Shown here piece after piece: positions 1-64,000 of a stretch of DNA of 64,000 nucleotides. A program made the position numbers and the translations under genes. The notes under the pieces were generated by a model. It saw nothing but the letters and a program-made list of their open reading frames with translations, had not been told where the DNA came from and ran no database searches. Every line of letters begins with the position of its first letter. Within the stretch, counting starts at the first letter, position 1. The DNA is from Sipunculus nudus (Eukaryota; Annelida; Sipuncula; Golfingiida; Sipunculidae). Location: positions 36,967,558 through 37,031,557 of the forward strand of contig CM049310.1 of assembly GCA_026874595.1 (NCBI GenBank). The letters run 5' to 3'.

Positions 1-640
1 CGATCTTGTGTATGCAACTCAAAATTCGGAAAAGTAACATGTAAGAATAAACACAATGGAAACACCGGTTGGAAGCAGGAAAGCTTGCAAGAATTTTGAT
101 TTGTGAAGTCACACGGTACGGCCAGCAGGTGGCGTGCGCTATATTTATAGTTTGCATCACTGATCGCATCCGTTGTAAGCTCTCTTCCATTTGAGTACAG
201 GAGTAAGCAAACTGCTTTAGACCGAAATGATGGCACAATAATATTTCAATCAGAAAACACTATATTTTGTGTACATTTATCACGCTTGGCATGTAAATAG
301 GTCCCGGCCTTTAACGTGCTTTTTTCCCACATCGCTACCGCCATTGTCACGAGACTAACAAGTCAAATATGCCAACTGATTATTAGGGCAATTTTTTTCC
401 CGGATATTATCTTGTCACCCTACTTCCCGGACTTCAGGTTCCATCCATTGGCAGCCGGAACCCAAGGAAAAAAATGTATTTTTATTTATATGAGAACGTA
501 TTTAAAGTCACCTTAACCCGCGTTCAAAATATGGTCATCGGAAGTGGTACAGGTTATGGATAAGGTAAATGTAATATTAATTTTTTATACTATGTTAAAG
601 GAGACTTATTTTTTATGAAGTTGCTCATCTCCGTTTTTAG
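1..640. other. Left edge and intron upstream of the first visible gene A exon
   Basis: No confident exon is seen. Reading from base 1, the + strand is open for about 30 codons, with several Cys and a Gly-Trp near the end. That could be the tail of a Sushi-like exon cut by the window edge, but there is no convincing donor and I do not call it. The stretch ends in a normal acceptor (ccgtttttag) at 640. Confidence 0.3.
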
Positions 641-766
641 ACGTGAACGAGTGCGACAATAACAACGGCGGCTGTGACCAGGAGTGCCACAATCTGGAAG
701 GTAGCTTCTACTGTAGGTGTAATATTCCTGGCTACGTCCTGGACGCCAACAAGCGCAACTGCACAA
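641..766 (+). CDS. Gene A, EGF exon (calcium-binding EGF-like domain)
   Basis: First visible exon of a secreted multi-domain gene that continues off the left edge. It is 126 bp, phase 1 at both ends, with acceptor ccgtttttag and donor gtaagt. It encodes one complete EGF module starting DVNEC and containing [12 protein letters not shown]. This fits the calcium-binding EGF pattern (acidic/Asn-Glu before Cys1; Asn four residues before an aromatic near Cys5). Symmetrical 1-1 exons are typical of shuffled extracellular modules. EGF modules mediate protein-protein contacts outside the cell; the partner is unknown. The gene B exon at 46357-46488 holds the equivalent position. Confidence 0.9.
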
Positions 767-2530
767 GTAAGTAGCGGGGCTTATTAATTGTTTTATAGGT
801 TTTATTATTATATTCAAGTAGAATATTTGATAAACCAAATAGAAGTATTCACGAGACCCCGTATATATTCTACGCCAGTTAGTTGCTATTACGCTCCCTA
901 GGCAGCGGAAATCTTGCGCTTCTTAAGAAGCAACTGATTTTCACGCTGCCTGCTTTGACCGTTTATGATACATTTAGACACCAGATGGCGGTTCGTTGTC
1001 CACTGACAAAAACATGCGTATGAGGTGACAAGCAGCCAACCAGATGCCAATAAACAAACACTCGACAGGCATCCTGGCTCCGCCAATAGCTGCGCTTCAA
1101 GTTTATGGTCGAATTTTAATTGCTCCCTCTGCATTCTCGCATCATCGACCGATTCGATTATGACACCACGACTGTGTTAGCGTAGCCATGTATCAGTTGT
1201 CTGCAGAACTGAAACCAGCCAGCGAGGTGTGCACGAAGCCTTTCTTGTTACGTTTCGTTTGAATTACAGCTCACCGGCCGGGCATCCTATGTGCCCAAGG
1301 TCCTACGCAAACTACGTCTGGGGCCATTCTCTCTGAGCTTGTTGCCTGTTCAGACGGTTACCGGGGCGATAACTGTCACTCAAAACGAAATGAACAACAT
1401 TGGGTTCGTGTATTCCTCGCTTGACTGTGTCTTCTAGCACAAGGTCTCATCTGGCTGGACAAAAATACAGTGCTCCCCTCTGGTGTAGCAATTCGGGATA
1501 CAAGGTCATAACAAACAGGGCTTACGATTTAGGTAGTAGGCCTATAGGGAAAGCACTGTGTAAAGAGCGTAGTTGCTATTAAAACAATCATGGTTTTATC
1601 ACAGATTAGCCCTGCTTGCAAGCCCGATGGCAAAGTATAATTACGATGAATGAGAGGACACACAAACTGCCTCTCATAATAGTAAAAAATCGTTTTAAAT
1701 CCTCTATATGATATTTTACATGAGAATTATTTTAACCCTTCACAAATATTATCAAATCAATTCATAACGTGCTAATAGAAAACAAACAAACAAGAATTCA
1801 ACCAACCAGATAACCGAACAACGACAACAGAAACATTAAACCAAAGGTCTAAGAGGCTAGAATTGAAACCAGGGCAGGGAAGAATAAAGAGATGAATATC
1901 ATATAAAATAGTTGTGTACATTATTATTAATTTGATAGCATGCAGATGAAAGATATGAGTACAACAGACTTGCGTAATTAATGACGACAGTAATTATTTC
2001 TCCGCAGAGGTATTTAATTTACCCGGTAATATTTTTGTTGGTTTTTTAAAACTGATTTAAGGTATTACATGTACAGGGTATTAACTGTCCTCAGAATCTA
2101 AGATAACACACGTTCATATGCCACCAAAGAGTGAGTTAGCCGAATTAACGCGAAGAGTAGGCCCGTCATATGCCAGATATACTGCATTAATGTGTTGTGT
2201 TTCAAGTAAGTTTTCTCCAAAGAATCCAGAGTAAGGTTATTTTTAAAAGAACTGTCTTGTCTTTACGCATTTACACTTAACCTTGAAATGATAAATAGTA
2301 ATATGATTTCTATTATAAACACTAGCTATTTTATATATTCATACATGTAACTGTTAGGTTACCCATGCCCCCGTCCCTTATTGCCGGAAAGTTAATAAAA
2401 CGTAACATTAAACTTTATATAGGCGTTACTGAATTGAACAAGTTCACGAGTTGATAAAGTTAGCATCAATCTTGTTGAGTGAGAGTGTAATAAAACACAG
2501 TTTATAATAACTGTATGTTTTTTCTTACAG
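767..2530 (+). other. Gene A intron
   Basis: A 1.76-kb intron between the EGF and Sushi-like exons, AT-rich. Short open frames on both strands (for example 898-1134 and 1400-1582) lack splice signals or family resemblance. No repeat family was identified here. Confidence 0.7.
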
Positions 2531-2749
2531 AGAAATTCTCCTGTCCAAAACTGGAACAGGACCCTTCCTATGGCAGCAAGACCTGCAGATACATAGAACA
2601 AAGTAACGGTTATACATGTTTCATGAAGTGTCAAAAGGGCTACTTCTTCGTGTCTGGGATAAACAATTACGTCACGTGCGGTCAAGATACATCCTTCCAA
2701 TGGTCACATAGACTCGTCAACGCAACCGCACGTCTCCCAGCATGCACCA
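2531..2749 (+). CDS. Gene A, Sushi-like six-cysteine exon
   Basis: A 219-bp exon, phase 1-1, acceptor tttcttacag, donor gtaagt. It encodes a 73-residue module with six Cys and the core GINNYVTCG followed by SFQWSHRL, ending PACT. It resembles a diverged complement-control (Sushi) fold but lacks the classic spacing. Close copies lie in gene C (18236-18439) and gene B (47529-47753, with VNNYETCG and YQWTFQ), so it is a defining module of the cluster. From memory, similar modules occur in invertebrate SVEP1/polydom-like proteins. The ligand is unknown. Confidence 0.87.
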
Positions 2750-3257
2750 GTAAGTAAAAAAATACGTCAGTCCTCGTCATTTTGCAAGCCACGTGACTTG
2801 AGGAGATCATCTGGTGCTGGATACCGTTCTATTACCAACCGAGTAAAATGCACTAACTTTTAAAATGGACAAACTGGGGCAATCATATCTAATAACTTAC
2901 AGGCCTACCTGAAATTAATTACATACACAAATCATGCTTAATGTAGCATTATTATAAAAACCAATTTGTAAATATTGTCTATTCATCGAATTATACTTAT
3001 TTATTTTGCTATTTTTTTATATTATATACATTTAATAACTATATATATATACATTATATTAATTATTATAAATTTATTATGTTGTTATATATAATATATG
3101 ATATATATTGAAAATTTATATATATTCATATACATATATATTTGACCTCTGGGTATACTTTACAACCAACTCTCATATACATTTTCAAAATTGATTTTAT
3201 TTATTTATTTATTTATTAATAATAGTTGATGTCTACATCTATGTTTTCTATTTTCAG
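2750..3257 (+). other. Gene A intron, very AT-rich
   Basis: Between the Sushi-like and next exons, dominated by TA-rich simple sequence around 3000-3140. No other feature seen. Confidence 0.7.
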
Positions 3258-3598
3258 GAGAATTCTTTGTTGATGTACACCTGCCACTAACGCTGTCGTA
3301 TAGAGTAGACGGTGCATGCAACACGACAAAGGTGGACCTGGACAAGCTCAAAGAGAGGCTAGAAACTACCATCAACGAAATCCCCGAGTGCAACAACAAG
3401 TGTGAGGTAGAGGACCTTACCAGTCAATGTGAGACCGACAAAGAGGGCAAGACCGTGGAACGTGTCCATTTCAACTTGCTCCTCAAGAACAAATACCGGC
3501 ATGAGGTCCCGTTCAACTGCACGTCGAACTGCCAGTACAAGAACCTCCGTGAGATGTTCAGGAACTTATTCAATTTGAAGAAACAGGTTGAACAAAAG
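3258..3598 (+). CDS. Gene A, first exon of the conserved two-exon module
   Basis: A 341-bp exon, phase 1 in and 0 out; acceptor ttttcag, weak donor gtctat. The end is set by the gene C copy, where the same VEQK-coding bases precede a gt. It starts EFFVDVHLPLTLSYRVDGAC, then has a charged helical stretch (KLKERLETTINEIPECNNKC), paired Cys and a C-x3-C near the end. I do not recognise the family. Because it sits directly before a GCC2/GCC3 module in genes A, B and C, it probably forms one fold with the following exon, comparable in position to the Cys-containing spacer of SCUBE-type proteins (inference). Confidence 0.85.
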
Positions 3599-4473
3599 GT
3601 CTATATCATTTTATTTATTTATCTTCTACCAACTTTTTCGAAACATTTTACCTGTTGTCAGTCTTGTTTAGATAAAGTGTTCAGGAGTTATATAAAGATA
3701 AAATGTGTATAACTAGAGAGCACTCATAGAGCGCTTGCCTCCGCCAAAAAGTGTATACTCTAATTTACTTGAATCTCGATCATAATCATTTCGGCTTACG
3801 ACTGTCTTGAATATGCCTGGAAGGTGTTTACTCACTTCACCAGTGCACATGCTTCAGCAAAAGCTATTTAAGGAGAAAGCTGGCCACTGTCCGCCCAAGC
3901 TAAGAGATCCGCAGTCCACCCTAGGTGCCCTTTCAACAGAGTAAATAGGGACAAATAGTATTTAGTATTTAATGTAGGTTATTATATATTTTCTGACAGT
4001 TTATTAAGTTACCGGATTACCTACGAAATTCTAATACAGAGTCACGGAAATTCTACTTCCAGAATTCCAGAATTCTACTTGACATAACTCAGTAGCATCT
4101 TTTGGGTTTAAAGAATTTCTGCTAAATGTACGTACGCGATGTTAGCCTGATTCTGCGTAGAATCCCCTAGACTTATGGTTGCTTACTCTTTAATGGCTGG
4201 TGCGTTTATGTGTGGTCTTAATTCTGCTGTTTAATTATTCTACTAACTCAAAGAGGTGCTAAAATATACTGTTTCGTTGTACTTATAAATTATATTAGTT
4301 TGTCTAAGCCGCACCCAAAAGCTGTCAATTCATATATTTCTGTAGGGCGGATCCAATGTTCATATAGGTGGATTCACATCCGTTAGATTTTTTATATAAC
4401 TCAAAGCATTTAGTGTGTTAATACTGCCGTAAATTTGATGACTGGTATTCTTTAAGCAATGGGCATCACTATA

Positions 4474-4510
<37 letters not shown>

Positions 4511-4525
4511 TTGTTTTCCTTTCAG
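3599..4525 (+). other. Gene A intron
   Basis: About 930 bp, with a TA microsatellite at about 4470-4512 immediately before the acceptor. No other element recognised. Confidence 0.7.
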
Positions 4526-4658
4526 GTGAAGAATGAGCCAAGGAAATTTGAACTGGATGGCGAAGGTGCTCTGCCACTCGCGGAAGAAGCCATCTCCTCC
4601 GGCAAACCCAATCTTCTGTGTGAAGCCGGCAAGGTGATGACCAAACACCGGCTGTGTG
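4526..4658 (+). CDS. Gene A, second exon of the conserved two-exon module
   Basis: A 133-bp exon, phase 0 in and 1 out, acceptor cctttcag, donor gtgagt. It reads VKNEPRKFELDGEGALPLAE and ends LCEAGKVMTKHRLCG. The gene C exon at 15712-15844 has exactly the same length and phases and a closely similar sequence. In gene B the equivalent is fused into the exon 50491-50777, ending KCEPGEEARNGAWCG. The two final Cys are conserved in all three copies. Confidence 0.88.
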
Positions 4659-5376
4659 GTGAGTTCTGTCTACATCCTTATGGGTCACCTTAAATTACGA
4701 TCATCTGAAGTGCTACCACATATCAGAACATCATCTGTTTCATCTTGTTCTTGTTAAAAATAAATTTAGAGCTTCATTTGTATCCCTGGTATATACAGCC
4801 TGTAGTAATTTTATTTTTTTTATAAACACAGACAAGAAAATGTTAACTTAATAATTCTAATAAATTTTTCATAATTCTGGCCTTCGTGGTGTTGGGACAT
4901 GAGACAAAGAACGGTCCAGCCAGATGATTTTATAAGTTGTTCAGATATCAAACAACCTATTGTTGCTCAGTCGGGAACTGTAATGCAGTGGCGTCAATTT
5001 ATCTTCAAGGGCCGAGGGTTGACTAGATGGGGAGGGTAATCAAAGTTTGGACATCATTTTTATATAAAAAAACAGGATCAAATTTCAAATATATTACAAT
5101 TAATTATAAGGTTTTATAAAATAAGGTATTATTTTTTTCACTTAAAGGTTAATTCAACACCAGACTTATTATGATATTTCATAGTAAACTCAGATATAGA
5201 ACAAAAGTCTGTAAATCTAGATATTAATATATTTCATTTCCAATATATAAATATTATTCTCTGAATAGCAGGTGGATGATTACATGTATTGACACTCTTG
5301 TCGTTATGACATCATTCACTGTGTTACTTACGTGTCAACCTGCTCATCTCTTTCGTCTTTCTATTACTATTTTCAG
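4659..5376 (+). other. Gene A intron
   Basis: Holds one copy of a dispersed repeat (about 4984-5310) listed separately. Confidence 0.7.
4984..5310 (+). repeat. Dispersed repeat, copy 1 (gene A intron)
   Basis: It begins near cagtggcgtcaattta and shares long colinear blocks with 23035-23455. Shared pieces include a cttcaaggg start, a variant of catagtaaactcagatatagaac, and ttaatatatttcattt followed by ccaatatataaat. The 23-kb copy ends in gacgcccctg, a rough inverted match to the start, so this is probably a MITE-like DNA element. Confidence 0.55.
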
Positions 5377-5654
5377 CGCCGTGCGACAAAGGCTATTACC
5401 TGAATAAACGAAGCGATGACCACTGTACACCGTGCCCAATCGGAACCTTCCAGGACCAGCAGGGGCAAACATCCTGCAAGAAATGCCACCCGACCACCAC
5501 CACGCTGACAGAAGGCGCTGACCACTTATCGCTGTGTAACCAGAGGGCACCAGCGCCGGGTGAAGTCCCAACCGCCGTGCCAGATGTCGCCACTGGACAG
5601 GAAAAGGAAATGACGGAAGAAGAAGCTGAGGAAATACTCTCCGTGGTTGCTTAA
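5377..5654 (+). CDS. Gene A, terminal exon: ephrin-receptor-like (GCC2/GCC3) module and stop
   Basis: Last exon of gene A, phase 1 in, ending with TAA at 5652-5654. It encodes APCDKGYYL, then CTPCPIGTFQDQQGQTSCKK, the GCC2/GCC3 pattern (CxxCPxGTFQ...GxxxCxxC) of ephrin-receptor-like modules. After a final Cys a Cys-free acidic tail follows (PAPGEVPT, then EMTEEEAEEILSVVA). No membrane anchor is visible, so a secreted product is likely. The gene C copy at 14938-15125 stops early, where gene A has GAA. Confidence 0.9.
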
Positions 5655-6310
5655 AGGACTGTTTAAAATGTTTGAAACAGTTTGAACCTTTCATACTGTG
5701 TGTTAATGCACTGCAAAATCTTCTATATTTACATAGCTTATCTGATGTTAATATTGTATACGGTAAGGGCAACCGATTGTACTTTTACTGCTTATTATCA
5801 TGGTCGAATGACCTGATAGAATAAGATAATTTTATTCAGGATTAATTAATATTGAAAGAACTTCTGTTGGTTTTTCTTATATGTACCCTCATGTCAAGGC
5901 TATACTTTCCAAATATTTGCTTTTGAATGAGAAAGGCCACATTTACTCAGCTCTGATGTTCTCTTGCATTTTCTTATATTACTTCCATTGATTTTATGAA
6001 CCAGACATTTTTTGTTGGTTCTTTCTGAGACATAATCAAAGTTAAGTAATGTTTTTCAAGAGGACATTCTTTTGCGAGTATTAATGATATTTAGAATATG
6101 TTTGTCATTCATGGAATAATCAAGTCACATCTATAACTCCCACCTTGAATACATAGAAAAACAAATCATATGAAAAATATAATTCTTGTGACAGTTGCTC
6201 TGATCTCTTTATTTATGCATTTTCGTGTGTTAATACTTAGTGTAAATCGGAGCATGTTCTTGATAAGTGGATCGTATCGTGAATAAATATCAAAGTCACA
6301 TTTTCTATTG
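5655..6310 (+). other. Gene A probable 3' UTR with poly(A) signal
   Basis: AT-rich sequence after the stop. The first canonical AATAAA I find is at 6282-6287, giving a 3' UTR of about 0.65 kb (inference). Confidence 0.5.
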
Positions 6311-6912
6311 TCGATTTGGCCTGTTGTTGAGTGATTTCCGTTTTGGGGGAAATTAATTTCAATATTACCACGAAAAAAAAATATTTCTGATAAGTAGACA
6401 GTGTACTTCAGAGAAATATCATTTTGTCTTAATCTGAATTTCGACGATTGTCTTGATCATTTACCTGAAGAAATGAAGTAAAGTTGTAATGCTGATCCTG
6501 ATTCCGAAGATTCGAAAATCCTCGTTTACTCCTGATCAGAACTCTATGGAATCATTCCAGATCCAGAAAGAAGAAAATTGAAATCCATCCGGATCTAGGA
6601 AAAAATGAAATTCTGTCGATGATCTTGAACTGTAAGGAATCAAATTTTGTGGAAATTCTTGTTCTGAAGTAAATTTCCAATAATCCGCCCCTCTCCAATA
6701 AGTTTTCTTAATAGTGGCATAACAACTCCTCAATTGTGTACGGCCTATTTTATCATTACTAATTAGTTCAGGTAAAAAGTTTACGTATGAGAGAGTGAGA
6801 GAGAGAAACCCAGAGAAAGACAGAGAAAAAAAGAGAAGCCAAGAGCGAGGGAAAAGAGTAAGGATTGCTTGAATAGGCATATATGTCAACAGGCAGGTAT
6901 TTCTAACAAAAT
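6310..6912. other. Intergenic spacer with a GA-rich stretch
   Basis: No gene seen. A degenerate (GA)n-rich stretch lies at about 6785-6850. The minus-strand open frame here (6536-6889) shows no recognised domain or coding signature. Confidence 0.6.
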
Positions 6913-9900
6913 AGTGGGGCAGTCCTTACATAAAGGTCAGGCAGTCCTAACACAAAGGTCAAGCAGTCCTAATATAAAGGACAAGCAATCCACACATAAT
7001 GGTCAGGCAGTCCTAAAATAATGGCCAGGCAGACCTAACACAGAGGTCAGGCAGACCTAACATAAAGATAAGGCAGACCTAACATAAAGGTCAGGCAGAC
7101 CTAACATAAAGGTAAAGCACACCTAACATAAAGGTCAGGCACACCTAACATAAAGGTCAGGCACACCTAACATAAAGGTCAGGCAGACCTAACATAAAGG
7201 TCAGGCAGACCTAACATAAAGGTCAGGCAGTCCTTAGAAAAGGTCAAGCAGACCTAACATAAAGGTCAGGCAGACCTAACATAAAGGTCAGGCAGACCTA
7301 ACATAAAGGTCAGGCACACCTAACATAAAGGTCAGGCAGACCTAACATAAAGGTCAGGCAGTCCTAAGAAAAGGTCAAGAAGACCTAACATAAAGGTCAG
7401 GCAGTCCTAAGAAAAGGTCAGGCAGACCTAACATAAAGGTCAGGCACACCTAACATAAAGGTCAGGCAGACCTAACATAAAGGTCATGCAGTCCTAAGAA
7501 AAGGTCAAGAAGACCTAACATAAAGGTCAGGCAGTCCTAAGAAAAGGTCAGGCAGACCTAACATAAAGGTCAGGTAGTCCTAACATAAAAGTCAGGCAGA
7601 CCTAACATAAAGGTCAGACAGACCTAACATAAAGGTCAGGAAGACCTAACATAAAGGTCAGGTAGTCCTAACATAAAGGTCAGACAGACCTAACATAAAG
7701 GTCAGGAAGACCTTACATAAAGGTCAGGCAGTCCTAACACAAAGGTCAAGCAGTCCTAATTTAAAGGCCAAGCAATCCACACATAATGGTCAGGCAGTCC
7801 TAAAATAATGGCCAGGCAGACCTAACACAGAGGTCAGGCACACCTAACATAAAGATAAGGCAGACCTAACATAAAGGTCAGGCAGACCTAACATAAAGGT
7901 CAGGCAGACCTAACATAAAGGTCAGGCAGACCTAACATAAAGGTCAGGCAGACCTAACATAAAGGTCAGGCAGACCTAAGAAAAGGTCAAGAAGACCTAA
8001 CATAAAGGTCAGGAAGACCTAACATAAAGGTCAGGTAGTCCTAACATAAAAGTCAGGCAGACCTAACATAAAGGTCAGACAGACCTAACATAAAGGTCAG
8101 GAGGACCTAACATAAAGGTCAGGTAGTCCTAACATAAAGGTCAGACAGACCTAACATAAAGGTCAGGAAGACCTTACATAAAGGTCAGGCAGTCCTAACA
8201 CAAAGGTCAAGCAGTCCTAATTTAAAGGCCAAGCAATCCACACATAATGGTCAGGCAGTCCTAAAATAATGGCCAGGCAGACCTAACACAGAGGTCAGGC
8301 ACACCTAACATAAAGATAAGGCAGACCTAACATAAAGGTCAGGCAGACCTAACATAAAGGTCAGGCAGACCTAACATAAAGGTCAGGCAGACCTAACATA
8401 AAGGTCAGGCAGACCTAACATAAAGGTCAGGCAGACCTAACATAAAGGTCAGGCAGTCCTTAGAAAAGGTCAAGCAGACCTAACATAAAGATCAGGCAGA
8501 CCTAACATAAAGGTCAGGCAGACCTAACATATAGGTCAGGCAGACCTAACATAAAGGTCAGGCACACCTAACATAAAGGTCAGGCAGTCCTAAGAAAAGG
8601 TCAGGCAGACCTAACATAAAGGTCAGGTAGTCCTAACATAAAAGTCAGGCAGACCTAACATAAAGGTCAGACAGACCTAACATAAAGGTCAGGAAGACCT
8701 AACATAAAGGTCAGGCAGTCCTAAGAAAAGGTCAGGAAGACCTAACATAAAGGTCAGGTAGTCCTAACATAAAAGTCAGGCAGACCTAACATAAAGGTTA
8801 GACAGACCTAACATAAAGGTCAGGAAGACCTAACATAAAGGTCAGGTAGTCCTAACATAAAGGTCAGACAGACCTAACATAAAGGTCAGGAAGACCTTAC
8901 ATAAAGGTCAGGCAGTCCTAACACAAAGGTCAAGCAGTCCTAATTTAAAGGCCAAGCAATCCACACATAATGGTCAGGCAGTCCTAAAATAATGGCCAGG
9001 CAGACCTAACACAGAGGTCAGGCACACCTAACATAAAGATAAGGCAGACCTAACATAAAGGTCAGGCAGACCTAACATAAAGGTCAGGCAGACCTAACAT
9101 AAAGGTCAGGCAGACCTAACATAAAGGTCAGGCAGACCTAACATAAAGGTCAGGCAGACCTAACATAAAGGTCAGGCAGTCCTTAGAAAAGGTCAAGCAG
9201 ACCTAACATAAAGATCAGGCAGACCTAACATAAAGGTCAGGCAGACCTAACATATAGGTCAGGCAGACCTAACATAAAGGTCAGGCACACCTAACATAAA
9301 GGTCAGGCAGACCTAACATAAAGGTCAGGCAGTCCTAAGAAAAGGTCAAGAAGACCTAACATAAAGGTCAGGCAGTCCTAAGAAAAGGTCAGGCAGAACT
9401 TACATTAAATTCAGGAAGACCTAACATAAAGGTCAGGCAGTCCTAAGAAAAGGTCAGGCAGACCTAATATGAAGGTCAGGAAGACCTAACATAAAGATCA
9501 GGCAGACTTAACATAAAGGTCAGGAAGACCTAACATAAAGGTCAGGCAGACATAACATAAAGGTCAGGCAGACCTAACATAAAGGTCAGGCAGACCTGAC
9601 ATAAAGGTCAGGCAGTCCTAAGAAAAGGTCAAGCAGACCAAACATAAAGGTCAGGAAGTCCTAAGAAAAGGTCAGGCAGACCTAACATAAAGGTCAGGTA
9701 GTCCTAACATAAAGGTCAGACAGACCTAACATAAAGGTCAGGAAGACCTAACATAAAGGTCAGGTAGTCCTAACATAAAGGTCAGACAGACCTAACATAA
9801 AGGTCAGGCAGACCTAACATAAAGGTCAGGTAGTCCTAACATAAAGGTCAGACAGACCTAACATAAAGGTCAGACAGACCTAACATAAAGGTCAGGAAGA

Positions 9901-10600
9901 CCTAACATAAAGGTCAGGTAGTCCTAACATAAAGGTCAGGCAGACCTAACATAAAGGTCAGGAAGACCTAACATAAAGGTCAGGAAGACCTAACATAAAG
10001 GTCAGGTAGTCCTAACATAAAGGTCAGACAGACCTAACATAAAGGTCAGGAAGACCTAACATAAAGGTCAGGCAGACCTAACATAAAGGTCAGACAGACC
10101 TTACATAAAGGTCAGGAAGACCTAACATAAAGGTCAGGAAGACCTAACATAAAGGTCAGACAGACCTAACATAAAGGTTAGGAAGACCTAACATAAAGGT
10201 AAGGCAGACCTAACATAAAGGTCAGACAGACCTTACATAAAGGTCAGACAGACCTAACATAAATGTCAGGTAGTCCTAACATAAAGGTCTGGTAGTCCTA
10301 ACATTAAGTTTGGGCAGACCTAACATAAAATCAGGCAGTCCTAACATAAAAATCAGGCAGACCTAACATTAAAGTCAGGCAGTCCTAACATAAAAGTCAG
10401 GCAGACCTAACATAAAAGTCAGGCAGACCTAACATAAAGGTCTGGCAATCCTAATATTAAGTTCGGGCAGACCTAACATAAAGGTCTGGCAGTCCTAACA
10501 TTAAGTTCGGGCAGACCTAACATAAAGGTCAGGCAGTCCTAACATAAAGATCAGGCAGTCCTAACATAAGGTCAGGCAGACCTAACATAAAGCTCAGGCC
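6913..10600. repeat. 22-bp minisatellite array with higher-order repeats
   Basis: About 3.7 kb, on the order of 165 copies, of a 22-bp unit, consensus AGGTCAGGCAGACCTAACAT plus AA, with variants (cacacct, tagtcct, shortened aagaaaaggtca). Each unit carries the inverted pair AGGTC..GACCT. A distinctive block containing caatccacacataatgg recurs at 6986, 7773, 8234 and 8957 (spacings 787, 461 and 723), with near-identical flanks. That shows higher-order repeats spread by unequal exchange or replication slippage. Confidence 0.97.
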
Positions 10601-11985
10601 TTCCCAGCAACGGGATGAGGTCAAGCATTCGAAACAGAGGGGTCAGGCATTCCAAACAAAAAGTAAGGCATTTTAAAAAATGATTTCAGCAAATCAAAAA
10701 ACGAGCTCAGGCATCCCTTACGGAGGGGTCTGGCATTCCAAACAAAGGGATTATCATTTCGAACAACGAGGTCAGGCATACCAGACAACGGAGTCACGCA
10801 TTCCAAACGGAGGGCTCAGGCCTTCCCAACATAAGACTGTCCGAACATAAAGGTCAGGCCTTCCCAGCAACTTGGTCAGGCAAAGCCAACGACGGGGTCA
10901 AGTATCCTCAACAGACGGTTCAGGGATTCCAAGCATAAACGTCAGGCATTCCAAAAAATGTCGTAAGGCAATTCCAACAACGGGGTCAGTCATTCCCAAC
11001 TGATGGATCAGGCATTCAAAGCATGAAGGTCAGGCATTCCGAACAACACGGTCAGGCGCCAAAAGTGACGGCTCAGGCATTCCAAATAAAGGGATCAGGC
11101 ATTCCAAAAAGAGGAGTCAGGCATTCATAACATATATGTAAGGATTCTTAATAACGTGGTCAGGCATTTCCAACAACGCAGTCAAGCATTCGAAACAGAG
11201 GGGTTAAGCATTCCAAGCAAAAACGTCAGGCATTCAAAACAACGACTTCAGGCAGTTCCAAAAACTGGGTCAGGCATTCCCAACGGAGGGGTCTGTCATC
11301 TAAGCAGAGGGCTTAGGCCTACAAGCTACGGGCTCAGTCTCCTAAGCAGAGGGTGGATGCATTCCTTACAAAGGGGTCAGGCGTTCCCGAAAGAGGGGGC
11401 AGGCATTCCCTATGGAAGGGTCACTCAAGTGATTACGCATTTCCAACAACGAGGTCAGGCATTTCCGACAACTTAGTCACGCATTCCAATCAAAGGCCTC
11501 AGGCCTTCCCAACATAAAGGTCAGACTGTCCTAACATAAAGGTCAGGCAGTCCAAACATAAAGGTCAGGCCTTCCCAGCAACGGGGTCAGGCATTGCCAA
11601 CAATGGGGTCAGGTATCCTCAGACGATTCAGGCATTCCAAGCATAAACGTCAGGCATTCTAAACAATGTGGTCAGGCAGTTCCAATAATGGTTTTCAGCA
11701 TTCCCAACGGAGAGATCAGGCATTTCAGCATAAAGGTCAGGCATTCCTGGCAAAGGGGTCAGGTATTCCAAAAAGAGGGGTCAAGCATTTCAAGCATTAA
11801 CGTCAAGTATTCCAAAAAACAGCTTCAGCAAATTCCAAAAATGAGGTCAGGCATTCAAAGCATAAAGGTCAGTATTCCCCCAAAACGTGGTCAGGCGTTT
11901 CCAACAACGCTGTCCGACATACTAAACATAGGGGTCAGACATTCTAAGCAGAGGGTTTAGGCCTACCGGCTACGGGCTTCACATC
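10600..11985. repeat. Diverged minisatellite, related unit (ggtcaggcattcc type)
   Basis: The array continues with a degenerate unit of about 21-22 bp, consensus near GGTCAGGCATTCCNAACAA. It shares the GGTCAGGC core with the preceding array but replaces the second arm. It is far more variable in sequence and length, consistent with an older, non-homogenised edge. Open frames here (11156-11476, 11688-11960) only translate the repeat and are not genes. Confidence 0.9.
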
Positions 11986-13210
11986 AAAGGAAAATCATCC
12001 GAGCTCTTCTTCTCAGCCTACAAAAAGAATTACCCTAAAACACCACTGGTCAACATATTTTATTGCACCGAGATGTCGATTGCCAGCCTGCTTTTGAACT
12101 CGCACTTACCATTAGAATTTTTTTTCAGATTAAGTTTAAATTCCCTGTTTACCAAAATATAATAGTTTATAATAACCTAATAGTGGACCCCGGCCTTGGG
12201 CAAGTAGCATAAGTGGCTCATCACGCTCTAATCAAGCTTTTTCCGTATGAGACCCACTGTCAATCAATATTGACCATAATTTGCTATTTTGTTTAAAATA
12301 TAGAAATTCTAAAAGCCCCACTGTTGTATTTTCAAGTTGGTGAACCTTGACACCAACCAATATTTTATATATGTTATCTTCACCAAAATGTATTTTAGCT
12401 TGATGCTGATAATTCTGGAAATGGCGTGTAACACCTTCAAGATTACAAACATTTTCCAAAACCTTACCTTCATACCCGCCCCCCGCAACCCCCCCCCCCC
12501 CCCCCCCCCCGGGTCCTGTATAAGGAGTGGACGGGGGTGGGGGGGGGGGGAAATATTCCTCCTGACTATTTTAGAACCACCTTTTGTTTCCACTGTATTC
12601 TAAGACATAATGCACATTTAACCGCAGTTCGAGTTATTTCGGTAATCCAGTTTACCGGTTCTTCATATTACCGGTATCCTTAAATTATCTTTCCTTTATG
12701 GATTTCATATTGTAATAAAGAATTGAACCCGCCCTTTTGGCCTACTGTCAGCCCAACTCCCCCCCCCTTACCACACATTTTTGAGCATATACATTTTTAA
12801 ACCTTAGTTCACAATATATAATAATGATGTTAACTATCTTTCATTGATTTCATATATGCATAATTATTCATGGTACCTTTATCAAACAAGCGAGAATAGA
12901 TTTGGCTCACCACATGTCACACAATTATAGGTTCATGCTGGTCAGTGTTAGCTGCTAATTATAGCTGATACTGAGGGTATCAGGGGAATAAATAGTCTGA
13001 TAAAAGTGGCACTAGGTCCAGAATGTTCACTTAGAAAGACATGTAGAGAGCAGGGTTTCTTATAGCAGTCACCATCACAGTCTGCATCACCAAAGCAGGA
13101 TTTTTGACCAGCCAGTTACCTATCTATAAGGAACCTACTTAGGCTGTGTGCAGTTCTAAGCCATCCAGTCATCTTTGTGGAGCCAGCTGTAGCATTGCAG
13201 ACTCTATTAC
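11986..13210. other. Intergenic, low-complexity sequence
   Basis: No gene supported. It contains a run of about 22 C at 12489-12510 followed by a G-rich segment at 12525-12551. That C-then-G arrangement resembles the centre of the caggggcggat MITE family seen just downstream. The overlapping open frames at 12309-12603 come from these runs. Confidence 0.6.
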
Positions 13211-13508
13211 CAGGGGCGGATATAGAAATTTAGAATAGGAGGGGAGGGTGGGGGCTCATTTTGCGAGGATGCGTAGCGGGTGAGCCGAGGCGCGAACCGG
13301 CGGGGGGAAGGGGGAGGGGGGAGTAATGGCCCCGGTGTAGAAATGTTTTGAAAATTTAGGTTGTAATCGTGCAATCTGGAGTCGCTTAAATGCATTATAA
13401 GCAAAACATATATTGTAATTGTTCTATACACTTGTTTTTTTTTTCCCAGATTTTTTTTGGTTAGGTCGAAAAGGAGGGCCCCTGCGCCCCCTCCTAAATC
13501 CACCCTTG
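13211..13508. mobile_element. MITE-like element (CAGGGGCGGAT ends)
   Basis: A 298-bp element with imperfect terminal inverted repeats: CAGGGGCGGATATAG on the left, and the complement of CAAGGGTGGATTTAG on the right. It is flanked by the 5-bp direct repeat attac (13206-13210 and 13509-13513). The inside is G-rich on the left and C-rich on the right. Non-autonomous, with no transposase. Confidence 0.7.
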
Positions 13509-13912
13509 ATTACAAGCTCCAAGGTAACCAGACATGTATCATGTTTTATGTCAGACCGACTACAAACACAGTAATTACAGTATTTAAACAACATAATTTG
13601 CCAAAAGATACTGGCAGCTGCCACTGCAAAAAAAAAAATCTTATCAAATTTAGATTTCATATTAATGATTCATCATCTACCTGGTGTAATTAATTCAATT
13701 TATACCTGGAAGAAACATTGGCATAGTGTTTGTCTCAGCGGTCACAGTTAACACTGTACAGTGTAATAAATGGATACATATAAACTTGTTGAAATATAAT
13801 ATAACGTGTGCCTTTGAAGTGTTTTGATTACCAAATGAATATATCTATGTTTTCCGGGAGTGCCCGCCAATTCATGATCGCATTATTTTATAACACTCCC
13901 CTCCTGCAGGCC

Positions 13913-13915
<3 letters not shown>

Positions 13916-13968
<53 letters not shown>
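13916..13968. repeat. (CT)n microsatellite
   Basis: About 26 uninterrupted TC/CT dinucleotides. The open frame crossing it codes only Ser-Leu repeats and is not a gene. Confidence 0.97.
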
Positions 13969-13972
<4 letters not shown>

Positions 13973-14344
13973 GTTTATAACATTTCCAGCTATTCTGAAT
14001 CTGAATTTCTGAATCATTCCTTTCGGTTCATGACAAGATTTGTATTATTTATACATCCGTATTTATTCATTCGTATATGTTTGATATGGTTCAACAGTGA
14101 AATATAATTTCTTCTTGATGTTCTTTAGAAAAAAATCTGAATCTAGATTATATTTTTTTCAAATTATATATCTTCATATTACAATGTACATGTTGCTGTG
14201 AATTTTGTCAACATTATGATTCACGCACCGAGACTATACTTCAGTTTTCACAAATTTTATACAAACTAATACATGAAGAGACCAGACTCACCTTTGCAAA
14301 AATATTTTCCACTTTATTTCCATGTGGTTATCATTATAGATATG

Positions 14345-14506
14345 GCTCCCCTGTTCAGAAGGGGGTCCCGGGGGATGGGGGGGTGCAGTTGGTCCAGACC
14401 CCCCCCCCCTTATTCAGCCTTTTTTATGGGTTTCAGATCATTTTTTTTCGCTCTGGACCCCCCCCCCCCCCCTTTCTTTCTAAATCATGGATCCGCCCTT
14501 GCTATT
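14345..14506. mobile_element. Partial MITE of the GGGGCGGAT family
   Basis: Two long C runs (14399-14410 and 14458-14473) and a right end catggatccgcccttg that matches the family terminus at 13494-13508. No clear left terminus, so it is likely truncated or rearranged. Confidence 0.5.
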
Positions 14507-14937
14507 TATATCATGAAATCCAAACACTCAATGTTCATACAATTGTGACTCAAATTACCGGTAGAATAACTTTTATCTTGAACCCCATTCTTTAATATCA
14601 ACCTTTTTATCAGTAATAATCTATTCTTTGAATAAACAGTAGTATAATAAAATTTTTAAAAATCCAAGACGAGTTTTGCCATCCGCATTTAAAGACCAGT
14701 ATATTTAAATTTATACCCATAACCCAAAAACATAGCGTCTTTGTCATATACAGAATCATAAAATATGTCTAAGGTCAGAGATATCAATACAGAATTTGTT
14801 TAACAGAAACGGTGAAGCCGAAAAGAAAAGTGTTGTCAACAGTTCTTTAAGTGAATACGGACAGTATTTTTAGTTTCGTACACCGTCGCCAACCTTTCTT
14901 GCCGAGTGGCGGCATCTGGCATGACAGTCGCTGAGAC
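14507..14937. other. Spacer beyond the gene C 3' end
   Basis: AT-rich. Bases about 14895-14937 on the minus strand are still homologous to the gene A C-terminal tail codons (compare ccagatgccgccactcgg with ccagatgtcgccactgga), so they are former coding sequence after the derived stop. Confidence 0.6.
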
Positions 14938-15125
14938 TTAACTTGGTGATGGTGCCCGTTGGTTACACAGCGCTGCGTGGTCAGCGCCTTCTGTCAGCGT
15001 GGTGGTGGACGGGTGGCATTTCTTGCAGGATGTTTGCCCCTGCTGGTCCTGGTAGGTACCGATTGGGCACGGTGTACAGTGGTCATCGCTTCGTTCATTC
15101 AGGTAATAACCTCTGTCACATGGCG
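14938..15125 (-). CDS. Gene C, terminal exon: GCC2/GCC3 module with early stop
   Basis: Minus-strand copy of the gene A exon 5377-5654: acceptor ctttccag, phase 1, starting APCDRGYYLNERSDDHCTPC. All GCC module Cys are kept. It stops at TAA (14938-14940) after NQRAPSPS, where gene A has GAA. Homology continues past the stop, so the stop is derived and removes about 30 tail residues. The exon itself is intact, but upstream lesions in this gene make its translation doubtful. Confidence 0.8.
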
Positions 15126-15711
15126 CTGGAAAGAGTAGTGGTAAGAAATAAGAGAGATTCAGATCCGCTCTGATAAATACATATTTAAAACCTCTGAATT
15201 AACCCTAGTATCGTGATGTCATGTCACTTAAAGGGAAAAAGGACCACATGGATCCCTCCGACAGGAGGGTATGCGTTCGTCCTCGTCGGTATGTGTTTCT
15301 GCATGTGTTTGTTCACAACGTGAATCACTCAGTCATGAATGGAATCTCATGAAATTTCAAGGAATATTCCCAAATGTACGGTTACTTATGCATGAATGAA
15401 CCTTGATATATGGGCCGAATAAATGAATGCAAACACGGTTTTGGGAGTTTCCCCTAATAGGAACCCCCACATGTCGAAGGCTTGCATTCCTTAGAATAGA
15501 GTTATAATTGATAATTGATAATAAAATGACTGAATGGGTCCTGCATGCAGACTGCAGTTAACGGGGAAACGAATGAAGCTTCAAATACAATATGACATAT
15601 AAAGAATGTTTAAGTTTGTAAAATAAATAGCGCTGATACGCATTTGGAGAATAACCTTAGAAATAATAATTCTATTTGAAGTTAGTTCTTGAGGATGTAT
15701 ATAAGGCTCAC
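15126..15711 (-). other. Gene C intron
   Basis: Includes a segment (about 15355-15450) resembling 16260-16310: ggaatattcccaaatgtac against ggattattcacaaatgtac, each followed by acttatgc and gaatg. This is a dispersed repeat pair. Confidence 0.55.
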
Positions 15712-15844
15712 CGCACAGCTGGTGCCTGGTCATCACCTTGCCTGCTCCACACAGAAGGTATGATGTGCTGAATGAGAAGGGGTTGTCGGCGAGTGACAGG
15801 GCACTTTCACCATACAATTCAAATTTACTCGGTTCGGTCTTAAC
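15712..15844 (-). CDS. Gene C, second exon of the two-exon module
   Basis: 133 bp, identical in length and phase (0 in, 1 out) to gene A 4526-4658. It reads VKTEPSKFELYGESALSLAD and ends AGKVMTRHQLCG. Splice sites are ttccatatcag and gtgagc. The frame is open. The close match to gene A indicates a duplicated, inverted gene copy. Confidence 0.85.
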
Positions 15845-17593
15845 CTGATATGGAAAATATCGTTTATTACTGGTGCAGAACCTCCTAGGCAAAACGCAAT
15901 CCATACAGCCACAATTTACCAGCAGACACCTTAGAAAATAACTTCTCTAAGGCAACCTATTAATTAAACTTGTCAATACTGACAAGTGGTAGACAGAAGT
16001 TTGGGTACAATGGACTCTCGGAAGAGCACACTAAAATAAGGGTACTGCATTAAAGTCCAAGGGACAGAAAACCAGTTCCTTTAATCACGGACCTTATTGC
16101 CTACGCCTCTCCCATTCCCGTTCGTGTGAGTGTTTGTGTACGTGCGTGCGTGTATTTTTAAGAAAACTAAAGCAGAAATGAACGGACTCTCAGGGCATAT
16201 CGGGATCGAGCCAATGAAAATTGATTCGATTCTTGTGTATATCCGCGTCTAAGAAAGGATCTCCAGGATTATTCACAAATGTACATCACTTATGCACGAA
16301 TGTACGCAAACTCCTAAATTGAATAGTGTGCTACCTGATATAGACATAGCCCTGATCTACATAACCACACATAGCCAATTAACATTTCAATTACATACAT
16401 CACTTGCGGGTGCTCAAGTTCCACTTTTTTGCGTCATTTTATACCGAATCATTATTAATGAATGTACCAGTTTCTTTGCATCTCCTCCAAATAGAACTGG
16501 CAGTGACTGATAAGACACAGAAGGTGTCAACTCATATCTTATACTTATAAAAGGAAGTTGGCCAGCCTTTGTAAAAAAAGACACGTTGCGTACGACACTG
16601 TGCCAAACATCATTTCAAAAGTTATTGTTATCGCATATGAGAATAAACAATTTTAATGTACACATAATTTTGATTGATTTTTGCTTAGTAACTTAATAAC
16701 ACTGAGGTTACCATCGCCTTAGGCAAAGATCGGAATGTCCCTATGTGACATTAAGCTGAATTTGCCATAAATGCCAGAGCGCATTTATATTTTACAATGA
16801 TTAAATCTAGGGTTTGCATGTCAACATATTTAGTCCCAAATCTAAGGTCTCGATTTGTGCCCCAGCAGTTTATTGTCACATTGACAGCTGCATGTCATCC
16901 TCAACATTCACTCTGTACAAAACCTGCATCATATTGGTATATGTACACAGTGAAAATACTATTGCGGCTGTAGTACAGTGTAAGTGGCGTCATTTATGGC
17001 TGAAATCTGAACAGCATTAAAAAAAGTGGAATATTAAGTCAAAGAAATTAGGCCAATGTAAGTAAACTAGCTCATATTTTCTGATTGATTGCGAAGCAAA
17101 GGAAAATATTTAGACTCACAGATTATAAGTCAACAGATGCATTGCAACCTGCAGCTTACACTGACATACCAGTTACAAGGTCATCATGCCTGTACATTCT
17201 GGTGCTCATTATCATTTCTTGAGAGATTGCAATGGATAACAGACAACATAATACATGCAAACACTTGAAATTATCGAATTTGAGATCAGGCAAATATAAA
17301 ATTCTATAAAGATAACATGGTATTCTTAATATAATTCAACTCATTTCTAACTCAATGATTTTTAAGAGTGGTTATTATTAGTGCTCTGTTAACGGCAGGC
17401 CGGACCTCCTCAAGACGGACGAAGACTCATCGGTTAGGAAAACCCATCGTTGACGGACAAAGGTCATCAGCTGCGTTATGAAAGCTCAGCTGAAAAACTT
17501 ATAAGAAAGAAGAGGATCGTTAAGAAATAGTTATGAACAAGTAAAATATAGAGATAAAAGAATATAGAGAAAATAAATAAAATTGTAAAAAAC
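15845..17593 (-). other. Gene C intron
   Basis: 1.75 kb, AT-rich. It holds a dispersed repeat at about 17150-17225 that pairs with 31416-31495 (shared ctgcagcttacactgacata). Short open frames at 16292-16510 and 16814-17020 look non-coding. Confidence 0.6.
17150..17225. repeat. Dispersed repeat, copy 1 (ctgcagcttacactgacata)
   Basis: The 20-bp core is identical at 31426-31445, with looser similarity through atgcctgtaaaatccggtg-type sequence downstream. Both copies lie in gene C introns. Confidence 0.55.
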
Positions 17594-17933
17594 CTTTTGT
17601 TCGACATTATTCTTAAAACTAGAGTGTGCTCCTCCACATCGTATTGAGGTTCATGAGTTGACAGTCCCAGGCGGTTGAGCGGCACCACGTCTCCGTAATG
17701 GTTCTTCAGCAACAAGTTGAAACGGACACGTTCCAAGGTCTCGTCCTTTCTGACGGACTCACATTGAGTTGTTAGGTCCTCTACCTCACACCTGTTGTTG
17801 CACACGGGAATTTCGTTAATGGTGTTTTCTAGCCTTTCTTTCAGTTTTGAAAGGTCCACCTTTTTCGTGTTGCATGCCCCGTCTACTCTATAGTACAACG
17901 TCAGTGGCAGATGTACATCAATAAAGAATTCCC
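17594..17933 (-). pseudogene. Gene C, first exon of the two-exon module, 1-nt length change
   Basis: Copy of gene A 3258-3598: acceptor ttttcag, starting EFFIDVHLPLTLYYRVDGAC, then KLKERLENTINEIPVCNNRC. It is 340 bp, where the flanking phases require 341 as in gene A. From about residue 85 on, the frame no longer matches gene A; the end realigns in another frame (NNVEQK). Either a single-base deletion shifts the frame, or another donor (for example the gt at about 17608) is used. Both Cys of the C-x3-C motif are lost in the shifted part. Treated as a damaged exon. Confidence 0.7.
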
Positions 17934-18235
17934 CTGAAAAAAAGAAAGATATAAACATTCTGTTAGGGTAAAAATAAATTAATTAAATGTCTTCTGATTA
18001 ATATTTACTGAGTGGCCTTGTTGATAAGGAAGTCTTCAATCCGTGTCAATTACTTCGAAGAGAAAACCGCTGATCGATAAACCTTATTTATGAGACATTA
18101 TACGTAGATACTTTTATATAATACATTAAACTTCACATAATGCACCATGAATGAAACAAGGACTGTTTCCAGGCGCTATATTAGTAGCGTGGCGGGGATT
18201 TAAAGCTCTTGTTACCTTTCCAGGTATTGACTTAC
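17934..18235 (-). other. Gene C intron
   Basis: About 300 bp, AT-rich, nothing recognised. Confidence 0.7.
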
Positions 18236-18439
18236 TGGTGCATGCTGCGTTCATGAGTCGATGCGACCATTGGAAAGACGTTTTTTGCCCACAGGTGATG
18301 TAGTTGTTGATTCCAGATACGTGGAAGTAGCCCTTTTGACACTTCATGTAACATATGTAACCATTAGTTCTGGCGTTGTGTTTGCAGGTCTTCCTGCCAT
18401 TTGCCGGGTTTTGTTTCAGTTCAGGACAGGAGAGTTACT
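18236..18439 (-). pseudogene. Gene C, Sushi-like exon with nonsense codon at its start
   Basis: Copy of gene A 2531-2749: acceptor cttcttacag, donor gtaagt, phase 1-1, 204 bp (five codons shorter near the end, missing TARLP). It contains GINNYITCG and SFQWSHRL. Its second codon is TAA where gene A has AAA (agtaactctcc against agaaattctcc). Translation entering from the upstream CCP exon would therefore end with Lys-stop. Exon structure and six-Cys pattern are otherwise kept, implying recent loss or use as a natural terminus. Confidence 0.8.
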
Positions 18440-21400
18440 CTGTAAGAAGATAAATGGGTATTATTATTCGCTTTCAGGTCATTTATCCGAATTTATCCGA
18501 ATCGCGAAAAGCGTTTCTTCTCGGGACCTATCCAGCTTATAGGCTGTTGGCCTGTTTGCATGTTTTATATATTCTTTTGCTTCTCTATGCTGATAAATAC
18601 AAGCCAAGTGTGCAAGTTTATCATAATAAAACCTGACCGTGACAACAAGACTCGGTATAGGTACATATATTGGACTGGTCAGCCTAAATTCAGTCGTGAT
18701 ACAAGCCATATCGAGGAAAACATCGCAGTGGTCTAGCATGATGTTGCATTCATATCGTGGTAAACAGGCCATAATCTTAACATAAGACTACGATTCAGGA
18801 ATTAACCCAAAAGAATACAAGTGAACTAAGAAAACACACTGAAACTAACCAGTCATTTCCTGTATCGCGTACAAGTTGCCTGCTTCAAGTAATCCGTGCG
18901 AGCCATGCTTGTATTCAGGCAGAGACACATTCGACAAACAATTGTCTAGTTTTCGGAGTTAAAACGGACTTTTTTCGCTCATGGTAGGTGTTGTTAGAAA
19001 GGATACTAAAAAGCTAACGATTGGTTTGGTTTATGTCAAGCGACAGCATACTTGTAGGCTAGGAATACCAGAACCGTCAGTGTCGGTCGCCACTAACAGT
19101 TATCGCCTATTTTAATTTAAACTTAGTGTTTATCCATAAACCTTGTCCGTAAAACTCAATAATCAAACCTTGGGAATTCAATTCCCCTTTAACTCTTTGA
19201 GCTTGGCCTTTTCTAGTTCTAGTCCTAACAGTAATAAACCAATCATGCTAACATAAACTGACGTGGGATGCCAATATATATATTTCTTTAGATTTTAATG
19301 ATAATGATAGCTAGCAATGCTTACAGGCGCCGGACAGAGTAGCAAATCGCTAAAACTTAGTATGGCCATGACAGTTAAATATTGGGATCACCCACTTTAT
19401 ATCCTTATAAAGCATGACCAATAAATCTATCAAAGCTATCAAACTAATCCTGATGTCAAAAGAGTTAAAGAAGATCAATAGTTTTTCTCAACAGGGTGGC
19501 ATTTCTCCGTCCAATAGTGCGGTAACTCCTTGTTGTCTACATCTCAGCGTCTCCTTGCAGATCAGCTTGTACCAAGTGTTACGGGTGAAATTGATTGAGG
19601 ACCCGGCATTCCTGGCAGCACTCCCGTTTTTAGGGTGACCCAGATTATTGTATTTTATTACTGCAACAGATCATGTGCCCACTACTGAAATTTTGCTTTA
19701 TTTCAAATTAAATGTTTGACGTCACTTTTCTGCGGATTAAATAATAATCAACAATATAAGAACAAAAAACTTTCCACAGATTAAACAGCCTACTTGCAAG
19801 AAATCGAATAACCTAATCAGTATTTGAACAACACTCTGAAGTTTTCTAACACATATGGAAAAACAACAATCTTTTGGAGTTTTACTAAAAGTCTAATTAA
19901 ACCTGCTCTTCTATTATTTTCTGTTCTAAAATACCGGACAAAATGTAAATGGTATCACAATATAAAAAAAACACAAGATCTTAGCCTTAGCCCTAGTGTA
20001 TTATAAAGAATAATATTCTTGAAGGCATGAATACTTTTTGTGAACGATAAATCGTAAAAACACATAATTTCCCAAAACCAAGCGTGTCCTTATCTGATCG
20101 ATGTTGTTTTTCCGGTGATCTAACCAATCCTTAAGCTTTTTAGCTCAGCTGACTGTAAGTCATCTGAGCTTTAACAATCACTCTTTGTCCGTCGTCCGTT
20201 CGGTCGTCCGATCGTCCGGTCGTCCGGCCGTCTGTCCGTTAACAGGGCACAAATCGTAACCGCTGGACCTAGAATCTTCTTACTTGACATCCAAAAAGGT
20301 CCGTGAAAAATCTCCTAGAAAACCTGAAATTAGGTCTCTGTTACCCATATCCTTCCAGCTATGGGGCTGCAAATTACCCCCCAGAGTAATAGAAAGTTTC
20401 ATAGAAAAGCTCAAGTATCTAAACAACTAATGCATTGATCACCATGATTCTTTGCATGGAAATTGATCATGGAGTGTTTCATCAGTTTCTGTAGACAGAT
20501 GGCGCATCCTGTATTTTTTTTAATTAAAGATTTTTTTACTTTAAAGAGACCTTTAAAGATGTGGTCGTCTGTTAGCAGGGCACAAATCGTAACTGCTGGA
20601 CCTAGAATCTTCTTACTTGACATCATGTGAGGTCCATGAAAAATCTCATGGAAAACTAAAATTAAGTCTCTGTTACCCATATTCACCCAGCTATGAGGCT
20701 CCGAAGTACCCCCAGAATAATGGAAAAATTCATACAAAAAGCACAAGTTTCTGAACAACTAATGCATTAAATCACCATTATTCTTTGCAAGGCTATTGAT
20801 CATGGAGTGTTTCATCAGGTTCTGTAGACAGGTGGCGCCACCTGTATTTTTTGGAATTTTCTCAATTTTTTAGACCTTTAAAGATGCATTCATCTTTTTA
20901 CAGGGCACAAATTGTTACTGCTGGACCTAGAATCTTCTATCTTGCATGCAAGGAGGCCCATGAAAAGTCTCTAAGGAAACCTAAAATTAAGTCTCTATTA
21001 CCCAAAACCTCTGAGCTATGGGGAAATACCCCCAGAGTAATGTAAAAATGGAAACAAAAGCTCAAGTATCTGAACAACTAATGCATTGATCACCATGATT
21101 CTTTGCATAGTTATTGATCAAGGATATGCGGTCATATGTTAACAGGGCACAAATCATATTGACTAGACCTAGAATCTTTCAACTTGACATCCTTGTAGGT
21201 CCATGAAAAGTCTTCAAGGAAACCTGAATTAGGTCTCTCTTACCAATACCATTTGAGCTATGGCGCTCAAAAGTACCCTCAAAACAATTTAAAGTTTTAA
21301 ACAAAAGCAGTGCACAAATCATAACCATTGGACCCAGAATCTTCTTATTTGACATCCAGGGAGGTCCATAATAAGTCTTCTTGCAAACTTGAAATTATAG

Positions 21401-21840
21401 GTGTCTATAACTTATATTTTTCAATTTATGCGGCATGTTTGAAGACCCCAGAAATAATGCAAAAACACACAAATTGCGAGATTCCTCAGGAATGGGTGAA
21501 TGGATTGTCCTACCATTTGGTGTGCTAATGCGTCTTAATGAACGTAAGCTAACTTGCATGAATGATGGTGCCACCTCCATTATCTTAATTAGTTCCCTAT
21601 GCAAGGACATATTGTCAACATGTCAGTCGGCTGAGCCTCATGACCCAAAGGTCATTTGTTTATATTAAAATTTTAGCGTAAAATGTTCGTCCTTATATAA
21701 AGGGTAGGTTTTGTCTTTTGAATTTTACAAAGATTATTTTTTTAAGCTAGTCTGATTCCGGCCCGAGCCCTGAGTGTCAGTAGCGCCGACACGTGTCGCT
21801 AATTATGTTCCATTAATGACAATTATAAAACCAAACTCAC
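18440..21840 (-). other. Gene C intron; no EGF exon found
   Basis: In genes A and B an EGF exon precedes the Sushi-like exon. I searched this 3.4-kb interval on the minus strand and found none. The right half is filled by a repeat element (20135-21660). Confidence 0.6.
20135..21660 (+). mobile_element. Repeat element with tccgtcgtccgt terminus and internal tandem units
   Basis: It starts with tagctcagctgactgtaagt, then a catctgagctttaacaatc stretch and catccgt-type repeats (gtccgtcgtccgttcggtcg). A degenerate internal repeat beginning cagggcacaaat follows at 20243, 20576, 20901, 21143 and 21308. The same terminus occurs inverted at about 25445-25550 and 28065-28205. The terminal motif is one I associate with widespread molluscan repeats (memory, not a search). 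No transposase seen. Confidence 0.7.
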
Positions 21841-22023
21841 TTTCGCAGGTTGGCAGCTTTCCGCCTTCATACTTCCATTCTCCATTTGCCTGGCAGGTGG
21901 CTTTTTTAGCGCCTTCTAGCCTGTAGGGACTGAAACAGAAGTACTCGACTGTTTTCCCGTACTCATAAGAGTCTCCACGGATATCGCCATTTTCAACTTG
22001 CCTCGGAGAGTCACACTTTACAG
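21841..22023 (-). CDS. Gene C, Sushi/CCP exon 2
   Basis: 183 bp, phase 1-1, acceptor tatctttgtag, donor gtgagt. It encodes a classical complement-control module: VKCDSPRQVENGDIRGDSYE, then YGKTVEYFC, TCQANGEWKY and PTC. Four Cys plus the Trp before Cys4 match the Sushi consensus. CCP modules bind protein or glycan ligands outside the cell. Fully open. Confidence 0.92.
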
Positions 22024-24421
22024 CTACAAAGATATAACACAAGTAAAGAAAGGTTGAATTGACTAAAACAGTCTCATGATAAATAATCTGGACAACTAAT
22101 TTGAGAATTTTCGTTTATCTGACATTAAATTTTGGATATTAAAGCAGAGCTGGTACAATCTTCCCTGACGGTGAGGAAGATATACTGCAGGGAAAAAAAT
22201 TCTTTCTTCCGGCCATTTCTTCCCTACTAAGTCATGTTTACTTCTCTGTGCTCACAGCACACGAAATTTCACTTGTATACACAGTTCCAGACCACGTGAC
22301 CGACGCGCACACGTGACACTAGAATGTCAGCACCGAGCTCAGTCCACCCTTATTGTGACATACACAGAGATTCCCCAGCGATCTCGCTACTAATCAACAC
22401 AGTTCCTCTATGAAGTACGCGCTCGCCACTCAAAGCAAAGTCCAGAAAGCACTGACAGATAGGCTCACAGCTGCCTCTGTAGGATTACTAAAAAAAATTC
22501 TTTTACAGCAGATGTGTCATGGATTTATCCAGAATTAAATACCTTAATATGCTCCCGCACGACACTAATCAGTACCACTCTCGTTTCGCGTGTATCGTCC
22601 TGTTACTGGACGCATTCACGGTAGACACACATCGCCGGATTACAAGTCCGTTGGTAATTACGTTATACACTCTCAAGTCCGTTATGGAAAGTATCTTCCT
22701 GGCCGTTCTGAGACACTAATGTTTTACGTCAGGGACGTCACTGACAAACAAGCATAGGACACTGGACCGTAGACAACACCTAACTGGCGCGCTGACCAAG
22801 GCGTTTGTGAAGACTTCCTCTTATCAATGGCTTACATACGCCTGCTGACGTTACTTCATGAAGCAGGTGTAGCGGAAAATTTCCGTGCAATTGAATTCTG
22901 CTCAGTGCTGCTCAGTCTGCCGTTAGCCGGATCTCTCAGGGTTGGGCATTTCTTGGCTGTGTATAAAAAAAAACACTCATTAAGTATGTAGCCTAATTTA
23001 AAAATAGTTTAAGAGATTCAAAGCTTAACCAGTTGCGTCAGTTGTACTTCAAGGGGGATCACTCGCAGGCATGAGAGGGTACTCAAAGTTGAGAATATAT
23101 ATAAATATACAATGTATAAATATATAATTATATATACAATATATTTATATAAACAATTTTATTGTGTGTGAATAAATACAGAATTATATTACATATTATT
23201 ATACAAATAAAATACAATGTTAAGGGGTACATGTATTATGTTTCCAGTATAGGTTAATTCTAAACCAGGGTTATTATATATAAAATATCATAGTAAACTG
23301 AGAAAGGAACCAAAGTCTATAATTAAGAAAATTAATATATTTCATTTTCAATATATAAATAACTAAACAGGGAAGTTGATTACATTGACAACACCCCCCC
23401 CCCCCCCCACCCCCGCTGCTCCTATGTAGACGCCCCTGATATAATCACTGTCGTTGCGTTTTTATTCGTTTCCCTGATAGGCGCCATATATTAGCAGACG
23501 AAACACAGACTACTTCAACAGTTTTTTTGGAGTGGACGTATGTATGAGTTCAACCAGTTTGTTTGACTCTTAAAAGAACCCGGACGTTCACATCTTTACC
23601 GGTGTGACACTGTCGGCCCGACAGTTTTTTACATACCGTGGTCTGGTAATGTACTTGTGATTATTTTTTTTTAATTTAGCTGTCTGATGTAAAACAATTA
23701 TTTCATTAATTAATGAAAATATCATTTATTATCAAAGTTAAAGTTCCACAAACGAGAGACATGGTATTCTCTAATTTTATTCTGGAGGGAACCCATGTTG
23801 ATCGATTACCGTAAATAAAGTAGAAGTTAACTGCAAGTAAGAAGTTAAGTAAAAAAAAAATCGTTCCACAAAATATCAATGAGTATATGGACTGTAAGAA
23901 AGAAAAAGCGACCCAGAAAGACTTTAGCTGATGACTGTGAGTTCAATCCTCGGAAGTATAGGTAAGGATGTCATAACAATGCTTGCGAATATTTTTTTAA
24001 ACCGCATTTTGGGAAATGAAAGTAAGGTACAAAGATACAGAGTATTCACTGTGGCACGCTCGTCTTTACTAATATTGCATTAACAAAGGGGTTTATATTG
24101 ACTCCAACAAACTCACATAAACTCCTTGCATAAAGTACTAAATATCGGGACAAAGTAAACGCGATTAAATATGAAAATTGAAAATGGAACATCTCGCTTA
24201 AAATACGTAAACATGTTTATTTTTACACTGCATGTTTAATTTTAGTTTATTACATATATAACAATATTCTACTTTATATGCGATTTACAATTAATTTTAA
24301 TATTCAATAGTCCTCGACCTATAACCTCATTCCTTGAATAATAAGTTACAGCATTTCTCCCAAAAGATATTCCCACATTTTATCTCCAAATCATTTTGGT
24401 AGTGAGCAAAGCAGACGATAC
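22024..24421 (-). other. Gene C intron
   Basis: 2.4 kb. Bases about 22250-22950 are less AT-rich than their surroundings, with no recognisable exon. The right part holds the second copy of the 5-kb dispersed repeat (23035-23455). A C run lies at about 23394-23410. Confidence 0.6.
23035..23455 (+). repeat. Dispersed repeat, copy 2 (gene C intron)
   Basis: Colinear with 4984-5310. It starts near cagttgcgtcagttg and ends gtagacgcccctgat, and contains catagtaaactgagaaagga and an ttcaatatataaataact block. The short inverted match between the ends suggests a MITE. Confidence 0.6.
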
Positions 24422-24598
24422 CTTCACAGGTGGGCGGTGATTGGTCCCATCTGCCATTGTCAGAACACGTGATAATGCGGGGGCCGCGGAGTTCATGTCC
24501 AGGGTCACACTCATAGTGCAAGCTGGAGATACGGAAATCGTCCCACGTCTGCTTGTAGCTGCCGAACTTCGGGTTGTCCATAAAAGGACACATTGTCT
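24422..24598 (-). CDS. Gene C, Sushi/CCP exon 1
   Basis: 177 bp, phase 1-1, acceptor cattttccag, donor gtatcg. It encodes a full CCP module: TMCPFMDNPKFGSYKQTWDD, HYECDPGHELRGPRIITC and NGRWDQSPPTC. The Gly-x-Trp before the last Cys is present. Open and well conserved to the Sushi pattern. Confidence 0.93.
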
Positions 24599-25562
24599 CT
24601 GGAAAATGTGAATGTGACACAAGTCTCAGGGACGGATCGAGAAATTCGGAAAGGGAAAGGGACGAAAGGTTACGAGTCACTGGAAACATTGTAAGTGGCA
24701 CTTTAATTGGGTTGAGCAATACATATATATAAATATATTGGGGGGGGGGGGCGCATTTTTACAACGGATTCGCCTGTTTTCAATGGTGTTATAAGAAAAG
24801 TGGGCTGTAGACCTAATTTCAGGTTTAAAAAGACATCTACCCAGGACCTCACATTTGAATATCCTAGGCCAAATGGATACAATTTGTGCCCATCGGCATA
24901 CTCCCTGGGTGCTCTAAAACATGTTTTCGGTCCGTAGCTCGCAGAATATAGGTCACTGTGACCTAATTCTAGGTTTCCGAAGATTACTTTTCAATTTGTG
25001 CCCTGTCGAACTATTTTGGTGTTCAAAATCATTTTTTTGGTCGGCCGCTCACATAATTTAAGTCACCATGACCTAGTTTTTGGTTTTCATGGAATTTCTA
25101 CACCCAGGATGTTGCGTAAGAAGTTTTAGGTCTAACGGATACAATTTTTGCCCTGTCTGACTCTAGACACTCTAGTGTCTTTAGTTATGTGCTCAAAACA
25201 TGTTTTAGCCAGTAGCTCGCAGTATATATCGGTCACCATGACCTAATTTCATGTTACTGAGGAAAACATGCATGAAAAGGTTCATGGGAATCAATGTGTA
25301 CTTGGGCTTTTGTATCAATATTTAATTATTCTGGGGTGCACAATCAGGCCCCGTAACTCGGAGAATATAGGTCTAAGTAATCTCATGTCATTTGTCCAAA
25401 GAGATTTTTTATTGACCTCCCTGGATGTTCAGTTGGAAGTTTGTAGGTCAATTTGTGCCCTGTTACCGGACGGACAGACAAACGACGGAGAAAGAGTGAT
25501 CGTTATAGCTTTGATGAGTTTCAGTTAGCTGAGCCAAAAAAAAGCTTATTAATATTACTCAC
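24599..25562 (-). other. Gene C intron
   Basis: It contains a 12-G run near 24739-24751 and the inverted repeat element at 24780-25550. Confidence 0.6.
24780..25550 (-). mobile_element. Inverted copy of the tccgtcgtccgt repeat element
   Basis: Its right end reads, in reverse complement, tggctcagctaactgaaact, then gatcactctttctccgtcg and taacagggcacaaat. This is colinear with the start of the element at 20135. Internally it has degenerate tandem units carrying ggtcac.atgacctaattt at about 24948, 25060 and 25230. With the + copy at 20135 it makes a long inverted pair spanning two gene C exons. Confidence 0.65.
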
Positions 25563-25852
25563 TTCCAATATAGGCATAAAAAGATCCTTCGTAAGCTATC
25601 TTGTCAGAGCCACACAGTCCGCTCTTGGTGCCAACAAGTCCGTAAGCAGTTCCCCGAGTCTTGCAGGAGGCGTAGTGGATCAGTTGGGCGCCATTACACT
25701 CTTCTCGAGCTGCAAAAAAATTGAAAGCCCTCGAAGTTCTTCCAGGACATCTGGTGTTCTTTGTAATGAACCAAGCTCTTGTGGCAGTTCCTGAGGGTAG
25801 TCTTGTGTTTCCTACGCAGACGAGGAATTCTTGATCAAATTCGCAACTGGGA
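25563..25852 (-). CDS. Gene C, unrecognised Cys-rich exon
   Basis: 290 bp, phase 2 in and 1 out, acceptor ttttttttcag, donor gtgagt, both strong. Joined to the upstream exon it reads SPSCEFDQEFLVCVGNTRLP, then TRAWFITKNTRCPG, REECNGAQLIHYASC and SGLCGSDKIAYEGSFYAYIG. It has six Cys in about 96 residues. No family is recognised. Phase continuity with both neighbours and the open frame support a real exon. It directly precedes the two CCP modules, so it is probably an extracellular ligand-binding or structural part (inference). Confidence 0.85.
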
Positions 25853-26489
25853 CTGAAAAAAAAATATATATCTATAGTATAACTGGATACTTTGTAACTG
25901 CTTACGAATCTTGAACATCATCCATTAGTTTCAAGCGTCATCTGGTGTTCAAGCACCTATGGTAAAAGGTACTTTATACTAAAATAGTACTTATAAAGAC
26001 TGAGAGTAATATTTTTCTAGCACCTATTTAAAGTTTACAGTAAACCTCAAGCAAAGAATAGTTTTAATGATCCGCACAAGGTGGCACTGATGAACAAATG
26101 AAGGATTACCGTAAATACAGAAATGCCAAGTTTGATAATCACCCGAAGCACAACAGTCGACGCAATATATATTGTTATAAACCTATACAGTCTGTTCATA
26201 TGGGAGTGCCCACAACTTTAAAGAAACTAAATGACTAAATAAGACGAACTGCTAACCACACAAGGCCACTAGTAGAAACAAGTTACGCCTAGACAGGACC
26301 TAGAATCATTAGAAGTCACGGATAGTCTTAGTCATATAATAAGAGAAGATACAATAATGTCAGCTGGTGGTCATGAACGATGAAATCGATCGAAAGCAGG
26401 TTTGTTGACCCTGCACCAAAACCTCCCCATGACAAATTTGGTCGTTGGTAGTTGTAAATCATCTTAAGTCACACTAAAGGATATGACCA

Positions 26490-27080
26490 TACACGTCAAG
26501 TGACATTGACCGTTGATCTTGTAAGCTCAATATGAAAAGGTTCTTCCCCTTGGGCTAGGAGATCCAACAATGAAAGATGGAAATTTTCGAATGAAAGCTT
26601 TTTAAAGAAGGGGGTCATGTGACCTTGCGCTTTGACTTTATGACCTCAAAATCAACAGGCTCCTTCTCCCACTGGGAAAGTGAGCGACCTCTTTCCCTAC
26701 TAGAGGAGCCATATTTTGAAGATGGAAAATTTGGGATGATGTACTTGGCTTAGAATGCGTCAACAAGTTTTTTCAAGAAGGGGGTCCTGTGACCTTGACC
26801 TTTGAGTCCTTCCCATACAGGCAAGGTGAGCCACCTGTTAAAGATGGAAGGTCTGGGATACAATGTTTAACTTACAATGCGTTTACAAGCTTTTTCAAGA
26901 AGTAGGTCCTTTGATTATGACCTTTGGCCCAATGATCCCAAAGCTCAAAGGGATTCTTCCCCTAATGGCAAGAGGACCATCTGTGAAAGGTCGAAAGTTA
27001 AAATGTCTTTACAAAAGTTTTTTTTAATTGAGTCCTTTGACCTTGACATTTGACCTATGAAGCACAAAGTCATTACGGAT
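26490..27080. repeat. Degenerate tandem repeat rich in tgacctttga/ccttgacc
   Basis: Units of roughly 125-165 bp recur at about 26598, 26764, 26887 and 27013. Each has aag(c/t)tttttcaagaag, gggtcctgtgaccttgacct and a cttcccc stretch. TGACCTTGA and TGACCTTTG motifs recur. Confidence 0.6.
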
Positions 27081-28064
27081 CTTCATCCTATGATCCATAT
27101 CTATGCATGGGCACAATAATAGAGACGTTTGTCTATTATTTTTTTTAATTATACTGGTCATACCTTTTTCATGCAATAGTGATATAGGTATGTAACTATG
27201 AAAAAACCCCGGCATAATATCATAGGTGGCCCTACCAGTCGTCCGGAAAAGACAAAGCTAAGATCTTCAAGATCTTTTATAGATCACCTATAATTATTTG
27301 TAACCTTACAAAAAAGAACCGTGCCATACCTCTTTTGATTACATGATATCAGGCAGTGGAAGTTACACAGAAACTTTAACTGATTTTCCGATTTATATTA
27401 TCTTATATGTTTATTTTACATTATTTTGTAGAGGGGGTGTCAGACTGTACCCCTTAAGGCTTCGGGCCCTGTTAAAGTACCCATTTTCCTATGGATAAAA
27501 CGGTCCTGTATCGAATGGGAGAATATACTTTGCAGAGTTTTACTGTATATAAAAGGCAAACCCCATCCGAAACATAACGACATGTCTACCTGTGCCCCCC
27601 CCCCCCCCCCCCCCCCTTTTTCGAAAACAAGGCCCATGATGTCTGTGTTGTTCAAGGGAATATTTAACTTACTTAATTCGAAATAAAAACAGGCTTCATT
27701 TAAACGTTGGAGATCCTGTTTACAACTGCTTTATGGCCCCAAACCGTAATTATTTATACCCATTTAATTAAGCAGATCCACAAGCAACAGGTATATGTTT
27801 ATTATTAAGTGGAGCGCCAGCTCTAGATGCCATATTGGAGATGGGTCACAACATATAACTGACATTGGATATCGGGCGGGCGTATTCAGATGGGTCTGGA
27901 AACAGGTTTTATGATTGCGTAGGCAATTCGACTGAGGTACAGATCCTGTAACTAATAATACATATATTAGTTTATTACATTCGACTAAAGTATACAGATA
28001 TTATTATAAAGGTATTTCAGGTTTTCCTTTAGATTCTATATGGATCTGCCTGGATGTCAAGTTA

Positions 28065-28205
28065 GAAGATTGCAGGTCCAGCGGTTACGATTTGTGCCTC
28101 GTTAACGGAAGGATGGACAGACGGACGGACAGAAGAACGGCACGACGGAAGACGGACAAAGAGTGATCGCAATATCTCAGATGACTTTCAGGCAGCTGAG
28201 TTAAA
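28065..28205 (-). mobile_element. Terminal fragment of the tccgtcgtccgt repeat element
   Basis: In reverse complement it reads aactcagctgcctgaaagtc, atctgagatattgcgatcac and tctttgtccgtcttccg, followed by gttaacgaggcacaaatcgt. It matches the terminus at 20135 but lacks the internal tandem part. Confidence 0.65.
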
Positions 28206-28509
28206 AAACTGTTCTATGTTATCCTTTTTTCTCGGCGCCTATACACCCAAAATACTCTGCTCAAATACAATGCCATTTACGTGCATCGGTTGAAGTGATG
28301 CATGAGGGTCTAAAACTATCATAATATGGGCGTCGAAATATCCAATTGCTCATTTGTTCTTATTCATCTACAGATAAGTCAGATCGTGAGATGGCGCGAA
28401 ACAATAAGAGTACTCCCGTATATGGAGCACACACCTTTAGAAGTAAAATGTAGTCTGTGTGTATCAAAAGTAGACAGCTTTTTCTCCAAGATACAAAAAG
28501 GGTTTTTAC

Positions 28510-28702
28510 CTGTTCCAATAGTCGCCAGTGGAGATGGATTCTTGACGTTTGTAAGCGCTAAAATAGGAAATTTCCCAGTTTTTCTTGTTTTCCCCCGTGA
28601 TGGGCTCGAATTTCCCCTCCTCAGCCACGTGAGTGCTTAAACGATGCACCGTGACATCCCGGTCAACCAGCTTGTATACCTGGACGTACTCCTTGCTGTA
28701 TC
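28510..28702 (-). CDS. Gene C, unrecognised exon
   Basis: 193 bp, phase 1 in and 2 out, acceptor gctgttttag, donor gtaaaa. It reads YSKEYVQVYKLVDRDVTVHR, then EEGKFEPITGENKKNWEISY and YKRQESISTGDYWN. No Cys; rich in charged and aromatic residues, with alternation suggesting beta strands. Phases join both neighbours exactly. Family unknown. Confidence 0.82.
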
Positions 28703-29181
28703 CTAAAACAGCAAAAGGTTCATTGTATTTTAAAATAAAGAATATGTGTATATCTTTATTTATTTGTACATGTGCGTGAATAGGTAATTAAAAGTCCATA
28801 TAGATAAATCTGTATTAAAATGTATTAAAATGTGCTGATTTATTGCCGTTTAATGGAAATCAAATAAGTTTCGAAATTACAGTAAATGAGTGACTTTCCA
28901 TAGCAAACAGAGGCCAAGCTCACCTGAGTGATACATTTAAGAAAGCAACATCTCAGTGATCGTTATAAATACTTACAAAAATGTACGTATTGACACAACC
29001 ATACTAATGTAATGCCATATGACGTTAAAGACAGGTTCACATATATACACATAGTAAACCGCAGCATGAAATGAACATTTTATTATGACGACTTCGCGTT
29101 TTTAGTTTCATCTGAGCTTTTTTCTCGCTGTCATTACTAGTATCACTTTGTTTACAAGTGTGTTTCATTAAGAAATGAAGT

Positions 29182-29220
<39 letters not shown>

Positions 29221-29354
29221 ACACACACACACATATATATATATTTATGTGAAATTGTGTATTCCAAATTCATCATGCAGTAATAAAATCAGACGAATAC
29301 TGCAAAAACTTTTCATTAACATATTGTCATAGGTAGACATTTGAAAATACTTAC
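28703..29354 (-). other. Gene C intron
   Basis: It contains a (CA)n run at about 29183-29232 followed by a short (TA)n. Confidence 0.7.
29183..29243. repeat. (CA)n/(TA)n microsatellite
   Basis: About 25 CA dinucleotides with one interruption (ctcac), then atatatatatat. Confidence 0.97.
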
Positions 29355-29428
29355 CATCAGTAAAGCTATGTTCATCTTGTCGCTGAACGGCAGTTGTATG
29401 TCTCGCTGAAGCATAGTAGTAGCCTCCA
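29355..29428 (-). CDS. Gene C, short exon (GGYYYASARHT)
   Basis: 74 bp, phase 2 in and 1 out, acceptor gacatatag, donor gtaagt. It reads GGYYYASARHTTAVQRQDEH and ends SFTDG. It continues in phase into 28510-28702 and from the 28-bp exon at 31687-31714. Unrecognised. Confidence 0.72.
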
Positions 29429-29889
29429 CTATATGTCAATCAAATAAATAATTTTAAAATAAAATCATTTTCTTTTTAGATTTTCAGCTATGCTTAACTA
29501 TTTTCTGTCCGTCATCATTCCGTCCTTAGCAGTCAAAAATCTTTACCTTTTGAGCTCGAAACTTCAAACTCAACATCCAGGGAGGTTTTGGGAAAATCTC
29601 TTTTGAAACCTTGACCCTGATATTCTTGTAAAAAAAATGGAATAACATAATTTCTTGTGGACAAAATGATTCAATAAGGTTCCAAACTTGTGACCTTGGC
29701 CTCCGGCTGCGTCTGCACTGTATAAATGCTGACATGCCAACACCTGTTAACAGTATATCAAAGTTTGCATTTCACGAATCAATTTTTTTTCTGGGTGACG
29801 AGACCGTATTATATGTCGGTACTTTCATATCACTTTCACCAACGATTTCAGCGTCACGTTTCAGTGAACATAAGTAATCATTCCCTTTT

Positions 29890-30580
29890 TTCCCCCCGCC
29901 GTCGCCGAAGACGCCGTTGGCGGGGGACATAGAAATGGTGAGCGTTCGTCCGTCTTTCCGTCCATCCGTCCTTCCATCCGTCTGTCCGTTCGTCACACAT
30001 TTGTTAACGCGATAACTTAGGAATAATTTTAGATACAGTCACAACACTTGCAGCATAGATGCACCTAATTAAGAGCTAGGTCAAGTTCAAACATGGATGA
30101 CCTTGACGCATTTTTAAAAGTAACAGCTGCGATAATGCTAAAATGATGTTAACTCAATAACTCGAAAATGTTTTAAGGTACAGTCACCAAACTTACAGCA
30201 TTGATGCACCTTATCAAGAGCTAGGTCACTTTGGAACATGGATGACCTTGACGCATTTGCAAGGGCACAGCTGCGATAATGCTAAACTGATATTACCTCA
30301 ATAACTCAAAAAGAATTTGAGGTACAGTCACCAAACTTGCAGCATTGATGTACCTAATCAAGGGCTAGATCAAGTTTGATCATAAATTACCTTGACCCAT
30401 TTTTCAAGGTCACCGCTGCGATAATGCTAAAATGATGATCACGCAATAACTGAAAAAGAATTTCAGGCACAGTCACCAAACTTTCAGGATTGACGTACCT
30501 CATATGGCCTGGTCGAGTTAAAAAAAAAGGATGACCTCCATGCGATTTTCAAGATTGTAGAGGTTATCTGGCTTTGTGAT
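29890..30580. repeat. Hairpin-headed repeat with 145-bp tandem units
   Basis: It begins with a perfect 8-bp GC stem (CCCCCGCC/GGCGGGGG, about 29893-29926) and a gtccgtc stretch. Four tandem units follow, anchored by ag(g/a)tacagtca at 30031, 30176, 30320 and 30465 (period 144-145). Each includes a version of catggatgaccttgacgcat and agctgcgataatgctaaa. A compound element of the kind found dispersed in bivalves (memory). Confidence 0.75.
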
Positions 30581-31415
30581 ATTGACCCACCTCAAATTTC
30601 ATACTTGTATCACAAATGTTTTTCTAAATATTCCGACATCGGGCGTGGAAAATACTGGATCTGTTACACAGATCATTTTGCCCCTGTTATTGTAAATCCT
30701 GTGAAGTTTATGCTAGATGGGGGGCTTTAAATATTTGAGAATGCACCTCATCTTGTTCTTTTCACAATTTCGGCGATGGGGGGAGGGGGGGGGAATTCTT
30801 GTTTTTTTTTCTAATCAACTGTGAAGATTAGGGCTCTTGGGGAAACATCTGCAATTATTATATAAAAAAGCCGTCCTAGTTTACACAATATTTGAACGAA
30901 CTGGATCAAGCAATAGGTAAAACAAGGTCAATGGTCAAGTGCACATGAAGTTAACCTCAATTTTGTTTAAAGATAATAAATTCCTGTTGTGAATGTCAGA
31001 AAATAATGTCATGCTATTCAGGCAAGCGTGTTGCTTATTAGCTTTTAAATACTGACCCTCTCACCATGCTCGAAACAAAACATATCTCTTAAGGAACAGT
31101 CTCACTACATGTAAATTAAAAACAACAAAAACAGGCCAAAGGGCTATGATGATCAATATTTGGTAACGACATAACATTTAATAAGCAAACAAAAAATTAC
31201 ATTGAATGCTGCAATATGCAAAGTATAAAGATTAATAAAACTGTATTGAAAAATAATTCATTTAAAAATTCATATTCATTGAGTCCTACTTATTCCTAAA
31301 ACAGAACAATGCCGCTTCATTCCCGAACTGTAGCACTTACATATTCAGCATTGTTTAATAAGAAAATGTTTGAAAAATAGTTTGACTCGCACAAGTTAGG
31401 TCATCATAAGAGCCG

Positions 31416-31495
31416 CCTCAACTGCAGCTTACACTGACATACAAGTCACGTGATCAATATGCCTGTAAAATCCGGTGTTCATAGCCCGTGCAGTT
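31416..31495. repeat. Dispersed repeat, copy 2 (ctgcagcttacactgacata)
   Basis: Pairs with 17150-17225. Confidence 0.55.
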
Positions 31496-31686
31496 CCTGC
31501 TATATCGGTAACAGAGAGAACATTTTCTAGGCAAACACCGGAAATCGTTATTGAGATCCACGAATTTCAAACTTTTGATAAGACAAGATTAAAACAAAGT
31601 CAAGTGAATTCATGCTCATTCAATTAGGCTATTCTTTCTCTAATTAACCATGATAGTGAGCTAAAATCTTACATATTTTGTCTTAC

Positions 31687-31714
31687 CATATAAAAAGTGA
31701 CCATGACTTATTTG
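31687..31714 (-). CDS. Gene C, candidate 28-bp microexon
   Basis: Too short for ORF calling. It is flanked on the minus strand by an excellent acceptor (gttttttttctgcaag) and donor (gtaaga). The 28 bp run phase 1 in and 2 out, exactly what the neighbouring exons need. Read in that frame it gives ANKSWSLFI and completes a Cys codon with the next exon (SWSLFICGGYYYA). Phase and splice-site agreement is the only evidence; transcript data would settle it. Confidence 0.55.
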
Positions 31715-32194
31715 CTTGCAGAAAAAAACAGGTCAACCCGGGGGGGGCCACCTATATCTTAAATATAATTACCAATTTTGTGACCAGTTTCACTGACGAT
31801 TTAAAGTCGTCCCCGAGATTAAATATTTCATAAAAAATATTATATTTTGACTGCATGTACTCATATAACATCAACGAATGTTGCCATCAGTCTACCCGCA
31901 ACTCGAAATATATTATTACGATTCAGTCTAAACTTTGTATGTTGATATTAATAATGGTGTGCATAAGTTTCAATATTAAATATTTATATTTTAAAAAAGC
32001 ATATAATGCTTGCATTATTGAACATTAAAGAGGCCTATTCTATTATTTGATGTCTATGAAGTAAAGATAATCCCTTAAATCTTTTTACAAAAATTGGCCA
32101 AAAAAAGCCAATCCTACGGCACGCAGGGTGTTTAAAGCCGTAATTTATAACATGTAGGGGCCCAAAAAATAATCTAAACAGATTCAACAATGAC

Positions 32195-32335
32195 ATCTAG
32201 TGGCAAATCAGACGAATCAGGGTTTTGCAAAGGGCGTCTTCCAAGTATTGACCTTTCATCTTCAGCACATGTGCAACCTACCACCCTAGGTTCCATGGTT
32301 TTTCTGTTTGTCAACACTGGCGCATGTACCTTGTT
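32195..32335 (-). repeat. Dispersed repeat family, copy 1 (inverted relative to copies at 36.2 and 36.6 kb)
   Basis: The reverse complement matches 36588-36745 and 36196-36305 in order: gtgttgacaaacag, then a variable middle, caaaac/ctctggc, tctgacttgc and agatgtc. Three copies in the window. Confidence 0.6.
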
Positions 32336-32710
32336 TACTAACAGCTTGTTTATTGCCAAGCACGTGTATCCATCACATAGGCATTACAAGAACTTTTTGT
32401 AATAGGAATTTCCTATAGTTGAGTAGTGTATGTACAGAGAGTATAAGCTGAAAATCACATAAATTCAAAAGAAAGATGGGCGAATAGCTGACTTAAAGAG
32501 AGTTAGGATTTGAGGGTGCTTAAAATCATGCTTTTGAACTGTAGTTACCAGAATATAGATCACCATGTCATAATTCAAAGTATATTTACAGAGGACCTCC
32601 ATTTATCTTAAACATCCCTGTAAACGGCCGGCCGGCCGGCCAAGCGGCGGACAATGGGTGATAGTTAAATCATGTGGATACCTGACTGAAACGTATGCAT
32701 CTTTTAAATT

Positions 32711-32768
32711 GTTCAAGCCTATCCTACATTATAGCACGTCACTGTTGTCCAGGATTAATGTTAACAGA

Positions 32769-32820
<52 letters not shown>
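32711..32820 (+). repeat. Left arm of a large inverted repeat, with (GA)n
   Basis: Bases 32715-32768 are a perfect 54-bp reverse complement of 33192-33245. The arm continues into (GA)n (32770-32820), matching (CT)n at 33139-33194 on the other side. The loop of about 318 bp contains two putative gene C exons. Confidence 0.95.
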
Positions 32821-32823
<3 letters not shown>

Positions 32824-32844
32824 GACAGATTAAACAGCACTAAC

Positions 32845-32872
32845 CTTCTTTAGCTGAGCACGTCTCCGGTGC
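32845..32872 (-). CDS. Gene C, candidate 28-bp microexon (APETCSAKE)
   Basis: Acceptor gctttttaccag and donor gttagt on the minus strand. 28 bp, phase 0 in and 1 out, encoding APETCSAKE. It joins the preceding 126-bp exon (phase 0) and the following 28-bp exon (phase 1) without frame change. It lies within the loop of the inverted repeat. Confidence 0.5.
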
Positions 32873-33005
32873 CTGGTAAAAAGCTTTGTGTTAGAGTCGA
32901 GTCGAAGAACCACTTACGTTGTGCTGAGTTAGTCCGTTTGTGGAAATAATATTTGAGACCTAGGAAGTTTTATTTCTGAAGATATAAAACACAATGTCTC
33001 CTTAC

Positions 33006-33131
33006 ACTTCTTATTGTATCCGTGTTGAACGGGGACTTCTCAAGAGCACGGAATAACATATGCAAAGTAGCAAAGAACTGCTGGGCGATTCGAGCCGCGT
33101 CCTTGACGGAGGAGTTTTTTCCAGCAGCTTC
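33006..33131 (-). CDS. Gene C, helical exon within the inverted-repeat loop
   Basis: 126 bp, phase 0-0, 42 codons: starts EAAGKNSSVKDAARIAQQFF and ends EKSPFNTDTIRS. It has a clear amphipathic-helix pattern. Donor gtaagg is good. The acceptor (gtacatag) is unusual because the sequence upstream on this strand is (GA)n instead of a pyrimidine tract, which could weaken splicing or reflect a rearrangement here. Family unknown. Confidence 0.6.
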
Positions 33132-33132
33132 C

Positions 33133-33138
<6 letters not shown>

Positions 33139-33197
<59 letters not shown>

Positions 33198-33245
33198 AAC
33201 ATTAATCCTGGACAACAGTGACGTGCTATAATGTAGGATAGGCTT
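33139..33245 (-). repeat. Right arm of the large inverted repeat, with (CT)n
   Basis: Reverse complement of 32715-32820. The dinucleotide tract is (CT)n at 33139-33194 and the unique arm 33192-33245. It is followed by a G run of about 30 (33253-33282, one or two interruptions). Confidence 0.95.
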
Positions 33246-33721
33246 GGGAACTGGGGGGGGGGGGGGGGGGGGCGGGGGGGGGCGAGACAAGGATGGCGAA
33301 GAGAGTGTGATCTTTCTTTAAGAAATGTGATATCTCCATTGAGGTTGTTGATTAATATAAGTCAGGTTTTTTTTCATTTTTAGAGGTAAAGGAATGATGC
33401 AAATATGATGCAATTCGTTTTAATGAGAATAGTGAGATTGGATATATAGCTGTATGCTTAATATTTAAATTTAATTAGACCTGCGTAGGTCCCTATAATT
33501 TAGTCAAATTTTACATAAATATACCCCAAGTAAAAGCAACCCCTATTCTGTTACTCTGTTGACCCTAAGTCCAGCTGCCCTGTTGCTGCCATGACCAGTT
33601 CAAGTAATTTAAAATTATCACTACAGGTGGCGTCTTTGTGCTCAATTATCATGTAGGTCAGACTGACGCATTATTTTCACTATATATTATCATTGTAAAT
33701 AAAGCTGAATTGCATGCATAC

Positions 33722-33754
33722 CTGACCACATTTTGACAGCTCCGGCACATTGGT
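33722..33754 (-). CDS. Gene C, candidate 33-bp microexon (TNVPELSKCGQ)
   Basis: Minus-strand acceptor tggtctcacag and donor gtatgc. 33 bp, phase 0-0, encoding TNVPELSKCGQ. In phase with the 126-bp exon downstream and the 25-bp candidate upstream. Confidence 0.5.
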
Positions 33755-33835
33755 CTGTGAGACCAAACTTAACTCTGTTTAGTGGCACCTCGTGTGATTC
33801 GTTCGAGAACTATGAGCCTAGGGCTATGAGCCTAG

Positions 33836-34455
33836 AGAGTGGAGTGTGAAACTGGTTTCGGTTCACTTACTAATAGCGAAACCGAAACTGGTTTTGGCGA
33901 AACCATATCCGGAGATGATTTCGGTTTCACCAAAACCGCCCACTCAATAATCATACTGGAAAGATGGCGAAGGTGGGCCAAAGTAGTGCAATTTTGTTAA
34001 TTATTTTATTAATGGATACTGTTAATGCCGGTTAGAGTTAATCAAGCAATGAATGAGATATGAACATTCTTTCGGAAGTGTTTTGAATTCAATATTCCCT
34101 ACTATAACCATGTATAGCTAAAGATGAGCCGCACGTATCCTGTGCGTCCATGCCGTCTGACACATGTGCATGTTATAAGATGGAGAGAAACAGTCTATTT
34201 TCATCATAATTTAATATATATTTGCCAGTCACAATTAATCATGCTCTCATTGGGTCTCAAAGTGCCAAGGTAAGGACCTCTAGCGTTTGAGAAAATTTTC
34301 ATCATTAATTTATTGAATTAATCATAAATAATTTACGATGTTATCAATATTTTCTATGAAAACCGAAACCGTCCACTTAAAAATACAAGGTGAAACCATA
34401 CAGAACCGGTTTTCCGGAAACGAAACCAGTTTCGAATTTTCGAGTGCGCCCTAGA
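33836..34455. mobile_element. Putative MITE with GAAACTGGTTTCG inverted ends
   Basis: Inverted copies of gaaactggtttcg lie at 33848-33860 and (as cgaaaccagtttc) 34421-34433. Beyond them are further partial matches (ctagagagtg.agtg left; cgagtgcgccctag right). Sub-terminal copies of gaaaccg motifs sit inside both ends. No transposase or clear target duplication. Confidence 0.5.
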
Positions 34456-34519
34456 TCTATCTCAGTCTGAAAATGACAGCGCCTCCTGGAGCCAACTGTG
34501 GCAAAGGCACACTTCTCAC

Positions 34520-34544
34520 AGCATCTTGTGTCAAAATGTTTTCT
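34520..34544 (-). CDS. Gene C, candidate 25-bp microexon (ENILTQDA), most 5' exon found
   Basis: Minus-strand acceptor atttatctgcag and donor gtgaga. 25 bp, phase 2 in and 0 out, encoding ENILTQDA and joining TNVPELSKCGQ in frame. No convincing signal-peptide exon was found further upstream, so the true 5' end of gene C is unresolved. Confidence 0.4.
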
Positions 34545-36195
34545 CTGCAGATAAATACATTATCTTTGCATGATTAAAAAGCTAAAATCCTATATTATCC
34601 AATAAATATAGCCACATATTAATAGCCCTTCTATTAGTCTGAGGGTGACATCGTTCGGCCCGGCCCTGACATATTACATTTAGTCCAGTGTACCTACACA
34701 AAATTGCCAAGTGCTCTAATTGTCGCTCACACCTTAGATCCGATTTACCACTAGGGCCAGTCTATAAGCTTGATGTATATTTTGATGAGGTGATTTGTTG
34801 AATCTTGTTTTAATAAGTCCAATCAATCTGTGATTTTTTTATGTTAAGAAAGATTAACGGATAATTGGAAACATTATACGTAAAGCTCGATATTTTTAAT
34901 TGTAATACATATATAAATACATGCATATTTATAAAGGGTTTTCGGGGTTAATAAAAGCACTGGCCCTTTAAATCGACATTAAAAAATGTCTCAGTGTCAC
35001 CTAAATATTTAAATACTTAATTCCCATAGTAATCTTAAGACACTTAATAATGAAACACTTAATATTACTTTGGGTAGTATTAGGCTATATAGGGGCTATT
35101 TAGACATGTTTTAATGACGATTTCAAGGGCATGTGACAAAAGTAGCTCGGTAAAATGCTTGAAGGGGTAAAACTGAACGTAACTGACAGATACCCTGTGG
35201 TTACAATATAGTCATGATATTCAAAAGTACTCCATGGTCGCATTTATTGACATAGAAGAGTACTGCTTTAGCCGTATGTACATATAACTGTATGTTCCCG
35301 ATACGCATGCGTTGTTTGCGATATACATGAGGCAACTGTGTTTATAAAGCCGACATAGCCTTAATATGCGTACACGATATTTCGCTGCATTTTCATGGGA
35401 CGAAAGACAGACATAGCGTTCGTTACGTGCACACCCGCTTGACAATATGCGCACCTAACGCTATGTAGCAATATATAAACAGCCAGTTTCATAGCACAAG
35501 TGGAATGTAGAAACAAAATGATGCCGTATTAAAAATGCAAATAACAATTCAAAACAAGAAGTTGTTCAGAGGCCAGATTCTTCGCCAGTTCCTTAAACTA
35601 CACGGCATCACAGGAAGAAATGTCATGGCCAAAAAAACTCCATTCACCGGTATGACCAAACGAAACTGTCGTATGTCGCAATAAAAGGAAACCTTTAAAT
35701 TGATAAAAATATTATTGTGTTCCAGTTTAATTCGAACATTTAATAGTTCCTTTGGTGGTATACAGCCCTCCACAAATTTCAACAGAATATGTTTATGTTT
35801 AGGACATATTTCTAACAGAAAAATCAGACCACCAATTGTAAAACATATTACCTTTCGTTACATGACGGAGGATTACCCATAATGAGAGTACAGAAGAGGG
35901 TATTTGGTTTATTTTTATTCAATCTATCCTTTCATTTACACAGCACAAAAGACGCGGTGTCAAAGATTGACCGCGAGTAGCTTGAAACTCTACACCACAG
36001 GACAACTTTAAGTCAGCTGCCCACCTGCCTTTTCTGAGGACTCTATGTGATTTCTGTCTTACTTTCCGAATCTTTAATGAATGTTAGGTAAATCGTATTA
36101 AGAAAAAAGTATTATTATGCCTCTGTGATGTATGTGTAAACATACATATATAAGCTTGCTTATCCGCTTGCTGTTAGAAACAAAATACATGTACC

Positions 36196-36305
36196 AGTGT
36201 TGATAAACAGAAAAAAAACATTTAACCTAAGGTAGGTCACTAGGTGCAAAACGCCCCTTGCAAAACTCTGGCTAGTCTGACTTGTACCTGATGTCTTTGT
36301 TGATT
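36196..36305 (+). repeat. Dispersed repeat family, copy 2
   Basis: Contains agtgttgataaacagaaaa, then cttgcaaaactctggctagt and ctgacttgtacctgatgtct. Similar to 36588-36745. Confidence 0.6.
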
Positions 36306-36587
36306 ATTTGGCAGGTCCCCGACATGTTATAAACACTTGGATATAAAAATGAACAGCCTGTGTGCGGTGAGATCGGCTATATCTGGCTCGTTTTTTAAAA
36401 AGTTCAAGTGATTATCTTAAGTAAATGTATGTCCGATACCGAAATAGGCCCCTTTAAAGCTGCCAAATCACCTATATTTTGAAGAAAATATGTGATTTCT
36501 AGCTTATATATGATTTCTGTGTATATATTAATGATCCTTCTTGTAACGTCTCCGTAAAGGATGATTGACCTTGTTTATCAACAACGT

Positions 36588-36745
36588 GTTTGTAAAAACT
36601 GCAGTGTTGACAAACAGGAAAAACAGGTAACGTAAAGCGGTAGTTGCATATATGCGGAGGTAGAAAGGTCACGTGATGCAAACCGCAATTTGCAAAGCTC
36701 TGGCTTATCTGACTTGCCGCCAGATGCCCTTGCTGTATAAATACG
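36588..36745 (+). repeat. Dispersed repeat family, copy 3
   Basis: Contains agtgttgacaaacaggaaaa, then atttgcaaagctctggctta and ctgacttgccgccagatgcc. Same orientation as 36196-36305 and opposite to 32195-32335. Confidence 0.6.
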
Positions 36746-39700
36746 TTGATATACAAAAAACAAGTAGCCTTTATGCGGTGATATCCACGTTTTCTGGCCT
36801 ATTTTTATAAAATTCCATGGATTTGCCATTATTTAGTTTGTAATTAAGGGTCAGATAGGTGATTAGGCCCATTCAATATTTCTTCGGTCGCTGACCCCAA
36901 AATAATACACGGACATAGAAGACAGTTAATAATTCATTGTATCGATATCACAAATAAATACACGACAGGCAATCACATCATAGCTTTATTTTTCTTGCTC
37001 AACTAAATCAATCGGACAAAATATACATTCGATTAACATACAGGTAGTCCATTGCACAAGCATACACGTCATCAACTATATAGTTCCCCAGTGCACCAGA
37101 TGGAAGTTTTTTGTGTTGTCATATTTTAAGGTGGGGGTTGCGTGAAAGGTTATCAGTAATTTCCGTATTAAGGCAGCGGTTTCAGTGTGACTACAAACAG
37201 GCCAGGCGAAAACGGCGAACGTCCACCAGGATTTAATTCGTTGATATAAAAAACATGTTTTTTATCAACGAATCATCGAGGAGATTATAAAGTGTAATAT
37301 ACATAGACAGAGCAGTAACTATCCCGTAAGGTATATATAAATCAAACAAGACAAGGAAGTTTGCCAACATATAAGAACAGTTCGAAAATGTAAAAAAATA
37401 ATAATTAGTGTAAACTTCTCACCGAGGCATATATATTAATTTCACTCACCAATTACATTATTCATACGGAATGCATATGAATAGATGTGTCTGCCAAAAC
37501 ACGTGTCTAAGACCCATCAAATACAATTTATAGACACACAAAAGGCTTTGTTCAAGGTTTACATGTGCGCATAACGTCATTGACGCGGACACGGACTGCT
37601 GTCATCATCAAGTCAGGATGCTTTTTTCAGTATGTTCAGTATGAAAGTTTATATCAACAAAATTAAATATATCAAGTAATTTTAAATGAATCTCAATTAT
37701 CTGAAATCATATACGTATTATTGTAAAGGTATATATAATTATATTGATATATATATTTAGATATATGGGGGCATATATAAATACATATTCATAAATGGAT
37801 AAATCGATGGGTCTCGCTTTTAAAAGAACAACTTCTATTCCCGGCAGAGCCACACGACGCCAGTGTACGTTAATGCAGAAATTTAAGTGGGTATATACCT
37901 CTGTTTTTTAACCAAGTACGAAAAGGAGCTTGAAAAGCAGAGTAGCTTTAATGCTGATTTCATTCAGCAGTGTTGGGTACAATGCCGCAAGTTATAAGTC
38001 ACAGTTTGTGTCTCAAGCTACTTCACAAATTATTATTTGAGTCTGGTTTTTATATATAACAAATCTTTGACATACATGACAAACACCACAGGTGTCCCCC
38101 GACTGTCTCTACTGGCATATCAACATTGAGTCCTGATGTGACAAGTGTTATAGGGGATACGTCTGGTTAGATTTTAGTATGATATAATGGACCTCGTATT
38201 TAGCCGTGTGATGCATTAGAATAAATATAATTAAAAAGTAATCATTAAATATCAGGTAGTTTTTTTTATAGTAATCAGAGCATTTTTTTTATTATTAAAG
38301 TGAGATCCTGTAAAATTATTGAAGGAGAGGTAAAACTTCTGCCCTGACAGCCCCAACAGTTCTGTAGAAATTTTCTTTCATTTCGAACTGAATTAAGAAT
38401 TTTGAGTAGGTAGGCAGGTAGGTAGGCAGGTAAGCGAGTAGATAGGTTAGGTAAGGATGTAGATACAGACAGATAGTAGTGTTGTAGTTTGATCCATTGT
38501 ATCTCAGAACAAGTCCAGTTAAGTCGGTTTCCCCTTTAGCTTTGAGCCAAAGCCCGACTTCTTCGAGTCCGAGTCTTTTAAAACAGGAGACCAATTATAT
38601 TAAACCAAACGCATTACATAGAAACTTTTAATGATCCAAGTCAATCTAAAGGACAGAGGAGAGAAAGTGGTTCATTCTCAAAACGGCTAGTGAATTGAAT
38701 ATTTGCCAAAAATAGAAGTCCGGTAAACGTCCGGCAAATACACACACACACCGTCACCCACACTCACCCTCACCGACATACACACACACACATTATGTCG
38801 TACCAAAAAAATGTACGAAATCGCCGCGCCTATTTATTGTGGATCTTTTTTTTTTTTTTTTTTTTTTTTGCAAACGAAAACGAGGTCCTTGGTAGTGTTG
38901 CTACTTTGTGATATGGCACAAATTCCGTAAAATAAAATCTTAAAGGTATCTATGGAAAATGGACTAAACTAAGTGTTTAGCATATACACCATTTAACAAA
39001 TTGAAGCATATTTTTGCATCGTTATGCAAGCTGATAAATTCCATTAATTGTGTCTCAGCCGGACGCTCGCTACATATTATTTTCTTGTTTCCAGAGTCTC
39101 TAGAATAAGAATATTTTCTGTGTGGCCTTACTGATGATGAGCTACATTCTGTGACTTCCACCAGATGGCGCTAATTTACAAGGTAGCACAATATCCCATA
39201 CTTGTATGTATAAACAAACCAGAAAAAACCGGAAGAAATCCGGCTGGGATTTTTTAACGAATAACAAAAGCACCAATTATCCCAACCTTCAACTCCCTGA
39301 ATAATAAATAAGTGCCAGATTAAGACATATTTCGGTAAATATTTGCCTTCGTGAAACAAGACAAGAAACATACCTGGGAACATACCTAGGAACGGTTCGA
39401 AAACTGTAAAAAATAGCTAATGAAGTACACACCTGACGTCAACAGTTTACTCATATTCACTGGTCAACAAAGACCCTGGCTTGACTGTATTACGGACCAT
39501 TCTACCTCCAGATCGGGAACCAGAGCCTTCCACGGTAAGGTCACATTACAATCTTTCATGACTTTTTCTCTATGTTTTTGTGTAATTGAAATCTACTGTG
39601 TACAGTTGAATGTATATAGCATGTCACAAAAGTATATATATATTTTTTTTAATTTTATTGATATTCTAAAATATAATCAACTATTTATAACCAATTCTTA

Positions 39701-41031
39701 ACGTATTATATTTGAGGTTTAAAGTGATGTATCATTTTGTGTAACACTGGATCCAGATATATTCTTTGATATTATATTTTCTTTTTTTTTCTTAGTAAAG
39801 TAAATGCAATAACTAATCAGTAATATCACAATAAAACATTGCAAGCACGTCAATTTACTTCCTATAACATATCATCCTGACGGCGACACAGACTTTAAAC
39901 ATTCAACTTATTAGTAGACTGATACATTTTCAATGATGCCACATTAACTGTACTGTATGAATCTATTTCGGAAATCACATACGATAAATAAAATACTGAA
40001 GCATTATATATATCATGGTGATTTTGTGGTATATTCGACCATAAATTCCTGATATTTCTAATTATCGCTCAATAACGGATCCTTACACGATCCATTTCGA
40101 TTGTTGACAAGAAACCCTAACTATATTAATTCCCTATACAAATATAAATATCCTAACCTTTATTTTCACCTGAAGACGTCTCCCCACATCCCCCTTTCCT
40201 AAATATTAGTTGAAACATTTAACGATGTTTCCACTCCCCTATTGCACGAAGCAACGGACAGACTGGTAGGACGTTTGAAAGTGCCAAGGTGTGTAGCAAC
40301 AGTGACCACGCCACAGGTTTTCCTTGGCTGAGAAGCTCGGGGCTATGTCCACTGCATTTTCCTGAGTTACAAATGTAAACCATATACTTCTTTCGAATAT
40401 TACTCACGTATGATTGTCGTGCTAAAAAGTGGGAAATTGGTGTGAAACGGTAGATGATTCGAATAATAACGTAAATAAGTGTCACAGAGTATGCAAATAT
40501 ATTTAGTTCTCGGCGGTTCGGGAGACATCTATAATATAACTGAATGTGGTTTTCTCAAATGTTCTCACGAAACTCCTGTGTGGTCACCCCTCGGAAACAG
40601 GTTTTCATCTTGAATTGGTTGAATGATGCTAGGTATATCCTATGGCAGACGTTTTCATATTTTCTAAAAATAATTCTGAGAACTTTGACATTATTTTGAG
40701 AAAGGGGCTACCGACACTGCGCAGACTCGGACTCACAAGAGTATTACTCTGCTGTTTCGAGATTATGGGCCACACGATCCGACCCAACAATGCACCGTGG
40801 CTTCTGTACACTTCAGCGGCATAGGTAAAGTTTAGTGACTAGGTTATTGGTCTGGTTAAGTATTTTGGATTAGAATTGTTTCAAGGCAAATTACATGGCA
40901 GTGAGTTTTTTTTGTTAAGGACTTTACGGAATAAGTGTATTTTTTAAGCATACGCATATTAAATATATAAACAGAAGAAGTTTCTTTGAAATATAATAAA
41001 TTTTTATTTTAAAGTTTGACAATTGAGACAA

Positions 41032-41139
41032 ATGGCGGCAGGTTGCAGTGTATCCAGCTCTCCGCCAGTTAAAAAAGCCAGTTCGAACATGAACAATAGA
41101 AAACCCGTCCTAGACGAAGAGGCGCGGATCTGTCCGAAC
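41032..41139 (+). CDS. Candidate first coding exon, unrecognised (MAAGCSVSSS)
   Basis: ATGGCGGCAGG start in a good context, open for 36 codons (MAAGCSVSSSPPVKKASSNM, ending EEARICPN), then a gtaagg donor in phase 0. It is Ser/Lys-rich with no signal peptide. No partner exon was found, and phase 0 does not fit gene B exon 2, so its gene is unknown or it is spurious. Confidence 0.3.
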
Positions 41140-41440
41140 GTAAGGGCGGGTAATACGTTAGTAATAGAAATTTACCTGGGGTCGCGGGCGTTTGAAACGG
41201 GATCCGTTTTCCTTTCTTAGAAGCATTATGTAGACATATTGTGGCGTTTTCCAAGTTCAAAAGCTCTAAAAAAAGAAGGGGCGTTGAACGCCGAACGTCT
41301 TTCCATTGCTTCAATGATTCTCGGATATTGCTGCATGGAAATACCAGAAGATCTAGGCACTTTACATGATAACCTTCCTCTAAACGGTCCCGTGTATTTA
41401 TTTCATATTGTGCACGTTATCATTTTTTTTTCATTTTTTT

Positions 41441-41447
41441 TATAAAT
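41441..41447 (+). promoter_or_regulatory. Possible TATA box for gene B
   Basis: TATAAAT after a T-rich run, 190 bp upstream of the gene B start codon. Plausible by position only. Confidence 0.25.
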
Positions 41448-41630
41448 GTGATTAGTTCGGGGAACTTGAGTATATGGATGCATACAGCATGCACGTGTTT
41501 GATAATGTTTTCCTCATTCTGTTTAGCGTTGTCGTCGTCGTTGTCGAATAAACGGATATTAAATCCTGTTACATGATTACATTTCAGTTCAACATTTGTG
41601 ACCTTGGCCTGCATATGAACTCGTCAGATC

Positions 41631-41719
41631 ATGGGACCATCTCAGGCTCCAGTCCTGTGGCTAATGGCGTTGGTTGTGTGTCTGGTTTGGATGCAAGCCC
41701 TTGCTCATACAAAAGAGAA
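41631..41719 (+). CDS. Gene B, exon 1: signal peptide
   Basis: ATG in strong context (atcATGG). It encodes MGPSQAPVLWLMALVVCLVW then MQALAHTKE: a short N-region, a hydrophobic core and a likely cleavage after ALA. Donor gtgagt, phase 2. It marks the start of a complete secreted multi-domain gene related to genes A and C, running to 53833 over twelve coding exons. Confidence 0.85.
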
Positions 41720-42860
41720 GTGAGTATAAGTATAGCTATGTCGTAAAGAATTAAGATAACTATAGTCCGTCCCAAAACTCATTTGCGTTATTTATGCTGA
41801 TGGACCGTGCATGGCGTCTTCCCGGTACTGCTGAACGGTATATTCCTCTATAGTACACTTTCCATGTATATGGCTGCGTGTGGTGTTTGTTGAGAAACAT
41901 TGACTTAACATAGACGTTACATTGATTGTTCGTGCGTCACCTTCAATTGACTGACATCATTAGTTTGCACGGCTTTTTTATAATCAGTCTGGTGATGTAA
42001 AAGTTGTAAACGCTGTAACCTTTTTCATCATATTTTGGATTATTTATCTCAAACAAAATGAAAGCATGGTGAGGCATGATTTTTATGTAGCTACTTCAAC
42101 TTTTTGCCCAGAAAGGTTTACACTTCTTCACTTGTATGGACAGGGGTACTGGGACGCACTATACACAGGATGTCCAAATGCTAAAAAGAGCAAGAACTCT
42201 TGGATTAAAGAAGCAAGGAAAAAACGACTCGGGGACCTTTTTATTTAAAAAAGATGGGGCCTTGGGGTCATGACACCAGCCATAACTGAGCAGCCACTCC
42301 AAGGGTATTATAAAATATAAAATATTAGTTGGGTGGTAGTTTTACAAATACAACCATTAAAAAGTCGTACTTTACTTATACTTGGATTAAAAACATACTT
42401 AAATACTGAATCTGGTTTGTGCCACATGCTTCATTTCTTTCCGCACACATGTCTTCGTGAGAAAAGCTACGAAGATTTTTTCATACAGATTTGTGATAAT
42501 AACTTAATTGCGGATTTTATAATTATATAGAGTGGTAATTGCTAATATCGGTCATGCAATGACTAGATTGTTTGAGTCCACGGCATTATCGCCAACCGTT
42601 TCTGTCAAGTTTTTTTCGAGCGACATTTAAGTAATCTTCTAATGGAAAATGCATTCGTTGTACAACGGCATGGAGATGTGCAAGTCCACTTTACATAAAT
42701 ATGAGGTATTCCCAACATTTTTAAAATAACAGATTAGCAGACTGATTAATATGACACAGTAAGGTCGGAATTCCGCCTACATCTGCTTATCTTTTATTCT
42801 TACTTAAATATATGGTAAAGAGCTACCGCCTTAAATGTAATAGTACCTTACATTATATAG
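41720..42860 (+). other. Gene B intron 1
   Basis: 1.14 kb. The open frame at 42066-42248 has no splice context or recognised domain. Confidence 0.6.
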
Positions 42861-42934
42861 CCCTAGAAGTAGAGGGCCCAAGCAGTGTTTGTGTAAGGAA
42901 GGCTTCCGTGGTCCACCAGGAGGACCGTGTGCAG
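42861..42934 (+). CDS. Gene B, exon 2: half-domain (CLCKEGFRGPPGGPC)
   Basis: 74 bp, phase 2 in and 1 out, acceptor ttatatag, donor gtgaat. It reads NPRSRGPKQ then CLCKEGFRGPPGGPC, the C-terminal half of the Cys module seen complete at 45347-45489 (CIQGYEGPPGG). It may be a degenerate or half-duplicated module. Confidence 0.75.
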
Positions 42935-44188
42935 GTGAATAACCTTTATTTCTTTTAATTGGAGCCAGCTCATCGGGAATTTAGTGACAAAATGTGTAAT
43001 AACTTTTTATTTAAATAATGACTGTGGTACTACAGCGGAAGTGGAGGGGAGGGGGGGTTCGTTAAGCTATCGTTTCTGATACTGGGTTTGTACATGCCCT
43101 ATTCGAGCCGTCTCATTTAAGGAAAAGACCCTTGCAATTTTCCCTTGTCTAAACGAGACAGACTTTGTGTTTGCTTCAAAAAGTGTCTTATGTTTCACAT
43201 GAATTTAAAAATTACGCAAAGAAATCCAAATTACAAGCCGTGAGTGTATTATTAATGCATATTTATTTCATTAAAATTTTGTTATCACATTTAAATGACT
43301 TTAAGGAGCTGTGTAGAGTTAAATCACGTTTAAGTGTGAATAATATCTTTTGTGCCTATTTACCACTTCTTCAAAATTTACTCTTTATGTGCTTACGTAC
43401 GTATCAATGGATGCACCATTGACTTAGCTGCAATAGTTAACCTAAGGGAAAAATTTCCTCCATGATCATCCCCGGCACTCCCGAAAATGAAGTTCAGTTC
43501 TCTAACAAAATAAATGCCATGGTCACCCCCAAACGACCATTTACATTTAAAGTTAAAATTGAACTTCAGTGTCCACAATGGTTGGCGATATGGTAAAACT
43601 GACGCAACATGAATGGCAATGCATGAATTACATATAAATGATTTTAGTTTTATTATGTAAAATCGTGTTTTGTCACAAGTTGTCATAAAATGAGCACCGT
43701 AACGTTAAAGTACATGAAAGTTCAGTTATATGCATGAAAATACTTACATGTTGGGGCTAAATAATAACTGTATTAATTAACTGTTTTGGTGAACATATTC
43801 ATTTTCATATTACATTTTATACAGCGGACCGCCAGGATCCAAATGTAATGATCCAAATGTCATTTTGGAAAACACTGATGTTGCACTAGTTTAGTCTCAG
43901 GCTAGCGACCCATTAGATCTATTAATAATGACTATATTATGTCTGTTTAACACACAGCAAGTTCAATAGTACATGCATGGATCATATTATTTAGCACCCT
44001 TGCCGCTGGTTGTATAAATAACTGACACAAATTGAACTTATTCATAGTAAGTTACATACTGAACTACAACAACCTTTTTCGCCAGTGTGGCGGTGTAACT
44101 GATAAGCATTTTGGAAATTTTTGTATGTAAATAATAGACTGAGATCTTTGCAAATGATTGCTTATTTGGAGTGGATTTTGTTAAACAG
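42935..44188 (+). other. Gene B intron 2
   Basis: 1.25 kb. A possible acceptor and short open stretch at 43825 does not match flanking phases and is not called. Confidence 0.6.
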
Positions 44189-44365
44189 AAATCAAGTGCT
44201 ACCTGCTGTACGCCCCTGACCACGGTCACATTGCTGCGTGCAGCAACAAGGTCGGTTCGTCCTGTGTGTTCGGGTGTAAGGACGGTTTAATCATAGACAG
44301 AGGGAGCAGTCAGAAGACCTGTCAGGAGGATGGAATCTGGGACGAAACTGAACCACATTGCTCCC
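44189..44365 (+). CDS. Gene B, exon 3: Sushi/CCP module
   Basis: 177 bp, phase 1-1, acceptor gttaaacag, donor gtgagt. It reads EIKCYLLYAPDHGHIAACSN, then CVFGCKDGLII, KTCQEDGIWDETEPHC. The Cys spacing and Trp before the last Cys fit a CCP module with an extra Cys pair. Same length as the gene C CCP at 24422-24598. Confidence 0.9.
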
Positions 44366-45346
44366 GTGAGTTTTAAATGTCAATAAGTAAATTATTCGAT
44401 TAGTCAGCCAGTGCGTTAGCCAGAGTCAATGCTGTAGTCAGCTATTCAGTGATAGAAGTAAGCAATCAAAGAAGGAGCAAATCAAACTATCAATGGCAGG
44501 CTATGCAAAAGAAAAAAAGACAGGTAAAAACATACATGTATATATATATATATGTGTGTGTGTGTGTTAACGAAATCCCTGACATGAGACTTTATCTAAT
44601 CAAGGCTCTAGCATTAGATGCCATAAGCAATCACAGGTTTCCAAGGATAGACTGTTTAGAGATATACTTTATTCTTACCTCACCACTCAAAATTATGTCT
44701 CCTCATCTCCTGTCAACCATGGGAACAGAAATATATAATTTTATCTCTCGGAAGCTATGGTTGGTGGTGGCATTAGATGCATGATGGTATCTTGCTGGTG
44801 TCTTGTTGAATAGTGTATTGGTTGACAACTGCAGAAGAAGATGGCTTGCTGGTCACATTAGACCATGGTGGGGGTGCAGTATAAACAAGAAAGTATATGT
44901 CCTGGTATTTGCATAGTTTTGCCATTCACTGTAACAATTGCAATAATGAAGAAATAAGAATGATGTAGTTTCCCTTGTATGTTCAAATCGGATCATAGGC
45001 ATGCCACACCAAAGACATCATCTGAAGTGAATTCAAAGAAGCACTGACGGCTGGCCATTATTAAAGTCTTACCAAAATACTCATCGGAACTGAACTCATT
45101 GAAGCACTTACGGCTTGCCCTTAATAACATCACATCAAAATACTCGTCTGAGGTGAACTCATAAAGACACTGACGGCTGACCCAAAGTTAATGATACAGT
45201 CTTACTGTTACCTGTAACATTTTGTCTGTATAATGTTAGGCAGGCCAATATGTAACCATCAATAACTTTTTTATTTTGACAGTTAACATCAATATCAGTA
45301 CCGTCTATTTCGGTTGAAATGTTTTAAAAATTTCTTTTTTTTTCAG
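44366..45346 (+). other. Gene B intron 3
   Basis: It contains a short (TA)n(TG)n at about 44540-44568 and a loosely repeated block at about 45005-45185 (catctgaagtgaattc..., ctcatcggaactgaactcat, ctcgtctgaggtgaactcat, each followed by a version of aagcactgacggctggcc), period about 65-75 bp. Confidence 0.6.
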
Positions 45347-45489
45347 CATGTCCATTGAACACCTACAATCTACCGATGGAAGTTGTCTGCCTTGTCCTGT
45401 ACACTCCGAAACCAACAGCACCGGTAACATGCGTGAAGGCAGCACGTGTATCCAAGGTTACGAAGGTCCGCCTGGCGGCACTTTTACAG
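45347..45489 (+). pseudogene. Gene B, exon 4: Cys module with a frame error
   Basis: Acceptor ttttttttcag, donor gtaagg. Neighbouring exons require a multiple of 3 (phase 1-1) but the exon is 143 bp. It enters as PCPLNTYNLP. From about 45370 the domain-like reading moves to another frame (DGSCLPCPVHSETNST, then STCIQGYEGPPGG) and exits in phase for the EGF exon. One base appears to be missing near 45370, through mutation or sequencing error. Confidence 0.75.
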
Positions 45490-46356
45490 GTAAGGGAGGA
45501 ATCAAACTCCAGCCGTTTTAGGATTAACAAAAGACTATATAGAAAACTATTTAAAAATCGAGAATTCGTGTTGGATTGTCGATAAAACTAGGACAGGCCT
45601 TTAGGAGAATAATTGTATCGATTATTTACAGGGATTTTCTATATTCTTTATTGTGGGTCAAGAAAGACTATGCCAGTGAATACACAGAGGACATTGCACT
45701 TGAGACGTTGAGTAAAATGAATGAGTTAATATGAAAAATAGAAATAACCGTTGCTCAACCCCATGGTTTATATATGTCACTGCTAAAATCTAACACTGAT
45801 TCCTGGCCTTTGTGGTAACTTTTTGTATATCAGCGACTATTAGATGATAACCCAGACTTTACGACCCAGCATTATACCGTAATCATTGGATTCACTGTGC
45901 CTCTGTCAAAGCCTAATCGGAGATAAGGATATCGATAATACATACATAAGAGTCAATTCATCACCATTGAATCCATAATTCTGGTTTTGTGCCATATTAT
46001 TAGTGGATCAGCATGGCTGAATGAGTTGTTTTTCATTAAGAGAATGTTACGCTAACCCTCTGTAAATCAGTATAACCTGTGTCGAAAACAATGGTATCAC
46101 GATCAGGTCAACTCTTCTGAATCAGTTCGCTAGCCAAGACAGAGGGATGAATGGATATCGATTATATACATCAACCCTTTTTAAGCACCAGGTTAATCTT
46201 GGAAATCGTTCTTAACCCCTCCTCACTTACTGACCACACAGTCTATAAGTATTGGTTTACGTTATCAAGGCACAGCAAAAATGTTCTGCTTTTCCTACTG
46301 ATATGATTAACCTTTTTTTAAGGAAATCTAGGAAAACCCATTGTTATTTAAAATAG
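45490..46356 (+). other. Gene B intron 4
   Basis: About 870 bp, AT-rich, nothing recognised. Confidence 0.65.
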
Positions 46357-46488
46357 ATGAAAACGCATGCCTGGAAAATCACGGGCGGGGCGACTGCGAG
46401 GACCTGTGTGAGAACCGACCTGGAAGTTTCATTTGTGGCTGCTCCATCCCTGGTTACACGCTGGATGATGACAAACGTCACTGTAGAG
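46357..46488 (+). CDS. Gene B, exon 5: calcium-binding EGF module
   Basis: 132 bp, phase 1-1, acceptor ttaaaatag (poor pyrimidine tract), donor gtaaaa. It reads DENACLENHGRGDCEDLCEN, then RPGSFICGCSIPGYTLDDDK. It has six Cys and the calcium-binding pattern (CENRPGSFIC). Positional equivalent of the gene A EGF exon at 641-766. Confidence 0.9.
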
Positions 46489-47528
46489 GTAAAATATAAC
46501 AGCAGCTGACCAAATGTTGACCACTTATATCTTTTAGGAAAATTCAATTGGTTAGTGCTATTATAATCTATGTAACTAACTTCTATTAAATCTCTTTTCT
46601 GGCTGAATCAGCCTTATTTTATCATTATTATTAAGTGACTGACTTAAATCTGTTGATACTTCCATGCCATATCTAAATCATATATAAATGAATGTTTACA
46701 TGAATGAAAACTAAACGAGTGATATATTTATAACTATTTTGGTAACATGATATATAGCATCAAAATACCATAACAAGATATATCAATAGGAACAACTACA
46801 ACCAAATCTACCACTCTATATTTCTGAGAATATGTCCGACATAAATAAAATAAAACTGACCGAACAATTTAATGGAACCTCTCAGTATTGTTATGTATAA
46901 CATGCTATGACGTGAGCTTGCATAGAAGCTGTGTAAGAAGCAGGGAGCAGAGAGGGCTTCCGCCTCCCCGATATAAATATAAGGGGTTGGGCAGAGGTAT
47001 AATTCTGCCCCCCCCCCCCCCCACCCCATCCCCCAATTTTTTTGACAAATAAATTATCCTATCAGATTATCATATCTGACCAAAGACAGACTCTTAATTA
47101 TGAGCATTCGAACTATACTTAATAATTAAATAAATGCAAAAGATATGCTGTGAAAACAAAAATTAAATATTATCCTAGATTACAACAGTTATAAACATAA
47201 TTTGCTCATAATGCAAGGTTGACCCCCCCCCCCCCCCCCCCCAGGAAACGTATTTCCATATACATGTCCATAACCTGTGAGTGTTATTAGGACTGTGCAT
47301 GACAGCCAGTGGTTTGATAATATGCTAAGGGGATATCATCTGTTCTTGAATTCAAATCGTACACTAAGGTTTCAAAATAACATACCACAATGGGACATTC
47401 AGGCGTTAGTAATATTGGGTAAAATTAGATACGTTCACACACCATAAATTTATTTACTTCACGTCCTTCTCGTCCTTAACGTCTTTCAAAAATATACAAT
47501 CATAAGTGTTTTGCAACATGTTTTTCAG
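46489..47528 (+). other. Gene B intron 5
   Basis: 1.04 kb with two long C runs, at about 46988-47003 and 47223-47242. Confidence 0.65.
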
Positions 47529-47753
47529 TGGAGAAGCAATGCAAGAACCTGACCGAAAATGTCATTCCCCAAAATGGAGGCGTTGTGTGTCACCACTATC
47601 ACGAAGAGAACAGTAAACAGTGTCAAGTCAGGTGCAACAAAGGGTACGATTTGCCACCTAGAGTGAACAACTATGAGACCTGCGGACCGACGACTGGGTA
47701 CCAGTGGACGTTTCAGATGGACAAGCCCTTGGCTGTCATGTCGCCTTGCATTC
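47529..47753 (+). CDS. Gene B, exon 6: Sushi-like six-cysteine module
   Basis: 225 bp, phase 1-1, acceptor gtttttcag, donor gtgagt. It reads VEKQCKNLTENVIPQNGGVV, then CQVRCNKGYDL, VNNYETCGPTTGYQW and MSPCI. Homologous to gene A 2531-2749 and gene C 18236-18439: same length class, phases and NNYxTCG...QW core. Open. Confidence 0.9.
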
Positions 47754-49530
47754 GTGAGTGTTAGATCATATATAGTTCTTTTTCTGTTAATCTTTTTTTT
47801 TGTATGAAAATTACTTTTTGTGCTATGATTTGGTGAGAGAATAAAGGAATGTGTTAATTCAGAACCTGATATGACTTCATATTTTTTTTCTATCCCCTCA
47901 AAATTTTCTCTTATTTGGGGGTTACAGTTAAAGAATACCTTATCCATCACTTTGCTAAAGGGGGGCTACAGCGCAGGGCGTCATCTTTCCCTTAATTTTC
48001 TATGAAAATTTATTGGTTGAAGAATCTGATCCGAAAACCTTCATTTAAAAAACATATCCAGAAACAACTGATATTTTGGACGCGAATATGTTTGAAAATA
48101 TTGTTAAGAATGTTTTCGTTATTAAGAGAATTCTGATCGGGAATATTAATTTGCGATCGAAATTCCGAAAAAAAAATATAAAAAAATCGTTAAAGACTGT
48201 CGCTGCAATATTACAATATAATTATACTTAGCCAAGGAGGTCATTCGTAACCACTATGGTTCGCGAGGCACTGCCTCCATTACGACAGCCGAATACGCAT
48301 GAATACATTGTAACTCATCTTACACTTCATTATACTATATTATACTTTAGCTAAACACACTTTCTGGCATTATACCATGCTTCACCCATCAGCGATATAT
48401 ACGATGCGGAATTACACTATATACCACTAGATTATAACATTCGACATTCTACTGTTTGTTCCAACTCCATTTCCCCTTTCTGTATATTAATGAAAGTGAA
48501 ATATTCCACACGATAATTCTTTTGGTTTAGGCTTTAGGTTTAATATTATAGAGGACTGTAACTTATGAGGAATACTGGGTAACGTATTGGTCACATACGG
48601 ATATACCCGAATCTTTAGTGGAACTGTAAAGTCAGATGGGGGAAACTGATATAATGATAGGCTTTTGTAAATATTCATTAGTATGCAAATATTATATATG
48701 AATTAGAATTCATATTGTATATGAGTTAGAAATATAACTTGTTAGTATTCGTGAGTTGTACTAAAAGAATAAGTGATATTTTCGTTGGGGATACCTATTT
48801 TTTCAGTAAAAATAGTATGATATGCAAATTGTGCAATGGCAAAAACTGCACCTTAAGTATTTTCCTTAATTTGACAATTTCCTCTATAATGTTTTTGTGA
48901 AAAAAAATATATAGCCACTGCTTTAAACATTACTGCGAGATTCCTGTTGCTATTGAAACCATTATTTTGAGGCATTGTAGCTTGTCTTGGAGCTAAGCAT
49001 ACAGTCGGTTTGGTTAAATGCTCTTCCTCATCACAAAATGCACTGTATGCCAATAATTGACATTGATTTGACTTAGACTTAGGCAAAAAAAGGAACGGGT
49101 CCGGGCACTTTTTTTTCATAAATCAGTGCGGACGGGCGGTATTTTAATTTTTACCTTTTTTTTAATGTTTTGATAAAAATGTCATATGATCAGGGAAAAG
49201 CATGAAAATACAAACAGTTTTGCTAAACAGGTAAAAGCACTACATAATTGTATTATTTATATTCTTGAAAGATGAAGGGCCAAATAAAAAGTTTGAAACG
49301 GGGGTTAAAATTGACGCAGGCGGGTGCCTGAGAACCATCCTTTTTTGCCTTAGAGTTAAAAGATAACCATTAGAATTAGTGTGTTATACTACACTACAGT
49401 GCGTTACTGTAAAAAAAAAGAAATTTACATATTGTTTGGCATTAATTGTCATTACACTAAAATATACTGAAATAAAATTATTCTAAAATGTATAAAGATG
49501 CAAGGTGAATTCATACTCATTTATTTACAG
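47754..49530 (+). other. Gene B intron 6
   Basis: 1.78 kb, AT-rich. The minus-strand open frames at 47525-47950 and 48853-49119 are shadows or chance. Confidence 0.65.
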
Positions 49531-49786
49531 CGGAACTTTCACCCGAATTTCAAATCTTTGCCAACACCAAATACTTCGTCAAAGCCTGTGGAGAACTTAG
49601 TGAAAGTGAAAAGATGCAGGTTTATCAAGAATTTAAGAATACCCCGGACAGAGAGAAAGTGTGTAGGCGGAGAGGAACAAGAGGATGCAGTATTAAAGAT
49701 ATGTGGATTCACTGCGGAAACAGAACACGCCGACGGACAAAACGAGGAATTCTAGAGACGCTGTCGACCGTCAGTTTACGCTTCAC
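49531..49786 (+). CDS. Gene B, exon 7: first exon of the two-exon module
   Basis: 256 bp, phase 1 in and 2 out, acceptor tttatttacag, donor gtatgt. It reads PELSPEFQIFANTKYFVKAC, SEKMQVYQEFKNT, then CRRRGTRGCSIKDMWIHCGN and RTRRRTKRG. It aligns with gene A 3258-3598 by position, phase at entry and Cys order. The basic RTRRRTKR run looks like a possible proprotein-convertase site, absent from genes A and C (inference). Confidence 0.85.
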
Positions 49787-50135
49787 GTATGTATAAAACC
49801 ATGTAAAATTACATATAATATTGTATGATAAATGTTTAAAACAATTAAAGAACAGTTTGTCTTGCCGTAAAAAGTATAAGGGGGAATAATCCACTAACCT
49901 GTTTTCAACAGAAATTAGAAAATAACAATAAAAATGCCAAAAATCCTAATCGGACAAAGGCATCTGCAAAAGCATCATGCTTGATATGATAGAAACATTT
50001 TAGGACTTACCACGCTGAGTTTTGTTCGTTTCTTTATTCTAAAATGTGAACAACGGTCGAGTTATTGTATAAATCTTACAGATCTTTGTGTAATACTCGC
50101 GCAACTCACAGCGTGGAAAAGATATATATATATAA

Positions 50136-50176
<41 letters not shown>

Positions 50177-50490
50177 CACCTGACTCCGGTATTCATTGCA
50201 AGTATATTATTATGAACTTACAACAGAAAGATGCGTACATATCATTCAATGGGCCACACAGAATCTATATATATTTCCTGTCTACGATTGGCGACAAGTC
50301 AGTAAGCAGATAGATTAGATCTATGAAGCACTTCAGCTATTTACAATACAGAATAAGCAATATACAGTAGGATACAGAAAAGCAGGAACTCACCTTAGTT
50401 TGCTCTACACTTTTAGGTCACGAGTAAACTGGCAGTTGGGAGAATTAAAGATAGTACCAAAATATTCTAACGAATACCTTTCAATTGCAG
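49787..50490 (+). other. Gene B intron 7
   Basis: It contains a (TA)n microsatellite at about 50124-50174. Confidence 0.65.
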
Positions 50491-50777
50491 CGTCGAAAGT
50501 CACAGGACAGTTAATTGGGAGCAGGACTGTCCACATATCTGTCAAACTTCCCCCATGGGGATGGTGTAAACGCCTTTGTCGACCGGTTTACAAGAACTTC
50601 CTCAGAGGTTCCGTCAGACTAGCTGCGAGACAACTACGTGATCTCTACGAAAAGAGGAAAAATCAGCGGAGTTCAAGGCCGCTGGGCGGGACTTTGCGCC
50701 CGTCGGTGACATTTCTTCCACTTCACCTGAAATGAAGTGTGAACCAGGAGAGGAAGCACGGAACGGAGCTTGGTGTG
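50491..50777 (+). pseudogene. Gene B, exon 8: second part of the two-exon module, two in-frame stops
   Basis: 287 bp, phase 2 in and 1 out, acceptor caattgcag, donor gtacgt; the total length keeps frame. It enters as VESHRTVNWEQDCPHICQTS and leaves as KEEKSAEFKAAGRDFAPVGD, then KCEPGEEARNGAWCG, the same frame as its homologues. Between these, that frame has TAA (50567-50569) and TGA (50639-50641). A second frame is open across the gap (WCKRLCRPVYKNFLRG, ARQLRDLYE), as two compensating single-base indels would give, near the C run at 50550-50554 and the A run at 50650-50653. Confidence 0.75.
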
Positions 50778-51765
50778 GTACGTTTTTATAAGTCTTCAGT
50801 CCCATTTCTACACTAATTCTCGCTTTGCATGTTTCGGGCAACGACCATACGCCATATTGAAAAAAAAATGTCACCTGGCGTCATGCCGTATCATAAGCGC
50901 CTCGGGGTTAGCCATTCGGGCACCGGAAAGCACCGTAGCTGGCCTTAGTAGACCTACCAGATCCCGAAATAGACTGCAGGTCTACTAGCGACCTACTGCC
51001 CGCCCAACGAGGTTAATCAGCTTTAAACTGTATTACACAAATACTTGCACCATATCGAAGCCTTTATTAACCCTTACAAGGGCCATACCAAATGTTAATA
51101 GAACCTTGGGATCATAGATTCATATTTGGTCTGGAGTGAAAGCCGTGGTCGCCGTAGCAGACAGGCACCGAGATACCAAGGGGTAATAGCAATAAATCAA
51201 TAACGGAATGAGTGAGAGGAACTTCATGTAGACCGGAAGTTTTGAGTTCGGTCTAGATAGTGCTTAGCTACAGATGATTTCGAGCGCGAATAAAAGCACG
51301 TCACGCAAGGGTTACGCGGGCGATAGCAAACGTATACGCGCCAAAGAAAATGAGTTATATTTAGGTATATTTCACTAAAGCATGGTTCTAACCAAAAGCC
51401 TTTAGATCAAACAGTCTAGGTGAGTCGGGATGTGTGTGTATACGTCATTACGGGGACCCGGGATCACATTCAACAAAATCCCCATAACTTTCTGCTTATA
51501 CCTTATTAGACTTTGTGGGGGGCGAGCCAACTTTCCAGTTTGCCCCTACTCTTCGAAGGGAAGCCCCTCGTAGCACCAATATCCCGGAAACTATATTAAT
51601 ATAAAAAATGTACGTGACCTTTCATTTGTCTGTAAGGAAAACATTTCCTGAAATCTCTTTTTAAAATCAGAGAACAACTGTTCACCCATGTCTGATCAAT
51701 ACACCTTTATTGTATAATGAAAAATACATTTTGGATGAGAAATTATATTTATATTTTTTTTCCAG
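50778..51765 (+). other. Gene B intron 8
   Basis: Less AT-rich than neighbouring introns over about 50880-51500. No exon or repeat family recognised. Confidence 0.6.
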
Positions 51766-51916
51766 GACCCTGCGAAGCCGGTACCTATCTTGACGTAGAA
51801 CAAAGGAAATGTGTATCATGTCCCATCGGTACATTCCAGCCTCTCACAGGACAGGCCTCATGCGTCAGATGCCCCTGGCAGTTCAAACTCAGTACCTGGA
51901 TCCCGCTTTTGTTTAA
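51766..51916 (+). pseudogene. Gene B, exon 9: GCC2/GCC3 module, one extra base
   Basis: Acceptor ttttttccag, donor gtgagg. It reads GPCEAGTYLDVEQRKCVSCP, then IGTFQPLTGQASCVRCP, a clear GCC2/GCC3 module like gene A 5377-5654. It is 151 bp where 150 is needed. From the C run at 51872-51875 the module continues only in another frame (PGSSNSVPGSRFCLS), which then leaves in the correct phase for the next exon. One extra C would explain it. Uncorrected, the frame stops at TGA at about 51918. Confidence 0.8.
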
Positions 51917-52406
51917 GTGAGGCACAGTTTCATTTAAGCATAATAAAACTCCACATTATAGTTCTTTCCACAAATGGATGTCAATCGGGTTTTGTGAACA
52001 ATTTTAGAAAGATAACTCAAAATGAATGCATGGGGTAATGTGTCATTTATATAGAAGAAGAAGGCAATGCTTTTTGCAGAGAATATGACAAAAACTTTTG
52101 ATTTCATTAACGAGAATACGTGCTTCAGTTATACCTCACATGCACAATCGTTATTGTCTATGCCAAAATATTCCTCTTTATATTTCAATATGATATAATC
52201 CCGTTATGTAATAAGGAAACTCTGGAAAATCATTGGCACCCGAAGTATACTTTTGTCATTGCCAAATACAGAAAATATAAGAATACTTGCTAATCATTTT
52301 CAGAAACCCACTAGCATCTTCTGGTGGAATGGACAATATTATGTGACGTATTAATATTAATTCTGAAGGACAGCTCGGTCAATTTCACCGAATGGTGTCT
52401 ACAGGC

Positions 52407-52455
<49 letters not shown>

Positions 52456-52954
52456 AGCTAGCTTTGAAAAAAATATAATGCAATACTTGGATCAGGTTAT
52501 CTTAAAATGATTTAAGTGATGAACATGTGTTTCAGATTCTTTGAACTAAACAAATACATTTTAATGATCAGGTCAAATTACGGATCAGATGACCGGGACA
52601 CACACCATTTAAATCTGTAACATACAGTAAACCTTCTGTAATGCGGTAGCTCTAGGACTATACGCAACTGTTCGTTTTAGAGGTGCCCATCAAATGATGC
52701 TACTAGCCAACGTTCAAATCACAAAGAGAGGTCAGAGGAACTACAAAAACTTTCTGTAACATAGAGCTGTCTGTTGTATAGGATACAATGCTTGCTACTT
52801 CTATTATCACCTATCCAATTACAGTTTTACCACCGGAATCGCTATTTTGTATGTCTGTTGGAAATGTTTTTGCAATAACCTTCCAACACGTTATTACAAG
52901 TACCCGGAAACTGTATTCAAAACATAATAGTTGTACATCTTTTTTTTATCTCAG
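51917..52954 (+). other. Gene B intron 9
   Basis: It contains a long (TA)n microsatellite at about 52409-52451. Confidence 0.65.
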
Positions 52955-53080
52955 TTTGCCAACCCGGAAGGTACGGTGACCAGTGTAACGGAACGTGCGA
53001 ATGCGTACACGGCCAGTGTGACCCACGGAGCGGGGCCTGCACGTGTGAGAGCGGGTGGGAAGGGCCTCGCTGTGATATCG
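52955..53080 (+). CDS. Gene B, exon 10: EGF-like module (laminin/MEGF type)
   Basis: 126 bp, phase 1-1, acceptor tttatctcag, donor gttagt. It reads ICQPGRYGDQCNGTCECVHG, then QCDPRSGACTCESGWEGPRC. The dense C-x-C spacing and G-W-x-G-P-x-C ending are typical of laminin/MEGF-type EGF repeats. Not present in gene A, which stops after the GCC module. Confidence 0.92.
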
Positions 53081-53687
53081 GTTAGTACAAACATGTAACC
53101 TGAAATATATGTAACCCTTTTTTCATATGCATAAATATGAAATACACAGGGGTCTATTTACAGTCCTGCGAACTACTTCCTTATATAAGTGCCACCTATT
53201 TCTTAGTGTTTCTACGTAATTAGAGTGAACAAATCCTGTCATATAAATATTTTCAGTCAATTCTCTTTACTTTACATAATATGAAACGACTATAAAACCA
53301 AAAACTCAGATGAATTCCCCCCCCCCCCCCCGCGTCATGACGCTTTAAACGGGAGAGCGGTCCAGTAATTTACCGTGAATATCTAGCTATTCTGGTTTAT
53401 CTTAAAAAGTATTCATTATTTATAGGCATCCGACTGCAATAACTAGCCTCGAAGCTGCTTGGTGCAGCGCAATTTTCATGTAATCTAATCTCCTTCTTAC
53501 TGAGATTAATCTAGCAAATGAAACAAATCATATACAATTTGTATTTAAAACAAATCAGCTTTAAATTAAACCAGGATAAACTTCGCTTCACTTGCTTCTT
53601 CCAAGAATTTGGCCAGTCGATTTCTGTGTGTGAAAACCCGGGAATGGTAACAAATGGGCAGGTAACAGTGTATACATTTTCTTACAG
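53081..53687 (+). other. Gene B intron 10
   Basis: About 600 bp with a C run at about 53317-53332. Confidence 0.65.
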
Positions 53688-53833
53688 ATACACCCGGATG
53701 TCGTGGGGTAAACTGCGTGCAAGGCTTGCCCTGTTTTGACAACAAAGCTCCGGGCACAGGTTTCAGATGTGAATTATGTCCACACGGATACATGGGTGAT
53801 GGAACTACCTGTACAAAGCGAATTGAACTGTAA
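53688..53833 (+). CDS. Gene B, exon 11: terminal EGF module and stop
   Basis: Acceptor tttcttacag, phase 1 in, stop TAA at 53831-53833. It reads DTPGCRGVNCVQGLPCFDNK, then GFRCELCPHGYMGDGTTC, an EGF module of the thrombospondin-like subtype. It ends TKRIEL with no membrane anchor, so gene B is likely secreted. Confidence 0.9.
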
Positions 53834-54389
53834 TACTGTGCGCATGCGCCATTACCTTACTGTTCAAAGGGTAGACTGATTTTAACAGTGTCGATCGTCC
53901 TTTTTCACCCCACACGTTAAATGATTATATCTGCGTAGTCAACATATAAACAGACAAAAGCAAGCTTACAATACTAGATATTTAACCAAATCTGAAAACA
54001 AAGTATAATTTCGTTTACTTTCCACTTGCTTTCTCAAGTTGTAATGTAATATACTTGAGCTTAAATATTCTTTGTTCTCTTTGCAGCAGTAATTAGAAAT
54101 GTGCAAAGGCAATGTCATTTTCTTTTGACCGTAAGTCTATTTCAGGGCGTGAGATATGACGATAAAAAATTAGTGACGCGCTGTTCTGTTCCATCCTATA
54201 TTCATGTGAAAAACAAAATATTGTCTAATTCATCTAATATACTGATTCCGAAATATAGGTATATGTATATTAATCTGTTTGGAGCATATTTCTGTTCACA
54301 TATTTATAAAGTGGTTTGCATATTTTTTGTTTGTTTTTTCCTTGTCTTAACAATAAGAATGGTGTCATCAGTTTCCATCACTTTTTCAC
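53834..54389 (+). other. Downstream of gene B
   Basis: AT-rich, probably 3' UTR then spacer. No canonical AATAAA was found close to the stop. Confidence 0.4.
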
Positions 54390-54680
54390 ACAGCCATTGT
54401 TGTGTGAAGATTTAATTTTAATAGTCCATGCTATCCAGGTCCTGCTGTGTGAGGATATAATTTTAATAGCCATTGTTATTTACGTCCTGCAGTGTAAAGA
54501 TTTAAATTTAATAGCTATTGTTATCGAATTCCTGCAGTGTGAAGAATCAATTTTTATTACCCATTTTTATCCCCGATTTAATTTTAATAGTCATGTTATC
54601 CACGTCCTGCTGTTTCGAGATTTATTTTTAAAGCCATTGTTATTCACGTCATGCCGTGTGAAGATTTACTTTTACGTTGG
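54390..54680. repeat. 45-bp tandem repeat
   Basis: About six to seven diverged copies of a unit near ccattgttatccacgtcctg + ctgtgtgaagatttaatttt + aatag. Copies start near 54395, 54424, 54470, 54515, 54590 and 54635. The open frame crossing it (54316-54816) is a translation of the repeat. Confidence 0.85.
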
Positions 54681-54880
54681 AATTTTAATAATAATAATAA
54701 TATATAGAATTTATATAGCGCCGAATTCTCCGATGGCCGGACTCACAGCGCAATTCACACACCATACACACACACACATACTCACAATTTCATGGAAATC
54801 TACTCCCTGTGCCTGACCCAGAAAAAAAAGGATATTAATTACCAAAAGCTTGACGAAAGAGATACGTTTTTAAATTAGTT
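54681..54880. other. Short interspersed sequence (taataataat, atttatatagcgccgaattc)
   Basis: The gaatttatatagcgccgaat core followed by ggactcacagcgca and a CA-rich tract resembles the 3' end region of dispersed invertebrate retroposons (memory). It abuts the LINE relic and may be its 3' tail. Confidence 0.4.
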
Positions 54881-54889
54881 TTTAATGAT

Positions 54890-55405
54890 ACAAGAGTTGG
54901 AGATTTTCTAAGTGTAATAGGAAGTGAATTCCAAACTTTTGGGCTATGAAACGGAAGGAACGTTCACCGATTTTCATATTACACTTTGGTACTTTGAGAA
55001 GATTTCCGCCAACCGAGCGCAGCGTATGCAAAGGCCGATAGAGTATTATTTTTTTAGTCAAATATGATGGAAGTGAGTCATCAAAACGGCGGTAAACAAA
55101 AACAGCAATTTTGTATTGTATATACGGTACTTGACGGGATATGGAGCTGTTTGAGCAGCGGGGTGACGTGGTCGGTCTTACGCTTCCTAAGAATGAGACG
55201 CGCCGCATTATTCTGGACCATCTGTAGCCGCGAGACTTGCTCTGCAGGTAACCCAGCAAGAACTGAATTACAATAATCCAGGCGAGATATTACTGTGGCG
55301 CAAATGAGCCGACAGCACGCATTAATAGAGAGGAAACGCCGGATTGAAGCTATACGGCGGAGCTCGAGAAAGGCCGCACGACATATACTACTAATATTTT
55401 TCTAT
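54890..55405 (-). mobile_element. CR1/L2-like LINE reverse-transcriptase 3' fragment
   Basis: The minus strand reads ICRAAFLELRRIASIRRFLS, INACCRLICATVISRLDYCN, SVLAGLPAEQVSRLQMVQNN and AARLILRKRKTDHVTPLLKQ. After one frameshift it continues IQYKIAVFVYRRFDDSLPSY, RPLHTLRSVGGNLLKVP and GERSFRFIAQKFGIHFLL. SRLDYCNSxLAGLP and VQNxAARLI are hallmarks of the C-terminal RT region of jockey/CR1/L2-group LINEs. 5'-truncated and inactive. Confidence 0.88.
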
Positions 55406-55900
55406 ACAACTATACATAGCTGGTGCAGAGCATGAGTACCTAAATCTGCACTTACCAGGTACCGGTAGTTTACAGTGAAATTACACAAATCATGAAACTC
55501 TTACTTTTCGTTTTGAGGTTATTTAGGATCAATTGTATATTTTGAGCGTGCTGATTGATATTGTAATGTAAGGTGTATACAAATACACAATAGTCAGGTG
55601 TATAGACATGGCCCTTGGATGTCAATTATGATTAGAACCACTCTTTTACACTTATCTATACCACTGTAATCTAACAGATCTTTAATGTACCACTTGCCAT
55701 AATAAAAATCTCATAAAAGTGGTTTATAATCATGAGTTAAAAACGCCACACATGCAGTTTTATTTACTTCTTCAAACAACCGGTTACACATGTTTGGATG
55801 CCTACAATTAACAAACCCAAGGATACCCAGTTAGACATGTCATTACCCGAAGTTATCTTGGAAATGTTTAATTAAACATGTGATCAATGACCCAAATCTC
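55406..55900. other. Intergenic, nothing recognised
   Basis: AT-rich spacer without clear repeats or exons. Confidence 0.5.
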
Positions 55901-55904
55901 CTTT

Positions 55905-56680
55905 TTTGTGCTTTTGTCAAAAACTTGTCTCCACGTCAGGCGAACTTGAAATATTGTTTTACAAAGAGGATCTCACGACCCGAATTTGCCGTGGGAATAT
56001 AAACATGTATATATTAAATATGACCCATTGTTCTTTCGTTTGGCTTACGCGTCTCGTAGTGTTTGTACACCATACAAATGTTATAAAAGTTGTCCCACTG
56101 AGCGTATTCTTGGCAAACACTGCTTTAACAATTAATAAAATGTTGGTAAATACATACAAAGTAGTGATTTGGTGGCGACTGCTGGGTAAATGTTACATAA
56201 ACCCATTATTGGGAATCATAAACTGGTCTATGTCATTGTAATGTCATTCATAGAGATCTGTCATTTTACAGTTCATTCACTTCAGGCAAACATAGTGAAA
56301 TACTTTCTTTAAAAAATGATCTCATGACCCAAATGTACCTTAAGAGTATGTAAATATACTTAAGATCTAAGACCGAAGTTGCTTTTGTTTGCTTTTTTTG
56401 TCCAAAACTTGTCCCGTAATGTTTGTACACTTCACGCAAACAGAACGAAATGGATCCCACTGAACAGTTAACGATTTCTTGACAAACACAGTGTGAGAAA
56501 ATGGCATAGCTCATTTAACTATGAAGAGAAATATACGACCGATAAGGAAGTGATTTGGTAACGACTGCTAGGGGTAATATTTACATACCCGCATTGTGGG
56601 GAATCATGAAATGATCTGTGTCATTTTAATGTCAACCATGGCAATATGTCATTTTACAATTCTTTCCCGGAATCCTGAAT
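55905..56680. repeat. Diverged tandem duplication, period about 350-390 bp
   Basis: Two units share ordered blocks: gatctcacgacccgaat/gatctcatgacccaaat (55969/56320), gtgtttgtacac/atgtttgtacac (about 56060/56418), and gtgatttggt..cgactgct (56163/56550). Further on are a gtcattttaatgtca-type block and gtcattttaca. The open frames here (55906-56514) have no domain. Confidence 0.75.
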
Positions 56681-57780
56681 TTTATATTTGCTCAAATTCA
56701 TAGTGTTTGAAAGGGCTTTCCAGTGCCCTTACTGCCAATAATATACGCCTTTATACAAGCTGTCTCACTAAAACGTACTACCCAGCTTTGAGGGTAAACC
56801 TTACCAGAGACGGTCTCATAGATGAAATAGAAATATATACCATATATCTTTATATATAGTACTTTTTTTCCAGTCAAGTCGATAGTATATTATCTCATAA
56901 AATGGAAGGTACTGATAGGAACACGGTTTATTATAAATCCCCGAAGAATATCATACATATAAAAATAATGTTAAAACAATGGTTATCGTTTAGATGAATG
57001 CATGAAGGGCCCATTTTGCATCTTTAATTTTGAAAAAAAAAATAATAGAAACAGTTGTAACATCAATAACTAAATTTGGGCATTGGTGAAAATTTGCTAA
57101 TTATTGCAAATAATTTAACCCGTTAGCACAATTTCTTAACCCAAGTTTCTTAGGAATGACAGATTTAACTAATATAATAATTTTATTTTTTGGAAATTAT
57201 GTTCATATTTTTAAGTTTAAGTGGCAAATGCTTAGTGCCAGGAATTAGAGAAAACTTTTATCATCACTGTTGCATGCGACACGTCCTAGTTACGTCCATG
57301 TATGAACTGGCCCTGGGTAACGCTCGGGGGGGGGGGGGGTAAACTGATAGGGCGGGGGTTAACTGGCTTATCCTGTGATTACGCCAATTTAAATGAACTT
57401 TAAGGTGAATCATACTTAATTTATGTTCAAGTGGCATTACGCTCAGATGTGCGCATACGTCCGCAGTGGCAGAATAACTTGATCCATTCCTTTATCCAGA
57501 TTCCGAAGTTCCCTGCCTATGTCTGATTCCTCCACAAAGTTCTCGGAAATCGATTAATTATTTTTGTGTAATCTTACTTGCATTCAAACAAGCAGACAAA
57601 CCTTTGGTGGATTAGGAATAATACAGATGTAACCTGTTTTCTCCGGTTTTTTGTTTTGGAAAACTTTGAAAGGGATTTTGCATAACTCTACCACTTATCC
57701 TATAAAAGATTCAAATAAGTACAGTTCAGCACACAAAGGAGGAGTTATCTATCACTATTTCATGCTTGACATGTTATTTT
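56681..57780. other. Intergenic, nothing recognised
   Basis: AT-rich, with a G run at about 57327-57341. Confidence 0.5.
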
Positions 57781-57970
57781 TTACGTGTCTTCAACTATTT
57801 TATTTGTTTTCAGAAAGTATGAAATAGGATTATGTAGAAATACAACAAACATAGCTTCCAGACAAACTATTAAATGCCAAGCGTCAACTATTTTCCAAAT
57901 GGGGGTACATACGGAAACATAACAACTGCCATCACTGAATCTGTGCCATTTTTCACAACATTCCATTTGA
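57781..57970 (-). pseudogene. C-type lectin domain fragment
   Basis: The minus strand is open from an acceptor-like ggcccttcag into QMECCEKWHRFSDGSCYVSV, then WKIVDAWHLIVCLEAMFVVF and LHNPISYFLK. The order C..W..F..GSCY, W...A...C..., then a hydrophobic strand and N-P is the N-terminal half of a C-type lectin domain. No partner exon carrying the second half is visible and the frame ends at TAA (57781-57783), so it is probably a relic or isolated exon. C-type lectins are abundant in bivalves. Confidence 0.5.
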
Positions 57971-60900
57971 CTGAAGGGCCTGTAATATAGTGTTTAATAG
58001 GTGCGTTTCTTCTCTACTCTCTCTTCCGCTCGCAAATGTCTTTCGTCCTGTCATTGAGGGCATGTTTGTTTTCTTATGTTTTACTGCCAATTAGATGCAT
58101 AATTTATGAATTAAATTATTTTCCATACCAGTGCTCCCTGAGTCGATGCCACGGATGTCATAAATGGGCCATATAGGTGGGTTTTTTAAGATTTTCGTCC
58201 ATGTCTAGATCACTTTTCTATTCATCTAGTCCCGTATAACTTTCCGAAGTAAAGTATCGCATGGTAGTGAATTTTTCTGAGCACAGTTGGTCCTGTCTTG
58301 AATGTCACAGGGGAATTTCTAGCATATATCAAAATGTTTACTGCTGTGTATATACATACGATTATAACTAAATGGAGAAAAACAAGTCAAAGTGTACCAC
58401 AAAATATAGTAACGAAATTAACACTGCTCTGACACTGTGACCGCTAATGTTATGTTTTACCAATGCTAGGTTGTTTATAGTACCTATTAATACATCAGAA
58501 AAAAATACAAAATGAATTTTTCAGATTTATATATTGCTACAAATGCACTTTCTGCTGAATAGATTCATAGATTAACTATATTCGAATTTCACCATCCAAA
58601 ACCACCCTTTCTGCTTCTTTCTTTTCGAATCACTAGGTGAAAGACTTTCTCCCTGTCTCTATCTGGAACGGTCAAAGTCATACTTTATATATTACGTAAT
58701 TTTTTTGCCTATTCAAAAACCTAAACTTCTTGAAATGAATAATTTCAATATATTTTACCAATATTCTTAGTATGTCTATCCAAAACTTTTTTTTTGTCCG
58801 AGGTGCATGCATTGGTGAGTAACCCTACCGTCCTTATGACGTAAAGACTTTTATCTTTGAAGGGCTTCAAATGAGCTTATATGAGATTACTTCACATTAC
58901 CTATTACATTCTAAATATCCTTATTTTGCAACACTTGTGCCGTCGCCATGACCGGATTCCTACATACGCAGTAATGGCTTGCGGAGAAAAAAAACAATCG
59001 TGGCAGTTTAACTTGTGACATGTCAGACACGTTAGGGTCAGGTAAATAATATCAGGCAAGGAATTTTATTGGTAAGACTTGCATAAAGGCAGTGCTATTT
59101 ATAATCGTAAATTCACGTAATGCTTTTAGGGGACAATGCCTCCTGTGTTCTATATGAATGCTGGGCGGGTTGTAATATGATTGATAGATCCGTCGCCTAA
59201 AACCCACGCCATTGATTGACATCAGTAGTGGTCCAGTCAAAAGATTAGACTAGTCATTTAACAGATCATTCCCCTGTTTCAAGTTAGATGTCGTCATGTC
59301 CCGGTGTCGATGGAAAGCCTTGCCAAACATCCATTCTCATTTATCTCTATATATCCATTCCAATTCAACAGACGTCAGCAGAATTTGGACAAGAATTTAC
59401 GCCAAAGATTCAAATGATCACGGAATGCTTCATTTGATTCAACGATGACGTGATTGATACTGTGAGCAAATTTCAAGGATTTGCATTTTGACTGAACAGG
59501 TATCGGATCATGTGTCCGGTTTTGTCCCGCATGTCACGGTTCCTTGTCGACATTCCTCACACGCTTACTGGCAAATATAATACAAATAATCGGGCGATAT
59601 GTCAAAACTATCACTGGAAGTGATGAGTTTCATTGAAATGAAGAAATATTTACGATCCTGTTAACACCAGTGTATATTAACATTGACGGCCATCAAAGGG
59701 AGATACATGTATTTTTTCTCAGACAGACGCAGCGCAAATTCTTGTACTTTTCCTAGAAGCACCCAACAAGTGTTTTATGTGTACTTGATAATATTGTAAA
59801 AACGAATGACTACATTTTAAAACTTTCAGAAGAAATATGTTCAAACCAAATGGCTAAATATTAACAGTGAAAGCTGACGCCCACTTCTTAAAATGTTTAT
59901 GCTTTCAACTCATGATGTGTTAACAGAATAAAACACGTGAATCATACAAGTTTAAAACCAAGAACCAGTATCTGGAAAAGTAGCAAATTTCTATTTTATT
60001 TTATTTAAAGTTTCTTGGAAGAAACGGCGTTTAATAACAGACACACGGGTGGTCACTGATCGCTGATCCGTATGTCTCTGCAAGTATAAACCTGATCAGG
60101 TCAATAAAAGATCTGTCCAATCAAAAGGTGAATCCCTTAAAGTTGCATACTTAAAAAGTCTAGTGCCCGATGAAGCATATAGAGCACTCCTTATTTATTA
60201 CCTTTTCAGTGCACTTTGTGATCAGCAAATACACCCATAAATCTTTGGCGTGAATTCTTGGACGTGAGGCTTATTCTGGTGTGTGTGTGGGGGGGGGGGG
60301 ATAAATGAGAATAACTAGATTTTGCTGTCCACGATACCGGGAAAAGGTGACATCTAGCGGGAAACAGAAGAATGAACTGAAGCAATGATTGCCGATATCT
60401 ATCAGCTTGGTTACCAGCAAAATAAATTGATGACATGGGTAAAAAGCGATCAATCTGTCAATAATATAACGACCCGCCAAGTTTGATACAGAACTAGCAT
60501 CACAAGGGCATTATATCCCATATATGCATTATGTACATACATATGAGAATAGCTTAAATTGCGCTGTCGCTATGTATGTCTAACAAATAAAATTCATTGC
60601 CTGATGAGTTTACTTGACCCGAATGTGTTTGACAAAGTTAACCTGCCACAACTAATGGGTCTGATGCGTGACTGGATTTCCGAAAACAGTTAATGCTAAA
60701 TTAGGATATTCAGAATCTAACGGGTGGTTTACCTGGTGTATGTTTAGGTATTGTGACGTATCTTAGATTAAGCTCATCTCATTTGATTACATATATTCTG
60801 TTTAAAAGTAATAGGAACGATATAGTCATAAAAATCACCAATGCAGGCACATTCTCCGTTTCCTCCTATGAATTAGACATTTTCAAACATATTGGTAAAA

Positions 60901-61200
60901 ATATATTGAAATCATTCAATTTAATAACCATAGGTTTTTATTCGACAGCATTCAATTTTAATATATAGTATGAATTGTGCCAGACAGAGACAGTGGGAGA
61001 TATCCTGTACCTGGTGATAAAGGAGAAAGGAATACAGAAAGGGAAAAAGGAAAAGGGGATGGCGTTTGGGTGAAGAAGTTAGTTGGATCTTTAAATTAGA
61101 ATTAAGTGATTATTGGAGAATCGAATGAGCGATAAGTTTATGCATGAATATCTAAATATTGATTGCGCTCTGTTTTTTTTTTTTTTTTTGTTTTTTTTTT
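57971..61200. other. Intergenic
   Basis: 3.2 kb of AT-rich sequence. No gene or repeat family supported. A G run lies at about 60289-60301 and a poly-T tract at 61172-61200, which forms the pyrimidine tract of the gene D acceptor. Confidence 0.5.
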
Positions 61201-61204
61201 CAGG

Positions 61205-61274
61205 ATGTCTGCTAAATTAATAGGTGGTGTAACCTATCTAATATTAGCACAGGCATTGTTTTGTCACAGCAGAG
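61205..61274 (+). CDS. Gene D, exon 1: signal peptide
   Basis: A very strong acceptor (tttttttttcag) precedes G-ATG, so there is an untranslated exon upstream. It encodes MSAKLIGGVTYLILAQALFC then HSR, a typical signal peptide with a hydrophobic core, and ends in phase 1 at a gtaact donor. The next in-phase open exon is at 63541, giving a small secreted product. Unrelated in sequence to the gene B signal peptide. Confidence 0.65.
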
Positions 61275-61459
61275 GTAACTCCGTTAATATATTTTTGTAG
61301 TATACTTGTGCTTGCTCTAGTCGAGTTACCACTACATCTTGGTGAACAGGCCAAAGTACCCCAAATCGTCTCATAGACTGAAGGAATTTATGACACAGTG
61401 GTGACACGAGAAGCCATGTAAAACCGTTTTATACAGAGTGCCAGAAGGAGGGAGAATCC

Positions 61460-61996
61460 ATGGCAGTAAAGAGTTGCATACTGGAAGAGCTACTGCATCA
61501 AGCGAAAGAGAAAGGCATAGGAGTGACCAGTGAGATATTGAAAACAAGATTCTTGACCGAACTACGGGATGACAGGATAAGAAATGCAAAAAGGCATAAG
61601 TTTGATCCTTGTGTGCACTTTGATCAGCTGAGGAGAGAGGTAAGAGCGGGTGGCAAAGAAATGAAGGCCGGTCCACAGTTGCAAGGAGGTCAACCGAAGA
61701 AAGTACAGTAAAAGATTCGAGAAAGTCACGATGTTAAACGGTTGCTGGATAGGTTACATGCATTGCAAAACCAAATGGCCGAGCAGCATACATCTAAATC
61801 GAATGTCATGGATATGTGTTAGATTTAAGAAAGACTGGAAAGGATAAAAGAGCGATTAATCATTAACTATTAGAAAGCCTACCAGAGCATAGATCCTGTG
61901 AGGCTGAGCGACCAGATGACGTAGGAAATAGCGACATTTACCAGGATCGTGGAGCATACCGGGATCGTGGGCCTTACCAGGATCGTGGACCATTAA
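61460..61996 (+). mobile_element. Retrotransposon Gag-like relic
   Basis: Within the gene D intron, an 83-codon open frame reads LEELLHQAKEKGIGVTSEIL, then KTRFLTELRDDRIRNAKRHK and FDPCVHFDQLRREVRAG. That is the style of LTR-retrotransposon Gag C-terminal helices (F..GLRD..I.NA.RHK.D). After a stop, KRLLDRLHALQNQMAEQ and a YQDRGAYRDRGPYQDRGP repeat follow in other frames. It breaks off where the MITE at 61997 begins. Confidence 0.5.
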
Positions 61997-62825
61997 AGCC
62001 CCAGTCACAATGGCACCTACAACCGGTTTACGACAGGTTACAATCACCTACGACTTGAAAATTGTAGGTAGTTTTGGAAAGGTTGTACGACAGGTCATTA
62101 TAAGTCGCAAGAAGTCGTATATTGTCTTAACTAGTCTAGAGAACTTCTAACCAGTCGTACGTGGAATGCGAACGACTACGTCTAATCGGCAGTGGTCTTG
62201 GAGAACCGGTGGCACTCTTTCGTTGCCGTACGACTAGTTTACGAGTGGTCGTAGGTAGTCTTAATTGATCGGTAGCAATCGAAGCAACGGAGCGGTCGCA
62301 GACTGGTACCGACTTGTCGTACTATAGGCTGTTAGACAGTCTACGACCAGTAATCGAGTGGTAAAGACTGGTCACGACCGATCCCGTTTAGTGGTATGAC
62401 GAGTAGTACGACTTTTGTTGACACGTGACTAGCACATAGAGGGATACATACAAAGGGCCAGATAAATTTGAATTTGTAAGATGCATAGCATAAAAGCCAT
62501 TCATGGTAAACTGATTTTTTTTGTGCATGGCGGAGTGTATGGCAGGGGTATATCTCCCAAAAATAGTGGAAATTTGAAAAAAGAACACTTTTCATTGTTC
62601 AATTATATTGTGATATATTATTAGGAAATTATACACCTGAAATAGATAGTAAGTAGCTACTGCTTAATACCCATTGTTTTCTTTATATTGTGTCCCTGGA
62701 TATTCACAATATAATTTGTATGAAGCTGATATCAAGCGACAAGTCGCAGGTGGTCGGCTATGCCTAGTCATGACCATGAAGTCGAAGGTGATCGTAGGCA
62801 ATCGTAGGCATGTGTGACTGGGGCT
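61997..62825. mobile_element. MITE-like element (AGCCCCAGTCACA ends)
   Basis: Perfect 13-bp terminal inverted repeats, AGCCCCAGTCACA at 61997-62009 and TGTGACTGGGGCT at 62813-62825. The left half is packed with tacgac/gtcgta motifs in both orientations (for example 62030-62350). No transposase frame; a target duplication is not obvious. It sits in the Gag-like relic. Confidence 0.75.
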
Positions 62826-63042
62826 AAATAGTATACTTAAATAGTAGCGTGAAAGGCGGAAAAGTCCATCGTCGAGTTCTGTGCTGTTGTCTATTGTGTT
62901 GTGTCCGTGTGATTTCCATTGTCCCGACTGCAGAACTTGGTTGTGTGTCTTTGCCTGATCCCACAAGAACAGACCGGGTTCGCGACGACGTCCAAACAAG
63001 AGGGGGCGATCCGTAAGGGTGCAGCTTCACAGCTTCAGAGGT

Positions 63043-63046
<4 letters not shown>

Positions 63047-63079
<33 letters not shown>
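63047..63079. repeat. (TA)n microsatellite, TRIM target
   Basis: The TA tract is interrupted by the TRIM and resumes at 63494-63533. Confidence 0.9.
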
Positions 63080-63083
<4 letters not shown>

Positions 63084-63224
63084 ACCGGACACACAAAAGC
63101 GTTCCTACTGGCCTTGCTAGTGAAGCTTGCTTTATTAGCGAAGCGGTAGAACGTCTGACTTGTGTGTCACAGGTTACGGGTTCGAACCCACATTCGGGCC
63201 TGGTTACTATTTTCACCCGTTACA
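63080..63224 (+). mobile_element. TRIM 5' LTR (145 bp) with tRNA-like A and B boxes
   Basis: Starts TGTAACCGGACAC and ends CACCCGTTACA (TG..CA, 6-bp inverted termini). By eye it is identical over 145 bp to 63349-63493. It contains tagcgaagcgg (63136-63146), a good pol III A box, and ggttcgaaccc (63179-63189), a good B box 43 bp on. The sequence between resembles a tRNA anticodon arm. Confidence 0.9.
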
Positions 63225-63348
63225 ATGGTGGCAGCGGTGGGATCCGGGGAGTTGGTGTCGTGGCATGATGCCCCACCCAGTTCACGTGTGTGACCCCCGG
63301 GATAGATCCCACGTTCTGGGGACAGAACGTCCTCGAAGAGGGGGTGAA
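63225..63348 (+). mobile_element. TRIM internal region with polypurine tract
   Basis: Only 124 bp, non-coding, from the primer-binding site to a polypurine tract (gaagagggggtgaa, 63335-63348) that abuts the 3' LTR. With no coding capacity it must depend on another element's enzymes. Confidence 0.85.
63226..63243 (+). promoter_or_regulatory. TRIM primer-binding site, complementary to tRNA-Leu
   Basis: TGGTGGCAGCGGTGGGAT lies one base after the 5' LTR. It is the exact complement of the last 18 nt of a eukaryotic tRNA-Leu (…ATCCCACCGCTGCCA plus CCA, from memory of human tRNA-Leu-AAG). This is the classic minus-strand priming site of LTR retrotransposons. Confidence 0.8.
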
Positions 63349-63493
63349 TGTAACCGGACACACAAAAGCGTTCCTACTGGCCTTGCTAGTGAAGCTTGCT
63401 TTATTAGCGAAGCGGTAGAACGTCTGACTTGTGTGTCACAGGTTACGGGTTCGAACCCACATTCGGGCCTGGTTACTATTTTCACCCGTTACA
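63349..63493 (+). mobile_element. TRIM 3' LTR (145 bp)
   Basis: Identical to the 5' LTR as read. Followed directly by tatata, matching the tata that precedes the 5' LTR: a 4- or 6-bp target duplication, not decidable inside (TA)n. The whole element is 414 bp. Confidence 0.9.
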
Positions 63494-63540
63494 TATATAT
63501 ATATATATATTTATATATATTTATATATATATATTGCCAG

Positions 63541-63701
63541 GAACAAAGCTGCAGAGAGACATTCACTACCATTTGGGTACGATACAAACTCTTCTCGAAA
63601 ATATAAGGGACAAGAGTAATAGAAATGTGACGGTCATATGCGTAAAAGTCACACAATTAAGACCAGCGTATGATATCCGTGGCACCGGCTCAAGCGCATA
63701 G
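63541..63701 (+). CDS. Gene D, exon 2: mature small secreted peptide and stop
   Basis: Acceptor atattgccag, phase 1 in, fitting exon 1 exactly (combined 231 nt, 77 codons including stop). It reads GTKLQRDIHYHLGTIQTLLE, NIRDKSNRNVTVICVKVTQL and RPAYDIRGTGSSA, then TAG. A predicted helix precedes a beta-like VTVICVKV stretch. It has one Cys and a possible N-glycosylation site (NVT). Family unknown. The acceptor's upstream tract is TA repeat, so splicing strength is uncertain. Confidence 0.5.
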
Positions 63702-63751
63702 GACAAAAGGCACCGTGGGGCGGATTATTCAATTAGTCAATTTTTATTCGC

Positions 63752-63757
63752 AATAAA
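63752..63757 (+). terminator. Poly(A) signal for gene D
   Basis: AATAAA about 50 bp after the gene D stop codon. Supports 63541-63701 as a terminal exon. Confidence 0.5.
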
Positions 63758-64000
63758 ACATACATAAGAAAACACACTTGTCCTTACATTATAACCGGTT
63801 ATATTATACTATGAGTTACAGCTACTTAAATCAACTGGAATTTTTTTCGAACAGTTGCATATATTGCAGTGATGGTACATGTCATATAACCGCATGTACA
63901 GCTATTTGTTAAATAATTGACACATGGCATATATATAGTAACTGTTGTAGTTCTTGATAATCATATCCTTCTTCGCATTTCCTGAAATCAAATATTACGA
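63758..64000. other. Right edge, nothing recognised
   Basis: AT-rich sequence beyond the gene D poly(A) signal. Confidence 0.5.

Follow-up and report, generated by a model that had tools for sequence, protein, structure and literature searches.

A young family of gene-less LTR retrotransposons of the Helenus kind, with tRNA-like boxes in the LTRs and a preference for TA-repeat targets

The name Helenus was introduced in 2024 for TRIMs whose LTRs are tRNA-derived; such elements were described from a plant, from fungi and from six phyla of animals (Kojima 2024, PMC10886601), and the name also occurs twice in a 2026 meeting report (PMC12859917). A Gypsy element is the probable helper suggested for Helenus in animals, and the function of the pol III promoter was left unproven (PMC10886601). 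The present locus lies in a 64,000-nucleotide stretch of DNA, hereafter the window. An earlier note on the window had pointed to a miniature LTR element with a tRNA-like promoter and suggested that such an element in an animal would be a parallel invention to the Cassandra elements of plants. This claim of novelty fell, since Helenus had already been described in 2024, bivalves included (PMC10886601). The kind is a known one, namely Helenus.

The element consists of two 145-bp LTRs and a 124-bp internal region, 414 bp in total, at positions 63080-63493 of the window. Its parts are as follows.

63076..63079, + strand: left target-site duplication (TSD), TATA, from flank comparison; length ambiguous in a TA repeat
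63080..63224, + strand: 5' LTR, TG..CA, 145 bp, a 100% direct repeat of 63349-63493
63081..63125, + strand: foldback arm 1 of the 5' LTR (63350-63394 in the 3' LTR), from RNA fold and self-alignment
63130..63177, + strand: foldback arm 2 of the 5' LTR, containing the A box (63399-63446 in the 3' LTR), from RNA fold and self-alignment
63136..63146, + strand: tRNA-like A box TAGCGAAGCGG of the 5' LTR (63405-63415 in the 3' LTR), from a consensus scan
63179..63189, + strand: B box GGTTCGAACCC of the 5' LTR (63448-63458 in the 3' LTR), from a consensus scan
63210..63213, + strand: TTTT, candidate pol III terminator, with a second copy at 63479-63482
63225..63348, + strand: internal region, 124 bp, gene-less, delimited by the repeat boundaries
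63226..63243, + strand: primer-binding site (PBS), 18 nt, TGGTGGCAGCGGTGGGAT, complement of the tRNA-Leu 3' end with CCA
63335..63348, + strand: polypurine tract (PPT) with the nucleotides adjoining the 3' LTR, PPT-like GAAGAGGGGGTGAA, from the sequence
63349..63493, + strand: 3' LTR, 145 bp, 0 differences from the 5' LTR
63494..63497, + strand: right TSD, TATA, from flank comparison

The LTR starts with TGTAACC and ends with CCGTTACA; in outline it reads TGTAACCGG...CACCCGTTACA. Most of what the earlier note had read from the letters stood up: the identical TG..CA LTRs, the PPT and, within each LTR, an A box and a B box spaced by 43 bp. The PBS, which it had assigned to tRNA-Leu, is complementary over 18/18 positions to the 3' terminus of tRNA-Leu genes from the same genome with CCA added, and the match stops before position 58. 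The label of a gene-less TRIM was likewise upheld by the short direct repeats, the PBS, the PPT and a Pfam search of the ORF crossing the internal region, which gave no match.

We searched the source genome (G000, 1.43 Gb) with the 414-bp element and scored the best 40 of 850 first-look candidates. These gave 47 matches with 94-100% identity, 44 of which covered at least 407 of the 414 bases. The 40 loci holding the matches and 5 further loci made up the family sample of 45, the 40 supplying 84 LTRs. Mollusc haemocyanin had no match in this genome, but it had none in any of 14 control genomes, and the result carries no weight on taxonomy. The element belongs to a young, dispersed family. Over the 37 loci with two LTRs, the LTRs of a pair differed by 1.3% on average and nine pairs were identical; together with the identical LTRs in the window, this bears out the very recent insertion proposed earlier. 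Solo LTRs were found at three of the five further loci. Of the 40 loci, three (L017, L028 and L036) were clean tandem arrays, each with its three or four LTRs in LTR-INT-LTR-INT-LTR register, and three more (L013, L038 and L040) were rearranged. An exact PBS was present in 39 of the 45 internal regions, and a PPT of like form also in 39 of the 45. A pattern for the LTR-PBS junction had 143 exact matches in the genome, and its reversed control had none. By hand count, 56 of the 100 listed among these 143 matches had a TRIM-type spacer (A in 32, AA in 24), one of them being the tRNA-scar locus described below. The other 44 of the 100 were mixed: 21 belonged to the TTACATTGG class, and the rest included at least one older TRIM relative (L140).

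The arrays, the tRNA-like A and B boxes and the TA repeats that flank many copies would also suit a tandemly duplicated tRNA-derived SINE, in which the internal region is a spacer and the LTR features are accidental. The earlier note had named copies without PBS and PPT, or arbitrary head-to-tail arrays, as the sign of such a SINE. What we found instead is that the sampled copies mostly keep the PBS, the PPT and 4-bp TSDs, and that the clean arrays hold the LTR-INT-LTR register; therefore the family is not a tandem SINE. The TG..CA tips, the solo LTRs and a primer-tRNA scar that stands in PBS register also argue against the SINE explanation, which we regard as extremely improbable.

Two sets of variant loci were seen besides. 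The internal region of the TRIM copies L048 and L043 is 15-16 bp longer, possibly marking a subfamily. Four loci near contig ends (L103-L106, on C4, C8, C12 and C15) share one TRIM-like internal region and are also identical in the left flank, which is not an LTR; this looks like a subtelomeric duplication carrying a recombinant TRIM.

We consider it very likely that the element is a TRIM of the Helenus kind, an LTR retrotransposon that is not autonomous, with the following life cycle. RNA polymerase III would start the RNA at the tRNA-like A and B boxes of the 5' LTR, and the transcript would pass the first TTTT and end at or close to the one in the 3' LTR. A tRNA-Leu(IAG) would anneal to the 18-nt PBS and prime minus-strand DNA, and the PPT would prime plus-strand DNA. 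Integrase supplied in trans, presumably by a Ty3/Gypsy-type element, would trim the ends, and the cDNA would be inserted with a 4-bp duplication, preferably at TATA and TA repeats.

Consensus A-B pairs 30-75 bp apart occurred twice in the 64-kb window, exactly in the two LTRs, and in none of 100 order-1 simulated windows. Across the 84 family LTRs, the A box was intact in 83, the B box in 82 and the TTTT 3' of the B box in 76; AATAAA or ATTAAA occurred in none. The tRNA-like stretch, which begins seven bases ahead of the A box and runs to an acceptor-like end, aligned with tRNA-Lys and tRNA-Met at a z of 7.1. Molluscan Helenus elements are shown beside tRNA-Lys in a figure legend (Kojima 2024, PMC10886601). 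A tRNA fold, for which the earlier note had suggested checking the A-to-B segment, was not found: ARAGORN reported 0, and none of 31 Rfam matches (E up to 10) was to a tRNA family. On these results we rejected a true tRNA gene, and six loci of a second family, introduced below, were also without a tRNA family (E up to 1).

Judged from these signals, RNA polymerase III probably starts the RNA from the A and B boxes of the 5' LTR. The kept TTTT and the lack of AATAAA and ATTAAA fit an arrangement in which every LTR has its own start and stop signals for pol III, as described for Cassandra (PMC10886601). The difficulty is also the same: full-length pol III RNA would need read-through, because the TTTT after the B box should stop pol III within the 5' LTR. 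This TTTT therefore counts in favor of transcription by RNA polymerase II, with the boxes as a harmless remnant that a SINE or tRNA insertion left in an old LTR. Nor is the missing AATAAA peculiar to the TRIM, since the 334-bp LTR of the L142 family, presumably transcribed by pol II, also lacks it and has AGTAAA only. On the other hand, the boxes are intact in nearly all 84 LTRs, although these LTRs are young and most of their sites are conserved, and they are still recognisable in the diverged second family. Moreover, the absence of AATAAA and ATTAAA from all TRIM LTRs contrasts with AATAAA within 160 nt upstream of the PBS in 12 of 15 non-TRIM loci with the same tRNA-Leu site. We therefore hold pol II transcription to be rather unlikely and prefer a pol III start. 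With copies as young and as nearly identical as those of the TRIM, the use of pol III by animal LTR elements becomes directly testable.

The LTR has a further property, a strong foldback. Taken whole as RNA it folded at -58.2 kcal/mol (z -5.8), and none of 200 shuffles was as low. LTR positions 2-46 aligned with the reverse complement of about 51-98 with a score of 19, against a maximum of 15 in 2000 shuffles. By this alignment and fold, the LTR amounts in large part to an imperfect inverted repeat of the tRNA-like half that it contains. For the foldback alignment, 38 LTRs were entered (36 of the 84 from the 40 loci, plus two of L052), giving 36 distinct LTRs. Paired cells made up 98.4% over these 36, the same as in column shuffles and above slid partners, and one pair had changed on both sides against 0.6 expected. 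Covariation was thus no higher than shuffled and gives no support for a function of the foldback. The LTRs of the second family (14 compared) folded less strongly, with z between -0.3 and -3.7 over 60 mononucleotide shuffles. One joint reading, which we consider unlikely, would go further. The 5' half of the LTR would be the inverted tRNA-like half, and the 5' arm of R would pair with the arm that lies in U3 of the 3' LTR and aid strand transfer. R would run from about LTR position 40-57 to TTTT, with the RNA ends held together. Promoter, terminator and strand-transfer aid would then come from one captured tRNA, with tRNA-Leu(IAG) as the primer and its inosine readable as G at one scar.

That scar lies on C3 (L017:1286-1345 = G000:C3:93869177-93869236, with L053 and L054). 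After the last LTR of the L017 array, AA is followed by 58 nt complementary to mature tRNA-Leu, spanning it from CCA back to about position 27. We recounted 29 tRNA-Leu genes among 39 non-scar matches scored, from 66 candidates. Over a match of 55-56 nt, the genomic genes differ from the scar only at the first anticodon base: base 34 is A in 15 of the 29 genes, T in the other 14, and G in the scar. CCA is present in the scar and is encoded by 0 of the 29 genes. Inosine is copied as G, and the copy ends beside tRNA position 26, which we take to be a site often dimethylated. In cultured cells (Vero) and in virions made there, A34 of tRNA-Leu(AAG) is inosine at more than 90% (PMC13191261). According to the same source, plus-strand synthesis usually halts at m1A58, giving an 18-nt PBS, and continues if A58 is unmodified (PMC13191261); the TRIM's PBS match ends exactly at this stop. 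The C3 scar reads as a reverse-transcribed mature tRNA-Leu primer, with G34 as an inosine read as G, and as plus-strand DNA that was extended by copying part of the primer before being joined to other DNA.

Since the scar is a single locus and G34 could come from a point mutation or an assembly error, we also considered a tRNA-Leu pseudogene beside which the TRIM happened to land. Such a chance neighbor would, however, have to abut the LTR exactly at the place of the primer complement (AA, then TGG), contain the CCA that none of the 29 recounted genes encodes, show the expected inosine change and end next to position 26. We regard the pseudogene as very unlikely and retain the reading as a primer copy. 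Within the open literature searched we found no paper on inosine together with the tRNA primer and PBS of an LTR retrotransposon. The scar suggests a cheap way to learn the priming mature tRNA of an uncultured element: sequence beside LTRs can be inspected for CCA, for changes of the inosine type and for stops at modified bases.

Gypsy sequence stands both on the far side of the scar and upstream of the array, in pieces that are 99.6% alike over 1246 bp and in opposite orientation; the upstream piece has gag, RT, RNase H and integrase domains. The order at the C3 junction is a Gypsy leader, about 16 nt of the TRIM PPT end, the TRIM array, the tRNA-Leu copy (CCA, G34) and an inverted Gypsy polymerase piece. 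We take this Gypsy as the joining partner, and its role as helper was not accepted because its own primer site differs: its LTR end (L053, C3) is followed by TGGCGCAGCCTGCAGG and not by the Leu site, and adjacency alone had suggested the role. The Gypsy gag ORF (L053:2907-4307) contains an RNA recognition motif, then a PNMA-type capsid match and a CCHC knuckle. Elsewhere, at G000:C5:52594020-52635907, tRNA-Leu genes with AAG and TAG anticodons form a tandem cluster of units of about 1.6 kb.

Other candidate helpers were sought with the exact 18-nt Leu site and a non-T six positions upstream, a pattern chosen to exclude most TRIM copies. It fitted 81 genome places, 23 of which were fetched; 8 were TRIM variants or recombinants, and the others were the 15 non-TRIM loci mentioned above. 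The leaders of 14 PBS-Leu loci aligned with the TRIM within the shuffle range, and no PBS-Leu family seen shares more with it than the PBS and the LTR tips. Two LTR families with gag or pol domains, L110 and L142, have the same 18-nt PBS, and further PBS-Leu loci look alike. The L110 family has the LTR tip CGGTTACA and an RT-RNaseH-integrase ORF; we did not accept it as helper: four right flanks were not TA repeats, and homology ran on for more than 1.6 kb without reaching an LTR start from which a TSD could be read. The L142 family (L134-L137 and L141-L148) is abundant, with LTRs of 334-335 bp, the same tip as the TRIM (CGTTACA), gag, protease and integrase pieces, and a 4-bp TSD in 3 of 3 pairs. 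It was not accepted either: its LTR is no more similar to that of the TRIM than shuffles are (alignment score 11 against a mean of 10.7), and its targets, ATAC and ATAT, are absent among the 28 TRIM duplications.

These duplications were counted over 37 copies, the rearranged L013, L038 and L040 being left out of the 40 loci. A 4-bp TSD was found in 28 of the 37 and one of 3 or 5 bp in none. Over all 45 loci, 30 had a clean 4-bp TSD, 5 had one that was clean after an extra AA at one end, and 10 had none. Mispaired flanks, used as a control, matched in 31% of cases. Because TATA is common enough for mispaired flanks to match, the evidential weight rests on the 11 of the 30 clean TSDs that are not TATA. 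The duplicated sequence was TATA in 17 of the 28 copies, and stretches of (TA)4 or longer contained 13 of their 28 sites, compared with 1.1% TATA and 0.65% TA-repeat bases in the window, a rough background only. Among the sampled copies, which are the best-scoring ones, there is a strong preference for TATA/(TA)n targets. The window copy itself sits in a TA repeat, and its TSD can be read as 4, 6, 8 or 10 bp because its flanks are a TA microsatellite. The extra AA at five loci consists of the same two bases that adjoin the LTR in uncut cDNA and might fit an integrase that failed to trim one end, a weak reading because all five loci lie in TA repeats.

An old LTR fragment at L007:2410-2569 led to the second, Helenus-like family (L085-L098), for which the best 40 of 1716 first-look candidates were scored and 14 places fetched; it is apparently more numerous than the TRIM family. 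Its LTR of about 156 bp, TGTTACGG...CGTAACA, has a like core, CGCTAGTGAAGCTTGCTTTTCTAGCGAAGCGG, and the same order of boxes, and a TTTT follows the B box by about 16 nt in 9 of 14 pattern-picked LTRs. Its tRNA-like stretch, taken as a composite row, aligned with tRNAs less well than that of the TRIM, reaching a best z of 4.0, with -1.2 for tRNA-Met. Four-bp TSDs were readable at three loci (GAAT, ATAT and ACAG), and L089 had none. The PBS is of the TGGGGGCTCGTCC type, which we take to be that of tRNA-Pro, and AAGAGGGGGTG precedes the LTR. Related LTRs in one genome thus sit on two different primer sites, which agrees with the primer switching argued for Helenus (Kojima 2024, PMC10886601).

Among the known systems, Steamer and Steamer-like elements resemble the TRIM in an LTR that begins TGTAAC and in a Leu-tRNA PBS. 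However, Steamer-like elements code for proteins (a mussel relative has 4758 bp), unlike the gene-less TRIM, and Steamer has an LTR of 177 bp and a different Leu site, TGGTGTCAGAAG. The biv-TRIM of bivalves shares tandem arrays and solo repeats with this family but has repeats of 202-218 bp and an inner domain of 77-80 bp, where the present element has 145 and 124 bp; its PPT is mostly GGGGAGA, here GAGGGGGTGAA, and the part of the report consulted gives no clear PBS and no tRNA promoter (Satovic 2019, PMC6934838). Cassandra similarly has a small-RNA pol III promoter in its LTR and keeps the terminators, and pol III transcripts are reported for it; its promoter is, however, that of 5S rRNA and not of a tRNA (PMC10886601). 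No 5S family was among the 31 Rfam matches of our element up to E=10.

Helenus, with its 51 bivalve families, was compared here by its published description and agrees with the element in these features: LTRs with tRNA-like A and B boxes, a PBS, a PPT and no genes, a length of 311-1263 bp that includes our 414 bp, 4-bp TSDs in animals, solo LTRs and tandem arrays, and a tRNA thought to be non-functional (PMC10886601). Its bivalve PBS list holds Lys, His, Ile, Pro, Glu and Ser, in contrast to the tRNA-Leu of the present family, and Leu sites are given for wasps and for vertebrates. The sections consulted describe neither TA-repeat targeting nor a foldback LTR nor a primer scar for Helenus (PMC10886601). 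As far as we checked, five features are new: the tRNA-Leu PBS relative to the bivalve list, the strong TATA/(TA)n targeting, the LTR that for the most part repeats its tRNA-like half in imperfect inverted form, the C3 copy with an apparent reverse-transcribed tRNA-Leu after the last LTR, and the co-resident family with a similar LTR core and another primer site. The TRIM family thereby tests the duplications, target choice and primer of a class that rests on one bioinformatic paper in the literature searched, and with the second family it shows that members of this class within one genome share an LTR core yet use different primer sites.
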